Assembly (NCBI RefSeq): GCF_000007345.1
Contig: NC_003552.1
Span: forward strand, 4,774,001-4,838,000
Length of the DNA: 64,000 bases
Direction: 5' to 3'
Origin: Methanosarcina acetivorans C2A
GTDB lineage: Archaea > Halobacteriota > Methanosarcinia > Methanosarcinales > Methanosarcinaceae
Both the position numbers and the translations under genes were made by a program. The notes below the pieces were generated by a model. That model was not told the DNA's origin, did not search any database, and was given only the letters and a program-made list of their open reading frames with translations. This document shows positions 1-64,000 of the stretch, one piece after another (position 1 is the first letter of the stretch; each line of letters starts with the position of its first letter).

Positions 1-2
1 CC

Positions 3-644
3 TGGGAACTTGTACATTCAGACAGTTCCGGTGGGAGAAAGAAAAAATCCGGCACCTCAAACCATAAAGAGCCATTAGGGAAGAAGCCTGAAAGCCCAAT
101 GAACTTAGAGCCTGCCAACTACCTGGAAAAATTCAGACAGGCTTTTTCTGAAAGCAGGATCTGGAAGATATGGGGGATTTCCGTTCTCCTCTACGGAACA
201 ACAGGGATCCTGACTGCAAATTACGCGGACTACAGTGCGGACTTCCTGACAAAACCGGAGCTGGGGCTTGCAATTGCAGCTTCATATGTAGCTGCAATGC
301 TGAGTTCTCTGGCTGCAGGGAGAACAGGTGCAGATTATAAGAAGATAGTAAGGACAGGCCTGGTCCTTGCAACTGCAGGCATTCTGCTCTCGGTAAAAGC
401 CCCTCTACTGGCCTTCTTCCTTATTGGTGCAGGAGGAGGAGCGGCAATTATAGGACTTGTTACTGCCATGTCCAGAATAAGCTCGAGCGGATTTACAATG
501 GGGATCTTTAATACGGGGATCTATGCAGGGCTCGGGATAGTACCCGTTTTTGGGAGTATATTTATAGAGCTTTTAGGCTATGAAAAGGTATTCCTCGGAA
601 GCTCCCTGGTGCTTTTGATGATGCTTTTCGTAAAGTTGGAATAA
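3..644 (+). CDS. MFS-type transporter, C-terminal part (gene cut by window start)
   Basis: The reading frame is open from the first bases of the window through the ATG at 99 to the stop at 644, so the gene begins upstream. What is visible is a polar, Lys/Ser-rich loop (about 32 residues before the ATG) followed by five or six hydrophobic segments with small-residue-rich helices. This is the usual look of the central cytoplasmic loop and C-terminal six-helix half of a major facilitator permease in the cytoplasmic membrane. The substrate cannot be told. A separate short gene starting at 99 is possible but unlikely, because no ribosome-binding site precedes that ATG. Confidence 0.7.
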   Translation, partial: WELVHSDSSGGRKKKSGTSNHKEPLGKKPESPMNLEPANYLEKFRQAFSESRIWKIWGISVLLYGTTGILTANYADYSADFLTKPELGLAIAASYVAAMLSSLAAGRTGADYKKIVRTGLVLATAGILLSVKAPLLAFFLIGAGGGAAIIGLVTAMSRISSSGFTMGIFNTGIYAGLGIVPVFGSIFIELLGYEKVFLGSSLVLLMMLFVKLE

Positions 645-823
645 AAACCGCGAACAAAGAGCAAAAGCCATAAGATAAGGACAAAAACCGGAAAAGAAGA
701 TCAAATATTCTGCGGAGAGACTGTAGATCCTGCATCAGGAACCTTCGAGAATTCACATAAGCTTTAAAAGGCTCAAAAACCCTATCCTATGAATAAGCGT
801 ACCTTTTGAAATCAGGTGATTGA

Positions 824-1309
824 TTGAAAGTAAAGTCGAGAGTTCAGCTGAGGAAAAATGTAAAGAATAAGATGTTAAAAGACCTTGAGTCCACTTTCGG
901 GGAAGAAATGATAGAGCTGGAAAAAAAAACTCTGGAAAAGGTTACTCTGGACGAGTTTTCCCTGATCCTCATGGACAGCAAACCCCTTCTGTTTGAAGTA
1001 GAGGGGCATCTATTCCCTACGGTCCGCGGGGCTCTTGAGATGGAGCTTCAGAAACGTCTTGTTGTGGTAGACAAAGGAGCTATTCAATTCGTTTCAAACG
1101 GAGCGGATATTATGGCTCCCGGAATTCTGGAAGCTGACCCTGAAATAAAAGAGGGAGACTTAGTAATTATAGTTGAAGAGACTCACAGGAAAGCTCTTGC
1201 AATAGGAAAAGCCCTTATGGAAGGGCAGCAGATGGTTGATGCAGATTCGGGAAAAGCCATAAAGTCAATAACTCATGTAGGAGATAAACTCTGGAATTTT
1301 GAATTCTAA
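824..1309 (+). CDS. PUA-domain RNA-binding protein (archaeal MCT-1/Tma20-like)
   Basis: This is a 161-residue protein starting at TTG 824 behind AGGTGAT. The N-terminal half (about 1-75) is the small alpha/beta domain typical of archaeal MCT-1/Tma20-like proteins (DUF1947 type). The C-terminal half (about 77-155) reads as a PUA domain, with the VVVDKGAIQFVSNGADIMAPGI core and a GDLV strand. PUA proteins of this type bind RNA or the small ribosomal subunit; the exact target in archaea is not established. A TATA-like AAGCTTTAAAAGG lies at about 758-770. A 16-bp piece of the 3' end (1295-1310) is repeated directly just after the gene at 1344-1359. Confidence 0.8.
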   Translation: MKVKSRVQLRKNVKNKMLKDLESTFGEEMIELEKKTLEKVTLDEFSLILMDSKPLLFEVEGHLFPTVRGALEMELQKRLVVVDKGAIQFVSNGADIMAPGILEADPEIKEGDLVIIVEETHRKALAIGKALMEGQQMVDADSGKAIKSITHVGDKLWNFEF

Positions 1310-1359
1310 GGGAGTTATATTTTGAGTTTTTCAGAGAGCTCTTAATTTTGAATTCTAAG
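1295..1359 (+). repeat. Direct repeat overlapping 3' end of the PUA gene
   Basis: The 16 bases AATTTTGAATTCTAAG occur at 1295-1310, containing the stop codon of the PUA gene, and again at 1344-1359. This looks like a small local duplication of the gene end. No function is evident. Confidence 0.6.
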
Positions 1360-1532
1360 AGAGCTCTGAAGAAAGATTCCGCTGGAAAGAAAACGTTCCT
1401 GCAGCAAACGAAAAAAACTCCTGAACAAAAGTTGGGAACCATTGTGGCTTTATAATAGCAAAATTAATTAATATAGATCCCAATATAGGTCAGTACTATC
1501 CAAATATAAAAAAATACAAAAGGCGTGCATAA

Positions 1533-1913
1533 ATGGCAAAACTCATAGACAAGATCCTTGGCGGCAATGTAAAAAGCTCAACCAGTGCCGAAGATTACAC
1601 TGAAATTGACCTCAGCAAATATGAAGAAGTTCTGGAGGACGAGCCTGCAGAGACTTACGTAAAAATTGCAGAAGTCTCAAGCATCAACCAGGTATCCGCA
1701 CTCAAGCAGGAGATTTACAACGGGAACATCCTTATGGTAGACATCTCAAACATCAGGGGCGACGACCTGCTAAGGGACAGGGTTTTAAAAGAGCTGAAAG
1801 ATGTTGTTGTCGATGTCCACGGAGATATTGCAGGTGTCAAAGGGAACACTGTGATCGTAACTCCTACAGGCATTAAAATCGACAGATCAAAGATTATTGG
1901 TGGAAAATATTGA
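1533..1913 (+). CDS. sepF: SepF-like cell division protein
   Basis: This 126-residue protein has a short amphipathic start (MAKLIDKILGG), an acidic linker, then a compact SepF domain (about 40-122) with the pattern ...VKIAEVSSINQV...NGNILMVDIS...L..LKDVVVDVHGDIAGV. In archaea SepF anchors the FtsZ ring to the membrane through its N-terminal amphipathic helix, which is visible here. The length is normal for archaeal SepF. The stop codon overlaps the TTG start of the ZPR1 gene (TTGA), so the two are probably translated from one mRNA. A TATA-like ATTAATTAATATAG lies near 1464. Confidence 0.85.
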   Translation: MAKLIDKILGGNVKSSTSAEDYTEIDLSKYEEVLEDEPAETYVKIAEVSSINQVSALKQEIYNGNILMVDISNIRGDDLLRDRVLKELKDVVVDVHGDIAGVKGNTVIVTPTGIKIDRSKIIGGKY

Positions 1914-2554
1914 ATCAGGATCATTTTAAGAGAGAAAACTTTGAGACAAGGATCTCCTGCCCTCTGTGTCAGAGCGACCTTGTAATGAAATGGCAGAGAG
2001 ATAACATTCCCTATTTCGGGGAGGTCATGTACATAACTGCAAGATGCCAGTGCAGTTTCCGTTTTGCAGATACAATGATTCTCTCCAGCAAAGAACCCAT
2101 GCGCTATAAGCTGTCAGTTGAGAGCCCGGAAGACCTGGAAGCAAGAGTCATCCGCTCAACCTCAGGAACGATCCGCATTCCTGAGATGGGAATTATTGTC
2201 GAGCCCGGTACGGTTTCTGATTCGTATATAACGAACATCGAAGGTGTGCTGCAGAGGGTTCAGAAGGTCCTTATGACCGCGAGCAAATGGGTACAGGAGG
2301 ATGAAGAAAAATTTGCCCGCAGCCAGGAACTCCTGTGCATGCTCGATGAAGTAATCGAAGGTAAGAGAACAATTACAGTCATCGTAGAAGACCCCCTCGG
2401 AAACAGTGCAATTATTTCGAAAAAAGCTGTTGCTACCAAACTCTCAAAGGAAGAGGCTGAAAAGCTTAATACAGGCATGATAGTTTTCGATGTTGACAAA
2501 TCCGAACTTGAACACGACGTTTCGGACAACGTCAAGCCCCTCGGAGGAGATTAA
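1910..2554 (+). CDS. ZPR1-type zinc finger protein
   Basis: This 214-residue protein starts at TTG 1910, overlapping the sepF stop by 4 nt. The N-terminal zinc finger is CPLC (Cys17, Cys20) paired with CQC (Cys46, Cys48), followed by the all-beta ZPR1 domain (about 55-200). Archaeal homologues carry one ZPR1 domain, where eukaryotic ZPR1 carries two. Eukaryotic ZPR1 binds and helps fold translation elongation factor 1A; a similar role in archaea is inference. Its coupling to sepF is co-expression evidence only. Confidence 0.85.
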   Translation: MNQDHFKRENFETRISCPLCQSDLVMKWQRDNIPYFGEVMYITARCQCSFRFADTMILSSKEPMRYKLSVESPEDLEARVIRSTSGTIRIPEMGIIVEPGTVSDSYITNIEGVLQRVQKVLMTASKWVQEDEEKFARSQELLCMLDEVIEGKRTITVIVEDPLGNSAIISKKAVATKLSKEEAEKLNTGMIVFDVDKSELEHDVSDNVKPLGGD

Positions 2555-2593
2555 TTCTTTTTTCCGATTTTTCTAACAGCCCAACCAGGATTT

Positions 2594-2610
2594 TGGGGGT
2601 AGTGCCCCCA
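2594..2610 (+). terminator. Hairpin terminator after sepF-zpr1
   Basis: A perfect 6-bp stem (TGGGGG/CCCCCA) with a 5-nt loop lies 40 bp after the ZPR1 stop and is followed by a T-rich tract (TATAGTTATTTACTTTTATTT). Position and form fit a transcript end. Confidence 0.6.
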
Positions 2611-2874
2611 TATAGTTATTTACTTTTATTTCAATAAAGGCAATCACGTCAAGGGCTGAGCAGGCACTTTCCCACCCACATAAAGCAGCAGGGATGCCGC
2701 AAAAGGTTCACAGCATCTCATAATACGCAGCAATATCCATAATGCGGAACGAAGTCCCGTTTAAGGCACAAATAATACAATACCGGGATAATGATGCGTT
2801 ATTTTCTGACTGAGGCACTTAATAATACGAATTATCACAAAAATTAACTGAAATCACGATAATACGGTGAAGGT
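2611..2874. other. Intergenic region before proS
   Basis: There is no credible gene here. The stretch contains several short AATACG/ATAATGCG-like words (about 2720-2865) and AT-rich segments such as TTAATAATACGAATTATC that may form the proS promoter. The proS ribosome-binding site GGTGAAGG lies immediately before the start codon. Confidence 0.5.
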
Positions 2875-4317
2875 ATGGCAGAAAGCGAAAAAGAAGCAGC
2901 ACTCCCTCCAAAAGAGGAATTCAGCGATTGGTATAACGAACTCCTGTGGATGGCAGAAATAATGGACGTCCGTTACCCTGTAAAGGGGCTTTATGTCTGG
3001 TACCCCTTCGGTTTTGCCATCAGGAGGAGTACTTACAATATCATAAGGGAAATTCTCGATAACAGTGGGCACCAGGAAACCCTTTTTCCCCTGCTGATCC
3101 CTGAAAACGAGTTTATGAAAGAAGCCGAGCACATCAAAGGCTTTGAAAATGAGGTATACTGGGTCACTCATGGTGGAAAAGACTCTCTTGACATCCCCCT
3201 GGCGCTCCGCCCCACAAGTGAGACTGCCATTTATCCTATGTACAAGATGTGGGTCAGGTCTCATGCAGATTTCCCTATCAAACTCTACCAGATAGTCAAC
3301 ACTTTCCGCTATGAGACAAAGCATACCCGCCCTCTGATAAGGCTCAGGGAGATTACTTCTTTTAAAGAAGCCCATACCGTGCATGCCACCTGGGAAGATG
3401 CGGAAGCCCAGGTAAAGGAAGCTGTTGAACTTTACACCGAGATCTACCGCAGGCTGGCAGTTCCTGTGCTCCGCTCAAGGAGACCAGACTGGGATAAGTT
3501 CCCGGGCGCTGATTACACCGATGCCATTGACGCCATGATGCCTGACGGAAGAACCCTTCAGATAGGAACCGTCCACCACCTTGGCGACAACTTCGCAAAG
3601 ACTTTCGATATAAAGTACGAAGCCCCTGACGGCGAACAGCGCTATGCACACCAGACCTGTTACGGAATTTCGGAGCGGTCTATTGCAGCCACAATCTCCA
3701 TCCACGGAGATGACAAAGGGCTTGTCCTGCCTCCTGAAATCGCACCTGTTCAGGTGGTCATTATCCCGATCATTTTCAAGAAAGGAGCAGAAGAAGTGCT
3801 TGCAGCCTGCAGGGATGTTCAGGAACGCCTGAAGAAAACGGGGGTTAAGGTTGAAATTGATGCAAGCGACCTGCGCCCCGGAGCAAAGTATTACAGATGG
3901 GAAATGAAAGGCGTGCCCCTCAGACTTGAAATCGGACCTAGAGACCTGGAAAACAATGTCGCGGTTTCGGTCCGGAGAGACACCGGGGAAAAAGAACAGA
4001 TTCCCCTTCCGGAGATAGAGACCGGAGTGCTTCAGAAATTTGAAGCAATCCAGAACAGCCTTTATGAAAAAGCCAAAGTCGGACTCGAAAGCCGCATCTT
4101 TGATTGCACCGAACTTGAAGAAGTAAAGGAAAAGATCCAGAAAGGGGTTGCAACAATTCCCTGGTGCGGTAAAAAAGAGTGCGGGCTTGCAATGGAAGAC
4201 CGGATAGGCGCAGGTATCCTGGGAATTCCCCTGACCCCAAGAGGAAAAGGAAAGGAGAAATGTCCTGTTTGCGGAGCAGAAACCGAAACCCGCGTTTACG
4301 TTGCGAGAACATACTGA
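2875..4317 (+). CDS. proS: Prolyl-tRNA synthetase, archaeal/eukaryotic type
   Basis: This 480-residue cytoplasmic class II aminoacyl-tRNA synthetase attaches proline to tRNA-Pro. Class II motif 2 appears as [17 protein letters not shown] with the following FKEAHT, and motif 3 as [10 protein letters not shown]. The anticodon-binding domain spans about 280-380. The C-terminal extension carries Cys pairs (CGKKECG and CPVCG) and ends in the Tyr expected of the archaeal/eukaryotic zinc-binding type. The start ATG 2875 follows GGTGAAGG. Length is standard and no defect is visible. Confidence 0.97.
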
Positions 4318-4363
4318 GCCTACTGAGCCCTGCAAACGCTCTTTCATAAATTTCGACAGAAAA

Positions 4364-4386
4364 AATATGGGGAAGAATCCCATATT
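4364..4386 (+). terminator. Hairpin after proS
   Basis: AATATGGG and CCCATATT form a perfect 8-bp stem around the loop GAAGAAT, 47 bp after the proS stop. A pyrimidine-rich tract with CTTTTTC follows. It is a probable transcription terminator. Confidence 0.5.
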
Positions 4387-4856
4387 CCTGGCTTTTTCTT
4401 ATCCCTCTTCCCTTAAAGAATTCGAGCTTACAGAGATAAGGGTGGTGCAGCGGAAAACTGCAAACCCTTATATTTCATTTTAAAAAAACTGGCAGCATTT
4501 CCTGATAAAGCTCTCCTTCAGAGAAGTTATATCTATTTTTATCCCTTAGTTTCCGGAAACAGTACCATATTTCTACATTGAAGGGAACTCATGTCATTAA
4601 TCAATTGATCTTTATTAGAAAGTTCACAGCGACAAACTTACAGACCGCGAAATTAGAGTAAAATAAAGTAAAGTTAATTTGAGTAGAATCAAATTATAAT
4701 TGATTGCAGATAAATATTAAATACTAAGTAAAAGAATTCTTCACTAGACTTCGAGTAGATTTACACCAATTCACCCCCCAATACCGTATACGAAACTGAC
4801 GGATTTATGTAAAACCCAATCCCAGATGAATTTTTGAGGATTATTTAAGTTTGAAA
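4387..4856. other. AT-rich intergenic region upstream of the repeat array
   Basis: No gene is supported. The stretch is very AT-rich from about 4600, with AAATAAAGTAAAGTTAATTT-like words. GATTATTTAAGT near 4840 is a plausible TATA box; if used, transcription would start inside the tandem repeat that follows and the array would lie in the 5' untranslated region. Confidence 0.4.
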
Positions 4857-5068
4857 ATTACATATTGAAATTACATATTGAGAATTACATATTGAGAATT
4901 ACATATTGAGAATTACATATTGAGAATTACATATTGAGAATTACATATTGAAATTACATATTGAGAATTACATATTGAGAATTACATATTGAAATTACAT
5001 ATTGAGAATTACATATTGAGAATTACATATTGAAATTACATATTGAAATTACATATTGAAATTACATT
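4857..5068 (+). repeat. Tandem repeat array, 15 copies of a 13/14-bp unit
   Basis: There are fifteen complete uninterrupted copies of ATTACATATTGA followed by either A (13-bp form) or GA (14-bp form), then a partial copy (ATTACATT). The order of lengths from 4857 is 13,14,14,14,14,14,13,14,14,13,14,14,13,13,13. The array ends about 65 bp before the start codon of the TIGR00303 gene. Degenerate forms of the same words recur after that gene at about 6370-6436. Confidence 0.95.
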
Positions 5069-5133
5069 AATTTGAGAGTTATCTACAATTTATTTGTACA
5101 CACCTATCTACGATTTCATAGAGGAGATATAAT

Positions 5134-6183
5134 ATGGCCTGGATCGACCCGGAAGTAACGAAAAAGCCTAAAAAACCAATGTTTTTATGCGTGCTTTCCA
5201 ATACCAAAACCGCACATATCCCGAAGCTCTCAGCAGCAGGGAAAACGGCTGAACTTACGGATTATACACCGGCGGGGGATGCGGAACTTATAGAAACAGG
5301 AAACATTATCAGCGTACCAGTTCTTCCCATGACTCCTCCCTATGATACCCCTACCCCTGCAATAATGACACGTTCGGCGCTGAAACTGACAGAGGCACCT
5401 TACCATTTTATCAACTCCGGCCTGATCGTGACCCCGGAAGTCCCCTGCATTGACCTGAAAGCAAAGCCCGGAGAAGACATACGGGAGCCTATTGCAGTGC
5501 GGGACGTACAGGGCATCTACGAGCGGGCAAAATTCCTTGCCAAGAGGCTCAGAAGCCAGATAGACCACGTAGTTATCGGGGAGAGCATACCTGGTGGCAC
5601 AACAACAGCGATGGGAGTATTAAATGCACTCGGGTATAACGGAAACGTCAGCAGCAGTGCTGATGAAAACCCGCTCGAGCTCAAAAAGCAGGTCGTTGAA
5701 GAAGGTATGAAAGCCTCAGGCCTGACCTTTGGCAGCTTGAAAGATGAGCCCATGAAAGCCATTGCCTGCATGGGAGATCCCATGATGCCTGCGGTCATCG
5801 GTCTTGTGGCAGGTTTTCAGGGCACGGAGGTCGATGTTGTCCTTGCCGGCGGAACTCAGATGGCAGCGGTCTATGCCATTATCAAACACCTGGGCTTTAA
5901 CACCGAAAAGCTCGCAATCGCGACAACCCGTTACGTAGTAGAGGATAAATCCGCACACTTCGTAGAACTCACAAAAACTCTGGAAGTACCGGTAGTCTAC
6001 ATTGCTGACCCCGGTTTTGGAAAATCATCCCTGAAAGGACTTCACAGGTACGAAACCGGCACGATAAAGGAAGGTGCAGGTGCCGGAGGTGCCATGTATC
6101 TTGCAGGCCTTTTCGGAGTCACCCAGGATGAATTCCGGTCCGAAGTGGAAAACGTTTGCAAATTGCTTAAAGCCGGGCAGTGA
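5134..6183 (+). CDS. TIGR00303/UPF0284 family protein, CobT-like phosphoribosyltransferase
   Basis: This 349-residue protein belongs to the archaeal family related to nicotinate-nucleotide-dimethylbenzimidazole phosphoribosyltransferase (CobT). Visible landmarks are the Gly/Thr-rich [20 protein letters not shown] loop (about 150-170), the [11 protein letters not shown] segment (about 236-246) and the Gly-rich C-terminal [11 protein letters not shown]. CobT attaches the lower-ligand base during cobamide assembly. Methanosarcina needs large amounts of corrinoids for methyl transfer, so a role in cobamide nucleotide-loop assembly is plausible, but the archaeal substrate is inference. The start ATG 5134 follows GAGGAG. 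It is monocistronic between the tandem array and a terminator. Confidence 0.8.
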
Positions 6184-6369
6184 AAAAGGAAACCGCTTTT
6201 CAGCAAAACTCAACCTTTCTTTTTTACCTTCCTTTCTCTTCATTTTATGCAGGAGATTTCAACGACCGGCGCAGTTTATTCAAAAGCTGGTTTACAATAT
6301 CCGGTGTACCTCCGGCTAAGAGATAAGGAAAAAGAACCATTATCCTTTGAAATGAAGAATGAAGAGTTT

Positions 6370-6436
6370 TACATATCCAGGAATAGTTTCACATACTGAG
6401 AATTACACATACTGAAATAGTTTCACATATCCAGGG
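6370..6436 (+). repeat. Degenerate relatives of the 4857-5068 repeat
   Basis: Words of the type TTACATATCCAGGAATAG, TTTCACATACTGAGAA, TTACACATACTGAAATAG and TTTCACATATCCAGG follow each other about 190 bp after the TIGR00303 gene. They resemble diverged ATTACATATTGAGA units, so that gene is flanked by two related arrays. Confidence 0.55.
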
Positions 6437-6470
6437 ATAAAACATTACAGCGGTAAAAAAGTAAAAATTA

Positions 6471-6492
6471 AGAGCCTTTGCAGGCTCTTTTT
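6471..6492 (+). terminator. Rho-independent-like terminator
   Basis: AGAGCCT and AGGCTCT form a perfect 7-bp stem around a TTGC loop, followed by five T. It lies about 290 bp after the TIGR00303 stop and 54 bp after the end of the convergent zinc-ribbon gene, so it may serve either direction. Confidence 0.75.
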
Positions 6493-6545
6493 CGAAAAAC
6501 TAAATTTGGGTATTCTAACTTTCCGTGAAAAAAACTTTTTTAAGA

Positions 6546-6800
6546 TTAGCTCTCCACTATAGCATTCTGAGCGTTTTCGGAAACCTCCAGTCCAGTTACA
6601 GAAGACGCCCTTTGGGCAAACGGCTTCTGTGAATGATGCATGCCACTCCCCCCAGAGAGACAGACCTCAGAACTCACGCGTCCGCAGCTCCTACAGTAGT
6701 AGAAAACATTCGAACCTATTACCTGGCGTTTCAGCCAGGCCTTGCACTCGATGCAAAACGTAGGGGCATCAAAATTTACCATGCAGGACTCCTCAGTCAT
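6546..6800 (-). CDS. Small zinc-finger-like protein of unknown function
   Basis: This 84-residue protein has two Cys pairs, CIEC (about 17-20) and CRSC (about 36-39), separated by a short strand-rich stretch, which is the layout of a zinc ribbon. The C-terminal half is low in hydrophobics and looks disordered. Its ATG (6798-6800) overlaps the stop of the upstream zinc-ribbon reading frame (6793-6795), a sign of translational coupling. No family is recognised. The convergent plus-strand frame over the neighbour was judged a shadow. Confidence 0.55.
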   Translation of the reverse strand: MTEESCMVNFDAPTFCIECKAWLKRQVIGSNVFYYCRSCGRVSSEVCLSGGSGMHHSQKPFAQRASSVTGLEVSENAQNAIVES

Positions 6801-6956
6801 ATATCATGATTGAGTCGAGCCTTGCAGTGCCTGTTATTGTCCAGTACTTGCAAATAGGACAGTACTGTCTTCCACCATCTGCACTCATTTCAAGCTTACC
6901 GTTACATTTTGGACATATTTTTAGATGTTTCGTGAATAAGCCCCCTTATTCTCCAT
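6793..6956 (-). pseudogene. Zinc-ribbon small protein with a 1-nt frameshift in a G run
   Basis: Reading leftward from an ATG at 6956-6954 with AGGT upstream, the frame runs into a stop after 11 codons. One extra G in the five-G run (6941-6945) would instead give a continuous 54-residue protein with CPKC and CPIC pairs around GKLEMSADGGRQY, ending at 6793 and overlapping the start of the next small zinc-finger gene. The downstream part has no start codon of its own before an internal ATG. It may be a true recent frameshift, a slippery site that is bypassed in vivo, or a sequencing error. Confidence 0.6.
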
Positions 6957-7697
6957 TTTTAACCTATGAGGTCAAACAGTCAGAAGCGCGACCGGGACCG
7001 AAGAGTGTCTCAAATTTCAGAAAGAAACTGATAAGATACCCAACAGTAAAGCGAGCAACTGAACCTAAACCCCTAATACTAAAATTTTACATAAAGCCGG
7101 AAGAGGCTTCATACTGGTTGGAATCCCCCGGAAAGGCCTTTAAGTAAAGGAGTTTTAAGCTAAACTGGCTTAAACTGCTTAAAATGAATCCTATCCGATT
7201 TCGCCACCAAAAGCTGTAAAATGCTACTCATTATATTACTCATAATAGGATATAAGGTTTATCTCGCAAATAGGTATTTATAAAGAAAGGAAAAGAAGAG
7301 GGAAGCCGAGAATCTAATATAAAAAGCTAGCCAGGATATATAGAAAAAATAAAATATGGGTCATATAAATCCGTTAGTTGAATGGATATCAAATTCAAGG
7401 CTATAAAACAAATATAAAAATTAGATTAGCATTGAACTCAATGATACCGAACATTGGCCTCAAAGTTATAAAGCAAAGATAATAAATGAATGAAAAGCAA
7501 GTCAAGAGGAAATTAAATAAAAGCATTGGTAAAATAACATAGCAACGGACGAAAACCCCAACTAAAGGCAAATTTATTATAAGTCCTCCCCAGTTACAGT
7601 TTGTGAAAGAAGCCTCAAGCGAAATATATAAATAAGATTATCGCTTTAGGAGTGTTCGCGACAGGGTGAGCAACAAATAACACACCCGAGCACATGA
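6957..7697. other. Long AT-rich intergenic region before the tRNA cluster
   Basis: No credible protein gene is seen on either strand; the plus-strand frame at 6806-7147 shows no protein-like composition and covers the minus-strand zinc ribbon. From about 7150 the sequence is very AT-rich. TATA-like words occur at about 7275 (TTTATAAAG) and 7622 (AAATATATAAATAAG); the second is the likelier promoter for the tRNA-Asn precursor. Confidence 0.45.
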
Positions 7698-7770
7698 GCC
7701 GCTTTAACTCAGTTGGTAGAGTGTCTGGCTGTTAACCAGAATGTCGTAGGTTCGAGCCCTGCAAGCGGCG
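7698..7770 (+). tRNA. tRNA-Asn (anticodon GTT)
   Basis: It folds as a full cloverleaf: acceptor GCCGCTT/AAGCGGC, anticodon stem TCTGG/CCAGA with loop CTGTTAA (anticodon GTT at 7731-7733), T arm GTAGG-TTCGAGC-CCTGC, discriminator G, no encoded CCA. The gene is identical base for base to the copy at 8051-8123. Confidence 0.97.
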
Positions 7771-7877
7771 TAAAACTTTTGCATAAACTATAGCGCTTTT
7801 TCTAAAAGAGAGAAACACATGCAAAAAGTTTATTATTAAAGCCTTACTAACATAATTGAAGCGCTATGCGACAGGGA

Positions 7878-7952
7878 GGGCCCGTAGCTCAGTCAGGTTA
7901 GAGCGCTCGGCTCATAACCGAGCGGTCACCGGTTCAAATCCGGTCAGGCCCA
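7878..7952 (+). tRNA. tRNA-Met (anticodon CAT), probably elongator
   Basis: It forms a cloverleaf with acceptor GGGCCCG/CAGGCCC (one C-A mismatch at the sixth pair), anticodon stem CTCGG/CCGAG with loop CTCATAA (CAT), and T arm ACCGG-TTCAAAT-CCGGT. It lacks the AGCGGG acceptor of archaeal initiator tRNA. CAT-anticodon tRNAs also include the Ile species whose C34 is modified to agmatidine, so the identity is probable rather than certain. Confidence 0.9.
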
Positions 7953-8050
7953 TAAATCCATAAAGACCCATAAAAATTATATCCAAAGAATCTTCTGCAT
8001 AAGGAGGTTTTAAGGAAAAAAACCCAAATTCGAAAGCGTCCAACCCGAAA

Positions 8051-8123
8051 GCCGCTTTAACTCAGTTGGTAGAGTGTCTGGCTGTTAACCAGAATGTCGT
8101 AGGTTCGAGCCCTGCAAGCGGCG
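8051..8123 (+). tRNA. tRNA-Asn (anticodon GTT), second copy
   Basis: This is an exact 73-nt duplicate of the tRNA at 7698-7770, with different flanks. The two copies flank the tRNA-Met gene. The protein-like frame starting at 8066 is only a read-through of this tRNA and is not a gene. Confidence 0.97.
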
Positions 8124-8553
8124 TAATAAATCTCACCACTTTTTTAAATACAACTTTTTTAAATATCAATTTTTTTAAATATCGCGTTTTTGTTTTGATT
8201 CCTTTTGCCACTTTTTTTCAGATTCTAATTTCATACCCTGGGATTTGTATGCTCGATTCATTTTTAGTACCTGAAGCCTGTAATTTATCCAGTCTTAAAA
8301 TCTCCGAAACGCTTAATAATTCTGAATAGAATACTTTTTAAACAACAGATAGGGAGGGAAAGCATCAGGAAGTTTGGAGCAGGGAAAGCCTGATGCAATG
8401 TACCAGCAGAACAACTGAAAAAATTATTAAATATGGTGAAAAGAATAACTAGATAAATCATTTCTATTCATTACTACCTACCTTTCAACCAAATCCTCTG
8501 GTACCACTTACCATCCAATTGACTGTTACTCAATCAGACTGAGGTTTATATAT
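8124..8553. other. Intergenic region with an inverted repeat upstream of aldolase
   Basis: There is no gene. The stretch holds a T-rich tract directly after the tRNA (8140-8180, probable termination) and a perfect 8-bp inverted repeat GCATCAGG (8362-8369)/CCTGATGC (8389-8396) with a 19-nt loop. The aldolase start lacks a strong Shine-Dalgarno sequence; AGACTGAGGTTTATATAT directly precedes it. Confidence 0.5.
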
Positions 8554-9477
8554 ATGGTTTCAATTAACGAAGAAGGCGTAATCGTACCTTTAGACGTCCC
8601 GAAAGCAATGCGTGAGACATACGTGAAAAACTACATGGAAATTACAAAAGGCACCGGAAGGCTCATGCTTTTTGCAGGAGACCAGAAAGTAGAGCACCTG
8701 AATGATGACTTTTTTGAAGAAGGAGTTCCTGAAGACGATGCTGATCCTGAACACCTTTTCAGGATTGCAGCCCGGTCCAAAATAGGAGTTTTTGCAACCC
8801 AGCTCGGGCTGATTGCCCGCTATGGCATGGACTATAAAGACGTCCCTTATCTCGTGAAGGTGAACTCCAAGACCCATCTCGTTGGCACTTCCCAAGCAGA
8901 TCCCTTCAGCAACCTCTGGTATGATGTCGACCAGGTAGCTGAGTTTAAGGAAAACAGCGGGCTCAATATCCTTGGGGTCGGGTATACAATTTATCTTGGC
9001 AGCGAGTATGAAGCCGAAATGCTTGTGCAGGCCGCCCAGGTAGTTTACGACGCCCATCAGCATGGGATGGTCTCAGTACTCTGGATTTATCCCCGCGGAG
9101 CTGCCGTAAAAGACGAAAAGGACCCGCACCTGATCGCAGGGGCAACAGGAGTAGGAGCCTGTCTCGGGACTGACTTTGTAAAGGTCAATTACCCGAAAAA
9201 GGAAGGAGAAAAATCCGCCGAGATTTTCAAAGAAGCCATCAAAGCAGCCGGACGCACAAAAGTTGTTTGTGCTGGCGGTTCAAGCGATGAAGCCGAAGCT
9301 TTCCTCAAAAAGCTCCACGACCAGATCCACATCTCCAGGGCTCAGGGGAATGCAACCGGAAGAAACATCCACCAGAAATCCCTGGATGAAGCTGTCCGCA
9401 TGTGCAACGCAATCTACGCCATAACCGTGGAAGACACAAGCGCTGAAGAAGCCCTGAAGATTTACAGGGGGAAGTAA
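8554..9477 (+). CDS. Class I fructose-bisphosphate aldolase, archaeal DhnA type
   Basis: This 307-residue TIM-barrel enzyme is of the archaeal class I (Schiff-base) aldolase group, which interconverts fructose 1,6-bisphosphate with dihydroxyacetone phosphate and glyceraldehyde 3-phosphate, mainly in gluconeogenesis. The barrel strands LFAGDQKVEHL, LVKVNSKT, VLWIYPRG, TDFVKVNYP (Schiff-base Lys) and VVCAGGSS are in order. Members of this superfamily also make the dehydroquinate precursor ADH (ADH synthase) or act on related sugars, so the substrate is not certain. It is followed 100 bp later by pyruvate kinase, which supports a glycolytic/gluconeogenic role. Confidence 0.8.
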   Translation: MVSINEEGVIVPLDVPKAMRETYVKNYMEITKGTGRLMLFAGDQKVEHLNDDFFEEGVPEDDADPEHLFRIAARSKIGVFATQLGLIARYGMDYKDVPYLVKVNSKTHLVGTSQADPFSNLWYDVDQVAEFKENSGLNILGVGYTIYLGSEYEAEMLVQAAQVVYDAHQHGMVSVLWIYPRGAAVKDEKDPHLIAGATGVGACLGTDFVKVNYPKKEGEKSAEIFKEAIKAAGRTKVVCAGGSSDEAEAFLKKLHDQIHISRAQGNATGRNIHQKSLDEAVRMCNAIYAITVEDTSAEEALKIYRGK

Positions 9478-9581
9478 GCAGGCAGCAATAAGCAGCGTAA
9501 GTTTGCTAAAAATAACAATCGAAAATAACAGTTCTAAAAACGGCAGTGAATATAAACGTGAATATAAACGGCCGTGAAAAT

Positions 9582-11015
9582 ATGCAAATCCCTGACCATA
9601 AAACAAAGATCGTCTGCACCATAGGCCCTGCTTCCTTCTCCGAGGAAGTCCTCAGGAAACTGGTGCTTGCGGGAATGAACGTTGCAAGGATTAACTTTTC
9701 CCACGGAGACTTCGAGAGCCACGGAAAAGTTATCCGGAGGGTCCGAAAGGTTGCAGAAGAGCTTGACAGGACAGTTGCTATCCTTGCCGACCTCCCAGGC
9801 CCGAAAATTCGCGTAGGCAAGCTCAAAAAAGAGCCGCTTATGCTCCATAAAGGGAACCGAATAACCCTTACCACTGACGAGACTTCTGGAAGCGAGGACC
9901 GCATCCCGGTCAACTACAAACAGCTCCCTGAGAGCGTCTCCCCGGGAAGCCTTATCTACCTGAGTGACGGATTTATCCAGCTCCTCTGCCTGGAAATCTC
10001 GGGAAAAGATGTAGTCTGCGAAGTTATGGTCGGAGGACAACTCTACTCCCATAAAGGGCTGAACCTGCCAGGGGCAAAAATTTACCTGGACTCTGTGACG
10101 GAACATGACTTCAAAATCCTTGAGTTTGCCCTGAACGAAGAAGTTGACGCAGTCAGCATCTCTTTTGTGGAAAAAGCCGAAGATATCCGAAAAGTCCGGA
10201 ATTTTGCTTCAACCATGGGAAAACCTGTATACGTTGTCTCAAAAATCGAACGGAGCCAGGCGGTCCAGAATATAGAAGAGATCCTTGAGGAAACCGATGC
10301 CCTGATGGTTGCCAGAGGAGACCTGGGAGTTGAGATTCCTATCCAAGAAGTACCTTCGGTCCAGAAAGAACTCATCCGGAGTGCAAAGCTCCTGAGCATC
10401 CCCGTAATTACTGCAACCCACATGCTGGCCTCCATGACCGACAACATCAGGCCTACAAGGGCGGAGGCTACAGACGTTGCCAACGCCATCCTTGACGGGA
10501 CGGACGCGGTCATGCTCTCGGAAGAAACCGCAGTTGGGAACTATCCCGTGGAAACTGTGGAGATGATGGCAAAAATTGCAAAAACAACAGAAAACTGGCG
10601 CTCCCGAACGAAGTGGGGACTTGACACAATGCTCAAGGGAATTACGGCACAGAAAATGTCAGTGGACGAGGTAATCGCTCTCCAGGTACACGAAGCCCTG
10701 CAAAAGCTTCCTGTAGCCGTTGTACTCACCCCAACCCGAAGCGGAGCAACCCCGCGCAGGCTTTCCCGCTTCAAGCCTGAACCCTGGATCCTGGCTTTCA
10801 CCCGCTTCCCGAAAACCTGTAGCTCCCTTGCCTTGTCCTATGGGGTTTATCCGATAATAGTAAAAGAAGTCTCTGAAAACTGGGAAACGGAGACCACGGA
10901 AAAGGCAAAGGAACTGGGATTTGCAAAAAGCGGAGAGCTCGTAGTTTTCACCCAGGGACCTGCTTCCGGAAAACCAGGAGGCACAAACATGCTCAAGATC
11001 CTGACTCTGGACTGA
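9582..11015 (+). CDS. pyk: Pyruvate kinase
   Basis: This is a cytoplasmic pyruvate kinase of about 477 residues that makes pyruvate and ATP from phosphoenolpyruvate. Visible are the N-terminal KTKIVCTIGPAS, ARINFSHG, the active-site SKIERSQAV and MVARGDLGVEIP segments, THMLASM and the C-terminal regulatory domain. I placed the start at ATG 9582 because family members begin just before KTKIVCTIGP. A GTG at 9546, in frame, would add 12 residues of NVNINGR-like sequence and is less likely. No strong Shine-Dalgarno sequence precedes either. Confidence 0.95.
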   Translation: MQIPDHKTKIVCTIGPASFSEEVLRKLVLAGMNVARINFSHGDFESHGKVIRRVRKVAEELDRTVAILADLPGPKIRVGKLKKEPLMLHKGNRITLTTDETSGSEDRIPVNYKQLPESVSPGSLIYLSDGFIQLLCLEISGKDVVCEVMVGGQLYSHKGLNLPGAKIYLDSVTEHDFKILEFALNEEVDAVSISFVEKAEDIRKVRNFASTMGKPVYVVSKIERSQAVQNIEEILEETDALMVARGDLGVEIPIQEVPSVQKELIRSAKLLSIPVITATHMLASMTDNIRPTRAEATDVANAILDGTDAVMLSEETAVGNYPVETVEMMAKIAKTTENWRSRTKWGLDTMLKGITAQKMSVDEVIALQVHEALQKLPVAVVLTPTRSGATPRRLSRFKPEPWILAFTRFPKTCSSLALSYGVYPIIVKEVSENWETETTEKAKELGFAKSGELVVFTQGPASGKPGGTNMLKILTLD

Positions 11016-11194
11016 ACGGAAATTCAAATCGAGCCTTTTAAAAAGGAAATTTAGGACTAGGATTCCAATTAATCCCACAAGTTTTTTCATTTTTCGGAAA
11101 TAGGATGCGAAAACTTTTTTATGACAATAGATTTAGATACCATGTGTGTTTTTTACATTCAGAATAATTTACCTTATGTTATGAGGTTTCATTT

Positions 11195-12118
11195 ATGAAA
11201 CGAAAGGATCCTGCAACAAAAAACCAGAAATATCTGGCTATCTTCCTAGCCTTAACAATGTTTCTCTCAGCTTTTATGATATATTTCACGGCTACGGGCA
11301 ATAATAAAAACGATGATAATGACGTAACGACTTCGGAAACCGGAGCAGATTATGTCACAGTCCAGTTCTCTCAGATCCCAGGCAAACACGTCCAGCACGA
11401 TTTTAATTCCATTATCGACGGATTGGAAATGTCACCTGAAGGAGTGACGAATGCGATATATGTCGACCTTCAAAAAACCGAAGGAACTCCCCTGGAAGCT
11501 ATCTTCGGAAACGGACAGACCATGAATGCTTCCTTCTCTTATGGAGCTGATGTTACGAAGAGATACGGAGCAAGTTATGCCGATGAAAGCGGTTTTGAGC
11601 TGCACCAGATTCCTGAGCAGAAAATTGACGTACCCCTCCAGAACACATCGACAATGCCATATGAAGGGTACCAGATCCTCGACCGGACAAACGGGACCTA
11701 CAACATCTGGAACGTTGTCGGAAGCCCCTCAATCATAGGCCCCATCCAGAGTGTGGCAAACGTCATCAGCGTCCTTGAAGGAAATGCAACTTCCAGCTCG
11801 GAATACGACCAGATATTGAGCCAGGCGGATCCGGAAGGAAGCATCTACCAAGAAGTAGTCACAAAAACAAATTCCACGGATATTCCTGCAGAACAGTATT
11901 ACATGGATCTCAAAAAGCTGGATGACGGAAGTTACGTGCAGACAACCATCTACCTTAACCCTGAACCTGAAGTAGATGAAAAGATCGCAGTTTATCAGGC
12001 AAACTCGAGCGAACGTGGAGTGGCATACAACGTAACTACCCTGGGCAACATTACAAAACTGGAAATAAGCTCGGACTTTGAAAGCCTTTACAATGAAAGT
12101 GCCCTGCTTTCAATATAA
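11195..12118 (+). CDS. Secreted or membrane-anchored protein of unknown function
   Basis: This 307-residue protein has a single N-terminal hydrophobic segment (about 13-33, YLAIFLALTMFLSAFMIYF) after basic residues, then an Asn/Asp-rich linker and a hydrophilic domain that must lie outside the cell. Several N-x-S/T sites fit a surface protein. No Cys is seen and no family is recognised. It is preceded by TTATGAGG and a TATA-like TTTTTTATGA (about 11115). It stands alone between pyruvate kinase and the TPR genes. Confidence 0.7.
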   Translation: MKRKDPATKNQKYLAIFLALTMFLSAFMIYFTATGNNKNDDNDVTTSETGADYVTVQFSQIPGKHVQHDFNSIIDGLEMSPEGVTNAIYVDLQKTEGTPLEAIFGNGQTMNASFSYGADVTKRYGASYADESGFELHQIPEQKIDVPLQNTSTMPYEGYQILDRTNGTYNIWNVVGSPSIIGPIQSVANVISVLEGNATSSSEYDQILSQADPEGSIYQEVVTKTNSTDIPAEQYYMDLKKLDDGSYVQTTIYLNPEPEVDEKIAVYQANSSERGVAYNVTTLGNITKLEISSDFESLYNESALLSI

Positions 12119-12248
12119 GCAGGCAAACTTTCATTTCAAACTTTTTTGTTTTTGATTTCAATTTTCTACTTTTTTCCTGAAATCATTTCTCCGGAAGCTA
12201 TCTTCTGACAGCTATTATCTGATAGTTTCTTCGGGAATCTTTCTGGAA

Positions 12249-12260
12249 CCTTATATATTT
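12249..12260 (+). promoter_or_regulatory. TATA box for the first TPR gene
   Basis: CCTTATATATTT is a good archaeal BRE/TATA-like element in an otherwise empty 297-bp gap, about 165 bp before the TTG start of the first TPR gene. It implies a leader of about 140 nt. Confidence 0.45.
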
Positions 12261-12415
12261 TTCTACAGAGAGCTCAAAAAATCAAAGAATCCTGTTCCAG
12301 AGAAATATAAGAAACCTTATACATTAGAAGTGAAAAACCAGAGGGGTTGAAAAATAGGGTTGAATAAATATAGAAAGAGAACAAATAAAAAAATAGTGAA
12401 AAATGAGGTGAGGCT

Positions 12416-12739
12416 TTGGGACTTTCCAGTTCCTTTGAAAAGATTTTCCTGAAAAAGATAGACGGTAAGAATTCTCATGACTGGTTTGAACTCGGGGCAA
12501 TGGAAAAAGACCCTGAGAAAAAGGTAGAATACTTCAAAAACACAGTAGAGTTAAAACCGAATTTCGTAGGCGGCTGGACCGTGCTCGGAAACGCCTATGC
12601 CGGGATGGGAGAGTATGAAAAAGCCATGGAATGCTACAACAAGGCTCTTTCAATCTGCCCAAAGTACAAGGAAGCAAAGTATAACAGGAAAAATCTGGAA
12701 AAAAAGATGAAGGAAACCGAATTAAAACCGGGAACATGA
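12416..12739 (+). CDS. TPR-repeat protein, first tandem paralogue
   Basis: This 107-residue protein starts at TTG 12416 behind GAGGTGAGG. After a Phe/Lys-rich lead it has DPEKKVEYFKNTVELKPN and then a canonical TPR (about 56-90: GGWTVLGNAYAGMGEYEKAMECYNKALSICP). TPRs form helix pairs that bind other proteins. It aligns along its whole length with the gene at 13130 (shared DPEKK-EYF and YxEAKYN motifs), so the two are a tandem duplication. The partner is unknown. Confidence 0.75.
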   Translation: MGLSSSFEKIFLKKIDGKNSHDWFELGAMEKDPEKKVEYFKNTVELKPNFVGGWTVLGNAYAGMGEYEKAMECYNKALSICPKYKEAKYNRKNLEKKMKETELKPGT

Positions 12740-13129
12740 TGAAAAAAACTGAAAATCCGGTACCTCGAAGAAAAACAAAATCCAGAAAAATCCGCCTCCA
12801 TGCGGAAGCGACATAAGAGGACACAAAAAAGACCCCTCCATCAAACTCGCTCACGGAGGAAAATAAACATTTACCATTAAATCCTGTTTACAGGCACTGA
12901 TTTTACACAAATATTTCCTTTCCCTGTACCTCCTGGACGACTGAACCCACCTAAAAAAAGAGATAATAAGAATCCCGACCGGCATGGAATTTCCACAACA
13001 ACTCAGCAGGGAAAACGCTCTTTTCAGTATATTTACTATCTCATTACATCTGTTTTTAAAATATGGGGTCGATAAGCATCACCAGCTATTTCTACCGACC
13101 CCGCATATATTTAATGGGAAGTGATGCTA
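12740..13129. other. Intergenic region between the TPR genes with an inverted repeat
   Basis: No gene is seen. A perfect inverted repeat GGGGTCG (13065-13071)/CGACCCC (13096-13102) with a 24-nt spacer overlaps the probable promoter zone: TTTTTAAAATATGG at about 13054 is TATA-like. It could be an operator or an mRNA leader hairpin of the second TPR gene. Confidence 0.45.
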
Positions 13130-13522
13130 TTGGGATTTCTGGACAAACTGTTCAAAAAGAAACTCGAAGGAAAAACCGTAGAAGAATGGTACGGACTTGC
13201 TGTTTCTGAAACTGACCCTGAAAAGAAGATTGAGTACTTCGATAAAGTCCTGGCTTTAAAGCCCGATTTTGCAGGAGCCTGGAACCTCAGAGGGCTTGAA
13301 TTTGTGATGCTCAAGCAGTATGAAGAAGCCATTGCCTCTTTTGACAAAGCGCTTGAGATAAGACCCAACTATCCGGAGGCAAAATACAATAAAGAAGATG
13401 CAGAAACAGAATTGAGGAAGATCGGGGCAGCAGAAAAGCCGGTTGAAGAGGAGAAAGAAGGCTCATCGGAAACTCACGGGGAGAAAGGAGAAGAACCTAA
13501 AGCTGAGGGAACAGAAAGTTAA
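13130..13522 (+). CDS. TPR-repeat protein, second tandem paralogue
   Basis: This protein of about 130 residues has the same plan as the gene at 12416: a Phe/Lys-rich start (GFLDKLFKKKLEGK), DPEKKIEYFDKVLALKPD, and a TPR (AWNLRGLEFVMLKQYEEAIASFDKALEIRP). It adds a Glu/Lys-rich, probably disordered tail of about 35 residues. The start is set at TTG 13130 because GTGA lies at the same offset as before the TTG of its paralogue; ATG 13124 or GTG 13121, in frame, are alternatives. Function unknown; TPRs suggest protein binding. Confidence 0.75.
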   Translation: MGFLDKLFKKKLEGKTVEEWYGLAVSETDPEKKIEYFDKVLALKPDFAGAWNLRGLEFVMLKQYEEAIASFDKALEIRPNYPEAKYNKEDAETELRKIGAAEKPVEEEKEGSSETHGEKGEEPKAEGTES

Positions 13523-13606
13523 AAAACGAAAAAGTGTTCCGGAAAAATTCCCTGACAGGCCGATTTTGCCTGAAGGGCTGATTTTGCCTGACTGCCAGAA
13601 CCACCA

Positions 13607-14797
13607 TTACTTTTTTCCGCGGCTCAGGGCCTGAAGCCCGAGTTTTACAGGTCCGGGAAGTTTTCCGCACTGCATGACCTTCATCTGTTCAGGGGAAATA
13701 AACTTGAAAGCCGCATTCATCAGAGCATCAGATTTCATGATCCCGTCCATGATCTGTCTCGCCTGTACCGAAGTTTCTAGAGCCGACCCAAACTGAACTC
13801 TCCAGCGCCTGTCGTAAGCTTCAAGCTTGCATTTCCCGGCGGCAAATTCAGCTGCAGTTTCTCCCGCAATTTTTCCGGCAATCATTGCAGGAGGGATCCC
13901 CCCACCGTTTGTTGCGATGATATGCCCGGCGGCATCCCCTGCGATCAGAGTATCTTCGGTTGCAGTGTTTGCAGGGGCTCCATTTATGGGAATAATGCCT
14001 GCAACGACATTCATTATAATAGCGTTTTTCAGCTTCGGGGCGGCTAGAGGGTGATCCCGCATAAAACGGTGAAGGTAATCTTTTGCAGAAATCCCTTTTT
14101 CGGCCATTCCACTTCGGATTCCGATTCCTACGTTTGCCCGCCTCTCGCCTTCCGGAAAAATCCATGCATAACCGCCCGGGACATAATCTTTTCCGAAATA
14201 CATCTCAAGGGCGTCCGGGTCAATATCAACGTTCCGGACCTGGTACTCAAGGGCAACAGAGGTTTCCTTTGATTCGGGTTTCATGGCAAGACCTTTTGAT
14301 TTTGCGACAAGAGAATTAGGGCCGTCAGCTCCAATAACCACCTTTGCTTTCAGGATATGTTTCCCGAAGACCCCTGAAGTTTCAACCTTTGTACCTTCCA
14401 CCCGTGTCACCCTGGTTTTTGCCATCAGTTCGGCCCCTGCCGCAGCAGCTTGCTCAGCCAGGAACTGGTCATAGCGGCGGCGGTCAAGGACTCTGCCCCG
14501 GACGGCAAACTCTTTTACATTGCCGTTTGGGGGGATGATCCGCTGGGTTTTGATATGCTGCAGTACGCAGGAGTCGGGATAGTTTTTCAGGGTTTCAGGC
14601 AGCTTGGCCTCAGGCAGCAGGGCCTGCACTTCCGAGGCATCCGGAAGAAAACCGGCACACTGGATGGGGTTTCCAATTTCTCTTTTTTTATCGAGAAGCA
14701 GGACAGAAGCCCCATTCTTTGCGGAATGCAGGGCAGCGGTGGAACCTGAAGGGCCCGCACCCACAACGATGACATCGTAAGAGGCTTTTGGAATCAT
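13607..14797 (-). CDS. Geranylgeranyl reductase family flavoprotein
   Basis: This 396-residue FAD-dependent oxidoreductase has an N-terminal dinucleotide-binding GAGPSG (about 12-17), DKKREIG, the CAG segment (about 47-49), RxxFDxxL-like RRRYDQFLAEQA, PGGYAWIFP (about 208-216) and the second FAD motif DTLIAGDAAG (about 285-294). Family members saturate the isoprenoid chains of archaeal lipids or quinone-like cofactors such as methanophenazine. The genus has several paralogues, so the substrate of this one is not determined. It converges on the TPR gene and is probably monocistronic. Confidence 0.85.
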   Translation of the reverse strand: MIPKASYDVIVVGAGPSGSTAALHSAKNGASVLLLDKKREIGNPIQCAGFLPDASEVQALLPEAKLPETLKNYPDSCVLQHIKTQRIIPPNGNVKEFAVRGRVLDRRRYDQFLAEQAAAAGAELMAKTRVTRVEGTKVETSGVFGKHILKAKVVIGADGPNSLVAKSKGLAMKPESKETSVALEYQVRNVDIDPDALEMYFGKDYVPGGYAWIFPEGERRANVGIGIRSGMAEKGISAKDYLHRFMRDHPLAAPKLKNAIIMNVVAGIIPINGAPANTATEDTLIAGDAAGHIIATNGGGIPPAMIAGKIAGETAAEFAAGKCKLEAYDRRWRVQFGSALETSVQARQIMDGIMKSDALMNAAFKFISPEQMKVMQCGKLPGPVKLGLQALSRGKK

Positions 14798-15001
14798 GAA
14801 AAGGTCTCACTGTTGTTTATTTTTAGTCTTTGCAGTTTACTGAGGAATTGTTTATTAATCCTTTCCTGAAGCCAAGAAACGAATAGTGCTGTTTCAGGTG
14901 TTTTAATCCCCACAATCAGGTAGTGTAACCCTCAAAATAAAGGTTCAAAATTCTGTCTGGCAAATAGATAAGAAAGAAGGAACATGCCCAAGTGTAGAAA
15001 G

Positions 15002-15049
15002 ATTTAAATAGAACTACATAGTACAACGGTTACCGTCTTCCGAGCATAA
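15002..15049 (+). promoter_or_regulatory. nif promoter/operator module 1 (distal)
   Basis: A TATA-like ATTTAAATA (15002-15010) is followed 25 bp after its first base by the palindrome CGGTTACCG (15027-15035) and CTTCCG. The same arrangement, with AGTACAACGGTTACCG identical, recurs 206 bp downstream directly before nifH. The palindrome sits where a repressor would block the start site. Nitrogen genes of methanogens are repressed by NrpR; assignment to NrpR is inference. GAAGGAACTGGAAC follows, and a perfect CAATTC/GAATTG hairpin (15127-15142) lies in the leader. Confidence 0.6.
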
Positions 15050-15206
15050 CGGGGTGAAGGAACTGGAACATAAAAAGAAGGGATTTTGGAAGTTCGAAAG
15101 AGCCCCATGATCCAAATTCAGCACCGCAATTCAGACGAATTGTGAACCAATAATTATTAAAAAGCAAGCAAAAAGTCAACAAATAAGTATCTTAAATCAA
15201 GGGTTA

Positions 15207-15256
15207 ATTATATATACAATTAGATAGTACAACGGTTACCGGCTTCCGGTAGCCGA
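15207..15256 (+). promoter_or_regulatory. nif promoter/operator module 2 (proximal)
   Basis: TATA-like ATTATATATA (about 15207-15216) is followed by AGTACAACGGTTACCG, with CGGTTACCG at 15233-15241, as in module 1. Here the palindrome extends into a larger imperfect one, GGTTACCGG-CTT-CCGGTAGCC (8 of 9 pairs). The probable start site lies about 45 bp before the nifH start codon. A ribosome-binding site AAAGGAG follows. Confidence 0.7.
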
Positions 15257-15265
15257 CGAAAATAA

Positions 15266-16102
<837 letters not shown>

Positions 16103-16121
16103 CTGTTAAGACCCAGAGGAG

Positions 16122-16448
16122 ATGAAAACGATGCAAATGATAAGAGCAGTCATAAGACCGGGAATGGAATCAAAGGTTGTCGAGTGCCTGGAAAAAGAGG
16201 GCTGTATTTCCCTTACAAAAATGGAAGTCTTCGGAAGAGGGAAGCAAAAAGGGATTCACATTGCAGACATCCACTATGACGAATTGCAGAAAACCATGCT
16301 TCTGATGGTAGTCGAAGACGAACACAAGGACAAAGTTATAAAGACCATAATGGAAGCTGCAAGAACCGGGAAGTATGGGGATGGAAGGATCTTCGTAAAC
16401 CCCGTGGAAGAAGCATACACCATAAGGACGGGAAAAGCCGGGCTTTAA
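16122..16448 (+). CDS. nifI1: Nitrogen regulatory PII-like protein NifI1
   Basis: This 108-residue PII-family protein lies between nifH and nifD, the position that defines NifI1. PII signatures include [18 protein letters not shown] at the start, the T-loop region GRGKQKGI and the C-terminal [22 protein letters not shown]. In methanogens NifI1 and NifI2 together bind the MoFe protein and switch nitrogenase off after ammonium addition, with 2-oxoglutarate relieving inhibition. The start follows GAGGAGATG. It ends 26 bp before nifI2. Confidence 0.95.
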
Positions 16449-16474
16449 AACCGGCTTTTCGGAGGGAAATCCCC

Positions 16475-16852
16475 ATGAAAGAAATTACGGCAATAATCAG
16501 GATGAACAAGGTCCAGAAAACAAAGAATGCCCTGCTTGGATGCGGCTTTCCTTCGTTTACCGTAAGAAGGGTCATGGGCCGCGGAAAACAAAGAGGGCTC
16601 TGCTTTGAATTTAATCCACCACTACCAGATCCGGAAAAGGAAGCCGAGACCTGCATTCGTTTCATTCCAAAACGTATGTTCACCGTCGTTGTGGATGATG
16701 AAAACGTAAGCGAAGTGGTCCAGAAAATCATAGAGGTTAACCAGACCGGAAATGCAGGAGACGGAAAGATTTTCGTGTCAAACATCACTGAAGCAATCCG
16801 CATCCGAACCGGAGAAAGCGGTGAAGCGACCATAAGCAAGGAGTTGATGTAA
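16475..16852 (+). CDS. nifI2: Nitrogen regulatory PII-like protein NifI2
   Basis: This 125-residue PII-family partner of NifI1 has a longer T-loop ([29 protein letters not shown] region), as is typical of NifI2, and the C-terminal [22 protein letters not shown] signature. The start ATG follows GGAGGG. It ends 2 bp before the nifD start, so translation is probably coupled. Confidence 0.95.
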
Positions 16853-16854
16853 GA

Positions 16855-18441
16855 ATGGGAGCGGAAATTGAAGACAAACAACTGATTGTTGACAACATTT
16901 TGAAGGTGCTCCCGGAAAAAGCTGCCAGGGACAGAAGAAAACACATAGTTGTCAGGGACTGTGCCGCCGAACAGCACATTGAAGCCGACGATAAAGTAAT
17001 TCCCGGAATCCTCACAAACCGTGGCTGTGCCTTTGCAGGGACCAAGGGTGTGGTCTTCGGGCCTATAAAGGATATGGTCCACCTGGTTCACGGCCCCATA
17101 GGTTGTGCTTACTTCACCTGGGGTACCAGGCGAAACCTTGCAAAGGCAGAAGAAGGCGAAGACAACTATATGAATTACTCCGTATGCACGGATATGAAGG
17201 AAACCGATATCGTCTTTGGAGGAGAGAAAAAGCTCAAAAAAGCCATTGATGAGGTTGTAAAAATCTTCAATCCGGGCGCTATCACAATCTGTGCAACCTG
17301 CCCTGTAGGGCTTATCGGAGACGATATCGAATCTGTTGCAAGAGAAGCCGAAGAAGAGCATGGAATCAAGGTAATCCCCGCCCGCTGTGAAGGATATAGG
17401 GGAGTCAGCCAGTCGGCAGGCCACCACATTGCAAGCAACTCCCTGATGGAACACCTGATAGGGACCGAGGATATCAAGGACCCCACTCCCTTTGACATAA
17501 ACATCTTCGGGGAGTACAATATAGGAGGGGACCTCTGGGAAATCAAGCCAATCCTCGAAAAAATAGGATATAGAATTATCTCAAGTTTAACCGGAGACGG
17601 ATCATTCCACAAAATTTCGCAGGCCCATCAGGCAAAACTCAGTATCCTGCTCTGCCACCGTTCTATCAACTACACTAACAGGATGATGGAAGAAAAATAC
17701 GGAGTTCCATGGCTGAAGGTAAATTACATCGGTACGAAAGGAACTGAAAAATCCCTGCGAAAAATGGCAGAGTTCTTTGACGACCCAGAACTTACCCGGA
17801 AAACAGAAGAAGTTATTGCTGAAGAAAAAGCAAAATACGCGGATGAAATCGAAAGATACAGGGAAAAACTCCAGGGAAAAACCGCTTTCATCTATGCCGG
17901 AGGCTCAAGGAGCCACCACTATATAAACCTCTTTGAAGAACTCGGCATGAAGGTTGTTGTTGCAGGCTACCAGTTCGCCCACAGGGATGACTATGAAGGT
18001 AGACAGATCATTCCCCACATTAAGGAAAAAGCCCTTGGGTCCATTCTTGAGGATGTACATTACGAAAGAGAAGAAAACTTCAAGCCTTCCATTAACGCTG
18101 AACGAATTACAGAACTGAAAGAGAAAATCGGGCTCATGGACTACGAGGGACTTTTCCCCGAAATGAAGGATGGGACTATTGTCGTTGACGACCTTAACCA
18201 CCATGAGACCGAATTCCTCGTAAAAGCCCTCAAACCCGATATATTCTGTTCCGGGATTAAGGACAAGTACTGGGCTCAGAAAATAGGAGTCCCCTCAAGG
18301 CAAATTCACTCCTATGATTACAGCGGACGTTACACAGGCTTTTCCGGAGTCCTGAATTTCGCACGGGATATTGATATGGCTATTCACAGCCCCACCTGGA
18401 GGTTCATAAACCCGCCGTGGAAAGGTGAAGGAGCGGAGTAA
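16855..18441 (+). CDS. nifD: Nitrogenase MoFe protein alpha chain
   Basis: This 528-residue protein is the catalytic alpha subunit. P-cluster cysteines are in GCAFAG, GPIGCAYF and CATCPVGLIGDD. The FeMo-cofactor ligands are the Cys in LLCHRSINY and the His in QIHSYDYSGRY. It is longer than the Azotobacter chain (about 490), with extra sequence around 380-430, as in clostridial and methanogen NifD. The start ATG follows the nifI2 stop directly with GGAGTTG as ribosome-binding site. Confidence 0.97.
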   Translation: MGAEIEDKQLIVDNILKVLPEKAARDRRKHIVVRDCAAEQHIEADDKVIPGILTNRGCAFAGTKGVVFGPIKDMVHLVHGPIGCAYFTWGTRRNLAKAEEGEDNYMNYSVCTDMKETDIVFGGEKKLKKAIDEVVKIFNPGAITICATCPVGLIGDDIESVAREAEEEHGIKVIPARCEGYRGVSQSAGHHIASNSLMEHLIGTEDIKDPTPFDINIFGEYNIGGDLWEIKPILEKIGYRIISSLTGDGSFHKISQAHQAKLSILLCHRSINYTNRMMEEKYGVPWLKVNYIGTKGTEKSLRKMAEFFDDPELTRKTEEVIAEEKAKYADEIERYREKLQGKTAFIYAGGSRSHHYINLFEELGMKVVVAGYQFAHRDDYEGRQIIPHIKEKALGSILEDVHYEREENFKPSINAERITELKEKIGLMDYEGLFPEMKDGTIVVDDLNHHETEFLVKALKPDIFCSGIKDKYWAQKIGVPSRQIHSYDYSGRYTGFSGVLNFARDIDMAIHSPTWRFINPPWKGEGAE

Positions 18442-18468
18442 AAACAAAAAAGTAAAGAGGTGTAAAAA

Positions 18469-27165: not shown

Positions 27166-28752
27166 ATGAAGAGAATAAGTTTTATACCCCTGAGATTCCT
27201 GGCACTCTGCTGCTTTGTCGGAGCGATGATTATCACTGCGGGATGTTTAGGACAGAGTGCTCAGACAGAAGACAATGTCCAAGAAGACAACATTCAGACG
27301 CTTATCGTTGCCGGACCCGCTGATTTTGATTCGAGAATAGAGATGAAGATGAATGTGTATGATGTCTTCCTCGACATCAATGCCAATGGAAAAACTATTC
27401 CCGGCCATCTTGTCAGTTCATGGAACGAGTCTGATGACGGATTAACCTATACTTTCCAACTCAATAAGGGAATAGAGTTCCACGACGGGACGCAATGGAA
27501 CGCGAGTTCTGCTGCATGGTTCCTGGAATGGTGCAGTCAGGGGCCAAGGAAGAACGATATCGCATTCTCAAAGATATCCGATGTAAGTGAGGTCGATGAA
27601 CATACAATACAGGTCACTCTGAAAGAGCCATATGGAGCTTTCATCAAATCGCTCTCATCGGAGTCGAACAGCCATGTCATCGCACCAACATCGGTCGAAC
27701 CTGCCTGGAGTAACGATGGAGAGATCGTATCCTTTATCGGGACAGGGAAGTTCGAGGTTGAGAACTATGTAAAGGCACAGAGTGCAGAATTTGTGAGACA
27801 TGATCCGGCCTCAGGTGAAGGAACGCTAATTGACCGGATATCTTATCGGGTAATTCCTGATAGCTATGCCAGTGTATCGGCGTTGCGTGCAGGTGATGTG
27901 GATATAATTGGAGTGGCGGACCACCATTCAACGGTCCCATATGAGCAGATCCCCCAGATGATGAACGATCCGGATATCATCGTCGAAAAGCAGTCCTACG
28001 GAAGATATCAGGTTGTGGAACTGAACTGTAAAGAGGGGGCGCTTAGTGATATTCGTCTCCGGGAGGCGATCAACCTCGGGCTTGACCGGGATAAGATGGT
28101 TAAAGAACTCCTCGCCAGCGCTGCAGAACCTGCGTATTCGGTTGTATCCCCTGCGTACCCATGGGCCAGCAACCTTGCAGGGACGGAATATACCTATGAC
28201 CCGGAGAAAGCAAAGAACCTCCTTGACCAGGCAGGATGGGTAGTTGCCGGAGCCGATGAAATTCGGGAAAAGGACGGACAGAAACTGACACTTACCTATA
28301 TCGTTCCGCAGGGTGAAGCAAACTCCGACTCGATTGCCGTCTATATCCAGAGTGAGCTGAAGAAGATCGGGGTCGAAGTGGATATCCTTGTGCTTGAAAG
28401 CGGTGCCGCAGGAGAAGAACGTCAAAAGGGCAACTATGACATGTATCTGCACCACAGCTGGGGAGTTCCCGGGCTGCCCGAAGGACCGCTTACCGGAAAG
28501 TATCACTCTACCTGGGGGTCATGGCCGGTATCTTATCATGATGCTGAGCTCGACCAGCTGATCGAAACAGCCATCGCTACCGGTGCAGATGAAGATTATA
28601 GCGCCGCATACCTGTATATTCAGGAGAAGTATGCCTGTATGCCGTTGTATGACATTGAGAAAATCGCTGCGTATAGAAAGGCTGTGAAAGGCTTCACGTT
28701 CTCTGCTTCGATCTACGGACTCGACCTGAGTACGGTTAGTATCGAACCTTAA
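27166..28752 (+). CDS. Nickel/peptide-type ABC transporter substrate-binding lipoprotein
   Basis: This protein of about 528 residues belongs to solute-binding family 5 (NikA/DppA/OppA). It starts with a lipoprotein signal ending in ITAGCLGQ, the Cys being the lipidation site. Family landmarks are VSSWNESDDGLTYTFQLNKGIEFHDGTQWNA early on and REAINLGLDRDKMVKELL in the middle. It captures its ligand outside the membrane for the permeases that follow. Start is ATG 27166 with AGAGGATTG upstream; TTG 27160 is in frame. The ligand may be Ni(II) with a chelator or an oligopeptide; the sequence alone does not decide. Confidence 0.88.
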   Translation: MKRISFIPLRFLALCCFVGAMIITAGCLGQSAQTEDNVQEDNIQTLIVAGPADFDSRIEMKMNVYDVFLDINANGKTIPGHLVSSWNESDDGLTYTFQLNKGIEFHDGTQWNASSAAWFLEWCSQGPRKNDIAFSKISDVSEVDEHTIQVTLKEPYGAFIKSLSSESNSHVIAPTSVEPAWSNDGEIVSFIGTGKFEVENYVKAQSAEFVRHDPASGEGTLIDRISYRVIPDSYASVSALRAGDVDIIGVADHHSTVPYEQIPQMMNDPDIIVEKQSYGRYQVVELNCKEGALSDIRLREAINLGLDRDKMVKELLASAAEPAYSVVSPAYPWASNLAGTEYTYDPEKAKNLLDQAGWVVAGADEIREKDGQKLTLTYIVPQGEANSDSIAVYIQSELKKIGVEVDILVLESGAAGEERQKGNYDMYLHHSWGVPGLPEGPLTGKYHSTWGSWPVSYHDAELDQLIETAIATGADEDYSAAYLYIQEKYACMPLYDIEKIAAYRKAVKGFTFSASIYGLDLSTVSIEP

Positions 28753-28763
28753 GAAGGTGTATT

Positions 28764-29723
28764 ATGGCCGGAGATATACCTATCTTATTAGCAAGAAGGA
28801 TACCATGGGCCCTTCTAACCATCTTTCTTGCATCAATTCTCGCATTTTCGATAATGTACTTTGCACCGGGAAATCCGGCCGAGATCATTTTAACACAGGA
28901 AACCGGAAATGAGCCGACAAGAGAGGCTGTTTTACTTTTCATGAACGGCCACGGGCTTGAACAACCTTTCTTAAAACAATACGCTGCCTGGATGACAAAC
29001 CTGTTTTCCGGAAGCCTTGGTATATCCCTCCGAACAGGTGATCCGGTTCTGGAAGAATTTACTACCCGTTTTCCGGCAACATTCATCCTTGCGGTGACGG
29101 CGATGATGCTTGCACTGGTAGTGGGCACCAGCATTGGTGTATTGTCAGCCATGAGGCCACATTCCCCGGTTGATCTATTTGGCAACTTCATCGCATCGAT
29201 GGGAACCTCAATACCTTCTTTCTGGCTTGCACTGCTGCTCATCCTCATATTCTCGATCCATCTTGATATCCTCCCTTCATTCGGATATGGAGGGATACAA
29301 CACCTTATCCTTCCAACAATGGCCCTCGGTTTTCTCCAGATATCAAGAATTTTGAGGATAACAAGAGAGAGCATGCTCGACGCCCTCTCCGAAGACTATG
29401 TCTTCGAAGCCTATGCAAAAGGCCTGAGGGAAAGAGAGGTTGTGGTGAAACATGCGTTTCGAAACGCTTCCGTCCCTGTTGTTACCCAGGCAGGACTCGA
29501 CATCGGAACACTCCTTGGCGGCACTGTGATCATCGAACAAATTTTCGGGTGGCCAGGAATAGGGAACTTTCTTCTGACATCGGTAATGAGCAGAGACTAT
29601 CCTGTCATTGCGGGATTTGTGCTCCTTATAGCTCTGATATTTGTGATCGTCAATATTCTCGTTGATATTCTGTATGTGTGCATCGATCCAAGGATGAAAC
29701 CGGGAGGAAACATTCATGGGTAA
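28764..29723 (+). CDS. Nickel/peptide-type ABC permease 1 (NikB/DppB-like)
   Basis: This is a 319-residue membrane protein with the N-terminal IPWALLTIFLASILAFSIMYFAPGNPAE of DppB/NikB, six transmembrane segments and the EAA-type loop AYAKGLREREVVVKHAFRNASVPVV. It forms half of the channel. It overlaps the next gene by 8 bp. The start follows GAAGGTG. Confidence 0.92.
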   Translation: MAGDIPILLARRIPWALLTIFLASILAFSIMYFAPGNPAEIILTQETGNEPTREAVLLFMNGHGLEQPFLKQYAAWMTNLFSGSLGISLRTGDPVLEEFTTRFPATFILAVTAMMLALVVGTSIGVLSAMRPHSPVDLFGNFIASMGTSIPSFWLALLLILIFSIHLDILPSFGYGGIQHLILPTMALGFLQISRILRITRESMLDALSEDYVFEAYAKGLREREVVVKHAFRNASVPVVTQAGLDIGTLLGGTVIIEQIFGWPGIGNFLLTSVMSRDYPVIAGFVLLIALIFVIVNILVDILYVCIDPRMKPGGNIHG

Positions 29724-30615
29724 CAGCTTGTATGGAAGAGGACAGAGCAGTCACCGAGAACAGAGCTGTCATTACCTACAGATCAAGTCCTCACGTATGA
29801 GTATAAAGGTGGTCATCAGCTGTATGGCTCTCTTTGCCTTTGCAGTAATGATTATCTTTCCAGGTGCATTAGCCCCCCATGATCCGAATGCTGTAGATCT
29901 TGACAACCGACTTGCAAAACCAGGAGTAGACCACCCATTTGGAACAGACCATCACGGTCGGGATATTCTTAGCCGGGTGATCTATGGGGCACAGACCTCG
30001 CTGGTAACTGCCCTCTCCGTAGTTGCCGTCGGTGCCATACTCGGTACCTTCATAGGCTTAGTTGCCGGATTTTTTGGAGGTGTTATTGATCAAACCATCA
30101 TGCGTATTGTAGACCTCTTCCTGGCATTTCCGGGGACAATCCTTTCTATAGCTCTGGTCGGATTATTTGGGGCTTCACTCTTCAACATAGTAATCGCACT
30201 CTCGGTGATGTGGTGGGTAAGTTATGCACGAATTATACGGGGATCTGTCCTCCAGGTAAAAGAGAAGGATTTTATCAAAGGAGCTCGGCTCATGGGGGGA
30301 AATTCATACTACATTATCAGGCAACATGTGCTCCCGAATGTACTCTCCCCTGTATTTGCCCTCGCCACACTTGATGTGGGATCCGCAATTCTTCATATCA
30401 CAGGCCTGAGCTTCCTCGGCCTCGGGGCCCAGCCCCCAACCCCGGAGTGGGGAGCGATGATTCAGGGAAGTATCGCTTTTATGGAGACCGCACCGCAGAC
30501 GATGATCTTCCCGGGACTGTGCATCATTATTACAGTCCTCTCATTCAACTGCCTGGGTAACTGGTTGAAAAAGAGAATTGATCCGATGAGGGCAGAGAAA
30601 ACTGATTTTCAATGA
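29716..30615 (+). CDS. Nickel/peptide-type ABC permease 2 (NikC/DppC-like)
   Basis: This 299-residue partner permease has the DppC hallmarks APHDPNAVDLDNRLAKPG, HPFGTDHHGRDILSRVIYGAQTS and the EAA loop GARLMGGNSYYIIRQHVLPNV. About 25 polar residues precede the first helix; a later ATG near residue 28 is possible but the 8-bp overlap with permease 1 favours 29716. It completes the channel. Confidence 0.92.
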   Translation: MGNSLYGRGQSSHREQSCHYLQIKSSRMSIKVVISCMALFAFAVMIIFPGALAPHDPNAVDLDNRLAKPGVDHPFGTDHHGRDILSRVIYGAQTSLVTALSVVAVGAILGTFIGLVAGFFGGVIDQTIMRIVDLFLAFPGTILSIALVGLFGASLFNIVIALSVMWWVSYARIIRGSVLQVKEKDFIKGARLMGGNSYYIIRQHVLPNVLSPVFALATLDVGSAILHITGLSFLGLGAQPPTPEWGAMIQGSIAFMETAPQTMIFPGLCIIITVLSFNCLGNWLKKRIDPMRAEKTDFQ

Positions 30616-30630
30616 ACGGGAACAGAGAAC

Positions 30631-31611
30631 ATGGATAACTTATCGTCTGAATTTACCAGTGAAACAGGCAAAGAGCCCATTCTACGTGTCAGAGATCTGA
30701 ATACAATATTTCTCACGGCAAATGGTCCGGTACAGGCAGTGAACGGCCTTGATTTTGACCTGAAGGAAAGGGAAAGAATGGCCATTATAGGAGAATCCGG
30801 ATGCGGCAAGTCTGTGCTTGCCCAGACCATACTAAAGCTCCTCCCATATAATGCACGAGTATCCGGGGAGATAATTTTTCACAATCAAGATCTGCTGGGT
30901 GCAGGGCAGGACCAGATGGTTAAGATCAGAGGTGGAGAGATCGGTTTGATCCCACAACAGCTCTCCTCCCTTGACCCTCTTATGAAAATTAAGGGCCAGA
31001 TTCGGAAAGCAATACAACCAAATGGAGGTTCCCGGGATAAAAAACAACTCTACCGGAAAGCTTTCGATCTCCTTAGCTCGGTTGGACTTGATCCGCAGGT
31101 ATCGAACAGATATCCGCATCAACTCTCAGGAGGGATGAACAGGCGAGTTTTGGTCTCGATTGGCATTGCACAAAATCCGGACCTCCTCATCGCAGACGAG
31201 CCAACTACCGGGTTGGACACGATTCTCAGGAACAAAACCGTGAAGCTGATAGATCGCATTACCGCAGGGCGTTCTCTCCTGCTGATCACCCATGATATCG
31301 GCGCGGCACAGATCTGTGAAAATCTTGCGGTGATGTATGCAGGTGAAATTGTTGAGAGGGGGCCTGCAAAGGACGTACTCGACAACCCCAGGCACCCCTA
31401 CACACAGGGCTTGATGTCTTCGATGCCTTCAAGGGGAATGTACTCGATACCGGGTATGAGTCCGAGCCTGATACAACTCCCGACCGGATGTCGTTTCCAT
31501 CCCCGGTGCCCATATGCAAAAGAGAAGTGTGCAACGCACCATCCGGATATACGAGGAGAGAACATATGCGGAGAGAAGAGGGGAGTTCGGTGTCATTATG
31601 CTTGCAGTTGA
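30631..31611 (+). CDS. Nickel/peptide-type ABC ATPase 1 (NikD/DppD-like)
   Basis: This 326-residue ATPase has Walker A GESGCGKS, Q-loop PQQLSSLDPLM, signature LSGGMNRR, Walker B LLIADEP and the C-terminal oligopeptide-transporter extension with conserved cysteines (CRFHPRCPYAKEKC). The signature is LSGGMNRR instead of LSGGMRQR, a conservative change. The 3' end overlaps the start of the next ATPase by 14 bp. Confidence 0.92.
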   Translation: MDNLSSEFTSETGKEPILRVRDLNTIFLTANGPVQAVNGLDFDLKERERMAIIGESGCGKSVLAQTILKLLPYNARVSGEIIFHNQDLLGAGQDQMVKIRGGEIGLIPQQLSSLDPLMKIKGQIRKAIQPNGGSRDKKQLYRKAFDLLSSVGLDPQVSNRYPHQLSGGMNRRVLVSIGIAQNPDLLIADEPTTGLDTILRNKTVKLIDRITAGRSLLLITHDIGAAQICENLAVMYAGEIVERGPAKDVLDNPRHPYTQGLMSSMPSRGMYSIPGMSPSLIQLPTGCRFHPRCPYAKEKCATHHPDIRGENICGEKRGVRCHYACS

Positions 31612-32521
31612 ACACCTTTCCAAGACCTACACCAGTGGTTTTTTAATACACAGGGAAGAAGTGCATGCTGTAAGGGATGTGAGCTTTTCAATTAAGGGCA
31701 CTGAAATTTTCGGGATTGTGGGAGAGAGTGGGTGTGGAAAGACAACCCTGGGCAAGATGCTTGTACGCCTGCTGGATCCAACAGGAGGAAGAGTGACAAT
31801 TGGCGATCTCGACATCACACGCCTCAGGGGATCAGAGTTGCAGAGATACTGGCCAAATCTCCAGATGATCTTTCAGGACCCAAGAGCCTCGCTTAACCCA
31901 AGGATGCGGATTGGAGATTCCCTTGTGGAAGGTCTGAAGCTCTCCGGGGAGAGAGATTTGATCGAAGATACCGTACAGGAAATCATTCAGAATATGAACA
32001 TACGTGAGGAAATCCTGAATCGCTACCCTCATGAAGTAAGCGGTGGTGAAATTCAGAGAATAGTCATTGCCCGTGCAATTAGTCTCAACCCAAAACTGAT
32101 CGTTGCAGACGAACCCACATCAAACCTTGATCTATCTGTACAGGCACAAATTCTCACATTGATAAAGAAAGTACAGAAAGAACGTTCGATACCCTGTGTG
32201 CTCATATCCCATGATATTGAAGTTGTAAAATGGATGTGTAACCGGATTGCGGTGATGCTCCGGGGAAGGATTGTAGAGGAGGGGCCGACAGATGACGTGA
32301 TCCGGAACCCTCTGCACCCCTACACAGAGGAACTTATTAATGCCTCATCTTTTTGTGGTGAAACAACAGAATATCAAAACCCTGAGGCATCTCAGCCCAC
32401 GGATGAAGGTTGTCCGTATGCGGGGAGGTGCACAGCAGCCAGACAGGAATGCCGGATTGGCGAGGTCCGGTTAAGAGGCGGTATCCATAAGGTTGCCTGC
32501 AGGTCGGTCAGTGAGGATTGA
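31598..32521 (+). CDS. Nickel/peptide-type ABC ATPase 2 (NikE/DppF-like)
   Basis: This ATPase of about 307 residues has GESGCGKTTLGKML, FQDPRASLNPRM, VSGGEIQR, LIVADEPTSNLD and a C-terminal CPYAGRC...C extension. I chose ATG 31598 because the domain begins at once (LAVEHLSKTY) and GAGGGGAG lies upstream; longer in-frame starts would overlap the previous gene by about 100 bp. With the four genes before it, it makes a complete importer. Confidence 0.9.
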   Translation: MLAVEHLSKTYTSGFLIHREEVHAVRDVSFSIKGTEIFGIVGESGCGKTTLGKMLVRLLDPTGGRVTIGDLDITRLRGSELQRYWPNLQMIFQDPRASLNPRMRIGDSLVEGLKLSGERDLIEDTVQEIIQNMNIREEILNRYPHEVSGGEIQRIVIARAISLNPKLIVADEPTSNLDLSVQAQILTLIKKVQKERSIPCVLISHDIEVVKWMCNRIAVMLRGRIVEEGPTDDVIRNPLHPYTEELINASSFCGETTEYQNPEASQPTDEGCPYAGRCTAARQECRIGEVRLRGGIHKVACRSVSED

Positions 32522-32599
32522 AACTTCCGGATTTCCATACATTCATTAAATTAAGACTGATTAAATTAAGAGTGTAATGCCCCTCTTGAGGAGCCGGAT

Positions 32600-33592
32600 A
32601 TGGATTACTCCCTAATTTTTTCCGAAGCTATGAAGCTATTCTCGATAATGCTCCCGATGATATTTATCGGCTTTTTTCTATCAAATCTCCTGAGGGCAAC
32701 CCGGTATCTAGAATACACCAGCATCCCCATGGCGTCTATCACGGAAATGGCCCGCCTTCCAAAAACATGCTCTTCTGTGCTCACCTTCTTTTTTTTAAAC
32801 TCCTGGTCGGGAATGGGCATGCTCTCTTCCTTCTTTCATAAGCGGATTCTCGGAGAGCGGGACGTCATTGTGACAGTCCTGATCGCTCAGCTACCAAAAG
32901 GGCTTCATAGTGCAATATTTTTTCAAGCACCTGTTGCACTCGCAGTACTTGGTTATGAAATCGGATTGCTGCTCCTCTTTTTAGAACTTCTGGTTTTCGC
33001 TGGTATTGCAGTTGCCGGAATATTCATAGGTAGAAAAATTCTTTTTAAAAATCCTTCGGAACATGGAGATAATACCGAACTGTCCATTTCAGAGGAAAAG
33101 GAAAAAGAGAAGGAAAAAGAAACCGGGTGCATAGCCAGAGCAGGAGCTGTACTTCAAAAAAGTTTTCATGAGTTCGGAAAGGTTGCCCTTGTCCTGGTTC
33201 CAACGACATTTTTATTCATTATCATCCTTAACCTGGGCCTGGCAGAGTACTCGGCAGAGACGCTTCAACCCCTCATGAACCCCCTTCGACTGCCGGATGC
33301 TGCAGTAATTGTATTTGCAGCAAGCTTTTTGAGTCAGATAGCCGTCCTTTCGGCAGCTGGCACAATAGTCGTAATAGAACAAATAACCGTTCTTCAGTGT
33401 CTTGAGATGCTCTTCATTGCCCGGGTACTACACCTTGGAATTGGTTATGTTAAGACGTCTCTTCCGACAAATATCGCCCTATTCGGGAGAAAACTCGGTC
33501 TTCGAGTAACCTGCGTGGAGGGCTTCATGGTTGAAACAGGGCTGACATGTATCGTTTTACTCCTCATAATACTGCAAACGTACCCGGGTTGA
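32600..33592 (+). CDS. Gate/nucleoside-recognition domain membrane protein
   Basis: This 330-residue integral membrane protein has about eight to ten hydrophobic segments in two similar halves, separated by a highly charged Glu/Lys loop (about 165-182). Segments with STEMARLPKTCSSVL and NSWSGMGMLSSFF resemble the Gate (PF07670-like) domains also found in FeoB-type and nucleoside transporters. It lies 78 bp after the ABC operon, behind GAGGAGCC, in the same direction. A role in moving the same substrate or a metal ion is inference from position. Confidence 0.65.
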   Translation: MDYSLIFSEAMKLFSIMLPMIFIGFFLSNLLRATRYLEYTSIPMASITEMARLPKTCSSVLTFFFLNSWSGMGMLSSFFHKRILGERDVIVTVLIAQLPKGLHSAIFFQAPVALAVLGYEIGLLLLFLELLVFAGIAVAGIFIGRKILFKNPSEHGDNTELSISEEKEKEKEKETGCIARAGAVLQKSFHEFGKVALVLVPTTFLFIIILNLGLAEYSAETLQPLMNPLRLPDAAVIVFAASFLSQIAVLSAAGTIVVIEQITVLQCLEMLFIARVLHLGIGYVKTSLPTNIALFGRKLGLRVTCVEGFMVETGLTCIVLLLIILQTYPG

Positions 33593-33673
33593 GAAGAAAA
33601 ACACTCAGATACCTGCGTAAGAGCCGGCGGATTCGGGTGCCGAACTGTCTTTCGATCCGCCACCAGTTACGAA

Positions 33674-34243
33674 CTATTTATCTTTAAATACCTTCATAAA
33701 AATTGTATTTTCGGAGATTCTACTCTCGGTATCGACTCCGTATGATTCAAATAAACTTTTGAATGTTGTTAAATTTAATTTAGAATTATTAAGACCCAGA
33801 CTATGAGTTAGTGCCAGCAAATAGTAGTCGCCATTGTCCTTGCAGTCTACTGTATCAAACAGGTGTGATGTTCTAAAAACAACCGTTAGCCCATCTACAA
33901 CTTCTTTCAGACTGCACTCCTTAAGAGACTTCTGAAGAAAGAACTCTACTACACATTCTATGGGTTTGTTTTTTGTCACATATTCCTTAAATCGCTCAAA
34001 ATTGGCAGTTTCCATCAGTATTTTTAAAGCTCCTTTTTGGACACAACAAACCGAACCTATCGATTCACAACCCAGCCAAAATTTTTGTTCAAGAGTTAAT
34101 TCCGGGCACTGTTTTGAATTGTTTTCCAGACATTCCAATGCTAGTTCCAGGGCTTTTTGTTGTGTTTCAAATTTTTCTGCGTGCTTTTTTAATAATCCCC
34201 AATGTTTCTCTGAAATGGTGGTGGCAACGCGGCGTCTTTTCAA
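33674..34243 (-). CDS. Unknown protein with possible N-terminal DNA-binding helix pair
   Basis: This 189-residue protein begins MKRRRVATTISEKHWGLLKKHAEKF followed by a helix with QQKALELALECLE, a pattern reminiscent of ribbon-helix-helix repressors (short strand, two helices). The rest (about 50-189) has several cysteines and no recognised family. The gene is AT-rich compared with the transporter operon beside it. Convergent with the gate-domain gene, it ends 82 bp from it. A regulator is possible but unproven. Confidence 0.6.
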   Translation of the reverse strand: MKRRRVATTISEKHWGLLKKHAEKFETQQKALELALECLENNSKQCPELTLEQKFWLGCESIGSVCCVQKGALKILMETANFERFKEYVTKNKPIECVVEFFLQKSLKECSLKEVVDGLTVVFRTSHLFDTVDCKDNGDYYLLALTHSLGLNNSKLNLTTFKSLFESYGVDTESRISENTIFMKVFKDK

Positions 34244-34582
34244 ATGTTACACCTCATGATTCTATTCCTCTTATTCGCTTCATTAGTGTTTTCATGTACA
34301 TCCCGGACATACGATATGCAGATAACCTATTTTTACATGTGTATATGTTTCTAGCTATATTCACAAAACGCTCGCATAAGGCAGTGTGTTCATTATTCTA
34401 TAAAATTACAAATCCTCTAAAATGACGGAGTAGAAACTCTACACTGATAAAGTGTCCACGAGATTTGAAAAATGAACAGGTTTTGTGATAAAATCTGTGC
34501 ACACTACGTAGAGCGAATTCGCAGAAAACATTGCCATAGATGAACTTTAGACTTAGGTTATAACGTAAGAGGTGAATTTTGA
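34244..34582. other. AT-rich intergenic region between divergent unknown genes
   Basis: No gene is supported; the two plus-strand frames are low-complexity shadows. This gap holds the divergent promoters of the 33674-34243 gene and the 34583 gene. The latter has a ribosome-binding site AAGAGGTGAAT. Confidence 0.4.
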
Positions 34583-35896
34583 ATGATAGATCTTAAACTT
34601 GATTTAAAAGTTAAAAATACTTTAGTGGGTGCTACACCTATAAAAACCATTAAACAAATGTGGGATGCAGCAATTCAGTATTATAACGACCCTGATAACC
34701 CTCTAAACGACTCAGAAGCAATGTATGCTATTCATGATCGTATGGATGCACGGTTAACTTTTCAAGATATTGCAAATGTTATGAGTGGAGTATACGCGGA
34801 TACATACTGGAACGGAACATTTATGGATCCTGTTATGCTCGCTAAAAACATGGTGCAAGGTTTAGCAATTGATCGTGATTTGGCTAACCGGTATGCTAGT
34901 GGTGCCATGTCTCTATGGAAGGGCATATTGGTGCGGAAGAATTTTTCCGACTCGGGGACAATTCCAGTAGCAAGCAGTTATACTTTGAGTATTGACGTAG
35001 TATGTAACCAAAATACACGTGTTCCTTCAACTGATGCGTTGATAAATAATTGGAACAATGAATATTGGAAAACACCGCAAGTTGATAAAAATTATATCTA
35101 TGTTCGTTGTCAAAACCTAAATTTCAAAGGAGACATTACAAATCCACAAATACAGTTGTTCTATACTGAAGCTGGATTTAATGCACCTCCTAGCTCTTGG
35201 ATACAAATGTTGACCGATGCCAAAAGCGCTAAAGAGGGGGATATACTGCTTTTGGGAGGAAAAACGGGACCAATGGCTGAAGGTGTTCGTGGGGTTAGTG
35301 AAGCATTTGTTTTTACTCCTAAAACTACAAATCATTTATGTCTCATTGCTGCGATAACGTCTGATTTCTTTACAAAAAACGATCCCTTAAAAAGCATTAA
35401 TTCAAACTGGGATACCGCAACCTGGATTAGACATAATGGGGCAGCCGGATGGCATAATGTAGATCCACAAAAATCTATTGAGTCAACACTTAAGTTCTAT
35501 AATCAAGATAGTCAACCGGAAAAATTTGCTTTTGAAGCCCACTGTAATAAAGTGCCAGAAGGCACAGTAGTAGCTCTTAAGTGTAATGATTCAAAATTAC
35601 AGTGCATACAAAGTGATGGTATTAAAATCTCACGAAAATACCAAACTGCCTTAATGGAAGCCACGGTACCCGCTAATTATCAAGGTGATCTTAAAGTCCT
35701 GATAAACACTCCCAATGGTAAACTCCTTCCCGAAGGTGCCTCAGTAGAGGTGTGTATGACATGGCTTCTTGATCATAGCCATAAACGATATTTAGATGCT
35801 GCCGATATGCTCCGTGCTAATGCAGACAGCAGAGCAAAAAAAGAGATCAGAGTGCCTATGGGCAGTTTTACTTTCATTGGAACTTCAAACGAATAA
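34583..35896 (+). CDS. Large soluble protein of unknown function, AT-rich gene
   Basis: This 437-residue protein has no signal peptide or membrane segment. The first third is helical and polar (TIKQMWDAAIQYYNDPDNPLNDSEAM). The middle (about 125-260) is strand-rich with Trp/Pro turns and a TTNHLCLIAAI segment like those of Ig-like beta-sandwich modules. The last part holds a WLLDHSHKRYLDAADMLRAN helix. No family is recognised. Codon use is markedly more AT-rich (many AAT, TTA, GAT, ATA) than nif or nik genes, which suggests transfer. A strong start (AAGAGGTGAATTTTGAATG) supports expression. Confidence 0.75.
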   Translation: MIDLKLDLKVKNTLVGATPIKTIKQMWDAAIQYYNDPDNPLNDSEAMYAIHDRMDARLTFQDIANVMSGVYADTYWNGTFMDPVMLAKNMVQGLAIDRDLANRYASGAMSLWKGILVRKNFSDSGTIPVASSYTLSIDVVCNQNTRVPSTDALINNWNNEYWKTPQVDKNYIYVRCQNLNFKGDITNPQIQLFYTEAGFNAPPSSWIQMLTDAKSAKEGDILLLGGKTGPMAEGVRGVSEAFVFTPKTTNHLCLIAAITSDFFTKNDPLKSINSNWDTATWIRHNGAAGWHNVDPQKSIESTLKFYNQDSQPEKFAFEAHCNKVPEGTVVALKCNDSKLQCIQSDGIKISRKYQTALMEATVPANYQGDLKVLINTPNGKLLPEGASVEVCMTWLLDHSHKRYLDAADMLRANADSRAKKEIRVPMGSFTFIGTSNE

Positions 35897-36069
35897 ATAT
35901 TAGAACTTTTCTATTCCGATTACTGTCTAGTCTATGAGGGATGAACAATCTATAAGCTCAACCCTAGCTGGAAAAACTCTAATTCCCTGTAGACTCCACA
36001 GTACCAAAAACCTGATTGCTATATTGAACCGGATTTGTCGCTCTCACATACTTTTCTCAATACTATTCT

Positions 36070-36640
36070 CTTTTCATGGTTTTCAGAACAACTGCATCTT
36101 CCGGATTTTCACTTTCCGTGTTAAAACCCACATCTTCAAAAAGCTCCATCCATGAAGCTTCCGAGAGTTGGGGCTCATAGTGATGTTAATGTGCCAGCGG
36201 CTCAACTGCAATTAATGATCGTCTTTTTTCAGCACTCTCTTGATCTTAAAAAGAGCGAACTTAACATCCTCCAGGTGATGGAGCATGAAATAGCATGTAG
36301 TGACATTGATCGAATAGTCCTCAAAAGGCAGGGTATAAGCGCTGCCTGTTCTGAACCCACATTCGGCACACCAAGAACTTCTGCATTCATCCGAGTTGTT
36401 TTTTGCAAGTTCCATTGTAAGGCTTCCGAAACCGCTGCCGAGATCAAGGATGTTTTCTCCTTTTATGTCTGGAAATAATAAAGCAGGAAAAAACTGTGCC
36501 CTCACAAGGGCCACAGGGCTTCAGGAAATTCTGCTTTTTTTTCTTTTTCTGTGTTTATTTATACAGATAGAAAGGATAGCATAGCCCTTTGACTCATTAA
36601 TGCCATCAGACCCCGGAAATAAGCGCTGTCTACAATCTAC
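36070..36640 (-). pseudogene. Decayed SAM methyltransferase, paralogue of the gene at 40120
   Basis: On the minus strand the pieces SAYFRGLMAL, EFPEA.., VRAQFFPALLFPDIKGENILDLGSGFG, TMELAKNN, GSAYTLPFE, FMLHHLEDVKFALFKIKRVLKK and, in another frame, WMELFEDVGFNTES align in order with the intact protein at 40120-41001. Stops, frameshifts and a deletion of about 25 residues after TMELAKNN break it, and the N-terminal 85 or so residues are missing. It ends abruptly 7 bp from the stop of the neighbouring large lipoprotein gene. Confidence 0.85.
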
Positions 36641-36646
36641 TGCTGG

Positions 36647-39475
36647 TTAATCTCGTTTGGTAATCCGGTTCAGATCCTCTGTGTAAGTCCCGGCTCCGAG
36701 CCACCAGGTATCGTCGACTTTCTGGACGTAGCTCATTTTTGGTTCAAGAGTCATATTGCGGGCAGGGTTATAGTAATGGTAAAACAGGAACCCTCCTCCC
36801 TGTTGAGCCATGAAGATCTCGACTTTGGTGTAATTCACCCCGTAGGGATCCTGGAGTTCGGATAGATTCGTTCCGATCAGCTGGGCCTGATAGGGGAGCG
36901 CCAGGGTCGTTCCGTTATAATCGAAGGCATAGATATAGAGATTGCCGCGAACAAACGCCCCGTTCCGGTCGTTGAACTCCTCGATTGCGGTATCCTTTCC
37001 GTTTGTATTGGCATACTCAATTGCCTCCCCAACAAAGGATTTAAGGTTCTCTCTTACCTGTGGATCCGTCCCTGCCCTCACGATTGCCGAATCCTTCTGC
37101 GGATCGTAAATGCCAGACCCGATGATCCAGCTCTGGTTCACCATCATTACGTAGCTGAGTTTTTGTTTGACAGTGAAGTTATCTGCGGGGTCTGCATAAA
37201 AGTATCGGACAAAGCCTCCGCCGGACTGAGCAGTGTCGACCAGGTCCTGGATAAATAAGGTGCCGTTAGTGTCTGTGACGTTCCACCGCTTAGTCCCGAT
37301 GATCTCGGGCTGGAAGGGGAGAGCCAGCGTGGTGCCGTTTGTGTCGTATGCAAATATATAGAATTTCCCGTCAACGAATTGCCCGGCCTGGTTGTTGAAC
37401 TCACGAAGAGCAACTTCCTGTCCGTTTTCATGCGCATATTCGAAGGCTTTCTCGACGAATGCAGCAAGTTCCTCAGGAGATGCGGTGGAGTTATTAGCAG
37501 GCATTGCTTCCGACTGGTTCTGGCACAGCTTGTAATTGCCACTACAGACAATATAGGAGTTCCCATCACTTCCCCGGGTCAACCTGTAGTAGGCGGTCTT
37601 ATAATACAGGTTCGTCTGGACCGGATGCATATAGACATAATCCACCGATCCAGTCCCGTTTTTCAGTGCCCCTTCTAAAATCTCATCACGGAACGGTTTA
37701 CCGGTAACATCGGTCTTGCCCCTGAAATTCGTGCCGACAAGTTGAATGTTGTCCGCATGAGCAACGATGGTCAAATTCGTATCGTAGACGAAGGCATAGA
37801 GGCCCGGATCTTTCGAGTCACGGTACGGAGCTTCGCCGGCATTGATGCGCCGGAAAGTATCGGAAGCATTCTTCTCGATTGCTTTGACAGTTGTGTTTAC
37901 AAGCTCCATCACCGTGTCATCAGTAAATGTCTGCGGGGCACATCCGACCCCGAGATTCCGGTAGATGATCCGCTCATAATCACTGACACCTTGCTCGTCC
38001 CTCTGATCTCGTACTGTATCGAGAGCCTGCTGGAAAGCGCTGACAAGTGTGTCCGGGACATCCTTACTGAAGATGTAGTAGAAGTCGTTCTCACTCAGAG
38101 TGTACACGATCTCATACGCGTTGGGATCTTCTGCAGTACGTAACATCTGATGTCGGCCGGCGAGGTCCCCCGTTGCCCACAGGTCGATCTGGCCCTCTTC
38201 CAGCATCCGGAAGAGGTCTTCAGGGGTTTGACCATTGATGATCTGCGATTCGTTCACACCCTGGCTGGCGAGGAGGTCATTTTCGATTGAGGCCCGGATA
38301 GCACCGATCCGGTACTGGTTGAGATCTTTCGGAGAGGATATTGTAATATTACTGCTCACCGGTGCATAGAGAACAAAATTTGCCCTGGTAAAAGGTCCGG
38401 CCCACTTGTAGAAGGGCTCACGTTCGGGGGTGCGGACGATTGAGAAAAGCACCGTACTGGTGTTGTTCTGCGCTATCTGGAAACCTTCCGCAAGGGGGAC
38501 AATACGGACATCTGCCCTTGAGCGGTTTACGCCAATGTTTTTGAAGACCGCCTCGAGTATCTCGACAGAAATACCGGTGACATTCCCGTCCTCCTGATAG
38601 TTGAAAGGAGCCCATTCTTCGGTCAGGTAATTTAGTCGGGCAAGGCCGATCGATGGAATGTATTTCCCGAGGATTCGATCATAAGTGCTGATGCCCTCAA
38701 CGTCTTTTTCCCGTTTGACGGCATCGAGTGCCTGCTGGAAAGATTGGACGACCGAATCAGGCACGTCTTTACTGAAGGCATAGTAGAGATCCTGAGTTTC
38801 TAATTGATACACAACCGTATAGGAATAATAGCTCCCGGTTAGCTCTTCGGTAAAGTACCTGCCTGCGTCCTCGGGACATGCCCATAAGTCGATGTCCCCG
38901 TTCTCAAGTCCGGCAATGATTGCGGACACGTTGCTTTCGGGCGCGATCTGGCTCTGGTTTACTCCGATATCGAGCAGCTGCCGGGTCGCGATATCGTCGG
39001 CGATCACCCCGATCCTGTATCCCTTCAGATCTTCAGGGTTCTTTATTGTGATCCCCCGGTCTCGCTTGGCAAATAGAACGTATCTGTCAGAATAGATGGG
39101 CCCGGCCCATTTGAAGAACTGTTCCCGCTCGGGGGATCTTGCCATGCTGAAGAGAACAGTATTATTCCCGTTAAGAGCAGCCTGATATCCCTCAGTCCAA
39201 GGGACCAGGTGTACCTCCTCCCGTGTCACCTTCTTCCCCATCTTCTCTGTAATCTCTTCAAGGAGATCAACGGAGAGGCCTTGCAGCATACTGTTCTCCA
39301 TGTAGTTATATGGAGGTAGCTGTTCTGTGTAGTACGTCAGGTTGACAGACATCGTAGCGCTGCTCAGGCCTGCGGATGCAACTTCATGTTCTTCAAGGCA
39401 TCCGGCGGCTGGAAGCAACGCCCCAAGCATAACTGCAATAAGGATGAAATTCGTGTACCGTGGAGATCGCGACAT
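36647..39475 (-). CDS. Lipoprotein with two SBP_bac_3 domains and three Cache-like domains
   Basis: This 942-residue surface protein starts with a lipoprotein signal (lipobox LPAAGC, Cys26). Two family-3 solute-binding domains follow (about 45-272 and 278-515), each with YxxE..PP/APFNY at the start, R.PEREPFYKWAGP in the middle and FQQALDxV...Y at the end. Three Cache-like sensor domains occupy about 530-650, 668-790 and 815-935; the last two share YIxAYDxNGTTLALP, GGGFxxYxY and SYVxxVxxxWxxGxGxY. There is no membrane anchor beyond the lipid and no kinase, HAMP or receptor output domain. Base composition is GC-richer than its neighbours. Confidence 0.88.
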   Translation of the reverse strand: MSRSPRYTNFILIAVMLGALLPAAGCLEEHEVASAGLSSATMSVNLTYYTEQLPPYNYMENSMLQGLSVDLLEEITEKMGKKVTREEVHLVPWTEGYQAALNGNNTVLFSMARSPEREQFFKWAGPIYSDRYVLFAKRDRGITIKNPEDLKGYRIGVIADDIATRQLLDIGVNQSQIAPESNVSAIIAGLENGDIDLWACPEDAGRYFTEELTGSYYSYTVVYQLETQDLYYAFSKDVPDSVVQSFQQALDAVKREKDVEGISTYDRILGKYIPSIGLARLNYLTEEWAPFNYQEDGNVTGISVEILEAVFKNIGVNRSRADVRIVPLAEGFQIAQNNTSTVLFSIVRTPEREPFYKWAGPFTRANFVLYAPVSSNITISSPKDLNQYRIGAIRASIENDLLASQGVNESQIINGQTPEDLFRMLEEGQIDLWATGDLAGRHQMLRTAEDPNAYEIVYTLSENDFYYIFSKDVPDTLVSAFQQALDTVRDQRDEQGVSDYERIIYRNLGVGCAPQTFTDDTVMELVNTTVKAIEKNASDTFRRINAGEAPYRDSKDPGLYAFVYDTNLTIVAHADNIQLVGTNFRGKTDVTGKPFRDEILEGALKNGTGSVDYVYMHPVQTNLYYKTAYYRLTRGSDGNSYIVCSGNYKLCQNQSEAMPANNSTASPEELAAFVEKAFEYAHENGQEVALREFNNQAGQFVDGKFYIFAYDTNGTTLALPFQPEIIGTKRWNVTDTNGTLFIQDLVDTAQSGGGFVRYFYADPADNFTVKQKLSYVMMVNQSWIIGSGIYDPQKDSAIVRAGTDPQVRENLKSFVGEAIEYANTNGKDTAIEEFNDRNGAFVRGNLYIYAFDYNGTTLALPYQAQLIGTNLSELQDPYGVNYTKVEIFMAQQGGGFLFYHYYNPARNMTLEPKMSYVQKVDDTWWLGAGTYTEDLNRITKRD

Positions 39476-39722
39476 GAAAAAAGTCTGCTATCAACGTATA
39501 AATATCGATACTAAATACTGATATCTATCACCATTTGCTAGGGATGCCTGTTTTGAGAGAGAAATGGCGAAGATTGGAGCGTACAATATCCAGGTTCCTG
39601 CTCACATTTCGGGCAACCTTTTAGGGCTTGTGTCCCCCCTTCCCTGAAGAAAGTCTTATATAATGAACTATGAGGGGATACAGAGAGAAGTGTATAAATA
39701 TATTGTGAAGGTATAACTACAC
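39476..39722. promoter_or_regulatory. Promoter region shared by divergent genes
   Basis: The 247-bp gap between the large lipoprotein gene and the small cysteine-rich gene is AT-rich, with TATA-like GTATAAATATATTG at about 39690, which fits the plus-strand small gene. No clear operator was seen. Confidence 0.4.
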
Positions 39723-39911
39723 ATGAGTTTTTTTAACACTGTATTCGGGAAAATTGATCTATTTGATACCAAATGCGAATACATATCGGTATGTGCTATG
39801 TATAAAAAGGATTCATATGTGTGCACAGAAGAAGTAGATAAGTCTTACTGTGGAATTTATAAACAGTTTTTACAAAATAACCTAAAATATTGTACACAGA
39901 TGTCTGAATAA
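39723..39911 (+). CDS. Small cysteine-rich protein of unknown function
   Basis: This 62-residue protein has five cysteines in the order CEYISVC, YVC, YCGIY and YC. An ATG behind GAAGG and a good TATA box about 30 bp upstream support a real gene. Cys spacing suggests metal binding or disulfides. No family is recognised. Confidence 0.5.
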   Translation: MSFFNTVFGKIDLFDTKCEYISVCAMYKKDSYVCTEEVDKSYCGIYKQFLQNNLKYCTQMSE

Positions 39912-40119
39912 AAATACAACACATCTACAGTAAAAAATGTACTGATTCAATAAGTCACAAAACTTTAAAATCGACTCTTCACAGAGGAGCAGATACGTGA
40001 GAGGGGTCGGAGAAGTGTGAAAATGAATTGAAAGATCACAAGATCCAGATTTGTATGCTGGAAAGCCTTCCGCTCCATTTTTGAAATTGTTTTCTCCTAA
40101 CCTATATTATTTTTCCTGG

Positions 40120-41001
40120 TTATCCTCTTTTTACAGCTTTCAGAACGATTGCACCTTCCGGAGTTTCACTTTCCGCGTTGAAACCCACATCCTCAAAAAG
40201 CTCTATCCAGGCGGTTTCCGAGAGCTGGGGACCGTGATGGTGCTGATGCGCAAGCGGTTCGACTGCAGTTAATAATCCGCCTTTTTTCAGCACCCGTTTA
40301 ATCTCGAAAAGTGCGAATTTAATGTCATCAAGGTGGTGGAGCATGAAAAAGCAGGTAGCAGCATCCACAGAGTCCCCTTCAAAAGGCAAGGCATAGGCGC
40401 TTCCGGTTTTGAACTGCACATTGGGGATCCCAAGGACTTCTGCATTCATCTGGGACTGCCCGGTGAGAGAATCGTGAATGTCGATCCCGTAAACCTGTGA
40501 TTCGGGGTTGTTTTTTGCAAGCTCCATTGTAAGGGTTCCGAAACCGCTACCGATATCAAGGATGGTTTCTCCTTTTATTCCGGGAAACACGGAAGGGAGC
40601 ACCTGAGCCCTCACTTGTGCCATGCGATCTTCAGGGAACTTCGCATTTTTTGCTTTATCTGCATCAATTGATGTAAAGGGAAGGATAGCGAAGATCTTTG
40701 ACCCGTTAACCGCCATCAGACCCCGCACGTAAGCGCTCCCGGTTTCGGCTACGACAAGCTCCACAACCGAAACTCCGACACCCTGACAAAAACGCAAGTT
40801 CCATGCCTCACGTTTTTCAGGGAATCGGAAATTCAGGGGAGTATGCACCACAATATAATGGGAGTAGTCCTGGCTGAAATACGCTGATACGGATTCAGGT
40901 TCTTTAAGGCGGACTTCACTTATGCTTTCCCTGAAAAGGGAGAGAATTTGCAGGGAACTTTCATCTGCCTCGTTTCTTACAGTTCCAATTTCTCCGAACA
41001 T
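40120..41001 (-). CDS. SAM-dependent methyltransferase with N-terminal extension
   Basis: This 293-residue protein has an N-terminal domain of about 130 residues of unknown type, then a Rossmann methyltransferase with motif I ILDIGSGFGTLTMEL, YGIDIHDSLTG, GSAYALPFEGDSVDAATC, FMLHHLDDIKFALFEIKRVLKKGG and a His-rich AHQHHHGPQ. The start ATG follows AGAGGT. A truncated, frameshifted copy lies at 36070-36640, with the large lipoprotein gene between them. The acceptor is unknown. Confidence 0.8.
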   Translation of the reverse strand: MFGEIGTVRNEADESSLQILSLFRESISEVRLKEPESVSAYFSQDYSHYIVVHTPLNFRFPEKREAWNLRFCQGVGVSVVELVVAETGSAYVRGLMAVNGSKIFAILPFTSIDADKAKNAKFPEDRMAQVRAQVLPSVFPGIKGETILDIGSGFGTLTMELAKNNPESQVYGIDIHDSLTGQSQMNAEVLGIPNVQFKTGSAYALPFEGDSVDAATCFFMLHHLDDIKFALFEIKRVLKKGGLLTAVEPLAHQHHHGPQLSETAWIELFEDVGFNAESETPEGAIVLKAVKRG

Positions 41002-41169
41002 ACCTCTGGATTTGATTTGAAGGAATAAAAGTTCTCTGATGGAAAGGGCTTGAAAAAGAGGTATTCAGGCAACATAAAAGCTGATATCCGGGTTAGATGA
41101 GGAAAATTTCGCATGTTTTGTGGATGTCATTCCAAACTACATAAATAATCAATATCAATTACAATATTC

Positions 41170-41201
41170 TTAAATACTATGAAATGGGATAGAGGGTACC
41201 T
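41170..41201 (+). promoter_or_regulatory. Promoter of the glnK-amtB operon
   Basis: TATA-like CTTAAATAC (41170-41178) is followed about 26 bp later by GGTACC (41196-41201), close to the CGGTTACCG found 25 bp after the start of the TATA box in both nif promoters. This is compatible with common nitrogen control, but GGTACC is a short match. Confidence 0.4.
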
Positions 41202-41214
41202 GTTGGTGGTCGCG

Positions 41215-41559
41215 ATGAAGTACATAATTGCAATGATAAGACCTGAAAAGCTTGATGCGGTCAAACGAGAACTTCAGAAAGTTGAAGTTAATAGGTTGAC
41301 AGTATCTTCGGTTTCGGGTTATGGTGCACAAAAAGGGCAGCTGGAAATATACAGGGCGATGGAGTTTGAAGCAGACCTTCTTGAGAAAATCAAGATTGAA
41401 ATTGCCGTAAACGATGAATTCCTGTATCCTACGATTGAAGCGATAAAGAGCGGAGCAAAGGGCAGTGAAGGGCATATAGGAAGTGGCAAGATATTCGTAC
41501 TCCCGCTTGAAGATGTTATAAGGATCCGTACGGACGAAAGCGGACCTGTTGCTATTTGA
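41215..41559 (+). CDS. glnK: PII signal protein GlnK
   Basis: This 114-residue PII protein begins at ATG 41215 (MKYIIAMIRPEKLD), 36 nt inside a longer open frame. The T-loop GYGAQKGQLEIYRAMEFEADLL has Tyr46 but Phe at position 51, where enteric PII has the uridylylated Tyr. GKIFVLPLEDVIRIRTDESG is the C-terminal signature. GlnK senses ATP/ADP and 2-oxoglutarate and plugs the ammonium channel; the amtB gene follows 11 bp later with GAGGTGG as its site. Confidence 0.95.
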   Translation: MKYIIAMIRPEKLDAVKRELQKVEVNRLTVSSVSGYGAQKGQLEIYRAMEFEADLLEKIKIEIAVNDEFLYPTIEAIKSGAKGSEGHIGSGKIFVLPLEDVIRIRTDESGPVAI

Positions 41560-41570
41560 GGTGGATAGAA

Positions 41571-42764
41571 ATGGCAATCGTAGCAGCAGATACCGTATGG
41601 GTATTGATTTCCTCTGCCCTTGTATTATTAATGCTTCCAGGGCTCGCACTGTTTTATGGCGGATTGGTTCAGCGTAAGAATGTACTGAGCAGCATGATGC
41701 ATTCATTTGTTGCAATGGGTGTCATGGCTCTCGAATGGGTAATAATTGGTTACTCGCTTGCGTTTGGGAGCGGAAACGGTTTCATAGGCAGCCTGGAACA
41801 CGTATTCCTGAAAGGAATTGACCCTTACTCGGTAACAGGGACAATTCCCACATATGCATTTATTGCCTTTCAGGGAATGTTTGCAATAATTACCCCTGCC
41901 CTTATCTCAGGGGCCATTGTCGGACGTGTCAAGTTCAAATCATACATCGCATTCATCGCCCTCTGGGGACTCATTGTCTATGCACCGGTCTGCCACTGGG
42001 TATGGGGCGGTGGGTTCCTCACAGGAGAAGCCCTTGACTTTGCAGGTGGAACGGTAGTCCATATAACATCAGGCATATCCTCACTGGCAATTCTGACCTT
42101 CCTTGGAAAGAGGAGAGGGTACGGCATAGATTCGATAAAACCGCACAATGTCACCCTGACTCTTCTGGGGACCGGGCTCCTCTGGTTCGGATGGTTCGGG
42201 TTCAATGCCGGCTCCTCTCTTGCTGCAAATGAAATTGCAGCCCTCGCATTCATTACAACCCTCGTAGCCCCCGCAGCTGCAGGGTTTGTCTGGATGACCC
42301 TGGAATGGATCCACCTGGGGCGCCCTACTGCCCTCGGATTTGCAACAGGCGTCCTGGCAGGGCTTGTTGCCATAACCCCGGCTGCAGGGTTTGTTACCCC
42401 CATGGCAGCAATTCCGATAGGTGTGGTTACAAGCTTTATCTGCTACCAGGCTGTAATGCTCAAGGGAAGATTAGGTTATGATGATTCTCTTGATGCTTTC
42501 GGAGTCCACGGAGTAGGCGGAATTAGCGGGGCAATTCTGACAGGCGTATTTGCAAGCATAGGGTCTTCAGGACTCCTTCTCGGCAACTCCGAGCAACTGA
42601 TGCTCCAGGTAGAAGGCGTTATTGCCACGCTTGTTTACGCAAGTGTTTGCACCCTTATCATCGGGTTTGTACTCCACAAGACGATCGGGCTCAAGGTAAG
42701 CGAGAGCGAAGAAAATATCGGGCTTGACCGGACACAACACGGAGAAGCAGCATATAACATTTGA
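41571..42764 (+). CDS. amtB: Ammonium transporter 1
   Basis: This ammonium channel has about 397 residues and 11 transmembrane segments. The pore histidines are in PVCHWVWGGG and DAFGVHGVGG, with LPGLALFYGGLVQRKNVLS at the start and LLWFGWFGFNAGSS in the middle. ATG 41571 is chosen over the overlapping TTG 41556 because GAGGTGG precedes it. The soluble tail SEEENIGLDRTQHGEAAYNI type ending is where GlnK docks. Confidence 0.95.
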   Translation: MAIVAADTVWVLISSALVLLMLPGLALFYGGLVQRKNVLSSMMHSFVAMGVMALEWVIIGYSLAFGSGNGFIGSLEHVFLKGIDPYSVTGTIPTYAFIAFQGMFAIITPALISGAIVGRVKFKSYIAFIALWGLIVYAPVCHWVWGGGFLTGEALDFAGGTVVHITSGISSLAILTFLGKRRGYGIDSIKPHNVTLTLLGTGLLWFGWFGFNAGSSLAANEIAALAFITTLVAPAAAGFVWMTLEWIHLGRPTALGFATGVLAGLVAITPAAGFVTPMAAIPIGVVTSFICYQAVMLKGRLGYDDSLDAFGVHGVGGISGAILTGVFASIGSSGLLLGNSEQLMLQVEGVIATLVYASVCTLIIGFVLHKTIGLKVSESEENIGLDRTQHGEAAYNI

Positions 42765-42786
42765 GTACAGGTAAACCCACCTGTAC
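42765..42786 (+). terminator. Hairpin terminator after the first amtB
   Basis: GTACAGGT and ACCTGTAC form a perfect 8-bp stem with loop AAACCC directly after the stop codon, followed by TTTCTGATTTTTAATT. Confidence 0.75.
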
Positions 42787-43100
42787 CTTTCTGATTTTTA
42801 ATTCGGTTTCATGGATAGAAAAGGATCAACTTCATGAAACCAAGACATCTTCCTTGAAACTAATACCTTTTTGGTCAATCTAATGAGTTTTCCTATAGTC
42901 AATTATTCCAGGCTTTTCCTGATCTTTTTCTGTCTTTTCGGTATTATTCAGCCTTTTTTGAACTAGTTATATTTTGAGAATTATTTTAATGCTTATATAG
43001 TTATTTGAGAAAGTCGAAAAAATTAAGTAGAATAAAGTAGGAAGGGGGTAAGGGATTTGAGGCTTCCTAGTTATCATATAAAAAAAGATGGGATGAAAAG
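42787..43100. promoter_or_regulatory. Region between the two amtB genes
   Basis: It holds a perfect 9-bp inverted repeat GGTTTCATG (42805-42813)/CATGAAACC (42833-42841) and a TATA box GCTTATATAG (42991-43000) about 100 bp before the second amtB. No copy of CGGTTACCG is present, so the second transporter seems to have its own promoter with different control. Confidence 0.55.
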
Positions 43101-44315
43101 ATGATAAATACTGGTTCAACAGGCTTTATGCTACTTGCGACAAGTCTTGTGATGCTCATGACCCCTGGTCTGGCATTCTTTTACGGAGGACTTGCCTGTA
43201 AGAGAAACATTTTAGGAATAATGATGCAGAGTTTTGTTTCTCTCGGGCTGACAACCATTTTATGGTTTTTCGTAGGATATTCTCTCTGCTTCAGCGGAGG
43301 AGAAGGTGCAATCCTAGGAAACCTGGACAAAATGTTCTTGAACGGGATTGCCCCGACGGATATGTTTGGAGATGCCGGGTTCCCCGAGCTCGTCTTCGTA
43401 GCTTACCAGATGATGTTTGCAATCATTACCCCGGCCCTGATTACGGGAGCATTTGCAAACAGGATTACTTTTAAGGCTTACATTATTTTCCTTGTCGTCT
43501 GGCAGCTCTTTGTTTACTATCCTTTTGTACACATGGTCTGGGGAGGCGGCCTGCTTGCCGAAATGGGGGTTATCGACTTTGCCGGTGGAATCGTGGTTCA
43601 TGCGACAGCCGGATTTGCAGCCCTTGCCTCAGTGTTTTATGTAGGCTCGAGGAAATATAAGGATTCAAAGCCAAATAATATCCCCTTAATGGCTGTCGGA
43701 ACTGCACTTCTCTGGTTCGGATGGTACGGGTTTAATGCAGGCAGCGAACTCAATGTGGACGGGATTACAGCCCTTGCATTCCTGAACAGCGACATTGCAG
43801 CTTCTTTTGCAGCTATTACCTGGATGATAATAGAATGGTTAAGGGAAACAAAACCAAAATTCGTTGGGCTTATGACCGGAGCTGTTGCAGGGCTTGCGAC
43901 AATTACTCCTGCAGCAGGGCTTGTTTCCATGCATGTGGCTGCATTAATGGGCATCCTCGGAGCTATTGCCTGCTACTTTGCAGTACATATTAAAAACAGG
44001 ATGCAATGGGATGATGCCCTGGATGTATGGGGTGTTCACGGAATAGGAGGAGTAACAGGGACAATTTTACTTGGAATCTTTGCTTCAACTGCCATAAATC
44101 CGGTAGGAGCCGACGGACTGTTTTACGGTGGCACTGCATTCTTTATCAAAGAACTTTCAGTTGTTTTAGGTGCTTCAATTTATGCATTTATATTTACCTA
44201 CATTATGCTGATGCTCATAAACGTAATAACTCCGGTCAAAGTTTCGGATGAAGAAGAGCTGGCAGGGCTGGATATCTCAATGCATGGCGAATGCGCCTAC
44301 GATGCGATTCACTGA
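43101..44315 (+). CDS. Ammonium transporter 2
   Basis: This 404-residue Amt-family channel has the pore histidines in PFVHMVWGGG and DVWGVHGIGG, LLWFGWYGFNAGSE, and the tail VSDEEELAGLDISMHGECAYDA. It is a diverged paralogue of the first amtB and has no glnK of its own nearby. The start ATG lies 19 bp after a weak site (GGGATTTGAGG further up). It may be served by the neighbouring GlnK. Confidence 0.95.
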   Translation: MINTGSTGFMLLATSLVMLMTPGLAFFYGGLACKRNILGIMMQSFVSLGLTTILWFFVGYSLCFSGGEGAILGNLDKMFLNGIAPTDMFGDAGFPELVFVAYQMMFAIITPALITGAFANRITFKAYIIFLVVWQLFVYYPFVHMVWGGGLLAEMGVIDFAGGIVVHATAGFAALASVFYVGSRKYKDSKPNNIPLMAVGTALLWFGWYGFNAGSELNVDGITALAFLNSDIAASFAAITWMIIEWLRETKPKFVGLMTGAVAGLATITPAAGLVSMHVAALMGILGAIACYFAVHIKNRMQWDDALDVWGVHGIGGVTGTILLGIFASTAINPVGADGLFYGGTAFFIKELSVVLGASIYAFIFTYIMLMLINVITPVKVSDEEELAGLDISMHGECAYDAIH

Positions 44316-44429
44316 TAAAATCCTATAACCTGTTAAAATGAGGATATCTCCATACATAGTGAATGATGCCTAACAGGGAAGTTCCTGAAGAAAAAGCCTT
44401 TTATAACAGGTTTATTTCAGTTTAATACT

Positions 44430-44449
44430 CCCCGCAGTAAGCTGCGGGG
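44430..44449 (+). terminator. Strong GC hairpin after the second amtB
   Basis: CCCCGCAG-TAAG-CTGCGGGG is a perfect 8-bp stem with a tetraloop, 115 bp after the stop. No T-run follows. Similar GC hairpins mark the ends of IS200/IS605-type elements, but no transposase is present, so a terminator is the simpler reading. Confidence 0.5.
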
Positions 44450-44533
44450 ATGAAAGCTTCTCACAGGCAGAGTATGGGGATTAGACTATTTTTTATGTTT
44501 ACTCACTTGTTGTGAGATTTTATGAAAATTAAA

Positions 44534-45298
44534 TCATGAAATCGGAAGGACTGTAATTGACCCTGTTTTTTTGCTATAACTAATCTCGGCATCTACATTA
44601 TAAACCGTTTTTATATTGGAGTTAATAAGAATCTCTTCAGGTGTTCCCGTTGCGAAAACCTGTCCCGAATTGAGCAGAACGAGTCTGTCGCAGTATCTGC
44701 TTGCAAGATTCAGATCATGCAAAACAATCACAACTGCAAGGGATTTCTCTCGGGATAGATTTCGAATGACATCCATTATTTCAAGTTGATGTTTCACATC
44801 CAGATTACTTGTAGGCTCATCAAGTAGAAGGATTTTAGGTTCCTGAGCCAGAGCCCTTGCCAGAAGGATTTTTTGCTTTTCTCCACCACTCAATTCATTG
44901 AAATTTCTCATGCTCAGATCGTCCAGGTTTAATAAAGAAAAGATCTCTGAAACAAAATCGAGATCTCTGTCCCTAACGTTCCATCTAATATACGGTCTTC
45001 TTCCAAGCAAAACGACATCAAAAACTTTTATCGGAAAGGAGGAAACCTGAATGCTCTGGGGCACATAACCTATTATCTTACTAATTTCTTTGAGGTTAAG
45101 AGTTTGAAGTTCTGCCCCTTCCAGAAGGATATGTCCTTTGGGCTTCAGAATAAGGTTCATGCATTTGAGAAGCGTACTTTTCCCGCTTCCGTTAGGTCCT
45201 ATGATGCCAACAACTTCTCCTGAGTTAACATGCATATTGATGTTCTTCAGGGTTTTTTTCTCCTTATACCCAAAAGAAAGATTTTTCAGCTCCAGCAT
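44534..45298 (-). CDS. Fe/corrinoid-type ABC transporter ATP-binding protein
   Basis: This 254-residue ATPase of the FecE/BtuD group has Walker A GPNGSGKST, Q-loop YVPQSIQVSS, signature LSGGEKQK, Walker B LLLDEPTSNLD and VLHDLNLASRYCDR. It energises uptake through the permease encoded two genes upstream. It is last in the operon, 19 bp after the hydrolase gene. Confidence 0.92.
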   Translation of the reverse strand: MLELKNLSFGYKEKKTLKNINMHVNSGEVVGIIGPNGSGKSTLLKCMNLILKPKGHILLEGAELQTLNLKEISKIIGYVPQSIQVSSFPIKVFDVVLLGRRPYIRWNVRDRDLDFVSEIFSLLNLDDLSMRNFNELSGGEKQKILLARALAQEPKILLLDEPTSNLDVKHQLEIMDVIRNLSREKSLAVVIVLHDLNLASRYCDRLVLLNSGQVFATGTPEEILINSNIKTVYNVDAEISYSKKTGSITVLPIS

Positions 45299-45317
45299 TG
45301 AAGTTCACACCCGGGCA

Positions 45318-46295
45318 TTAAAGATACCTGCTAAGAAACCTCACAAGCGCCCTGAAATATTCCTCATTGTAAGGCCTTTTAAAACAGTCAAGAGACATCC
45401 TTTCCTTGAGTCTTTCCTCTTTGTCTTCCGGTACTTTCTGAAAGCTATGATCAGCACCCGGGATTATAACAAGCTCAATAGGGAAACACCGACCTCTAAG
45501 TTCACTTTCAATCATATATGCATCTTCAAGAGGGACATTAAGGTCGTGTTCTCCGTGAATTACAAGTGCAGGTCTGCTGATGTGACGAAATTGTTTCCGA
45601 GGAGCAAAATCGGGGTTCAAAAACAGCGTATCCAGGGGTATTATCCATTTTTTCCCTTTGTATGCTACCGTATATTCTTTTTTTCCTGCTTTCATGGCTT
45701 CTTTCCTCAACGATAAATTCAGACCTAAAACCAGCCCAAAAAGGTCATTTTCTTCAACCCATTTCAGTTGTTCAGGACTTTTTCTGGCATATTCCACAGG
45801 CCTTAGATAATTAAAAGCAATCATTTCACTACAGTCTCTGTAAAGTCCTCCTGATAGGATGTAGGCTTTTGGCCGGGTGTCATCTTTTGCAAGAAGGCAG
45901 GTTGTATAAACTCCAGCACTCTGCCCAAAAACCGCAATTCTGTTTGCATCGATTAAATCCTGAGCATTCAATGCATCGAGAGCTGCTCTTGAATCTTTTA
46001 CGAGAGATAAGCTATCTTTTTCTCCATTCTCACTTCCTCCCACTCCCCTTTTATCCCATGAAAACGTTGCAATGCCCGCCCTGCAAAGGTGCCTGGACAT
46101 TTCAAGGAAAAAATTTTTGCTGTGAACTTTCCTGCCATCCGGATGTGTGAGAGTATTGCCATCCCTGTCCTGTTCCAGTGTACCGTGATTCAGCAATACG
46201 GCAGGAAAACATTCTCCTTCAAGCCCATTCTCAGGATACCTTAAAACTCCCGAAAGCTTGACTTCGCCGTAAAATGAGATATTTTTCTCCTTCAT
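45318..46295 (-). CDS. Alpha/beta hydrolase embedded in the ABC transporter operon
   Basis: This 325-residue alpha/beta-hydrolase-fold protein has the oxyanion segment LLNHG, nucleophile elbow VFGQSAG (Ser), a late Asp in VIHGEHDLNVP and catalytic His in IPGADHSF. It looks like an esterase or dienelactone-hydrolase relative. Its ATG overlaps the permease stop (ATGA), so the two are coupled. A hydrolase between permease and ATPase suggests that the imported compound, perhaps an iron chelate or corrinoid, is cleaved after entry; this is inference. No signal peptide is seen, so it should act in the cytoplasm. Confidence 0.85.
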   Translation of the reverse strand: MKEKNISFYGEVKLSGVLRYPENGLEGECFPAVLLNHGTLEQDRDGNTLTHPDGRKVHSKNFFLEMSRHLCRAGIATFSWDKRGVGGSENGEKDSLSLVKDSRAALDALNAQDLIDANRIAVFGQSAGVYTTCLLAKDDTRPKAYILSGGLYRDCSEMIAFNYLRPVEYARKSPEQLKWVEENDLFGLVLGLNLSLRKEAMKAGKKEYTVAYKGKKWIIPLDTLFLNPDFAPRKQFRHISRPALVIHGEHDLNVPLEDAYMIESELRGRCFPIELVIIPGADHSFQKVPEDKEERLKERMSLDCFKRPYNEEYFRALVRFLSRYL

Positions 46296-47401
46296 TTCCA
46301 GAACTCCTCTTTTTCAGTTATCAGAAGGTATACGAACATGGGAACGCCTACAAAAGAAATCACAACTCCCAGTGGAAAGACTATCGGAGGAATAAGGCAT
46401 CTTCCGGTAATGTCAGCCATAATCACCAGAATCGAACCTGCAATGCAGGTGCCGGGCAAAAGAAACCTGTGATCTCCTCCGAGAATAAAACGAGTTACAT
46501 GGGGAGCCACAAGGCCTACAAAACCGATAATCCCGGTAAAAGATATTATCGTGGCCGTAATTAATGATGATATTATGAGAAGGGTTGTCCTGACCCTTGA
46601 AGCGTGAATTCCAAGACTTTTTGCAGTACCGTCGTCAACAAGCATTATGGTATTTAAGTCCCAGGAATATCTCATAAGAACCGGAAAAGTAAAAAGCATT
46701 GTGCATGAAATGATTGCAATCGAATCCCAATCTGAATTTGTGAGAGAACCAAAGCTCCAGTGAACCATTGCCATCAGTTTTTCTTCAGATGCAAAGAACT
46801 GAAGGACAGCTGCCAGAGCGCTGAACAGGTACGAAATTGCAATGCCTGCAAGTACCAGGGTTTCAGGTGAAGAACCTCTCAGATTTGCAAGCCCAAAAAC
46901 CGAGAAAGCACAAACAAGAGCAAAAACAAAAGCATTTGCCACTACAAAAAGCTGCCCTCCGCTGGCAAGCCCTGAACCCAAAAATATCGCTAATGAAGCT
47001 CCGAAAGCTGCTGCTGAGGATATGCCGATTGTAAAAGGACTCACAAGAGGATTTCGTGTAATCCCCTGCATAACGCAGCCTGATACTGCAAGTCCGGCTC
47101 CGGCAACAACTCCCAGGAAAAGGCGAGGGAGCCGCAGATGCCATACCACTCCATAAGTAAAGTCGCTGACATTCAGGGAAGAAAAGCGGGCGGTTATTGC
47201 AAAAAAAACATCCTTCATGCCAAGTTCAGCAGCTCCGACTGTAACTGCAAACGTAACTAATATCAAAAGAAATATGAAACCGGCAAGAAGGAATGAAGTT
47301 TTCCGTGCAATAAAGCCCGAATATTCTTCTTTTAATGACAGATTCGCATATTCTTCCTTTATAGACATGATCGGATATGAAAATCTTTGATGATCAGACA
47401 C
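46292..47401 (-). CDS. Fe/corrinoid-type ABC transporter permease (FecCD/BtuC family)
   Basis: This permease of up to 369 residues has about ten transmembrane segments with RLPRLFLGVVAGAGLAVSGCVMQGITRNPL, the FecCD hallmark, and FIGLVAPHVTRFILGGDHR. It starts at GTG 47401, 5 bp after the stop of the binding-protein gene; ATG 47368 would shorten the N-terminus by 11 residues and cannot be excluded. It overlaps the hydrolase gene by 4 bp. Confidence 0.92.
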   Translation of the reverse strand: MSDHQRFSYPIMSIKEEYANLSLKEEYSGFIARKTSFLLAGFIFLLILVTFAVTVGAAELGMKDVFFAITARFSSLNVSDFTYGVVWHLRLPRLFLGVVAGAGLAVSGCVMQGITRNPLVSPFTIGISSAAAFGASLAIFLGSGLASGGQLFVVANAFVFALVCAFSVFGLANLRGSSPETLVLAGIAISYLFSALAAVLQFFASEEKLMAMVHWSFGSLTNSDWDSIAIISCTMLFTFPVLMRYSWDLNTIMLVDDGTAKSLGIHASRVRTTLLIISSLITATIISFTGIIGFVGLVAPHVTRFILGGDHRFLLPGTCIAGSILVIMADITGRCLIPPIVFPLGVVISFVGVPMFVYLLITEKEEFWK

Positions 47402-47406
47402 CGGGC

Positions 47407-48543
47407 TTAACTTTCGGAAACATTTTGAAGATCTGTATTTTCAGTTTCGTTCAGGCTGGCGTTCAGGCTGGGATAGAAATAAATCCCCTGATAATTTATT
47501 CCCTGATAGTCTTCAAAATATTTTTGAGTTACAAGATCGGGGTCGTAATCTTCAAACCTTTCCGGATATAGGGCTTTTGCAAGATACATCGGGCCAAACT
47601 TTTTTCTGGAACCTGCTGCAACTTCCCAGCTTATAACAAATACGTTACTGTTTTTTACAGCATTCGTATTCGTAAGTTCCGGCCTGCTTGCCACTCCCTG
47701 CTGAATTTCCGAAAACTCAGATGCGTTACTCAAATATCCCGAAGCAGTACCTTTCAGGATCACATCCGGGTTTCTCAGGGAAATTTCTTCCGGATCAACT
47801 TCAAAAGAGTAAGCTGATATTTCAGGGAAGAGGTCTATTCCTCCAGCAGCTCTAACCATCCCGGGAATCCCGCACCCGTAATCTGCACCACCGTAGGTCA
47901 AATACGGATCAAGCCCTTCAAAGTAAACTTTCTTTTTTTCGTCATCAGGGATGTCTTTTGTCCGCTCTTTTATCATTGCCCATTCGTCAGTGAAAAAGCG
48001 TATGTATTCATCGGCTTTTTCATCTTCACCAAGCATGAATCCAAGGGTTCTGACCTCTCTTTCCCAGCTATCCACCATATAAAAATCCAGTCCGACTACG
48101 GCAATCCCAAAAGGCTCCAGTTTCTTCTGAACATCATCCGGTAAAGGAGGATAACTCGATAGCATGATGACGACATCCGGATTGAGTTCTGCTATCTTCT
48201 CGTAGTCAGGTTCGTCCCAGGTTCCAACAACCGGCACATCTGCAAGTTCAGGGAAAAAACCACTGTCAACTTTTTTCTTTGTTTCCGCATCGATTCCAAC
48301 GATTCTATCAATTGCACCCAGGGAGCGTAGTTCCTCAGGCGGATTATCCCATAAAACCACAATTTTCTCTACAGGATATGGGACTTCAACGTATCTTCCA
48401 GCAGAATCTTGAACCGTTACGGTATTTTTTTCCTCGCTAATTGAGGTTTCTTCAGGAGAGCTTTGAGAAATACACCCACTGAAAACGACAGTTAATGCAA
48501 ACATAATTAGAAGAGTTAAATGGAAAGAGAACTTAACATTCAT
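47407..48543 (-). CDS. Fe/corrinoid-type ABC transporter binding lipoprotein
   Basis: This 378-residue cluster A-II/class III binding protein has a lipoprotein signal ending in VFSGCISQ, then the VTVQDSAGRYVEVPYPVEKIVVL start, ELNPDVVIMLSS, YGGADYGCGIPGMVRAAGGIDLF and a C-terminal YFEDYQGINYQGIYFYP typical of archaeal members. It captures iron chelate, haem or corrinoid; the sequence does not tell which. It is the first gene of the operon and has a 24-bp palindrome in its promoter. Confidence 0.9.
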   Translation of the reverse strand: MNVKFSFHLTLLIMFALTVVFSGCISQSSPEETSISEEKNTVTVQDSAGRYVEVPYPVEKIVVLWDNPPEELRSLGAIDRIVGIDAETKKKVDSGFFPELADVPVVGTWDEPDYEKIAELNPDVVIMLSSYPPLPDDVQKKLEPFGIAVVGLDFYMVDSWEREVRTLGFMLGEDEKADEYIRFFTDEWAMIKERTKDIPDDEKKKVYFEGLDPYLTYGGADYGCGIPGMVRAAGGIDLFPEISAYSFEVDPEEISLRNPDVILKGTASGYLSNASEFSEIQQGVASRPELTNTNAVKNSNVFVISWEVAAGSRKKFGPMYLAKALYPERFEDYDPDLVTQKYFEDYQGINYQGIYFYPSLNASLNETENTDLQNVSES

Positions 48544-48564
48544 AGTAGCTATTTCCTTTATTTT

Positions 48565-48588
48565 TTAATTAATAGTGCTATTAGTTAA
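48565..48588 (-). promoter_or_regulatory. Palindromic operator before the ABC transporter operon
   Basis: TTAATTAATAG-TG-CTATTAGTTAA is a 24-bp palindrome with one mismatched pair, 22 bp before the start codon of the binding protein. It overlaps the expected promoter (TTTTAAATT next to it on the minus strand). A metal- or metabolite-responsive repressor is likely; its identity is unknown. Confidence 0.65.
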
Positions 48589-48651
48589 TTTAAAAAGATT
48601 ACTATTTAATACAATTTCTAAAAATTTAATCACCACAAAGAATGAAAAAGT

Positions 48652-48668
48652 AAAGATTAGTAATCTTT
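48652..48668 (+). promoter_or_regulatory. Perfect palindrome AAAGATTA-G-TAATCTTT before the cupin gene
   Basis: The 17-bp perfect palindrome is followed directly by TATA-like ATATCTAAATTTG for the cupin gene. A matching half-site AAAGATTA occurs at 48594-48601 near the divergent operon's promoter, so one regulator could control both directions. Confidence 0.6.
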
Positions 48669-48741
48669 ATATCTAAATTTGTAATACTCCAGGCAGAAAA
48701 AATTAGAAAGAGATCCGAATTTTCGAAGAGGAGTGAAGAAC

Positions 48742-49218
48742 ATGAAAAAATTGACAGTTCTGGACTCGATAGAAAACTCTCCGGGTGTCGAGACACTCGA
48801 GGGCAAAATTGGCCCTTTGATCTCCGGAAACAAGGGTTCGGCGCATTACATTGTTATGTATCCGGATCAGTACTGTGAGCCCCATACACACCCCACTGAG
48901 AGCATTATATATACAGCAAAAGGAGAATGGGTACTTAATAGTGGAGAAAAACGCTACCATATGAAGGAAGGCTCTTTATTTTTCATGCCCCCTAACATAG
49001 AAACCGGCTATGAAGTGCCGTTTACTAACCCGGTCACTCTTTTGATAATCAAATTTGAAGGAGAAAGTGACCCTGAAGAATTCATGAAATACCTTGAAGG
49101 TTTGAAAGGTAGACTGAGTGAAAATGAACAAAAAGGTGAGATATTTAAAATATCATCCCTGCCCATGAATCACCCGGCAAGGTTGTTTTCTGAAAAGATA
49201 AAACTGATAGAAAACTAG
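48742..49218 (+). CDS. Cupin-domain protein
   Basis: This protein of about 158 residues has a single cupin barrel. Metal ligands are visible in EPHTHPTESIIYTAKGEW (two His and Glu) and a later His is weakly placed. The C-terminal 40 residues form an extension. ATG 48742 is chosen because GAGGAG lies 8 bp upstream; GTG 48733 is in frame. It diverges from the Fe/corrinoid-type ABC operon across shared palindromes, so a link to metal or cofactor metabolism is likely. The enzyme activity, if any, is unknown. Confidence 0.8.
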   Translation: MKKLTVLDSIENSPGVETLEGKIGPLISGNKGSAHYIVMYPDQYCEPHTHPTESIIYTAKGEWVLNSGEKRYHMKEGSLFFMPPNIETGYEVPFTNPVTLLIIKFEGESDPEEFMKYLEGLKGRLSENEQKGEIFKISSLPMNHPARLFSEKIKLIEN

Positions 49219-49388
49219 TACATCGATTCCATATATCCTCAATAAACCATGAATAAAAACAAGTGAACACAAATATTTTCAATTCGTGTTTATTCTTGTC
49301 CGCTTGTGGTTTTCTCATAGAAAAAACATTGACCAGTGCTGATTTCAAAGTCCAATTCTTCCCATAATTTGGAATCGATGTACTAGTT
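49213..49388. repeat. 176-bp segment bounded by perfect 19-bp inverted repeats
   Basis: AACTAGTACATCGATTCCA (49213-49231) and its exact complement (49370-49388) bound a non-coding AT-rich segment; the left arm contains the stop codon of the cupin gene. It could be a MITE-like element or a long-armed mRNA hairpin. No target-site duplication is obvious at its edges, and no transposase is present. Confidence 0.7.
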
Positions 49389-49633
49389 ACTGAGTGGTTT
49401 AACAACCTTTCCAGGATTCTTTTGAGAAGACTCGTACAGCCAGATAAGATAAGCTGCATATAGACACAATATGAAAAGGAAAAAATAGAGAACAGGTAAA
49501 ACGCACATGAAATTCCTGAATTACAGGCACAATAAATGAAAGTATGCATGGACTTTCATGCCAAATAAGCTGATCTCAACTTTCATATCAATCTTTTTTG
49601 ATATCCGGCTTTCGGGTTTTTAATAAGTGAATC

Positions 49634-49743
49634 CAATAATTAAATAGAAGAATTAGAGGACTTCATAACCAATTGGAAGAATTTAAAGCTTCCATAATTG
49701 ATTGGAAAAATTTGAGGGCTCCATACTGATTAGAAGAATTTGA
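49634..49743 (+). repeat. Four degenerate 29-bp tandem repeats before regulator 1
   Basis: Four units begin at 49634, 49664, 49693 and 49722, for example CATAACCAATTGGAAGAATT followed by TAAAGCTTC. Words CATAA, TTGG, AGAATT and GCTTC are shared with the 28-bp array upstream of the paralogous regulator at 50843-50953. The remainder of the 49389-49832 gap shows no gene. Confidence 0.75.
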
Positions 49744-49832
49744 CTTTATTTTTGAGATTCACGATACCTGATAGCGCTGAGCACCAGGAAAAAATGCGGG
49801 GAAATTTTTCAGGATTCTTGCAGGTGGTAAAG

Positions 49833-50630
49833 ATGCCGGGAAATCCGAACGAGATAAAGCTGGTAAATAATGCAATGTCCAACGCCACCCGAAGGAAGAT
49901 AATGAACTTCCTGGAGGCTGGTGAGAAGAGTACGGAGGAAATAGGAGAGGAGATCGGGAAGACAATGCTCGATTTTCATCTCAAGGTTCTGCAGCAGGCG
50001 AGCCTGATAGAGATCGAAGAAGGAACCGTAAAGCTAAGTGAGTATGGCAGAAATTTCCTTAAAGGGAAGGAAGACAAAGGCGAGGAGAAAAATGCAGACC
50101 TCTCACAGGCAAAGCCGGTCGAGATTGCTGAGGTCAGACAGCTTTTGCCCTGCATAGCTGACTCTTCAAAGTTCAGGGTAATCGCAAATATGGCTCCTCC
50201 TCTGGGAGGAACCCTGAAGGTTCTTGAGCCCCTCTTTCCCAGAGCCAGATATTCGGACAGAATAAGTGCTCTGATAACGCAAAAAGGAGAAATTATTACT
50301 ACTATTTACGGCACCGGAAAAGTCACCATGACGATGATTAAAAACGAGGATGAAGCCAGAGAGGCCCTTGAGAACCTCAGGGATATTATCAATGAAGCAA
50401 TAGCAAAAGGTGTAGCCCCGGTTCCCAGAGAAAAAGTCAGGGTCGAACCCATGGAGATCTACAAATACCTGCCTCAGACCAACTGCGGGAAGTGCGGTGA
50501 GCAGAGCTGTTACACCTTTGCCATAAAGCTCATGAGTGGGGAAACAAACCTGGAAAAGTGCATGCCTCTCAAAGAACCAGGCTATGCAACCAACCTCGAA
50601 CACCTTCAGGTTCTGAGTGCATATATTTGA
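49833..50630 (+). CDS. HTH / TBP-like / 4Fe-4S putative redox regulator, copy 1
   Basis: This 265-residue protein has an ArsR/MarR-like winged helix (about 12-80: ATRRKIMNFLEAGEKSTEEIGEEIGKTMLDFHLKVLQQASLI). A domain at about 110-205 contains YGTGKVTMTMIKNEDEAREAL, resembling a half-repeat of TATA-binding protein. A C-terminal 4Fe-4S module (about 222-256: YLPQTNCGKCGEQSC...C) is of the corrinoid iron-sulfur protein type. ATG 49833 is chosen because AGGTGG precedes it and its paralogue starts at the same residue. A DNA-binding redox or Fe-S sensor is the likely role. Confidence 0.8.
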   Translation: MPGNPNEIKLVNNAMSNATRRKIMNFLEAGEKSTEEIGEEIGKTMLDFHLKVLQQASLIEIEEGTVKLSEYGRNFLKGKEDKGEEKNADLSQAKPVEIAEVRQLLPCIADSSKFRVIANMAPPLGGTLKVLEPLFPRARYSDRISALITQKGEIITTIYGTGKVTMTMIKNEDEAREALENLRDIINEAIAKGVAPVPREKVRVEPMEIYKYLPQTNCGKCGEQSCYTFAIKLMSGETNLEKCMPLKEPGYATNLEHLQVLSAYI

Positions 50631-50685
50631 GTTACAGGTACCTGAACTGCAGTTACTTGAAAAATACCACCTTAACCGAGGTTCT

Positions 50686-50760
50686 TTGAATACATTAACC
50701 ATAGTGCTGACCGGCAGTCCTTATATTCCAAGTACGCTAAAATTACCTGAAAATTTATTC
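50686..50760 (+). pseudogene. DsrE remnant after regulator copy 1
   Basis: TTG 50686 opens a frame reading NTLTIVLTGSPYI, nearly the same as the start of the intact DsrE at 51801 (KTLTIVLTGGPYIS). One base is lost after codon 14, so the match continues in another frame (AGTACGCTAAAATTACCT against AATACGCTGAAATTGCCT) and then fades. It shows that the regulator and dsrE were duplicated together. Confidence 0.8.
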
Positions 50761-50842
50761 TGTTTTATCGGTGCAGGCAAATTTAATTCAGGGATTGTGG
50801 AGGCAGGGACTGGAGCGAAGCCTGTGAATTGTATGCCATAAT

Positions 50843-50953
50843 AAGAGGTTGCTGGCAGAAATAGCTTCATAAGAGGTTGCTGGCAGAAATAGCTTCATAA
50901 GAGGTTGCTAGCAGAAATAGCTTCATAAGAGGTTGCTAGCAGAAATAGCTTCA
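50843..50953 (+). repeat. Four 28-bp tandem repeats before regulator 2
   Basis: Four copies of AAGAGGTTGCTGGCAGAAAT plus AGCTTCAT start at 50843, 50871, 50899 and 50927. Copies 1-2 have CTGGC and copies 3-4 CTAGC; the last ends in CAG just before the ribosome-binding site AGGTG. The repeats lie directly in the leader or promoter of regulator 2. Confidence 0.95.
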
Positions 50954-50966
50954 GCAGGTGTTAAAG

Positions 50967-51764
50967 GTGTCGGAAAACCCGAATGAGACAAAACTCGTAA
51001 ATTTTGCTATGGCCAACGGTACCAGGAGGAAGATAATTAACTTCCTGGCAAACGGCTGTAGAAGTACCGGGGAAATAGGAGAGATAATCGGGAAGGAAAC
51101 ACTTGACTTTCACCTCAGGATTTTGCAACAGGCAGGCCTGATTGAATTAGAAGAAGAAACTGTGAAGCTAAGCGAATATGGCAAGAGTTTCCTTAAGAAT
51201 AAAACAGAAAAGGTTGAGGAGAAAACTGTAGAATTCTCTCAGGCAAAACCAATAGAGATTGCAAGGATCAGACAGCTTTCGCCCTGTATGGCCGATTCCT
51301 CAAGACTCAGAGTGAGTGCGAATATGACTCCACCGCTGGGTGGAATCTTGAAACTCCTTGAGCCCCTCTTTCCCAGAAGTAATTATTCGGATAGAAAAGA
51401 CAGCCTGATAATTCAAAAGGGAGAAATTATCATAACTATTTACGGTAGTGGAAAAGTTTCTATCAGGATGATTAAAAACGAGAATGAAGCTAAAGAAGAA
51501 CTTGAAAGCCTGAAGAGCATTATCAATGAAGCTATTGCAAAAGGTGTAGCTCCAGCCCCCAGGGAAAAGGTAAAAGTCGATCTCACTGAGGTGTACAAAT
51601 ACCTGCCCCAGACCAACTGTGGCAAGTGCGGCGAACAGGGGTGTTACAGCTTTGCCATCAAGCTTATGGCCAGACAGGTAGCTCTGGACAGGTGTACACT
51701 CCTTAAAGAACCGGAATACACAGGTAATCAGGAGCGTCTACAGGTTTTGGCCGATTACATCTAA
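50967..51764 (+). CDS. HTH / TBP-like / 4Fe-4S putative redox regulator, copy 2
   Basis: This 265-residue paralogue of the gene at 49833 has the same three parts: winged helix (GTRRKIINFLANGCRSTGEIGEIIGKETLDFHL), TBP-like YGSGKVSIRMIKNENEAKEEL, and YLPQTNCGKCGEQGC...C. It begins at GTG 50967 behind AGGTG; GTG 50958 is in frame. It has an extra Cys in the wing region (NGCRS). It is followed 36 bp later by dsrE, so it probably belongs to, or controls, the sulfur-relay operon. Confidence 0.8.
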   Translation: MSENPNETKLVNFAMANGTRRKIINFLANGCRSTGEIGEIIGKETLDFHLRILQQAGLIELEEETVKLSEYGKSFLKNKTEKVEEKTVEFSQAKPIEIARIRQLSPCMADSSRLRVSANMTPPLGGILKLLEPLFPRSNYSDRKDSLIIQKGEIIITIYGSGKVSIRMIKNENEAKEELESLKSIINEAIAKGVAPAPREKVKVDLTEVYKYLPQTNCGKCGEQGCYSFAIKLMARQVALDRCTLLKEPEYTGNQERLQVLADYI

Positions 51765-51800
51765 ACCCTAATAATAAACATTATTTATTTGGAGGAAATT

Positions 51801-52181
51801 TTGAAGACGCTGACCATAGTGCTTACTGGTGGCCCTTATATATCCGAATACGCTGAAATTGCCTTCAAACTTGCTGAAGAAGCGCTTAAACAATATCAGG
51901 TGAACATATTCCTGTACCTGGACGCGGTGCACATCCCCAAAAAAGGCCAGAAACCTTCCTTTTTTACTAACGCAGGCGAACTTTTCATCGGACTCGCAGA
52001 GAAAGGGGCTGTAATCAGAGCATGTGCCCGATGTGCCGCTGCAAGAGGCTATATTGCAGAAGAAGGCCTTGAGAACGAAAGTAACTGCAGAGACTACATT
52101 CCCGGAATAAAAATCTCCAGTCTTTATGAACTCTCTGAAATGCTGAGCAAGAGTGATAGAGTAATCTCACTGTCAAGATAA
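51801..52181 (+). CDS. DsrE/TusD-like sulfurtransferase subunit
   Basis: This protein of about 126 residues has the DsrE fold signature TLTIVLTGGPYISEYAEIAFKLAEEAL, LYLDAVHIPKKGQ and the Cys-bearing IRACARCAAARGY (about 75-87), where DsrE/TusD carries the persulfide Cys. It starts at TTG 51801 with GGAGG 5 bp upstream. DsrE, DsrF and DsrH form a hexamer that relays sulfane sulfur. In Methanosarcina the acceptor is unknown; tRNA thiolation or Fe-S/thio-cofactor assembly are options. Confidence 0.85.
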   Translation: MKTLTIVLTGGPYISEYAEIAFKLAEEALKQYQVNIFLYLDAVHIPKKGQKPSFFTNAGELFIGLAEKGAVIRACARCAAARGYIAEEGLENESNCRDYIPGIKISSLYELSEMLSKSDRVISLSR

Positions 52182-52220
52182 ACTCACCGAAACGAGGTTT
52201 GAACAAACGAGGTTTAAACG

Positions 52221-52565
52221 ATGGAATCAGTTTTCTATCTGCTGGATGCCGCCCCATACGGCAGTGAAAAAGCCTTTGGAGCATTGAATGCGGCTGCTGT
52301 GAGCCTTGACAGGATGGATGTGACTCTTGGCCTTTACGGAGACGGGGTTTATCTTGTAACTGCTGGGCAGGACAGCACAGAACTTGGTTTGCCGAACCTT
52401 TCGGATATTCTCTATTCGTATGGAGAGTTAAAAGTACTTGTGCACGAACCCTCACTGGTTGAGAGGGGACTTTTTGAGGAAACCCTGATAGAGACCATCG
52501 AACTTGCCGATGAAGAGGACTTTCTCGAAGCAATGGAAAACTCGGACTGTGTGATCTTATTTTAA
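52221..52565 (+). CDS. DsrF/TusC-like sulfurtransferase subunit
   Basis: This 114-residue member of the DsrE superfamily begins MESVFYLLDAAPYGSEKAFGALNAA with VTLGLYGDGVYLVTAGQ, the DsrF/TusC pattern. It has one Cys near the C-terminus (NSDCVILF). It lies 39 bp after dsrE and is the middle gene of a dsrEFH set. Confidence 0.85.
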   Translation: MESVFYLLDAAPYGSEKAFGALNAAAVSLDRMDVTLGLYGDGVYLVTAGQDSTELGLPNLSDILYSYGELKVLVHEPSLVERGLFEETLIETIELADEEDFLEAMENSDCVILF

Positions 52566-52642
52566 AGAAGTGACTCATTAAAAATCGACATCTATCGACA
52601 GGGAAAACAGGGGTTTGCTTAAGTATAGACGGGAGCAATAAT

Positions 52643-52942
52643 ATGAAACGAGAAGAACATGATGTATTCCTGCTGACAAAACCTCCTTTCAGTACACGAT
52701 CGGAGCTGTGCCTCAAATTGGCTGCTCGCTCAGGAAATGCCAGGCTCTACCTTGCAGGAGACGGAGTATATCACCTGCTTTCAGGAATACAGGAGTTGCC
52801 AGGGTGCACAGTTTACGCCTGTCAGGAAGACCTCGAAGCCAGAGCAATAAAAGGGAGAAGAAAAATTACAGTTCCGGAGAACTTTTATGCGGCTTTTATC
52901 GAGGATCTGATGGAACACTGCAGGCAGGCATATACTTTTTAA
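52643..52942 (+). CDS. DsrH/TusB-like sulfurtransferase subunit
   Basis: This 99-residue protein has the DsrH/TusB pattern DVFLLTKPPFSTRSELCLKLA, ARLYLAGDGVYHLLSG and VYACQEDLEARAI, the last with the conserved Cys. It completes DsrEFH. It starts 77 bp after dsrF behind GGGAGCAATA. Confidence 0.85.
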   Translation: MKREEHDVFLLTKPPFSTRSELCLKLAARSGNARLYLAGDGVYHLLSGIQELPGCTVYACQEDLEARAIKGRRKITVPENFYAAFIEDLMEHCRQAYTF

Positions 52943-53094
52943 ATAATTGACATCATACATTTTAATAAGTGCTGACTGGCACTGCAATTTTTAAAACATT
53001 TAACGGACTTTACAGGTTCTAACGTGTATTTTTACCTTAGCCCGGAAGATAAAAAGTTTCAATAATATAAGTTCACCGTACAGGACTGTTTTAT

Positions 53095-53379
53095 ATGGCT
53101 GAAAAGCTCCCACGTGAGGTTATCGAGGAGTTGGAACGGGTGAGCCGGCTGCACGAGCAGGCAGTCTGCGACCACGAAAAATGCAGGGAATTTAGCGAAA
53201 ACCTGTCCGACGTTCTGGTCAGGCTCGAAGATATGAAATTTTATAAGACCGCGGACAAACTGATGAGCGTCCTCATAAACTGCAAACCAAAAGAAGCGTC
53301 TCACTGCGAAAAAGCAACGATGGTCGGGGAAATGATTAAAAACGTGGCAAAAGAGGCGAAAAAAGAAGCGGGGAAATAA
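53095..53379 (+). CDS. Small helical Cys-containing protein, unknown
   Basis: This 94-residue protein, rich in Glu/Lys with three or four predicted helices, has CDHEKC (about 24-29) and two further Cys. TATA-like AATAATATAAG lies 30 bp before the start. It sits 150 bp after dsrH in the same direction, just before a decayed permease. The Cys spacing suggests metal or Fe-S binding, but no family is recognised. Confidence 0.6.
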   Translation: MAEKLPREVIEELERVSRLHEQAVCDHEKCREFSENLSDVLVRLEDMKFYKTADKLMSVLINCKPKEASHCEKATMVGEMIKNVAKEAKKEAGK

Positions 53380-53420
53380 AAACACACTCATACACGGATG
53401 CCTTTATTGATATGAACAGC

Positions 53421-53608
53421 AGCGTCGAAGCTCGGCATGGGAAAAGGCCCCCTCCCTGGCAATGCTCCTTGCAGGCATGGTCCTCAGCCTCCCAAACATG
53501 ATCGTAACCAACAGGATCATGAAGCCGAAGTGTGCGGCACTCTATATCTCCCTGGTTGTGCTGATCGCAACCTTTTCGGGTTTGATCTACGGAAGCCTGG
53601 TGACATGA
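53421..53608 (+). pseudogene. C-terminal remnant of a PF03773-type permease
   Basis: In one frame it reads SLAMLLAGMVLSLPNMIVTN followed by RIM..., YISLVVLIATFSGLIYGSL and a stop at 53606-53608. This matches the last 55 residues of the permease at 58922-59974. Everything upstream of that is lost. The copy is followed by a thioredoxin-like remnant, as in the intact units. Confidence 0.88.
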
Positions 53609-53660
53609 GCAATGCAGAACATATTTCAAATTTGACCTAATTACTTAACAAAAAACAGGC

Positions 53661-53824
53661 GTAAAGGAAACTGGCGTGGATGCCTAAGTCGTCAAGGTGA
53701 AGACTTTGATGAGATCCTTAATTACGGAATCATGATCATTCCAGACCTTGTGGTTGACGGGGATGTCAAGGTCGCAGGCAAGATGCCGGCCCCTGAAGAA
53801 ATCAGGAAATGGATAACGGAATAA
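53661..53824 (+). pseudogene. Remnant of the thioredoxin-like protein gene
   Basis: Bases from 53661 align with the 60086 gene from KETGVDA onward: an in-frame TAA follows VDA, one base is missing a few codons later, and then EDFDEILNYGIMIIPDLVVD and GDVKVAGKMPAPEEIRKWITE run to a stop at 53822-53824. The N-terminal part with the CxKC active site is gone. Confidence 0.88.
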
Positions 53825-54014
53825 AGTAGAGAAGAATGAAGTATTCTTTTCTCTATTTTCCCCCTCTACTTCCCATTCCTTAACTGCAGGCTAAATTTCA
53901 CAAACTTTTTACCAGACCTGATTTCCCAACATTGCTTTCCGAAGCAATTTTCAGAACCTGATGATCAAGGTTTAATTTTCCGGACATTATTGCCACCGTA
54001 ATTCGGAAGCAGAG

Positions 54015-55266
54015 TCAGACAATCTCCAGATATTCCAGCATCAGAGCGTCCATGAGTTCATCCGTTTTGGTTTCGTTGGTGCCGTAGAGCTCAACGAGAT
54101 AGTCCCGTATCCAGGGTTCGAGTTCCACGTCGGAAAAGCACCCGGAATAAACGGCTTTTGCCTCGATCATCAGGTTGATCGGAAATTCGAGCCTTTCGGA
54201 TTTGCAGGGTGTGGCTGCGAGAGAGTAAACTTCCCGGAGTGCCAGAAGTTCCTGGATGGTGCTGTACTGGGAATCTTCATAGAGCTGGCGCGGGTGGTAT
54301 CCACTCCAGGTGCACAAAATGATCTTGTCCGGGTCAAGGGAAAGTATCTGCTCAGCGGAAACCATGTTCATGCCGGGTTCGATATACACGCTGCAGGAAT
54401 TGATAATTTCTGCCATCATAGCCACCTCGGTTGATCCTGAGCCGAAAGCGTAACCTGCCCCACCTTTGTCTTTAGCCCATGTAGGAGCGCCGAAGTACAG
54501 CACCCATTTTTTCTCCTCCTCAGGGATATCGGCCGTCCGGCTGCGAATGAACTCCACATGCGAACTGACAGTCTCCACGATCTTTTCTGCTTCGTCCTCT
54601 TTTCCAAAAACATCACCCAGTAGCCTTATTTCTTAGTACATGGTTTCCACACTGGGTTCTTCGTAACAGGAAGGTACTTCAGCACCACAACAGAGATGCC
54701 CATCGCCTCTCCATCGCCTCTATGCCTCTATCTGGGAGAAACTTCTCCGTGTTCTCGTCCTGATCCTCAAGGCACCGGAGAATGAGGAGATCAGGGTTGA
54801 GGGATGCGATTGTCTCCACGTTAGGAGGACCATAGGAAACACCGAAACCTCCCACATTCGTAACGTTGTCAAGCCCTGGGTTGAGGATTTTACCTATTCA
54901 GGTGTTCACCGTATAATCGGTTCCTTTCCACACGTACTGGCCCGTCTGAAGCGGTTTATCATACACGCTACCTCCTACGATCCGGTCTTCTACCCCGAAG
55001 GTATACATCGTGGTATCAATTAACGACCTGCTGATGGCAACAATCTTTTGCGGTTCTGAGGGGATAACGACCTCCTTTCCCCGCATGTCGGTAACCGTGC
55101 GATACTGCACCAGAGTGGATGAATCGGGGCCAGAGGAAGCGGAACTGGAGAGTTAGGAATCAGAGAGGTCGGAACTTGAAGAAGTTTCCGCAGTGTCGAC
55201 ACATCCCGAGACAAGAAGAGCTGTAAGGAGTACACTGACGAGGGCAAAAAAGGGAATTAAGCGCAC
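54015..55266 (-). pseudogene. Decayed Fe/corrinoid-type ABC binding lipoprotein
   Basis: The gene opened at GTG 55266, overlapping the end of the methyltransferase gene, and encodes a lipoprotein signal (TALLVSGCVDT). An in-frame TAG follows at about 55152. Then come TVTDMRGKEVVIPSEPQKIVAISR, a broken middle with another stop near 54634 and at least one frameshift, and an intact C-terminal 188 codons (54578-54015: SSHVEFIRSRTADIPEEEKKWVLYFG through PWIRDYLVELYG). The layout is that of class III binding proteins. Confidence 0.85.
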
Positions 55267-56099
55267 TGGTCCACCTCCCACCAGAGTTTTACGCGCATTG
55301 AATTTTCGGAAAGAACGAATTCGCCTCCTTCTTTCTTCAGGACGGAAGAGAGATATTCCCTGAGTATTTTTTCCTGGGCATCTGTCTCAACATGGTATTC
55401 CCGCTTGAAGTTCTCGACAGCCGCATCAAAGTCGGGGAATGTGCGGGTATACAACAACTGTAACGTTTCCATATTCGGGTAGATTCCCATGTCATAGAGG
55501 ACATGGAAAAGCACGTCGGCCTTTGGCCCGGAACGGTATTCCTGACCGTGCAGGGCTGGCCAGAGGTCAATCATCCACTGTTCCCAGGGGGAACTTCCCA
55601 AAAACCAGTAGAGACAAACGCGCTTTGTTGCCAGTTTACACATCTTTTCCACGGCGGCACGGATGTCCGGCATTCCCAGGGAGTATGAAGCAAATACGAC
55701 GTCATAAGGACCCGAAAGTTCTGCAGGGTCGATGTCTTCCCACCGCTTTGAAACGATCTCCAGGTTCTCAACCCCTTCTTTTTGGGCGAACTCCTTCATG
55801 ACCTCAACCATGCCTGCAGCAGGTTCCACGGCAGTCACGTGGGCACAGCGGGAGGCAAGAGGCACTGCAAGGGTTCCAGGCCCGGCTCCGACATCAAGCA
55901 CTCTGGAAGCAGGTCCTACTCCCAGATCGGAAAAGACCTTGGCAACTCTTTGAGGGTTTTTGTTTGAACGCTCGAGAAATTCAAGGGCACTCTCCCGGGA
56001 TTCCCATATTGATGCACACTCTCCTTTCCTTCTTCTGGAAAGGTTCTGCTCGTGGAGGTCTTTCCAGACCTCGTTCCAGTCAATCTCGTGAATATCCAT
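55257..56099 (-). CDS. SAM-dependent methyltransferase linked to the decayed ABC transporter
   Basis: This 280-residue class I methyltransferase has motif I VLDVGAGPGTLAVPLA, VTAVEPAAGMVEVM, RWEDIDPAEL and YDVVFASYSLGM. The start ATG 56099 (MDIHEIDWNEVW) follows AAGGAG; the frame is open further upstream but that part overlaps the ATPase remnant. The reading frame is undamaged although both neighbours in the operon are broken. Such enzymes accompany metal/chelate ABC transporters in methanogens; the substrate is unknown. Confidence 0.8.
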   Translation of the reverse strand: MDIHEIDWNEVWKDLHEQNLSRRRKGECASIWESRESALEFLERSNKNPQRVAKVFSDLGVGPASRVLDVGAGPGTLAVPLASRCAHVTAVEPAAGMVEVMKEFAQKEGVENLEIVSKRWEDIDPAELSGPYDVVFASYSLGMPDIRAAVEKMCKLATKRVCLYWFLGSSPWEQWMIDLWPALHGQEYRSGPKADVLFHVLYDMGIYPNMETLQLLYTRTFPDFDAAVENFKREYHVETDAQEKILREYLSSVLKKEGGEFVLSENSMRVKLWWEVDQCA

Positions 56100-56181
56100 T
56101 TCTTTTTTCTCCTTCCAGACTCTGTATAACTTGGCTGCTGACCTTGAATTCGTGAGCAGCATATGGATCATTGTCATTTTA

Positions 56182-56634
56182 TCAGATCGTCGTCGTTTTT
56201 TCCGAAGCACTGCAGTCGCCGGCAGCAATACAGAGGGGAATAACCATCTGAGTGTCAGCCATTGATCGGACAGTACAGGTATTTTCGTAAATTCTGCCCA
56301 GCCCCTCTTCTGTAATGACCTCCTTCGGCTTGCCATTTGAGATAACAGTGCCATCAGCCATGACCACTACACGGTCACAGAACCACGCGACATGGTTGGG
56401 ATCGTGGCTGCAGGCTAGGATTGCTTTTTCCTCTTCTGCGATCTCACACATGATTTCCCAGATATGCATCTGGTTCTGAAAATCAAGGGCTGTGGTGGGT
56501 TCGTCAAGAAACATCAGCGGTGTGTCCTGTGCAAGTGACGCAATAATGAAGATTTTATTCAGCTCAGAAAAACCCTCAACTTCTTCCCACCCTATCCTTT
56601 TGAAAATATTATGCAGTTTCGTATATTCAGTCAT
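56182..56634 (-). pseudogene. Truncated ABC transporter ATPase (FecE type)
   Basis: The C-terminal half of a FecE-type ATPase is recognisable: PLMFLDEPTTALD (Walker B and D-loop), ACSHDPNHVAWFCDRVVVMADG. Walker A and the Q-loop are absent, and the signature LSGGE is lost (sequence SELNKIFIIASLAQ at that place). No permease gene accompanies it. It is a relic of the same transporter as the binding-protein pseudogene. Confidence 0.8.
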
Positions 56635-56959
56635 CTAATATACTGCTCCGGAAAATATGATACGCATCGGGGTCGCGGGCTAAATTAGTACATAAACAAA
56701 AATATTCACATAAAATACCTTACTTTTCTTATTTAATTAATTGTAATACATATATATTTCGTTTTTATTAGCAAATAATCACAAGAATATGAAATTAAAA
56801 ATTACCAGATGCGGAGAAGAAAGGGAGAGAACAGGAAAGAAAGAAGAAAAAGAGAAGGGTGAGGAAGGCAAAAGGTAAGGATTCTATAAACAGGAAGTAT
56901 TTATTCGAAAAGGAAGAGGAAAATAAAAAGTTTTGAAATTAGGAGATTTGGCACAGGAG
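56635..56959. other. AT-rich intergenic region
   Basis: No gene is seen on either strand. The sequence is A-rich on the plus strand, with AGAAAGGGAGAG/GGAAAG purine runs at about 56815-56930. Confidence 0.4.
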
Positions 56960-57176
56960 TATCTATCAACACAGCAGTGCATCACCTCGACTTCTATTCT
57001 TTCATGTTCTTCTTCATCAAGAAGGGCAGCTTTAATGTGTTCAACAGGAAGGCACATATTTTCCGCAACATAAGAGCTTTCTCTTTCATACGGATTTACC
57101 AGGTTAATCCATACTCCATTTTCGACCTATTCAGAGTTATCATTCCGAAATCTATTGATTTGAATAGCTGAACCAT
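56960..57176 (-). pseudogene. N-terminal fragment of a CorA-type divalent cation transporter
   Basis: On the minus strand from ATG 57176 the frame reads VQLFKSIDFGMITLNR, then shifts by one, and continues ENGVWINLVNPYERESSYVA and EHIKAALLDEEEHERIEVEV. The WINLVNP...E and DEEEHERIEVE pattern is the N-terminal domain of CorA. The rest, including the membrane part with the GMN motif, is absent. Confidence 0.7.
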
Positions 57177-57363
57177 GTTTGATTCTTTCCGCCTTATTCG
57201 GTTTTTATGAGATAAAGATCTCTACTCTATAAAAATGGAAAGCTACAAGCCTTAAGCACGACATAGTTAGAGATAAATTTGCATAAGCAAAGAGAAAGAG
57301 TAAAGTTTTGTACAGACCATTATTTTTGCGTAAACTATTTCACCATCATTAAACCTCTGTAAC

Positions 57364-57425
57364 AATGGTGATGAGGTCCACCCTGATAATTGTCAAAACC
57401 GCTTATGCTGATGACTTCTACACAA
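57364..57425 (+). promoter_or_regulatory. Fluoride riboswitch (crcB motif)
   Basis: The leader of crcB contains GGTGATGAGGTCCACC, then AAAACCGC and GCTGATGACTTCTAC, in the order and spacing of the fluoride-sensing crcB RNA motif (the GGnGATGG-start stem, the pseudoknot ACCGC, and the CTGATGAC...CTAC core). It ends about 17 bp before the crcB start, so it probably controls translation or early transcription in response to fluoride. Confidence 0.85.
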
Positions 57426-57441
57426 CTATCATGGTGTTGAC

Positions 57442-57837
57442 ATGTATACAATTCTATTAATAGGCATAGGTGGTTTTATAGGCGCCGTCCTGAGATATTC
57501 CTTAAGTGGGTGGGTGCAGAACAGTTTTGTTAATTTTCCGTTAGGTACTTTGGTTGTAAACATCGTGGGGAGTTTCTTTTTAGGTTTGGTCATGTATCTT
57601 TCTGAATACCAAGGACTGTTTAGCGAAGAAACAAGAATACTCCTGACAATCGGTTTGCTAGGTGCCTTTACAACATTATCAACATTTAGTTACGAATCAT
57701 TCAGATTATTAGAAAGTTCAAAATTAATGCAATTAACAATGAATATAGTGGCAACGGTATTATTTTCCATATTTGCAGTATATTTAGGAAAGATTTCAGC
57801 CTTGAATTTAGCCGCATACCTGAGGGGGATTAAATGA
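57442..57837 (+). CDS. crcB: Fluoride exporter CrcB/Fluc
   Basis: This 131-residue protein has four transmembrane helices and the Fluc signatures GGFIGAVLRYSLS, FPLGTLVVNIVGSFFLG and GLLGAFTTLSTFSYE. It forms a dual-topology dimeric channel that lets fluoride out of the cell. It follows a fluoride riboswitch and overlaps the DUF190 gene by 4 bp (ATGA), so these form one operon. Confidence 0.95.
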   Translation: MYTILLIGIGGFIGAVLRYSLSGWVQNSFVNFPLGTLVVNIVGSFFLGLVMYLSEYQGLFSEETRILLTIGLLGAFTTLSTFSYESFRLLESSKLMQLTMNIVATVLFSIFAVYLGKISALNLAAYLRGIK

Positions 57838-58163
57838 AAAAAGAGTCGTCAGCAATACTACTGAGGATATTCATAGGAGAGTCTGATAAACACAAAGGCA
57901 AGCCGCTATATATGCATATAGTTGAGATGCTTAAAGAAGAAGGAATAGCAGGAGCAACTGTTTTTAGAGGAATTACAGGTTTTGGGAAACAGAGCTACAT
58001 TCATACGACCTCTATACTTCGCTTATCAACCGACCTGCCAATACTCATTGAAGTTGCTGATACAGAAGAAAATATTGCTAAGATCAGGCCGAAGTTAGAC
58101 GAAATAATTACCGAGGGTTTGGTTACAGAAGAAAAGGTAAAAATTGTGTTTTATGGATCTTGA
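57834..58163 (+). CDS. DUF190 family protein, partner of CrcB
   Basis: This 109-residue cytoplasmic protein of the DUF190 family has a PII-like ferredoxin fold, with AILLRIFIGESDKHKGKPLYMHIVEML, GATVFRGITGFG and LPILIEVADTEE. DUF190 proteins are commonly encoded with crcB. A regulatory or sensing role at the channel is inference from the fold and linkage. ATGA overlap with crcB. Confidence 0.92.
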   Translation: MKKESSAILLRIFIGESDKHKGKPLYMHIVEMLKEEGIAGATVFRGITGFGKQSYIHTTSILRLSTDLPILIEVADTEENIAKIRPKLDEIITEGLVTEEKVKIVFYGS

Positions 58164-58234
58164 CAAAAAGAAATCAGATATTCTTTGCCGGGGAGTCTGA
58201 AAATTACAGAAGCTGATGACACTGTATCGACCTA

Positions 58235-58562
58235 TTAGCGAGAGACGTAAAACATAATGAAAACATCCACAAACGTTATTATTACCCCTATGATCATATC
58301 TGTCAGGTATCTTCTTATCGACAAAAAGATCCCAGATCAGAGAGAAAACAATGAAAATCCCTCCGTGTGCAGCATAAACTCTGCCGAAATGTGATGGCTG
58401 AAAGGTTGGAATGATTCCGCAGACAGCTAACATCAATCTACCCAGAGGCCCGAATACTGCTCTCATATTATTCCTTAACCACAAACAGATCAGATATCCG
58501 CCTCTTATTTCAAACAGGGCGGCCAGGAAAAAAGGACAAAGGGAGACTCCCAGCTCAATCAT
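58235..58562 (-). pseudogene. YnfA/UPF0060-family membrane protein with a frameshift
   Basis: The frame from ATG 58562 encodes FFLAALFEIRGGYLICLWLR, FQPSHFGRVYAAHGGIFIVFS and LIWDLFVDKKIPDRYD, the UPF0060 pattern. After that one base appears to be missing near 58290; in the next frame IIGVIITFVDVFIMFYVSR ends at a stop at 58235-58237, restoring a protein of about 108 residues. The start overlaps the stop of a short upstream frame (GSLDIYGLIDTLIILLEVS...), which may be a remnant of a second small membrane protein. Confidence 0.8.
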
Positions 58563-58825
58563 GCAGCATCCTCCTTTCTTGGCCAGTAATAGATAATTGA
58601 GACTTCGAGAAGAATTATCAAGGTGTCTATCAGACCATAAATGTCAAGGGAGCCGTTTTACCGAAAATCCAGTTCTGAAGAGAATAAACAACAACAGCCC
58701 TAAAAGAATAAACAGCAGTTTTGAAGAGAATAAACAGCAACATCAGCTCTTAAACTCCAGAAGAATGTAAACTGGGTTTAAAGAGTTGAAAACACGAGGG
58801 TGAATATAGACTGGAAAGGAAAATT
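58563..58825. other. Intergenic region with short GAATAAACA repeats
   Basis: AGAGAATAAACAACAACAG, AAAGAATAAACAGCAG and AGAGAATAAACAGCAACATC recur between about 58678 and 58745. No further gene is supported apart from the short frame coupled to the YnfA remnant on the minus strand. Confidence 0.45.
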
Positions 58826-58845
58826 ATTTCAAATATATTTGAAAT
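58826..58845 (+). promoter_or_regulatory. Operator 1 of the permease operon
   Basis: ATTTCAAATATATTTGAAAT is a perfect 20-bp palindrome just upstream of the TATA box (TTTTATATAGG at about 58852). A second copy of the core TTTCAAAT-AG-ATTTGAAA lies on the other side of the TATA box. ArsR-type repressors bind such sites. Confidence 0.75.
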
Positions 58846-58865
58846 AGGAAATTTTATATAGGTTT

Positions 58866-58883
58866 TTTCAAATAGATTTGAAA
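58866..58883 (+). promoter_or_regulatory. Operator 2 of the permease operon
   Basis: TTTCAAAT-AG-ATTTGAAA (18 bp, perfect arms) lies at the expected transcription start, 20 bp after the TATA box and 39 bp before the permease start codon. Together with operator 1 it brackets the promoter. Confidence 0.75.
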
Positions 58884-58921
58884 TAACAGGATAAATCTGG
58901 AAAATCCTCCCTGGTGGAAAA

Positions 58922-59974
58922 ATGACTCTTGATTATCTCACTTATCTCATATCAGTAGGGCTTCAGTCCGTGCAGGAGTACCTGGCGCTCCATGTGCTGA
59001 TGTGCCTTGTACCGGCCTTTTTTCTGGCTGGTGCGATTGCCTCCCTCTTTTCCAAGGAATCGGTGTTGAAGTTCTTCGGAGCGGATGCCCCCAAATATGT
59101 CTCTTATACGGTAGCTGCGGTTTCAGGTTGCTTACTTGCGGTCTGCAGCTGCACGGTCCTTCCCCTTTTTGCAGGAATTTACAAGCGAGGAGCAGGTATA
59201 GGCCCTGCAACCACATTTTTGTTTTCGGCCCCTGCAATCAATATCCTTGCAATTGTCTACACTGCAAAGATCCTGGGATATGACCTGGGAGCAGCACGGG
59301 CTTTTGCAGCAGTGACCCTTTCCGTACTTGTGGGCATAATAATGTCTCTTGCCTATGAAAGGAAAGACACGGAAAGAAAGCCCATAAAAACCTTCGGAGA
59401 AGCAGAGCACAAACACAGCGTTCAACTTTTCGTCCTGCTCATCGTCGTCCTCATAGCCCCAGAATTGATGTCCTCCTGGGGCTGGAAGTACACGTTCCAG
59501 ATACTTGCCTGGGCTCCCCTGATCGGACTTACTGCATATCTCTCATACAGGTGGTTCTCAAAAGAAGAGATCAACAGCTGGATGGGAGAAACCTGGTTCC
59601 TGATAAAGCAAATTACCCCCCTGCTCCTGCTGGGAGTGTTCTTCGCAGGGATTGCGGTCGTTGTGCTCCCCAAAGAGTATGTAGCAGCTTTTGTGGGCGG
59701 AAATTCTCTGACTTCAAACTTCATCTCTTCCATAGCAGGAGCCCTTATGTATTTCTCAACCCTCACGGAAGTGCCAATCATCAAAGCCCTGACCTTGCTC
59801 GGAATGGGGGCAGGCCCTTCCCTTGCCATGCTCCTTGCAGGCCCTGCACTCAGCCTTCCTAACATGATCGTGATCAACAGGATAATGGGCGTAAAAAAAG
59901 GCATGACTTACATCTGCCTTGTAGTTTTGATTGCAACCTTTTCAGGCTACGTTTTCGGGAGCATGTTCGCATGA
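58922..59974 (+). CDS. PF03773 (ArsP/DUF318)-type permease
   Basis: This 350-residue membrane protein has about eight to ten transmembrane segments. The family motif is visible as AVCSCTVLPLFAGIYKRGAGIGPATTFLFSAPAIN, with CSC inside the membrane, and the second half has STLTEVPIIKALTLLGMGAGPSLAMLLAGPALSLPNM. Some members export trivalent organoarsenicals (ArsP); others are of unknown substrate. It is followed 111 bp later by a thioredoxin-like gene. A C-terminal remnant of a further copy lies at 53421. Confidence 0.88.
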   Translation: MTLDYLTYLISVGLQSVQEYLALHVLMCLVPAFFLAGAIASLFSKESVLKFFGADAPKYVSYTVAAVSGCLLAVCSCTVLPLFAGIYKRGAGIGPATTFLFSAPAINILAIVYTAKILGYDLGAARAFAAVTLSVLVGIIMSLAYERKDTERKPIKTFGEAEHKHSVQLFVLLIVVLIAPELMSSWGWKYTFQILAWAPLIGLTAYLSYRWFSKEEINSWMGETWFLIKQITPLLLLGVFFAGIAVVVLPKEYVAAFVGGNSLTSNFISSIAGALMYFSTLTEVPIIKALTLLGMGAGPSLAMLLAGPALSLPNMIVINRIMGVKKGMTYICLVVLIATFSGYVFGSMFA

Positions 59975-60085
59975 AGGGAGTTCGGTCGAATCAAATAAGA
60001 TAGAGTCCTAATGAGTTTTAAATAACCATATAAAGCTACTATATAAAGTACCATATTAACAGAATCAAATTAACAAGGTGAAACA

Positions 60086-60319
60086 ATGAGAATCGAAGTA
60101 CTGGGTTCAGGTTGTGCAAAGTGTAACAAGACCAAAGAACTGGCAGAAAAAGCCGTTAAAGAAACGGGCGTGGATGCGGAAATCGTCAAGGTAGAAGACT
60201 TTGACAAAATCCTGGAATACGGGGTCATGGTCACCCCTGCCCTTGTGATTGATGGCGATGTTAAAATAGCAGGCAAGGTCCCGAGTGTAGAAGACATCAA
60301 GAAATGGATTACAAAATAA
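60086..60319 (+). CDS. Thioredoxin-like small redox protein (redox-active disulfide protein 2 family)
   Basis: This 77-residue glutaredoxin/thioredoxin-fold protein begins MRIEVLGSGCAKCNKTKELAEKAV, with the active site CAKC at residues 10-13 and the cis-Pro in MVTPALVIDG. It matches the TIGR00412-type archaeal proteins. Cytoplasmic disulfide exchange or metal(loid) reduction with the permease is inferred. It is paralogous to the gene at 63070. The start follows AAGGTG. Confidence 0.92.
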   Translation: MRIEVLGSGCAKCNKTKELAEKAVKETGVDAEIVKVEDFDKILEYGVMVTPALVIDGDVKIAGKVPSVEDIKKWITK

Positions 60320-60432
60320 CAGACAACAAAACGGCCTGAAAAACCAATAGAAATCCAAATTGAAATTGAAAATTAAAATAGAAAATCGAAATCGATGATT
60401 AAAATTGAGAATTAAAACCAGATTAAGGTAGT

Positions 60433-60825
60433 GTGAAAAAAATGGCAGAAGAAACAAAATGTGCGTGTGGTTCGGCAAATGTGGCAATTTTCCCCTGTGT
60501 GGGAGCGGCAAATGTCGGCCAGCTCTCAAATAAAATTGCAATCGAACTCGAAAAACAGGGAATAGGAAACCTGATGTGTACCGTAGGTATAGGTGCTCGA
60601 GCTCCCGGACTCATGAAATCCGCCGAATCTTCCGACAGGATTATGACCATCGACGGCTGCCCGGTAAACTGCGCAACCAAAACCATGGAACTGGCAGGTT
60701 TCAGGGTTGACCGCCAGATAGTAATTTCCGACCTCGGAATTAAGAAAACAAAAGACAGGGATCTTAAGGACGAAGAGGTCGCAGAAGTCCTTGGAAAAGT
60801 TCTGGAGATCCTGCAGTCCGAATAA
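60433..60825 (+). CDS. DGC-domain protein (putative metal-binding)
   Basis: This protein of about 130 residues has CACG near the start, FPCVGAANVGQLSNKIA, CTVGIGA and the name-giving DGCPVNCATK motif (about 76-85), which together place several Cys for zinc or iron-sulfur binding. Function of the family is not established. The start is GTG 60433; ATG 60442 is also possible. It is in the same direction as the permease-thioredoxin pair, 113 bp downstream, and followed by a T-rich tract. Confidence 0.82.
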   Translation: MKKMAEETKCACGSANVAIFPCVGAANVGQLSNKIAIELEKQGIGNLMCTVGIGARAPGLMKSAESSDRIMTIDGCPVNCATKTMELAGFRVDRQIVISDLGIKKTKDRDLKDEEVAEVLGKVLEILQSE

Positions 60826-60834
60826 TCCCAACCT

Positions 60835-60880
60835 TTTTTCATTTTATTTTCATTTTATTTTCATTTTATTTTCATCTTCA
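60835..60880 (+). terminator. T-rich tandem repeats acting as probable terminator
   Basis: CTTTTTTC is followed by three exact copies of ATTTTATTTTC (60841-60873) and more T-rich sequence right after the DGC gene. Archaeal RNA polymerase stops at such T-tracts. Confidence 0.6.
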
Positions 60881-61002
60881 TTTTATCGTAATTTTCATCT
60901 TATCTTTGCCTTCATTTTATCGTAATTTATATTGTGATTTCATCTTCTGCTAAAATTCACCGATTTTCCACCAATCAAAATTCAGAAAACTATATATCCA
61001 AA

Positions 61003-61024
61003 CATATCATTATTCATTGATATG
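61003..61024 (+). promoter_or_regulatory. Operator at the arsR start codon
   Basis: CATATCA-TTATTCAT-TGATATG has perfect 7-bp arms and overlaps the ATG of the ArsR gene; the TATA box ACTATATATCC lies just upstream. It fits autoregulation. Confidence 0.65.
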
Positions 61025-61282
61025 AGCGATGAAGAAAACGTACAGCTCTTCAAAGCCTTAAGTGAAGAAACGCGGTACAAAATCATCAAGGTCCTGCTTA
61101 AAGGGGAGCGATGCGCCTGTGAGATTCCTGACCTCATAGGCAAGACCCAGTCCAACACCTCGATGCACCTGGCAAAACTGCAGGATTGGGGCATCATTAA
61201 GGTCAGAAAGGACGGAAAAATGAGGCTTTATTCCATAGATAATGAAAAAATCCGGGAAATTATGAAAATAGTAGAAGAATAA
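61022..61282 (+). CDS. ArsR/SmtB-family transcription regulator
   Basis: This 86-residue winged-helix repressor has FKALSEETRYKIIKVLLKGERCACEIPDLIGKTQSNTSMHLAKL. The CxC in ERCACEIP is at the place of the thiol metal site (CVCDL) of ArsR, where As(III)/Sb(III) or similar soft ions bind and release the DNA. Recognition helix SNTSMHLAKLQ and wing KVRKDGKMRLYSI follow. It lies between two permease units with similar palindromes and probably controls both. Confidence 0.93.
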   Translation: MSDEENVQLFKALSEETRYKIIKVLLKGERCACEIPDLIGKTQSNTSMHLAKLQDWGIIKVRKDGKMRLYSIDNEKIREIMKIVEE

Positions 61283-61547
61283 GTTTCATTTCAGTCCGTT
61301 AGTCCTTTTTGGCGCTTTTTTAGTAATTTAGCCATTTTTGGAGTTTTTTTAATAATTTAGTCCTTTTTGTCCTTCAGCCCGTTTCCATTTCTTAGACCTT
61401 TTTATGGATCCTTACTATTTTTCAGTCCTTATTTCAGTTCCGTTCCAATAATCAGGCAACTCCCGCATCAATCCCATCCCGCATATCAACTCCCACGTAC
61501 CAAATTCCATACGAGCCCGTATGTGCCGGGGAAGATCAAGATCGGGA

Positions 61548-61712
61548 TTAATAACGGCAACAGTCACAGTCGCCCCTGCATGAAGGAAGAATGTTCTGGT
61601 TTCCTCTCTCCACTTCCCAGCATTCAAAACAGAGCTTTACTGTGCCAAGTTCTCTGTGCTTTACTTTCAGCAACGAATATTCATCCTTCCCGCAGATAGA
61701 ACATATAACCAT
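61548..61712 (-). CDS. Small cysteine-rich zinc-finger-like protein
   Basis: This 54-residue protein starts at ATG 61712 behind GAGGT. It has CSIC (4-7), CFEC (28-31), then CRGDCDCC near the C-terminus: eight Cys in 54 residues. The sequence between them (GKDEYSLLKVKHRELGTVKL) is a normal zinc-ribbon strand pattern. It lies opposite the flanking genes, between arsR and the second permease. Metal binding, perhaps metallothionein-like or a zinc ribbon, is likely. Confidence 0.72.
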   Translation of the reverse strand: MVICSICGKDEYSLLKVKHRELGTVKLCFECWEVERGNQNILPSCRGDCDCCRY

Positions 61713-61911
61713 TTTAAAACCTCAGTTAAAATTTTCTCCCAGCTTACTGTGAAAGTCCTTTTTTGTATTCAGAATATACGGAATATATAGAATAAGATAT
61801 TGAACCCGACCTATTTTGAGATTTTGCTGTGATAAGAGATTCGGGTCCTGACTCAAGTATTTTCATAAAAAGCTTCATCAAAGCGACAGGTTTATATCAA
61901 AAAAACAATAT

Positions 61912-61927
61912 ATCAATATATATTGAT
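61912..61927 (+). promoter_or_regulatory. Operator of the second permease operon
   Basis: ATCAATATATATTGAT is a perfect 16-bp palindrome 64 bp before the permease start; a TATA-like TTTATATC lies 20 bp upstream of it. Its core TCAATATATATTGA differs at two positions from TCAAATATATTTGA in the 58922 promoter. Confidence 0.7.
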
Positions 61928-61990
61928 TCAATTGGATGAGAACTGAGTATCCAAAACGAGCAAAAATAAACAGAAAGGAAGGAACTTAAA

Positions 61991-62962
61991 ATGGCTGATA
62001 TCTTTTATCCTCTGCAATGGATTGCAGACAAACTGACATACGAGGTTTTCGGGATTGCACCGACTACTCACCTTGCAGCCAGTGTCAACTTCATCATATA
62101 TGACGTGTTAAAAATCTTCGTCCTGCTTTCCGTGATGATTTTTGCGATCTCCTACCTCAGGACTTATATCACCCCGGAAAAAACCAGAAAGGTGCTCGGG
62201 GGAAAGAAAGGACTTCGCTACCACCTGATAGCTTCTCTGATAGGAACGGTTTCTCCGTTCTGTTCATGTTCCTCAGTGCCCCTCTTTATCGGGTTTGTGG
62301 AGGCAGGGGTTCCTCTTGGAGTAACTTTTTCCTTCCTGATTACCTCCCCTCTGGTAAACGAAGCAGCCGTAGCCGTCCTCTGGGCAACCCTTGGCTTGAA
62401 AGCAACTGTAATTTATGTCGTTTCGGGGATTGTACTCGGAGTATTCGGAGGCTATATGATCGGCTTCCTGAAGCTTGAAAGATATGTTGAAGAATTCGTC
62501 TACAAAATAAAAGTCGGAAAACAGGCATCCGAACAAGAAAAAATGACTGTGAAAGAGAGAGCCAGAACTGCTTTCGAAGGTGTTAAAGACATCGTAGGAA
62601 GGGTCTGGATTTACGTGATAATAGGAGTCAGCATTGGGGGTATCTTCCACGGGTATGCTCCGGAAGGCATCCTCGAAAAATACGCAGGGAAGGACAATTT
62701 GCTTGCAGTTCCGTTTGCCGTCCTTATCGGGGTCCCCCTGTACTCAAACGTCATGGGCATGATCCCCATTATGGAAAGCCTGATTGGAAAGGGGCTCCCC
62801 ATAGGAACCTCGCTGGCCTTCCTCATGTCGGTCACAGCCGTATCTTTGCCTGAAATGGTTATCCTCAAAAAGGTGCTGAAGAAGGAGTTGATTGCAATCT
62901 TTGTTTCAATTGTGGCGCTTTCGATCATCTTTACGGGATACATGTTTAACATACTGCTGTAA
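61991..62962 (+). CDS. PF03773 (ArsP/DUF318)-type permease, second
   Basis: This 323-residue permease is distantly paralogous to the one at 58922. The membrane motif is GTVSPFCSCSSVPLFIGFVEAGVPLGVTFSFLITSPLVNEAA, with CSCSS, and the second half has LYSNVMGMIPIMESLIGKGLPIGTSLAF. A charged cytoplasmic loop lies at about 160-195. The start ATG follows AAGGAAGGA. It is followed by its own thioredoxin-like gene 107 bp later. Substrate unknown; metalloid export is a guess from ArsR linkage. Confidence 0.9.
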   Translation: MADIFYPLQWIADKLTYEVFGIAPTTHLAASVNFIIYDVLKIFVLLSVMIFAISYLRTYITPEKTRKVLGGKKGLRYHLIASLIGTVSPFCSCSSVPLFIGFVEAGVPLGVTFSFLITSPLVNEAAVAVLWATLGLKATVIYVVSGIVLGVFGGYMIGFLKLERYVEEFVYKIKVGKQASEQEKMTVKERARTAFEGVKDIVGRVWIYVIIGVSIGGIFHGYAPEGILEKYAGKDNLLAVPFAVLIGVPLYSNVMGMIPIMESLIGKGLPIGTSLAFLMSVTAVSLPEMVILKKVLKKELIAIFVSIVALSIIFTGYMFNILL

Positions 62963-63069
62963 CACCAACGTTGGACAATGCTAATGTTGTTCTGCCCTAA
63001 ATCCTGAACCTCAAATCCTACAATCCAAATTCTAAAATCAAAATTCTGAAATCAACGAAGGTGAAAAAT

Positions 63070-63300
63070 ATGAAGATTGAAATCCTTGGTACAGGCTGTG
63101 CAAAATGTAAGAAAACAAAGGAAGCTATCGAGAAAGTCCTTGCTGAAACCGGAAAGAAAGCCGAAGTAGTAAAAGTTGAGAATATTGAAACAATCCTGAA
63201 CTACGGTGTGATGGTAACTCCTGCAGTCGTGGTTGATGGAGAAGTTAAGCTTGCAGGCAAAGTCCCTGATGAAAAAGAAATCCGGAAATGGGTTGAATGA
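63070..63300 (+). CDS. Thioredoxin-like small redox protein, second
   Basis: This 76-residue paralogue of the gene at 60086 has MKIEILGTGCAKCKKTKEAIEKVL, active site CAKC and cis-Pro VMVTPAVVVDGEVKLAGKVP. ATG 63070 is preferred, with AAGGTG upstream; GTG 63061 is in frame. The pairing with a permease is the same as in the 58922 unit and in the decayed copy at 53421-53824. Confidence 0.92.
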   Translation: MKIEILGTGCAKCKKTKEAIEKVLAETGKKAEVVKVENIETILNYGVMVTPAVVVDGEVKLAGKVPDEKEIRKWVE

Positions 63301-63428
63301 AGACTCTGAACCGGGCAGACCAGGACTGGAGTTATTTTACCATGAAGACACAGGAGTATGGGAAAGGCTTAATTAATAGCTGTCCAGATACCTGAAAGTT
63401 GAAATCAAAAACGAATTGAGGTATTCAT

Positions 63429-63749
63429 ATGGCTGAAATTACTGTCAACTCCTCAATATGCGACTTTACACACAAACTCCGCGGGAGCATGAAAGGCGGA
63501 AACATTATTGTGGATATCGAAACTCCGTGTGAAAAAATAAAGAAGATCTCGCATCTTGAAGTTCCCATGATGGAAACCATGGATATCAAGGATAACTATG
63601 TGATAGACAGGGCCAAAGAGGCAAAATGCTGTTCTAACTGTCTGGTGCCCTGCGGAGTGCTTAACCTCTGCAAGCTTGAAAGCGGTTTTATAGCAAAGTC
63701 CCTGGCAAAAAAAGCAGGAAGCCTCAGTATCGATTTTGATGAAGTCTGA
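63429..63749 (+). CDS. Small Cys-rich protein of unknown function
   Basis: This 106-residue protein has Cys11, a Cys at about 34 in ETPCEKI, and a cluster KCCSNCLVPCGVLNLC (about 67-82) that could bind a metal or Fe-S cluster. The start ATG follows GAGGTATTC; TATA-like GGCTTAATTAATAG lies near 63370. It follows the second thioredoxin-like gene and may belong to the same stress response. Confidence 0.75.
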   Translation: MAEITVNSSICDFTHKLRGSMKGGNIIVDIETPCEKIKKISHLEVPMMETMDIKDNYVIDRAKEAKCCSNCLVPCGVLNLCKLESGFIAKSLAKKAGSLSIDFDEV

Positions 63750-64000
63750 GGTTTTTCTTAGGATTAAGGATACGGCTCTGAACCCTTAATATCTTGAATT
63801 TCTGGGCAGAAGCTTATTCCCGCATTTTTTCGCTTAAAAAAGTTCTTTATTTTGAAGACGATCCTTCTTTTGAGAATCGTTCTCCTTTTGAAATGCCACC
63901 CCATTTAAAAACAGATCTTCTTTTTTTACTTCGGTGCATCAAGCTATTAGTAATAAAGCCATAATTATAAACTGAAGTCAGCAGAAAGCTACAGGGTGCA

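Follow-up and report, generated by a model that had tools for sequence, protein, structure and literature searches.

A lipid-anchored Methanosarcina protein with two SBP_bac_3 and three sCache_2 domains and no output domain: origin by fusion and a possible role as a surface co-receptor

Introduction

The locus analysed here raises the question of what a surface protein made of SBP_bac_3 and Cache modules could do without an output domain of its own. Activation of sensor kinases and chemoreceptors by solute-binding proteins (SBPs) is an established mechanism, reported for archaea as well (PMC9602780). A survey of Cache domains describes them as found up to then only in proteins that carry an output signalling domain (PMC4822843). 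The gene lies in a window of 64,000 nucleotides (the whole stretch of DNA that was analysed) from Methanosarcina acetivorans C2A, whose genome forms a single contig of 5,751,492 bases and whose near relatives in our search were other Methanosarcina. A literature search under the guessed locus tags MA3912-MA3916 returned no paper on the gene.

Results

Domain architecture and export signals

Reading of the open reading frames identified one intact frame with an ATG start at 36647-39475 on the minus strand, encoding 942 aa. A signal peptide and lipobox (LLPAAG followed by Cys26) occupy residues 1-26 (39398-39475). Pfam matched SBP_bac_3 in two stretches (E 1.4e-23) and sCache_2 in three (E 1.1e-50), both well over cut-off, and a dCache_2 match spanned the last two Cache domains. 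With borders taken from a family HMM built on the orthologues, and with all features on the minus strand, the modules comprise SBP1 (residues 44-271; 38663-39346), SBP2 (279-506; 37958-38641), Cache1 (517-653; 37517-37927), Cache2 (666-794; 37094-37480) and Cache3 (803-936; 36668-37069). Pfam identified no output domain in the protein. Strongly hydrophobic 19-residue windows occurred only at residues 5-30, the highest Kyte-Doolittle value of any such window beyond residue 40 being 0.97. The original prediction of a lipid-anchored surface protein with two amino-acid-type binding domains, three Cache domains and no transmembrane or signalling domain past the signal peptide therefore held in each of these respects. 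An Rfam search returned no match.

The protein displays 26 N-X-S/T sequons, compared with 7.2 +/- 2.4 in shuffled sequences, an excess that fits a surface-exposed glycoprotein; it is probably N-glycosylated at the cell surface. Lipidation does not extend to all family members, as the lipobox Cys is replaced by Ser in the full-length orthologue of genome G082 (L041, 7811-10639, plus strand). A comparison of two orthologues gave dN/dS of ~0.06-0.16 in all five domains, showing that every domain is under purifying selection.

Orthologues, synteny and gene history

Full-length or near full-length copies with ~77-83 % identity were present in seven Methanosarcina genomes, this one included. Another such copy was found in G009, which belongs to another genus of the same family, and a further full-length orthologue in L082. 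Because full-length orthologues exist in other genomes, a frameshift artefact joining two genes is ruled out, although the gene is still an old fusion (see below). Most Methanosarcina carriers share a gene order of nifD-K-E-N with mod genes, the lipoprotein gene, a methyltransferase and glnK-amtB, all of which are also present in the window. Here modC and the lipoprotein gene are separated by ~11 kb containing an oligopeptide-type ABC importer (25125-36000), whereas in several other carriers the mod genes directly adjoin the lipoprotein gene.

The upstream SAM methyltransferase (40120-41001, minus strand) is a Methanosarcina-wide neighbour, with or without the lipoprotein. Any part that it takes in lipoprotein function would be putative. 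Downstream, a second and decayed copy (36069-36613, minus strand) persists as pieces 49-69 % identical, with stops and frame changes, so the flanking of the gene by a dead and a live copy of one methyltransferase, as originally described, is real. Many Methanosarcina retain the methyltransferase and glnK-amtB and lack the lipoprotein gene, and in two genomes (G075 and G097) decayed lipoprotein pieces lie directly downstream of the methyltransferase. The conserved synteny in Methanosarcina, together with remnants where the gene has been lost, argues for vertical descent plus losses and not for recent acquisition, which we reject; the acquisition initially suggested is not supported. The GC-rich codon use cited in favour of acquisition does exist, GC3 being 0.602 against 0.488 +/- 0.072 for window ORFs (the second highest value), but it is mild: nearby nifE (0.576) and modC (0.588) are close, codon GC is shifted in the same direction in the orthologues, and codon use is ordinary for the locality. 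The upstream region (39476-40119) contained no match, at two mismatches, to the NrpR-like operator CGGAA-N6-TTCCG.

Origin by duplication and fusion

A profile of the SBP-Cache form gave matches in 27 of 136 genera of the phylum (53 of the 392 genomes sampled). The 942-aa form was itself the longest open frame among the matches listed, and no kinase or chemoreceptor (MCP) part was fused to any of the members seen. Relatives display several modular forms, including SBP alone, SBP-Cache (~420 aa), SBP-SBP-Cache (~650 aa, e.g. Methanoculleus), separate lipoproteins with two, three or four Caches, and the full 942-aa form.

Domain trees placed every SBP2 in one clade (100/100) and every Cache1, together with the Caches of SBP-Cache forms, in another (100/100). 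Cache3 clustered with the second Cache of multi-Cache lipoproteins (100/98); Cache2 fell among the first Caches of these proteins, though on lower support values. Because the Cache tree contained branches flagged as long, we rely on no groupings beyond these. In G069, 205 bp separate an SBP-SBP-Cache gene from a neighbouring gene for a four-Cache lipoprotein. The fusion joint in the 942-aa protein (residues 652-666; 37478-37522, minus strand) corresponds to the start of this separate lipoprotein, which has its own signal peptide. After ...YIVCSGNYKLC, the fused protein continues as QNQSEAMPANNSTASPEEL, matching the post-signal stretch QNQSSNASSASPEEV of the second G069 gene. According to the trees and the G069 gene pair, the two SBP domains descend from a duplication, and the three Cache domains were brought together when two lipoproteins fused. 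The internal duplication originally proposed for both sets is accordingly retained for the SBP pair but not for the Cache trio, in which Cache1 came with the SBP gene and Cache2 and Cache3 via the second gene. Judged from these sequence comparisons, the 942-aa gene joins an SBP-SBP-Cache lipoprotein to a multi-Cache one. As the separate forms are widely spread, we infer that the fused form is the derived state.

A second, independent joining of SBP and Cache was observed in Methanoregulaceae and relatives, where the SBP is combined with dCache_1. Some of these genes lie near sCache_2 lipoproteins (L171-L173); one such lipoprotein (L171, 9230-10900, minus strand) combines a PF22309 sensor domain with two sCache_2 domains, has no output domain and adjoins an SBP gene. 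Elsewhere, an SBP-Cache protein was fused to a DUF5122 beta-propeller (L165, 7677-10130, plus strand), and a 738-aa membrane protein with multiple helices, resembling dicarboxylate/cation symporters, ended in a C-terminal SBP_bac_3 domain (L039, 2988-5204, minus strand). The three other sCache_2 proteins found in the M. acetivorans genome are all exported Cache-cupin proteins without an output domain (L111, 2359-3309, minus strand; L112, 2400-3416, minus strand; L113, 2881-3810, plus strand), and a similar Cache-cupin frame was seen in L051 (12366-13262). A single dCache_1 protein was identified in the M. acetivorans genome (L189, 1386-3476, plus strand). Its dCache_1 is followed by a soluble domain and, at the C-terminus, by several transmembrane helices, with no Pfam output domain; the protein may resemble a ligand-gated channel.

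Ligand pockets and fold comparison

The nearest solved sequences to SBP1 include the signalling ectodomains of RmcA (7ejg) and of a histidine kinase sensor (3h7m). Arg117 of SBP1 occupies what we take to be the usual alpha-carboxylate contact position, and SBP2 has Arg352 at the equivalent site. The best of five full-length models (mean pLDDT 74.9, far above the rest) served fold comparison only, its VIA-align rows covering mainly residues 41-278; residues 512-942 folded alone gave a mean pLDDT of 42 and were set aside. Foldseek with the whole model ranked the GlnPQ tandem (6h30) first, BvgS next and EvgS fifth, the last two being tandem VFT matches (4q0c, E 8.2e-20; 9ilw, E 1.3e-15). GlnPQ likewise has tandem SBPs (SBD1-SBD2), but the lipoprotein is neither fused to nor encoded with a permease. 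The BvgS/EvgS sensor kinases also share two tandem SBP_bac_3-type domains, whereas the lipoprotein has no transmembrane, PAS or kinase parts and adds three Cache domains.

The chemoreceptor PscD binds C2/C3 carboxylates via Tyr90, His103, Tyr143 and Lys156, with the ligand between Trp92 and Trp145, and Phe126 lies where the pocket ends (PMC5062169). When all Cache copies were aligned, the equivalents of Tyr90 and Lys156 proved conserved throughout, and the Tyr143 position was occupied by Tyr or, in a small number of copies (the fourth Caches, like 4exo, and L059_C3), by Phe. Nearly all Cache1 domains have His at the His103 position (exceptions being Gln in L075 and Asn in L085), as do the later Caches of multi-Cache proteins, whereas the Cache2 and Cache3 lineages have Leu. 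At position 126, Cache1 domains carry Arg, or His in three. Within the 942-aa protein, Cache1 conserves Tyr560, His573, Tyr613 and Lys626, with Phe/Tyr at the Trp92/Trp145 sandwich and Arg596 at the pocket-end position. Cache2 conserves Tyr706, Tyr758 and Lys772 with Leu719 in place of His, as does Cache3 for Tyr847, Tyr899 and Lys913 with Leu860. By this alignment, Cache1 is the only Cache of the protein with the full PscD-type Tyr/His/Tyr/Lys set. The Cache1 pocket may hold a second acidic group. The Cache family and carboxylate contacts are shared with the sCache_2 chemoreceptors PscD (5g4y/5g4z), Adeh_3718 (4k08) and a Vibrio parahaemolyticus MCP (4exo/2qhk), from which the lipoprotein differs in having no transmembrane or MCP part, in the Leu for His in Cache2 and Cache3 and, against PscD, in the Arg or His of archaeal Cache1 at the Phe126 position.

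Transporter and signalling partners

SBP_bac_3 importers require a TIGR01726-type permease. This permease was absent or below cut-off in five of the seven Methanosarcina carriers (G086, G087, G088, G093 and G103), and in G082, where it was present, it had its own SBP gene nearby. No permease or ATPase of a polar amino-acid (PAAT) ABC importer was adjacent to the 942-aa lipoprotein gene. The one PAAT operon of the M. acetivorans genome (L117, 3157-5485; genome C1:918656-920984), intact in G082, is broken: its SBP gene retains a signal peptide followed by an EVADEE-type acidic repeat, a stop breaks the permease frame, and that of the ATPase runs for 156 codons before it is interrupted. With most carriers lacking the permease and this operon broken, a role as the SBP of a PAAT importer is unlikely; the SBP_bac_3 fold fits such a role but the cognate transporter is missing or broken in most carriers.

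The nearest bacterial relatives of the SBP domains (30-39 % identity) belong to Campylobacterota. At three loci (L089-L091) the SBP gene comes directly after those for a hybrid kinase (HAMP/HisKA/HATPase/REC/Hpt) and a response regulator, with genes overlapping or abutting, and the regulator was REC-HD_5 in the two tested. At a fourth (L088), the SBP follows a regulator and a kinase-like end. These SBPs resemble the archaeal protein in being exported with no adjacent importer in the loci read, but each is a single SBP without Cache, encoded with a hybrid kinase and HD_5 response regulator as the archaeal gene is not.

Around the archaeal members, the loci read contained no conserved neighbouring kinase, chemoreceptor, permease or channel. 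Across 657 kb surrounding 40 SBP genes, our own six-sequence HMM, which divergent kinases could escape, gave 16 kinase matches, of which none was conserved; the co-occurring kinase that had been proposed as a partner was thus sought and not found. Kinases lie beside the gene in scattered members (L047, 57 bp; L156, 82 bp; L161, convergent, 61 bp). Those in L047 and L156 are co-directional and have PAS/REC-type input; neither has an extracellular sensor domain by prediction, and both look cytosolic. Chemoreceptor co-occurrence was likewise rejected, as MCP number in the genus does not track presence of the lipoprotein.

Discussion

Our analysis leaves the co-receptor half of the original prediction as the likeliest reading, given bacterial SBPs encoded after kinase-regulator pairs and an importer missing or broken in most carriers, but without the specific kinase partner. 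That the 942-aa lipoprotein is a multi-ligand surface co-receptor acting in trans is a tentative proposal to which we give slightly less than even confidence. Under this proposal, a lipid-anchored, probably N-glycosylated protein would hold five small-metabolite-binding modules at the surface, the two SBP domains binding amino-acid-like ligands and the Cache domains small carboxylates. The ligand-bound form would then touch a membrane receptor and report occupancy in trans, making the lipoprotein a putative 'sensor ectodomain without its own kinase'. SBP co-receptors such as BctC, which acts on BctE (PMC9602780), are exported binding proteins, and the archaeal protein, with its export signals and predicted binding modules, could likewise report occupancy to a receptor. 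It differs in carrying five modules in one chain, Cache included, and in having no receptor encoded beside it as a conserved neighbour in the loci read, a feature that is usual in such systems but that the mechanism does not require. Because relatives occur across many methanogens, it is probably a detachable sensor for some other membrane partner.

The other half of that prediction, a scavenging platform whose modules would capture amino acids and short carboxylates and raise their concentration at the cell surface for uptake by unrelated (non-PAAT) transporters, draws on the lipid anchor, the several binding modules in series, the importer tandem of GlnPQ as best fold match and, in most Methanosarcina carriers, a position beside nif, mod and amtB nutrient genes. 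We consider it unlikely in view of the PAAT permease findings and of relatives outside Methanosarcina, which are not near nif or amt genes in the loci read; moreover, we know of no Cache domain that feeds a transporter. It is equally doubtful that the protein is an accessory subunit regulating a membrane channel or transporter from outside, as the Cache-bearing alpha-2-delta subunit does for calcium channels (PMC4822843). Alpha-2-delta has a different Cache family and a VWA domain and is eukaryotic, whilst Pfam finds no VWA domain in the lipoprotein and its neighbourhoods contain no conserved channel or transporter in the loci read. What the two share is being extracellular, membrane-anchored and Cache-bearing with no output of their own.

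A structural or adhesive surface protein, with binding folds that no longer take small ligands, could account for the sequons, the loss of the gene in many Methanosarcina, the Leu replacing the pocket His in Cache2 and Cache3, and the beta-propeller of one relative. Such a protein would not be expected to keep the pocket Tyr and Lys in every Cache examined, the His in Cache1 and low dN/dS across all domains, and we regard this explanation as very improbable.

A family combining SBP and Cache without output, present in 27 genera of one archaeal phylum, contrasts with the Cache survey (PMC4822843). More speculatively, and with considerable doubt, the output-less lipid-anchored multi-module lipoproteins of methanogens (SBP-Cache, multi-Cache and Cache-cupin) may be exchangeable extracellular heads for shared membrane receptors, with recognition split from signalling and heads recombined by duplication and fusion. 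Should these proteins act as co-receptors, detachable heads could serve many of the methanogen kinases that show no obvious sensor, a proposal that would be testable in a tractable archaeon.

Follow-up and report, generated by a model that had tools for sequence, protein, structure and literature searches.

Within the 64,000-nt window of the Methanosarcina acetivorans genome that we analyzed, two paralogs, here termed R1 and R2 (69% identity; collectively, R), precede the genes dsrE, dsrF, and dsrH (Table 1). A sequence-only reading of this DNA had placed two 265-residue proteins here, each composed of a winged helix, a domain resembling the TATA-binding protein (TBP), and an Fe-S module, with the three dsr genes following the second protein. 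Both open reading frames were found at the locus and encode 265 aa each, the domain order was matched by Pfam, AlphaFold2, and Foldseek, and the downstream products matched the DsrE, DsrF, and DsrH/TusB families (Pfam and NCBIfam). R2 has an alternative GTG start at 50958, which would yield 268 residues. Three-domain R proteins are conserved at 53 to 91% identity across Methanosarcina, sister genera, and Methanotrichaceae, and the architecture is therefore not a chance arrangement. Searches of an open-access literature collection turned up no account of a protein with this order of domains. HdrR of M. barkeri was considered as a described member and rejected; the accessible portion of its description reports only an N-terminal winged HTH and no TBP or Fe-S domain.

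Table 1. Features of the R-dsrEFH locus and copies of the inverted repeat (positions are those of the window)
Feature	Position	Strand	Description
Inverted repeat ATATCAATCTTTTTTGATAT	49585..49604	.	Candidate ars operator; 228 bp before R1
Degenerate 29-bp tandem repeat	49645..49743	.	×3.4; between inverted repeat and R1
R1	49833..50630	+	265 aa; wHTH/TBP-fold/Fe-S protein (translation, Pfam, predicted structure)
ArsR-type winged helix	49869..50018	+	R1 residues 13-62; PF12840/PF01022; no conserved Cys
Single TBP-fold repeat	50109..50447	+	R1 residues 93-205; PF00352, model, Foldseek
Cys107 codon (LPC motif)	50151..50153	+	Invariant residue of domain family (142/142)
CFeSP-type [4Fe-4S] motif	50448..50570	+	R1 residues 206-246; PF04060; Cys218, Cys221, Cys226, Cys243
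28-bp tandem repeat	50841..50953	.	4 copies (98%); between R1 and R2
R2	50967..51764	+	265 aa; R1 paralog; GTG start
dsrE	51801..52181	+	PF02635, TusD model; TTG start, 51789 also possible; Cys75, Cys78 (ACxRC), conserved in alignment
dsrF	52221..52565	+	PF02635, TusC model; no conserved Cys in alignment
dsrH	52643..52942	+	PF04077, TusB model above cut-off; Cys23, Cys60, conserved in alignment
Repeat copy, 2 mismatches	58826..58845	.	77 bp before ArsP permease 58922-59974
Repeat copy, 1 mismatch	61004..61023	.	Start of ArsR ORF 61022-61282
Repeat copy, 2 mismatches	61910..61929	.	62 bp before ArsP permease 61991-62962

The N-terminal domain of R (helices at residues 18 to 27, 34 to 41, and 46 to 55 in the R1 model) matched HTH_20/HTH_5 at residues 15 to 62, with Pfam scores above the cut-off in R2 and slightly below it in R1. 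ArsR structures were among the Foldseek matches of the full-length R model, whose winged helix and CFeSP domain both retrieved solved counterparts. R resembles the ArsR/SmtB regulators in its winged helix, its ars operon neighbors, and an ArsR-operator-like repeat upstream, but it carries two extra C-terminal domains, and its winged helix lacks a metalloid-binding Cys: no conserved Cys was found in residues 1 to 90 of the family alignment, and the metalloid-binding Cys/His signature of ArsR/SmtB is missing with it. At the other end of the protein, FeS (PF04060) was detected at residues 213 to 245 (E values of 4e-13 and 9e-12 in the two paralogs), and this part matched the N terminus of the corrinoid/iron-sulfur protein (4djd, 3e-7 over a 40-residue match, phmmer; also 2h9a). 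Its four cysteines are invariant in the aligned R proteins and follow the pattern of the large-subunit [4Fe-4S] domain (CxxCxxxxC-16-C), as expected from the CGKCGEQxC...C module noticed earlier, whereas R has no corrinoid or TIM-barrel part. A third Fe-S match in the M. acetivorans genome, at position 780485, was rejected as a relative of R given that ferredoxin motifs lie in the same frame; it was absent from the search with R1 as the query and is presumably RnfB.

The middle domain consists of one TBP repeat and an extra first strand that ends in Leu-Pro-Cys (the PC motif). Pfam detected TBP (PF00352) at residues 149 to 188; the R1 match exceeded the gathering score (E value, 2.7e-5), and that of R2 had an E value of 0.011. 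TBP was the sole widely recurring Pfam family in this domain (24 of 30 members). An AlphaFold2 model of full-length R, built on 62 relatives, had a mean pLDDT of 81 and a pTM of 0.52, so domain packing is uncertain and the model is no reliable guide to how far Cys107 lies from the cluster motif. The 109-aa domain modeled alone (pLDDT, 85; pTM, 0.76) has its strands and its long C-terminal helix arranged in the TBP order. Archaeal and eukaryotic TBPs were the top Foldseek matches for both models, at a modest E value of 2.3e-4 and an rmsd of 2.3 to 3.1 over about 80 columns for the domain-only model, in which RNase HIII ranked next; the N-domain of RNase HIII (PF11858) is a known TBP-like fold. 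A profile of the middle domain retrieved the M. jannaschii TBP from the PDB at 1.8e-6, and hhalign against five TBPs, with shallow alignments, gave a probability of 15.6%. We base the TBP fold on Pfam and Foldseek, not on hhalign; with TBPs ranking first in the structural comparison, the TBP-like domain of the earlier reading held up.

The earlier suggestion that this domain touches promoter DNA or TFB fared less well. TBP contacts DNA through an intercalating Phe pair and a minor-groove Asn. In the alignment, Ile144 takes the position of the first Phe and Tyr159 that of the second, and the Asn is not conserved. Two tandem repeats form the TBP saddle, and no second repeat was found by Pfam, in the model, or in the family layouts, which all give one per protein. 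The domain thus resembles a single repeat of archaeal TBP and the RNase HIII N-domain in fold and shares the SGKV...EEA signature with TBP (SGKV-T being kept), but it differs from archaeal TBP in its extra N-terminal strand, its invariant Cys, and the loss of DNA-contacting residues. Given the single repeat and the lost first Phe and Asn, TBP-style promoter binding is unlikely; the invariance of a Cys instead, and the occurrence of the domain without an HTH beside dsrEFH, iscS-iscU, and ars genes, further disfavor such contact.

We then considered the domain as a family. Of the 142 sequences that cover the Cys column of the PC motif, every one has the Cys, and 140 have the Pro. A profile of the domain had matches in 96 of 393 genomes of the phylum, in three layouts: stand-alone (about 95 to 118 aa), with an Fe-S motif (177 to 198 aa), and with a winged helix and an Fe-S motif. 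A fourth layout is probably represented by the PRK13795 PAPS-reductase-like proteins of methanogens, where matches with weak scores place the domain after the PAPS-reductase domain and ahead of two [4Fe-4S] motifs; these proteins apparently share with R the PC/TBP-like domain followed by Fe-S motifs but have PUA-like and PP-loop enzyme domains in the position of the winged helix. No Pfam family was found for the domain beyond sub-threshold TBP matches in stand-alone members, and it is a previously undescribed archaeal family. In one genus of the family to which M. acetivorans belongs (by inference, Methanohalophilus), the stand-alone domain lies 54 to 66 bp after iscS-iscU in six of six genomes. 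In an ANME-2d-like genome, it is one of a run of genes on a single strand that includes arsP, arsR, and acr3, and in the f11 genomes, the Fe-S form comes after thioredoxin and TauE genes. A structural role could explain Cys107; the contexts as a whole suggest that the TBP-shaped domain handles sulfur through one invariant Cys rather than gripping promoters.

The proposed tie between R and a DsrEFH relay was conserved. R lies directly 5′ of dsrEFH, often with overlapping frames, at almost every Methanosarcina and Methanothrix locus. Of the 75 genomes in which DsrF was matched, 70 also carry R (two genome searches read together), although genomes within one genus are related and counts such as these are therefore not independent events. 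The five DsrF genomes without R comprise three with weak, distant DsrF matches and two incomplete assemblies. An apparent R-DsrF fusion (locus L167) was set aside because it spans an assembly gap (a run of N). In two loci from different families, a TBP-fold/Fe-S protein without the HTH overlaps dsrE by 4 bp (L233) or 8 bp (L062), with dsrF and dsrH next, indicating that DsrEFH pairs with the part of the protein that does not bind DNA. Conversely, R is present with dsrEFH not nearby in five Methanolobus-type and related genomes, and six genomes have R without DsrF (only dsrE remnants persist in two Methanolobus-type genomes); R thus does something without the relay as well.

The M. acetivorans set resembles the DsrEFH/TusBCD relay in its three genes, their canonical order, and the retained region around Cys78, the catalytic Cys of DsrE. 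It differs from relays that work with DsrC/TusE in having no such acceptor, in the adjacent winged-helix TBP-fold Fe-S protein, and in its ars setting. DsrC/TusE (PF04358) was absent from all 14 module-bearing genomes tested, nine of which have TusA, while the E. coli positive control was detected. We know of no acceptor for DsrC-less DsrEFH relays in methanogens.

The R-dsrEFH loci lie among arsR, acr3, arsP, arsC, arsM, rhodanese-like, thioredoxin, and AhpD-like genes (named by Pfam for those tested and otherwise by sequence recognition), a setting missed in the sequence-only reading. In 14 Methanothrix loci, acr3 is directly upstream of R, its end falling between −43 and +41 bp from R; arsR and a rhodanese-like gene lie further upstream. 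The ars genes of M. acetivorans start 6 kb past dsrH and belong to a different operon from R-dsrEFH. Expression of DsrE/F-like genes shifts under arsenite in Thioalkalivibrio (PMC6620896).

An inverted repeat, ATATCAA-N6-TTGATAT (≤1 mismatch), was detected upstream of R at 30 of 31 Methanosarcina-type loci, mostly 116 to 265 bp before the start; it was not found upstream of R itself in Methanothrix loci. The exact repeat occurs twice in the 5.75-Mb M. acetivorans genome (control, 0), with one copy ahead of R1 and the other ahead of an AhpD-like gene that lies 2.5 kb beyond the window, and Methanosarcina genomes carry 0 to 5 copies each. In the fetched loci, 36 of the sites lie ahead of R and 17 ahead of arsR alone; others lie before further ars genes, arsP and arsM among them, and before an AhpD-like gene. 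The reversed control gave 1 match in 1.6 Mb of loci. The spacer is conserved upstream of R, in part through ancestry, while the sites before other ars genes share the arms only. Inverted repeats with other sequences have been described as ArsR operators (PMC12607644). The tandem arrays upstream of R1 and R2 were rejected as operators given that they, unlike the inverted repeat, are not conserved among species: the 29-bp repeat occurred only in close relatives, and the 28-bp repeat was not seen in aligned relatives. Judged from gene order and the shared repeat, R-dsrEFH appears to belong to the ars regulon.

Our preferred reading, to which we assign a probability of roughly 45%, is that R is an ars-regulon protein acting as a dedicated Cys/Fe-S partner of DsrEFH and relaying the status of sulfur or of the cluster to transcription. 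R-dsrEFH would be a sulfur-relay module of the methanogen arsenic regulon, with the TBP-fold and [4Fe-4S] part of R as the DsrEFH partner in place of bacterial DsrC/TusE. Persulfide sulfur on DsrE Cys78 would be passed to, or read out by, Cys107, which would work together with the adjacent [4Fe-4S] cluster that R is predicted to bind. The ArsR-type winged helix would turn this partner into a DNA-binding sensor, with transcription of its own operon, and perhaps of other ars genes, governed by persulfide load or cluster state. Arsenite would disturb both, and arsenic may induce the module. A broader version is more tentative and, taken whole, rather doubtful: the TBP-fold domains of this archaeal family may be Cys persulfide carriers beside Fe-S clusters and acceptors for donors of the IscS/DsrEFH type, with the ArsR-winged-helix fusion of Methanosarcina and Methanothrix replacing DsrC/TusE and linking the relay to arsenic stress.

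The most serious alternative, though an unlikely one, is that R is simply a one-component transcription regulator, with its cluster as the sensor of Fe-S or sulfur status and dsrEFH as its target, the TBP fold serving only as a dimerization or ligand domain. This amounts to the sequence-only reading minus the contact between the TBP-like domain and DNA. The conserved residues of the ArsR-type winged helix, the invariant cluster cysteines, and the position of R at the operon head are all consistent with it, but the TBP-fold/Fe-S part is coupled to dsrEFH even without the HTH, and the lone domain occurs in iscSU and ars operons, which is not required of a mere sensor domain. It is less probable again that R is an arsenite-responsive repressor that binds ATATCAA-N6-TTGATAT and is relieved by As(III) on Cys107 or by As(III) displacing the cluster. 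The winged helix, the arsenic context, and the operator-like repeat fit such a repressor; however, the winged helix has no conserved Cys, and only one conserved Cys lies outside the cluster. The same repeat also precedes canonical arsR genes and occurs in exact form in two genomes (G151 and G177, both incomplete assemblies) that yielded no full-length R, so canonical ArsR can explain it.

We give little weight to an enzymatic module in which R, DsrEFH, and the rhodanese would convert arsenite by thiolation into thioarsenic species that Acr3/ArsP export: the Methanothrix order arsR-rhodanese-like-acr3-R-dsrEFH would suit it, but the proteins have no catalytic domain for arsenic, and, counting against it as well, we know of no arsenite-thiolating enzyme of this kind for comparison. 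Least of all do we expect R to be an alternative initiation factor whose TBP-like domain binds TATA-like DNA or TFB, as the TBP fold, the kept SGKV-T signature, and Tyr159 at the second Phe might suggest, in view of the single repeat, the change of the first Phe to Ile144, the lost Asn, the presence of Arg instead of Thr in roughly one-third of the family, and the frequency of the domain in non-DNA contexts.

With R as the putative partner of DsrEFH, the locus provides a candidate acceptor for the relay, a predicted reactive residue (Cys107), and a predicted regulon motif, all in a genetically tractable host. If this reading is true, the fold of a core transcription factor would have been put to sulfur or Fe-S chemistry.

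Four copies of a 28-bp unit (98% identity) lie between the genes for R1 and R2, the paralogous winged helix/TBP-fold/Fe-S proteins; this array was not seen in the relatives aligned and is seemingly recent. The gene after dsrH encodes a 94-aa protein for which a Pfam search returned no family above the cutoff, and relatives of this protein occur near dsrEFH at about 20 Methanosarcina-type loci. Elsewhere in the window, a CrcB fluoride channel gene is followed by a DUF190 gene in an overlapping frame.

The PC/TBP-like domain also occurs as a stand-alone protein. In all six genomes of one genus (L222 and L265 to L269), the gene for this protein comes third in an operon, after iscS and iscU. In an ANME-2d-like genome (L220), arsP, a gene for a small CC protein, arsR, and acr3 are arranged on one strand in a series that includes a gene for the stand-alone domain. 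A subset of stand-alone domains carries a second Cys (CSE-LG motif) at a position that is Tyr in the others, which makes a Cys pair possible.

The M. acetivorans genome contains two homologs of PRK13795 (PAPS-reductase-like proteins): one is intact, and the other is apparently split into two overlapping frames, which appears to reflect a frameshift or sequencing error.

Coordinates of features (L, loci of relatives; G, genomes [G000, M. acetivorans]; C, contig)
Feature	Location	Strand
28-bp repeat array	window 50841-50953	
94-aa protein gene	window 53095-53379	
crcB-DUF190	window 57442-58163	
Stand-alone, CSE-LG, iscS-iscU operon	L222 4592-4876	
Stand-alone, CSE-LG	L224 4644-4946	
Stand-alone, CSE-LG	L225 4456-4809	
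arsP-acr3 series	L220 2890-7153	
Split PRK13795 homolog	G000:C1 4943655-4945352 and 4945337-4945555	minus
Intact PRK13795 paralog	G000:C1 3613665-3615641	
dsrE (and dsrF) remnants	G120:C1 232534-232620	
dsrE (and dsrF) remnants	G117:C31 161036-161650	

Remnants of dsrE (and dsrF) were observed downstream of the R-type gene, which is intact in G120 and truncated in G117, in two Methanolobus-type genomes. In these two genomes, R persists while the DsrEFH relay is apparently in decay.
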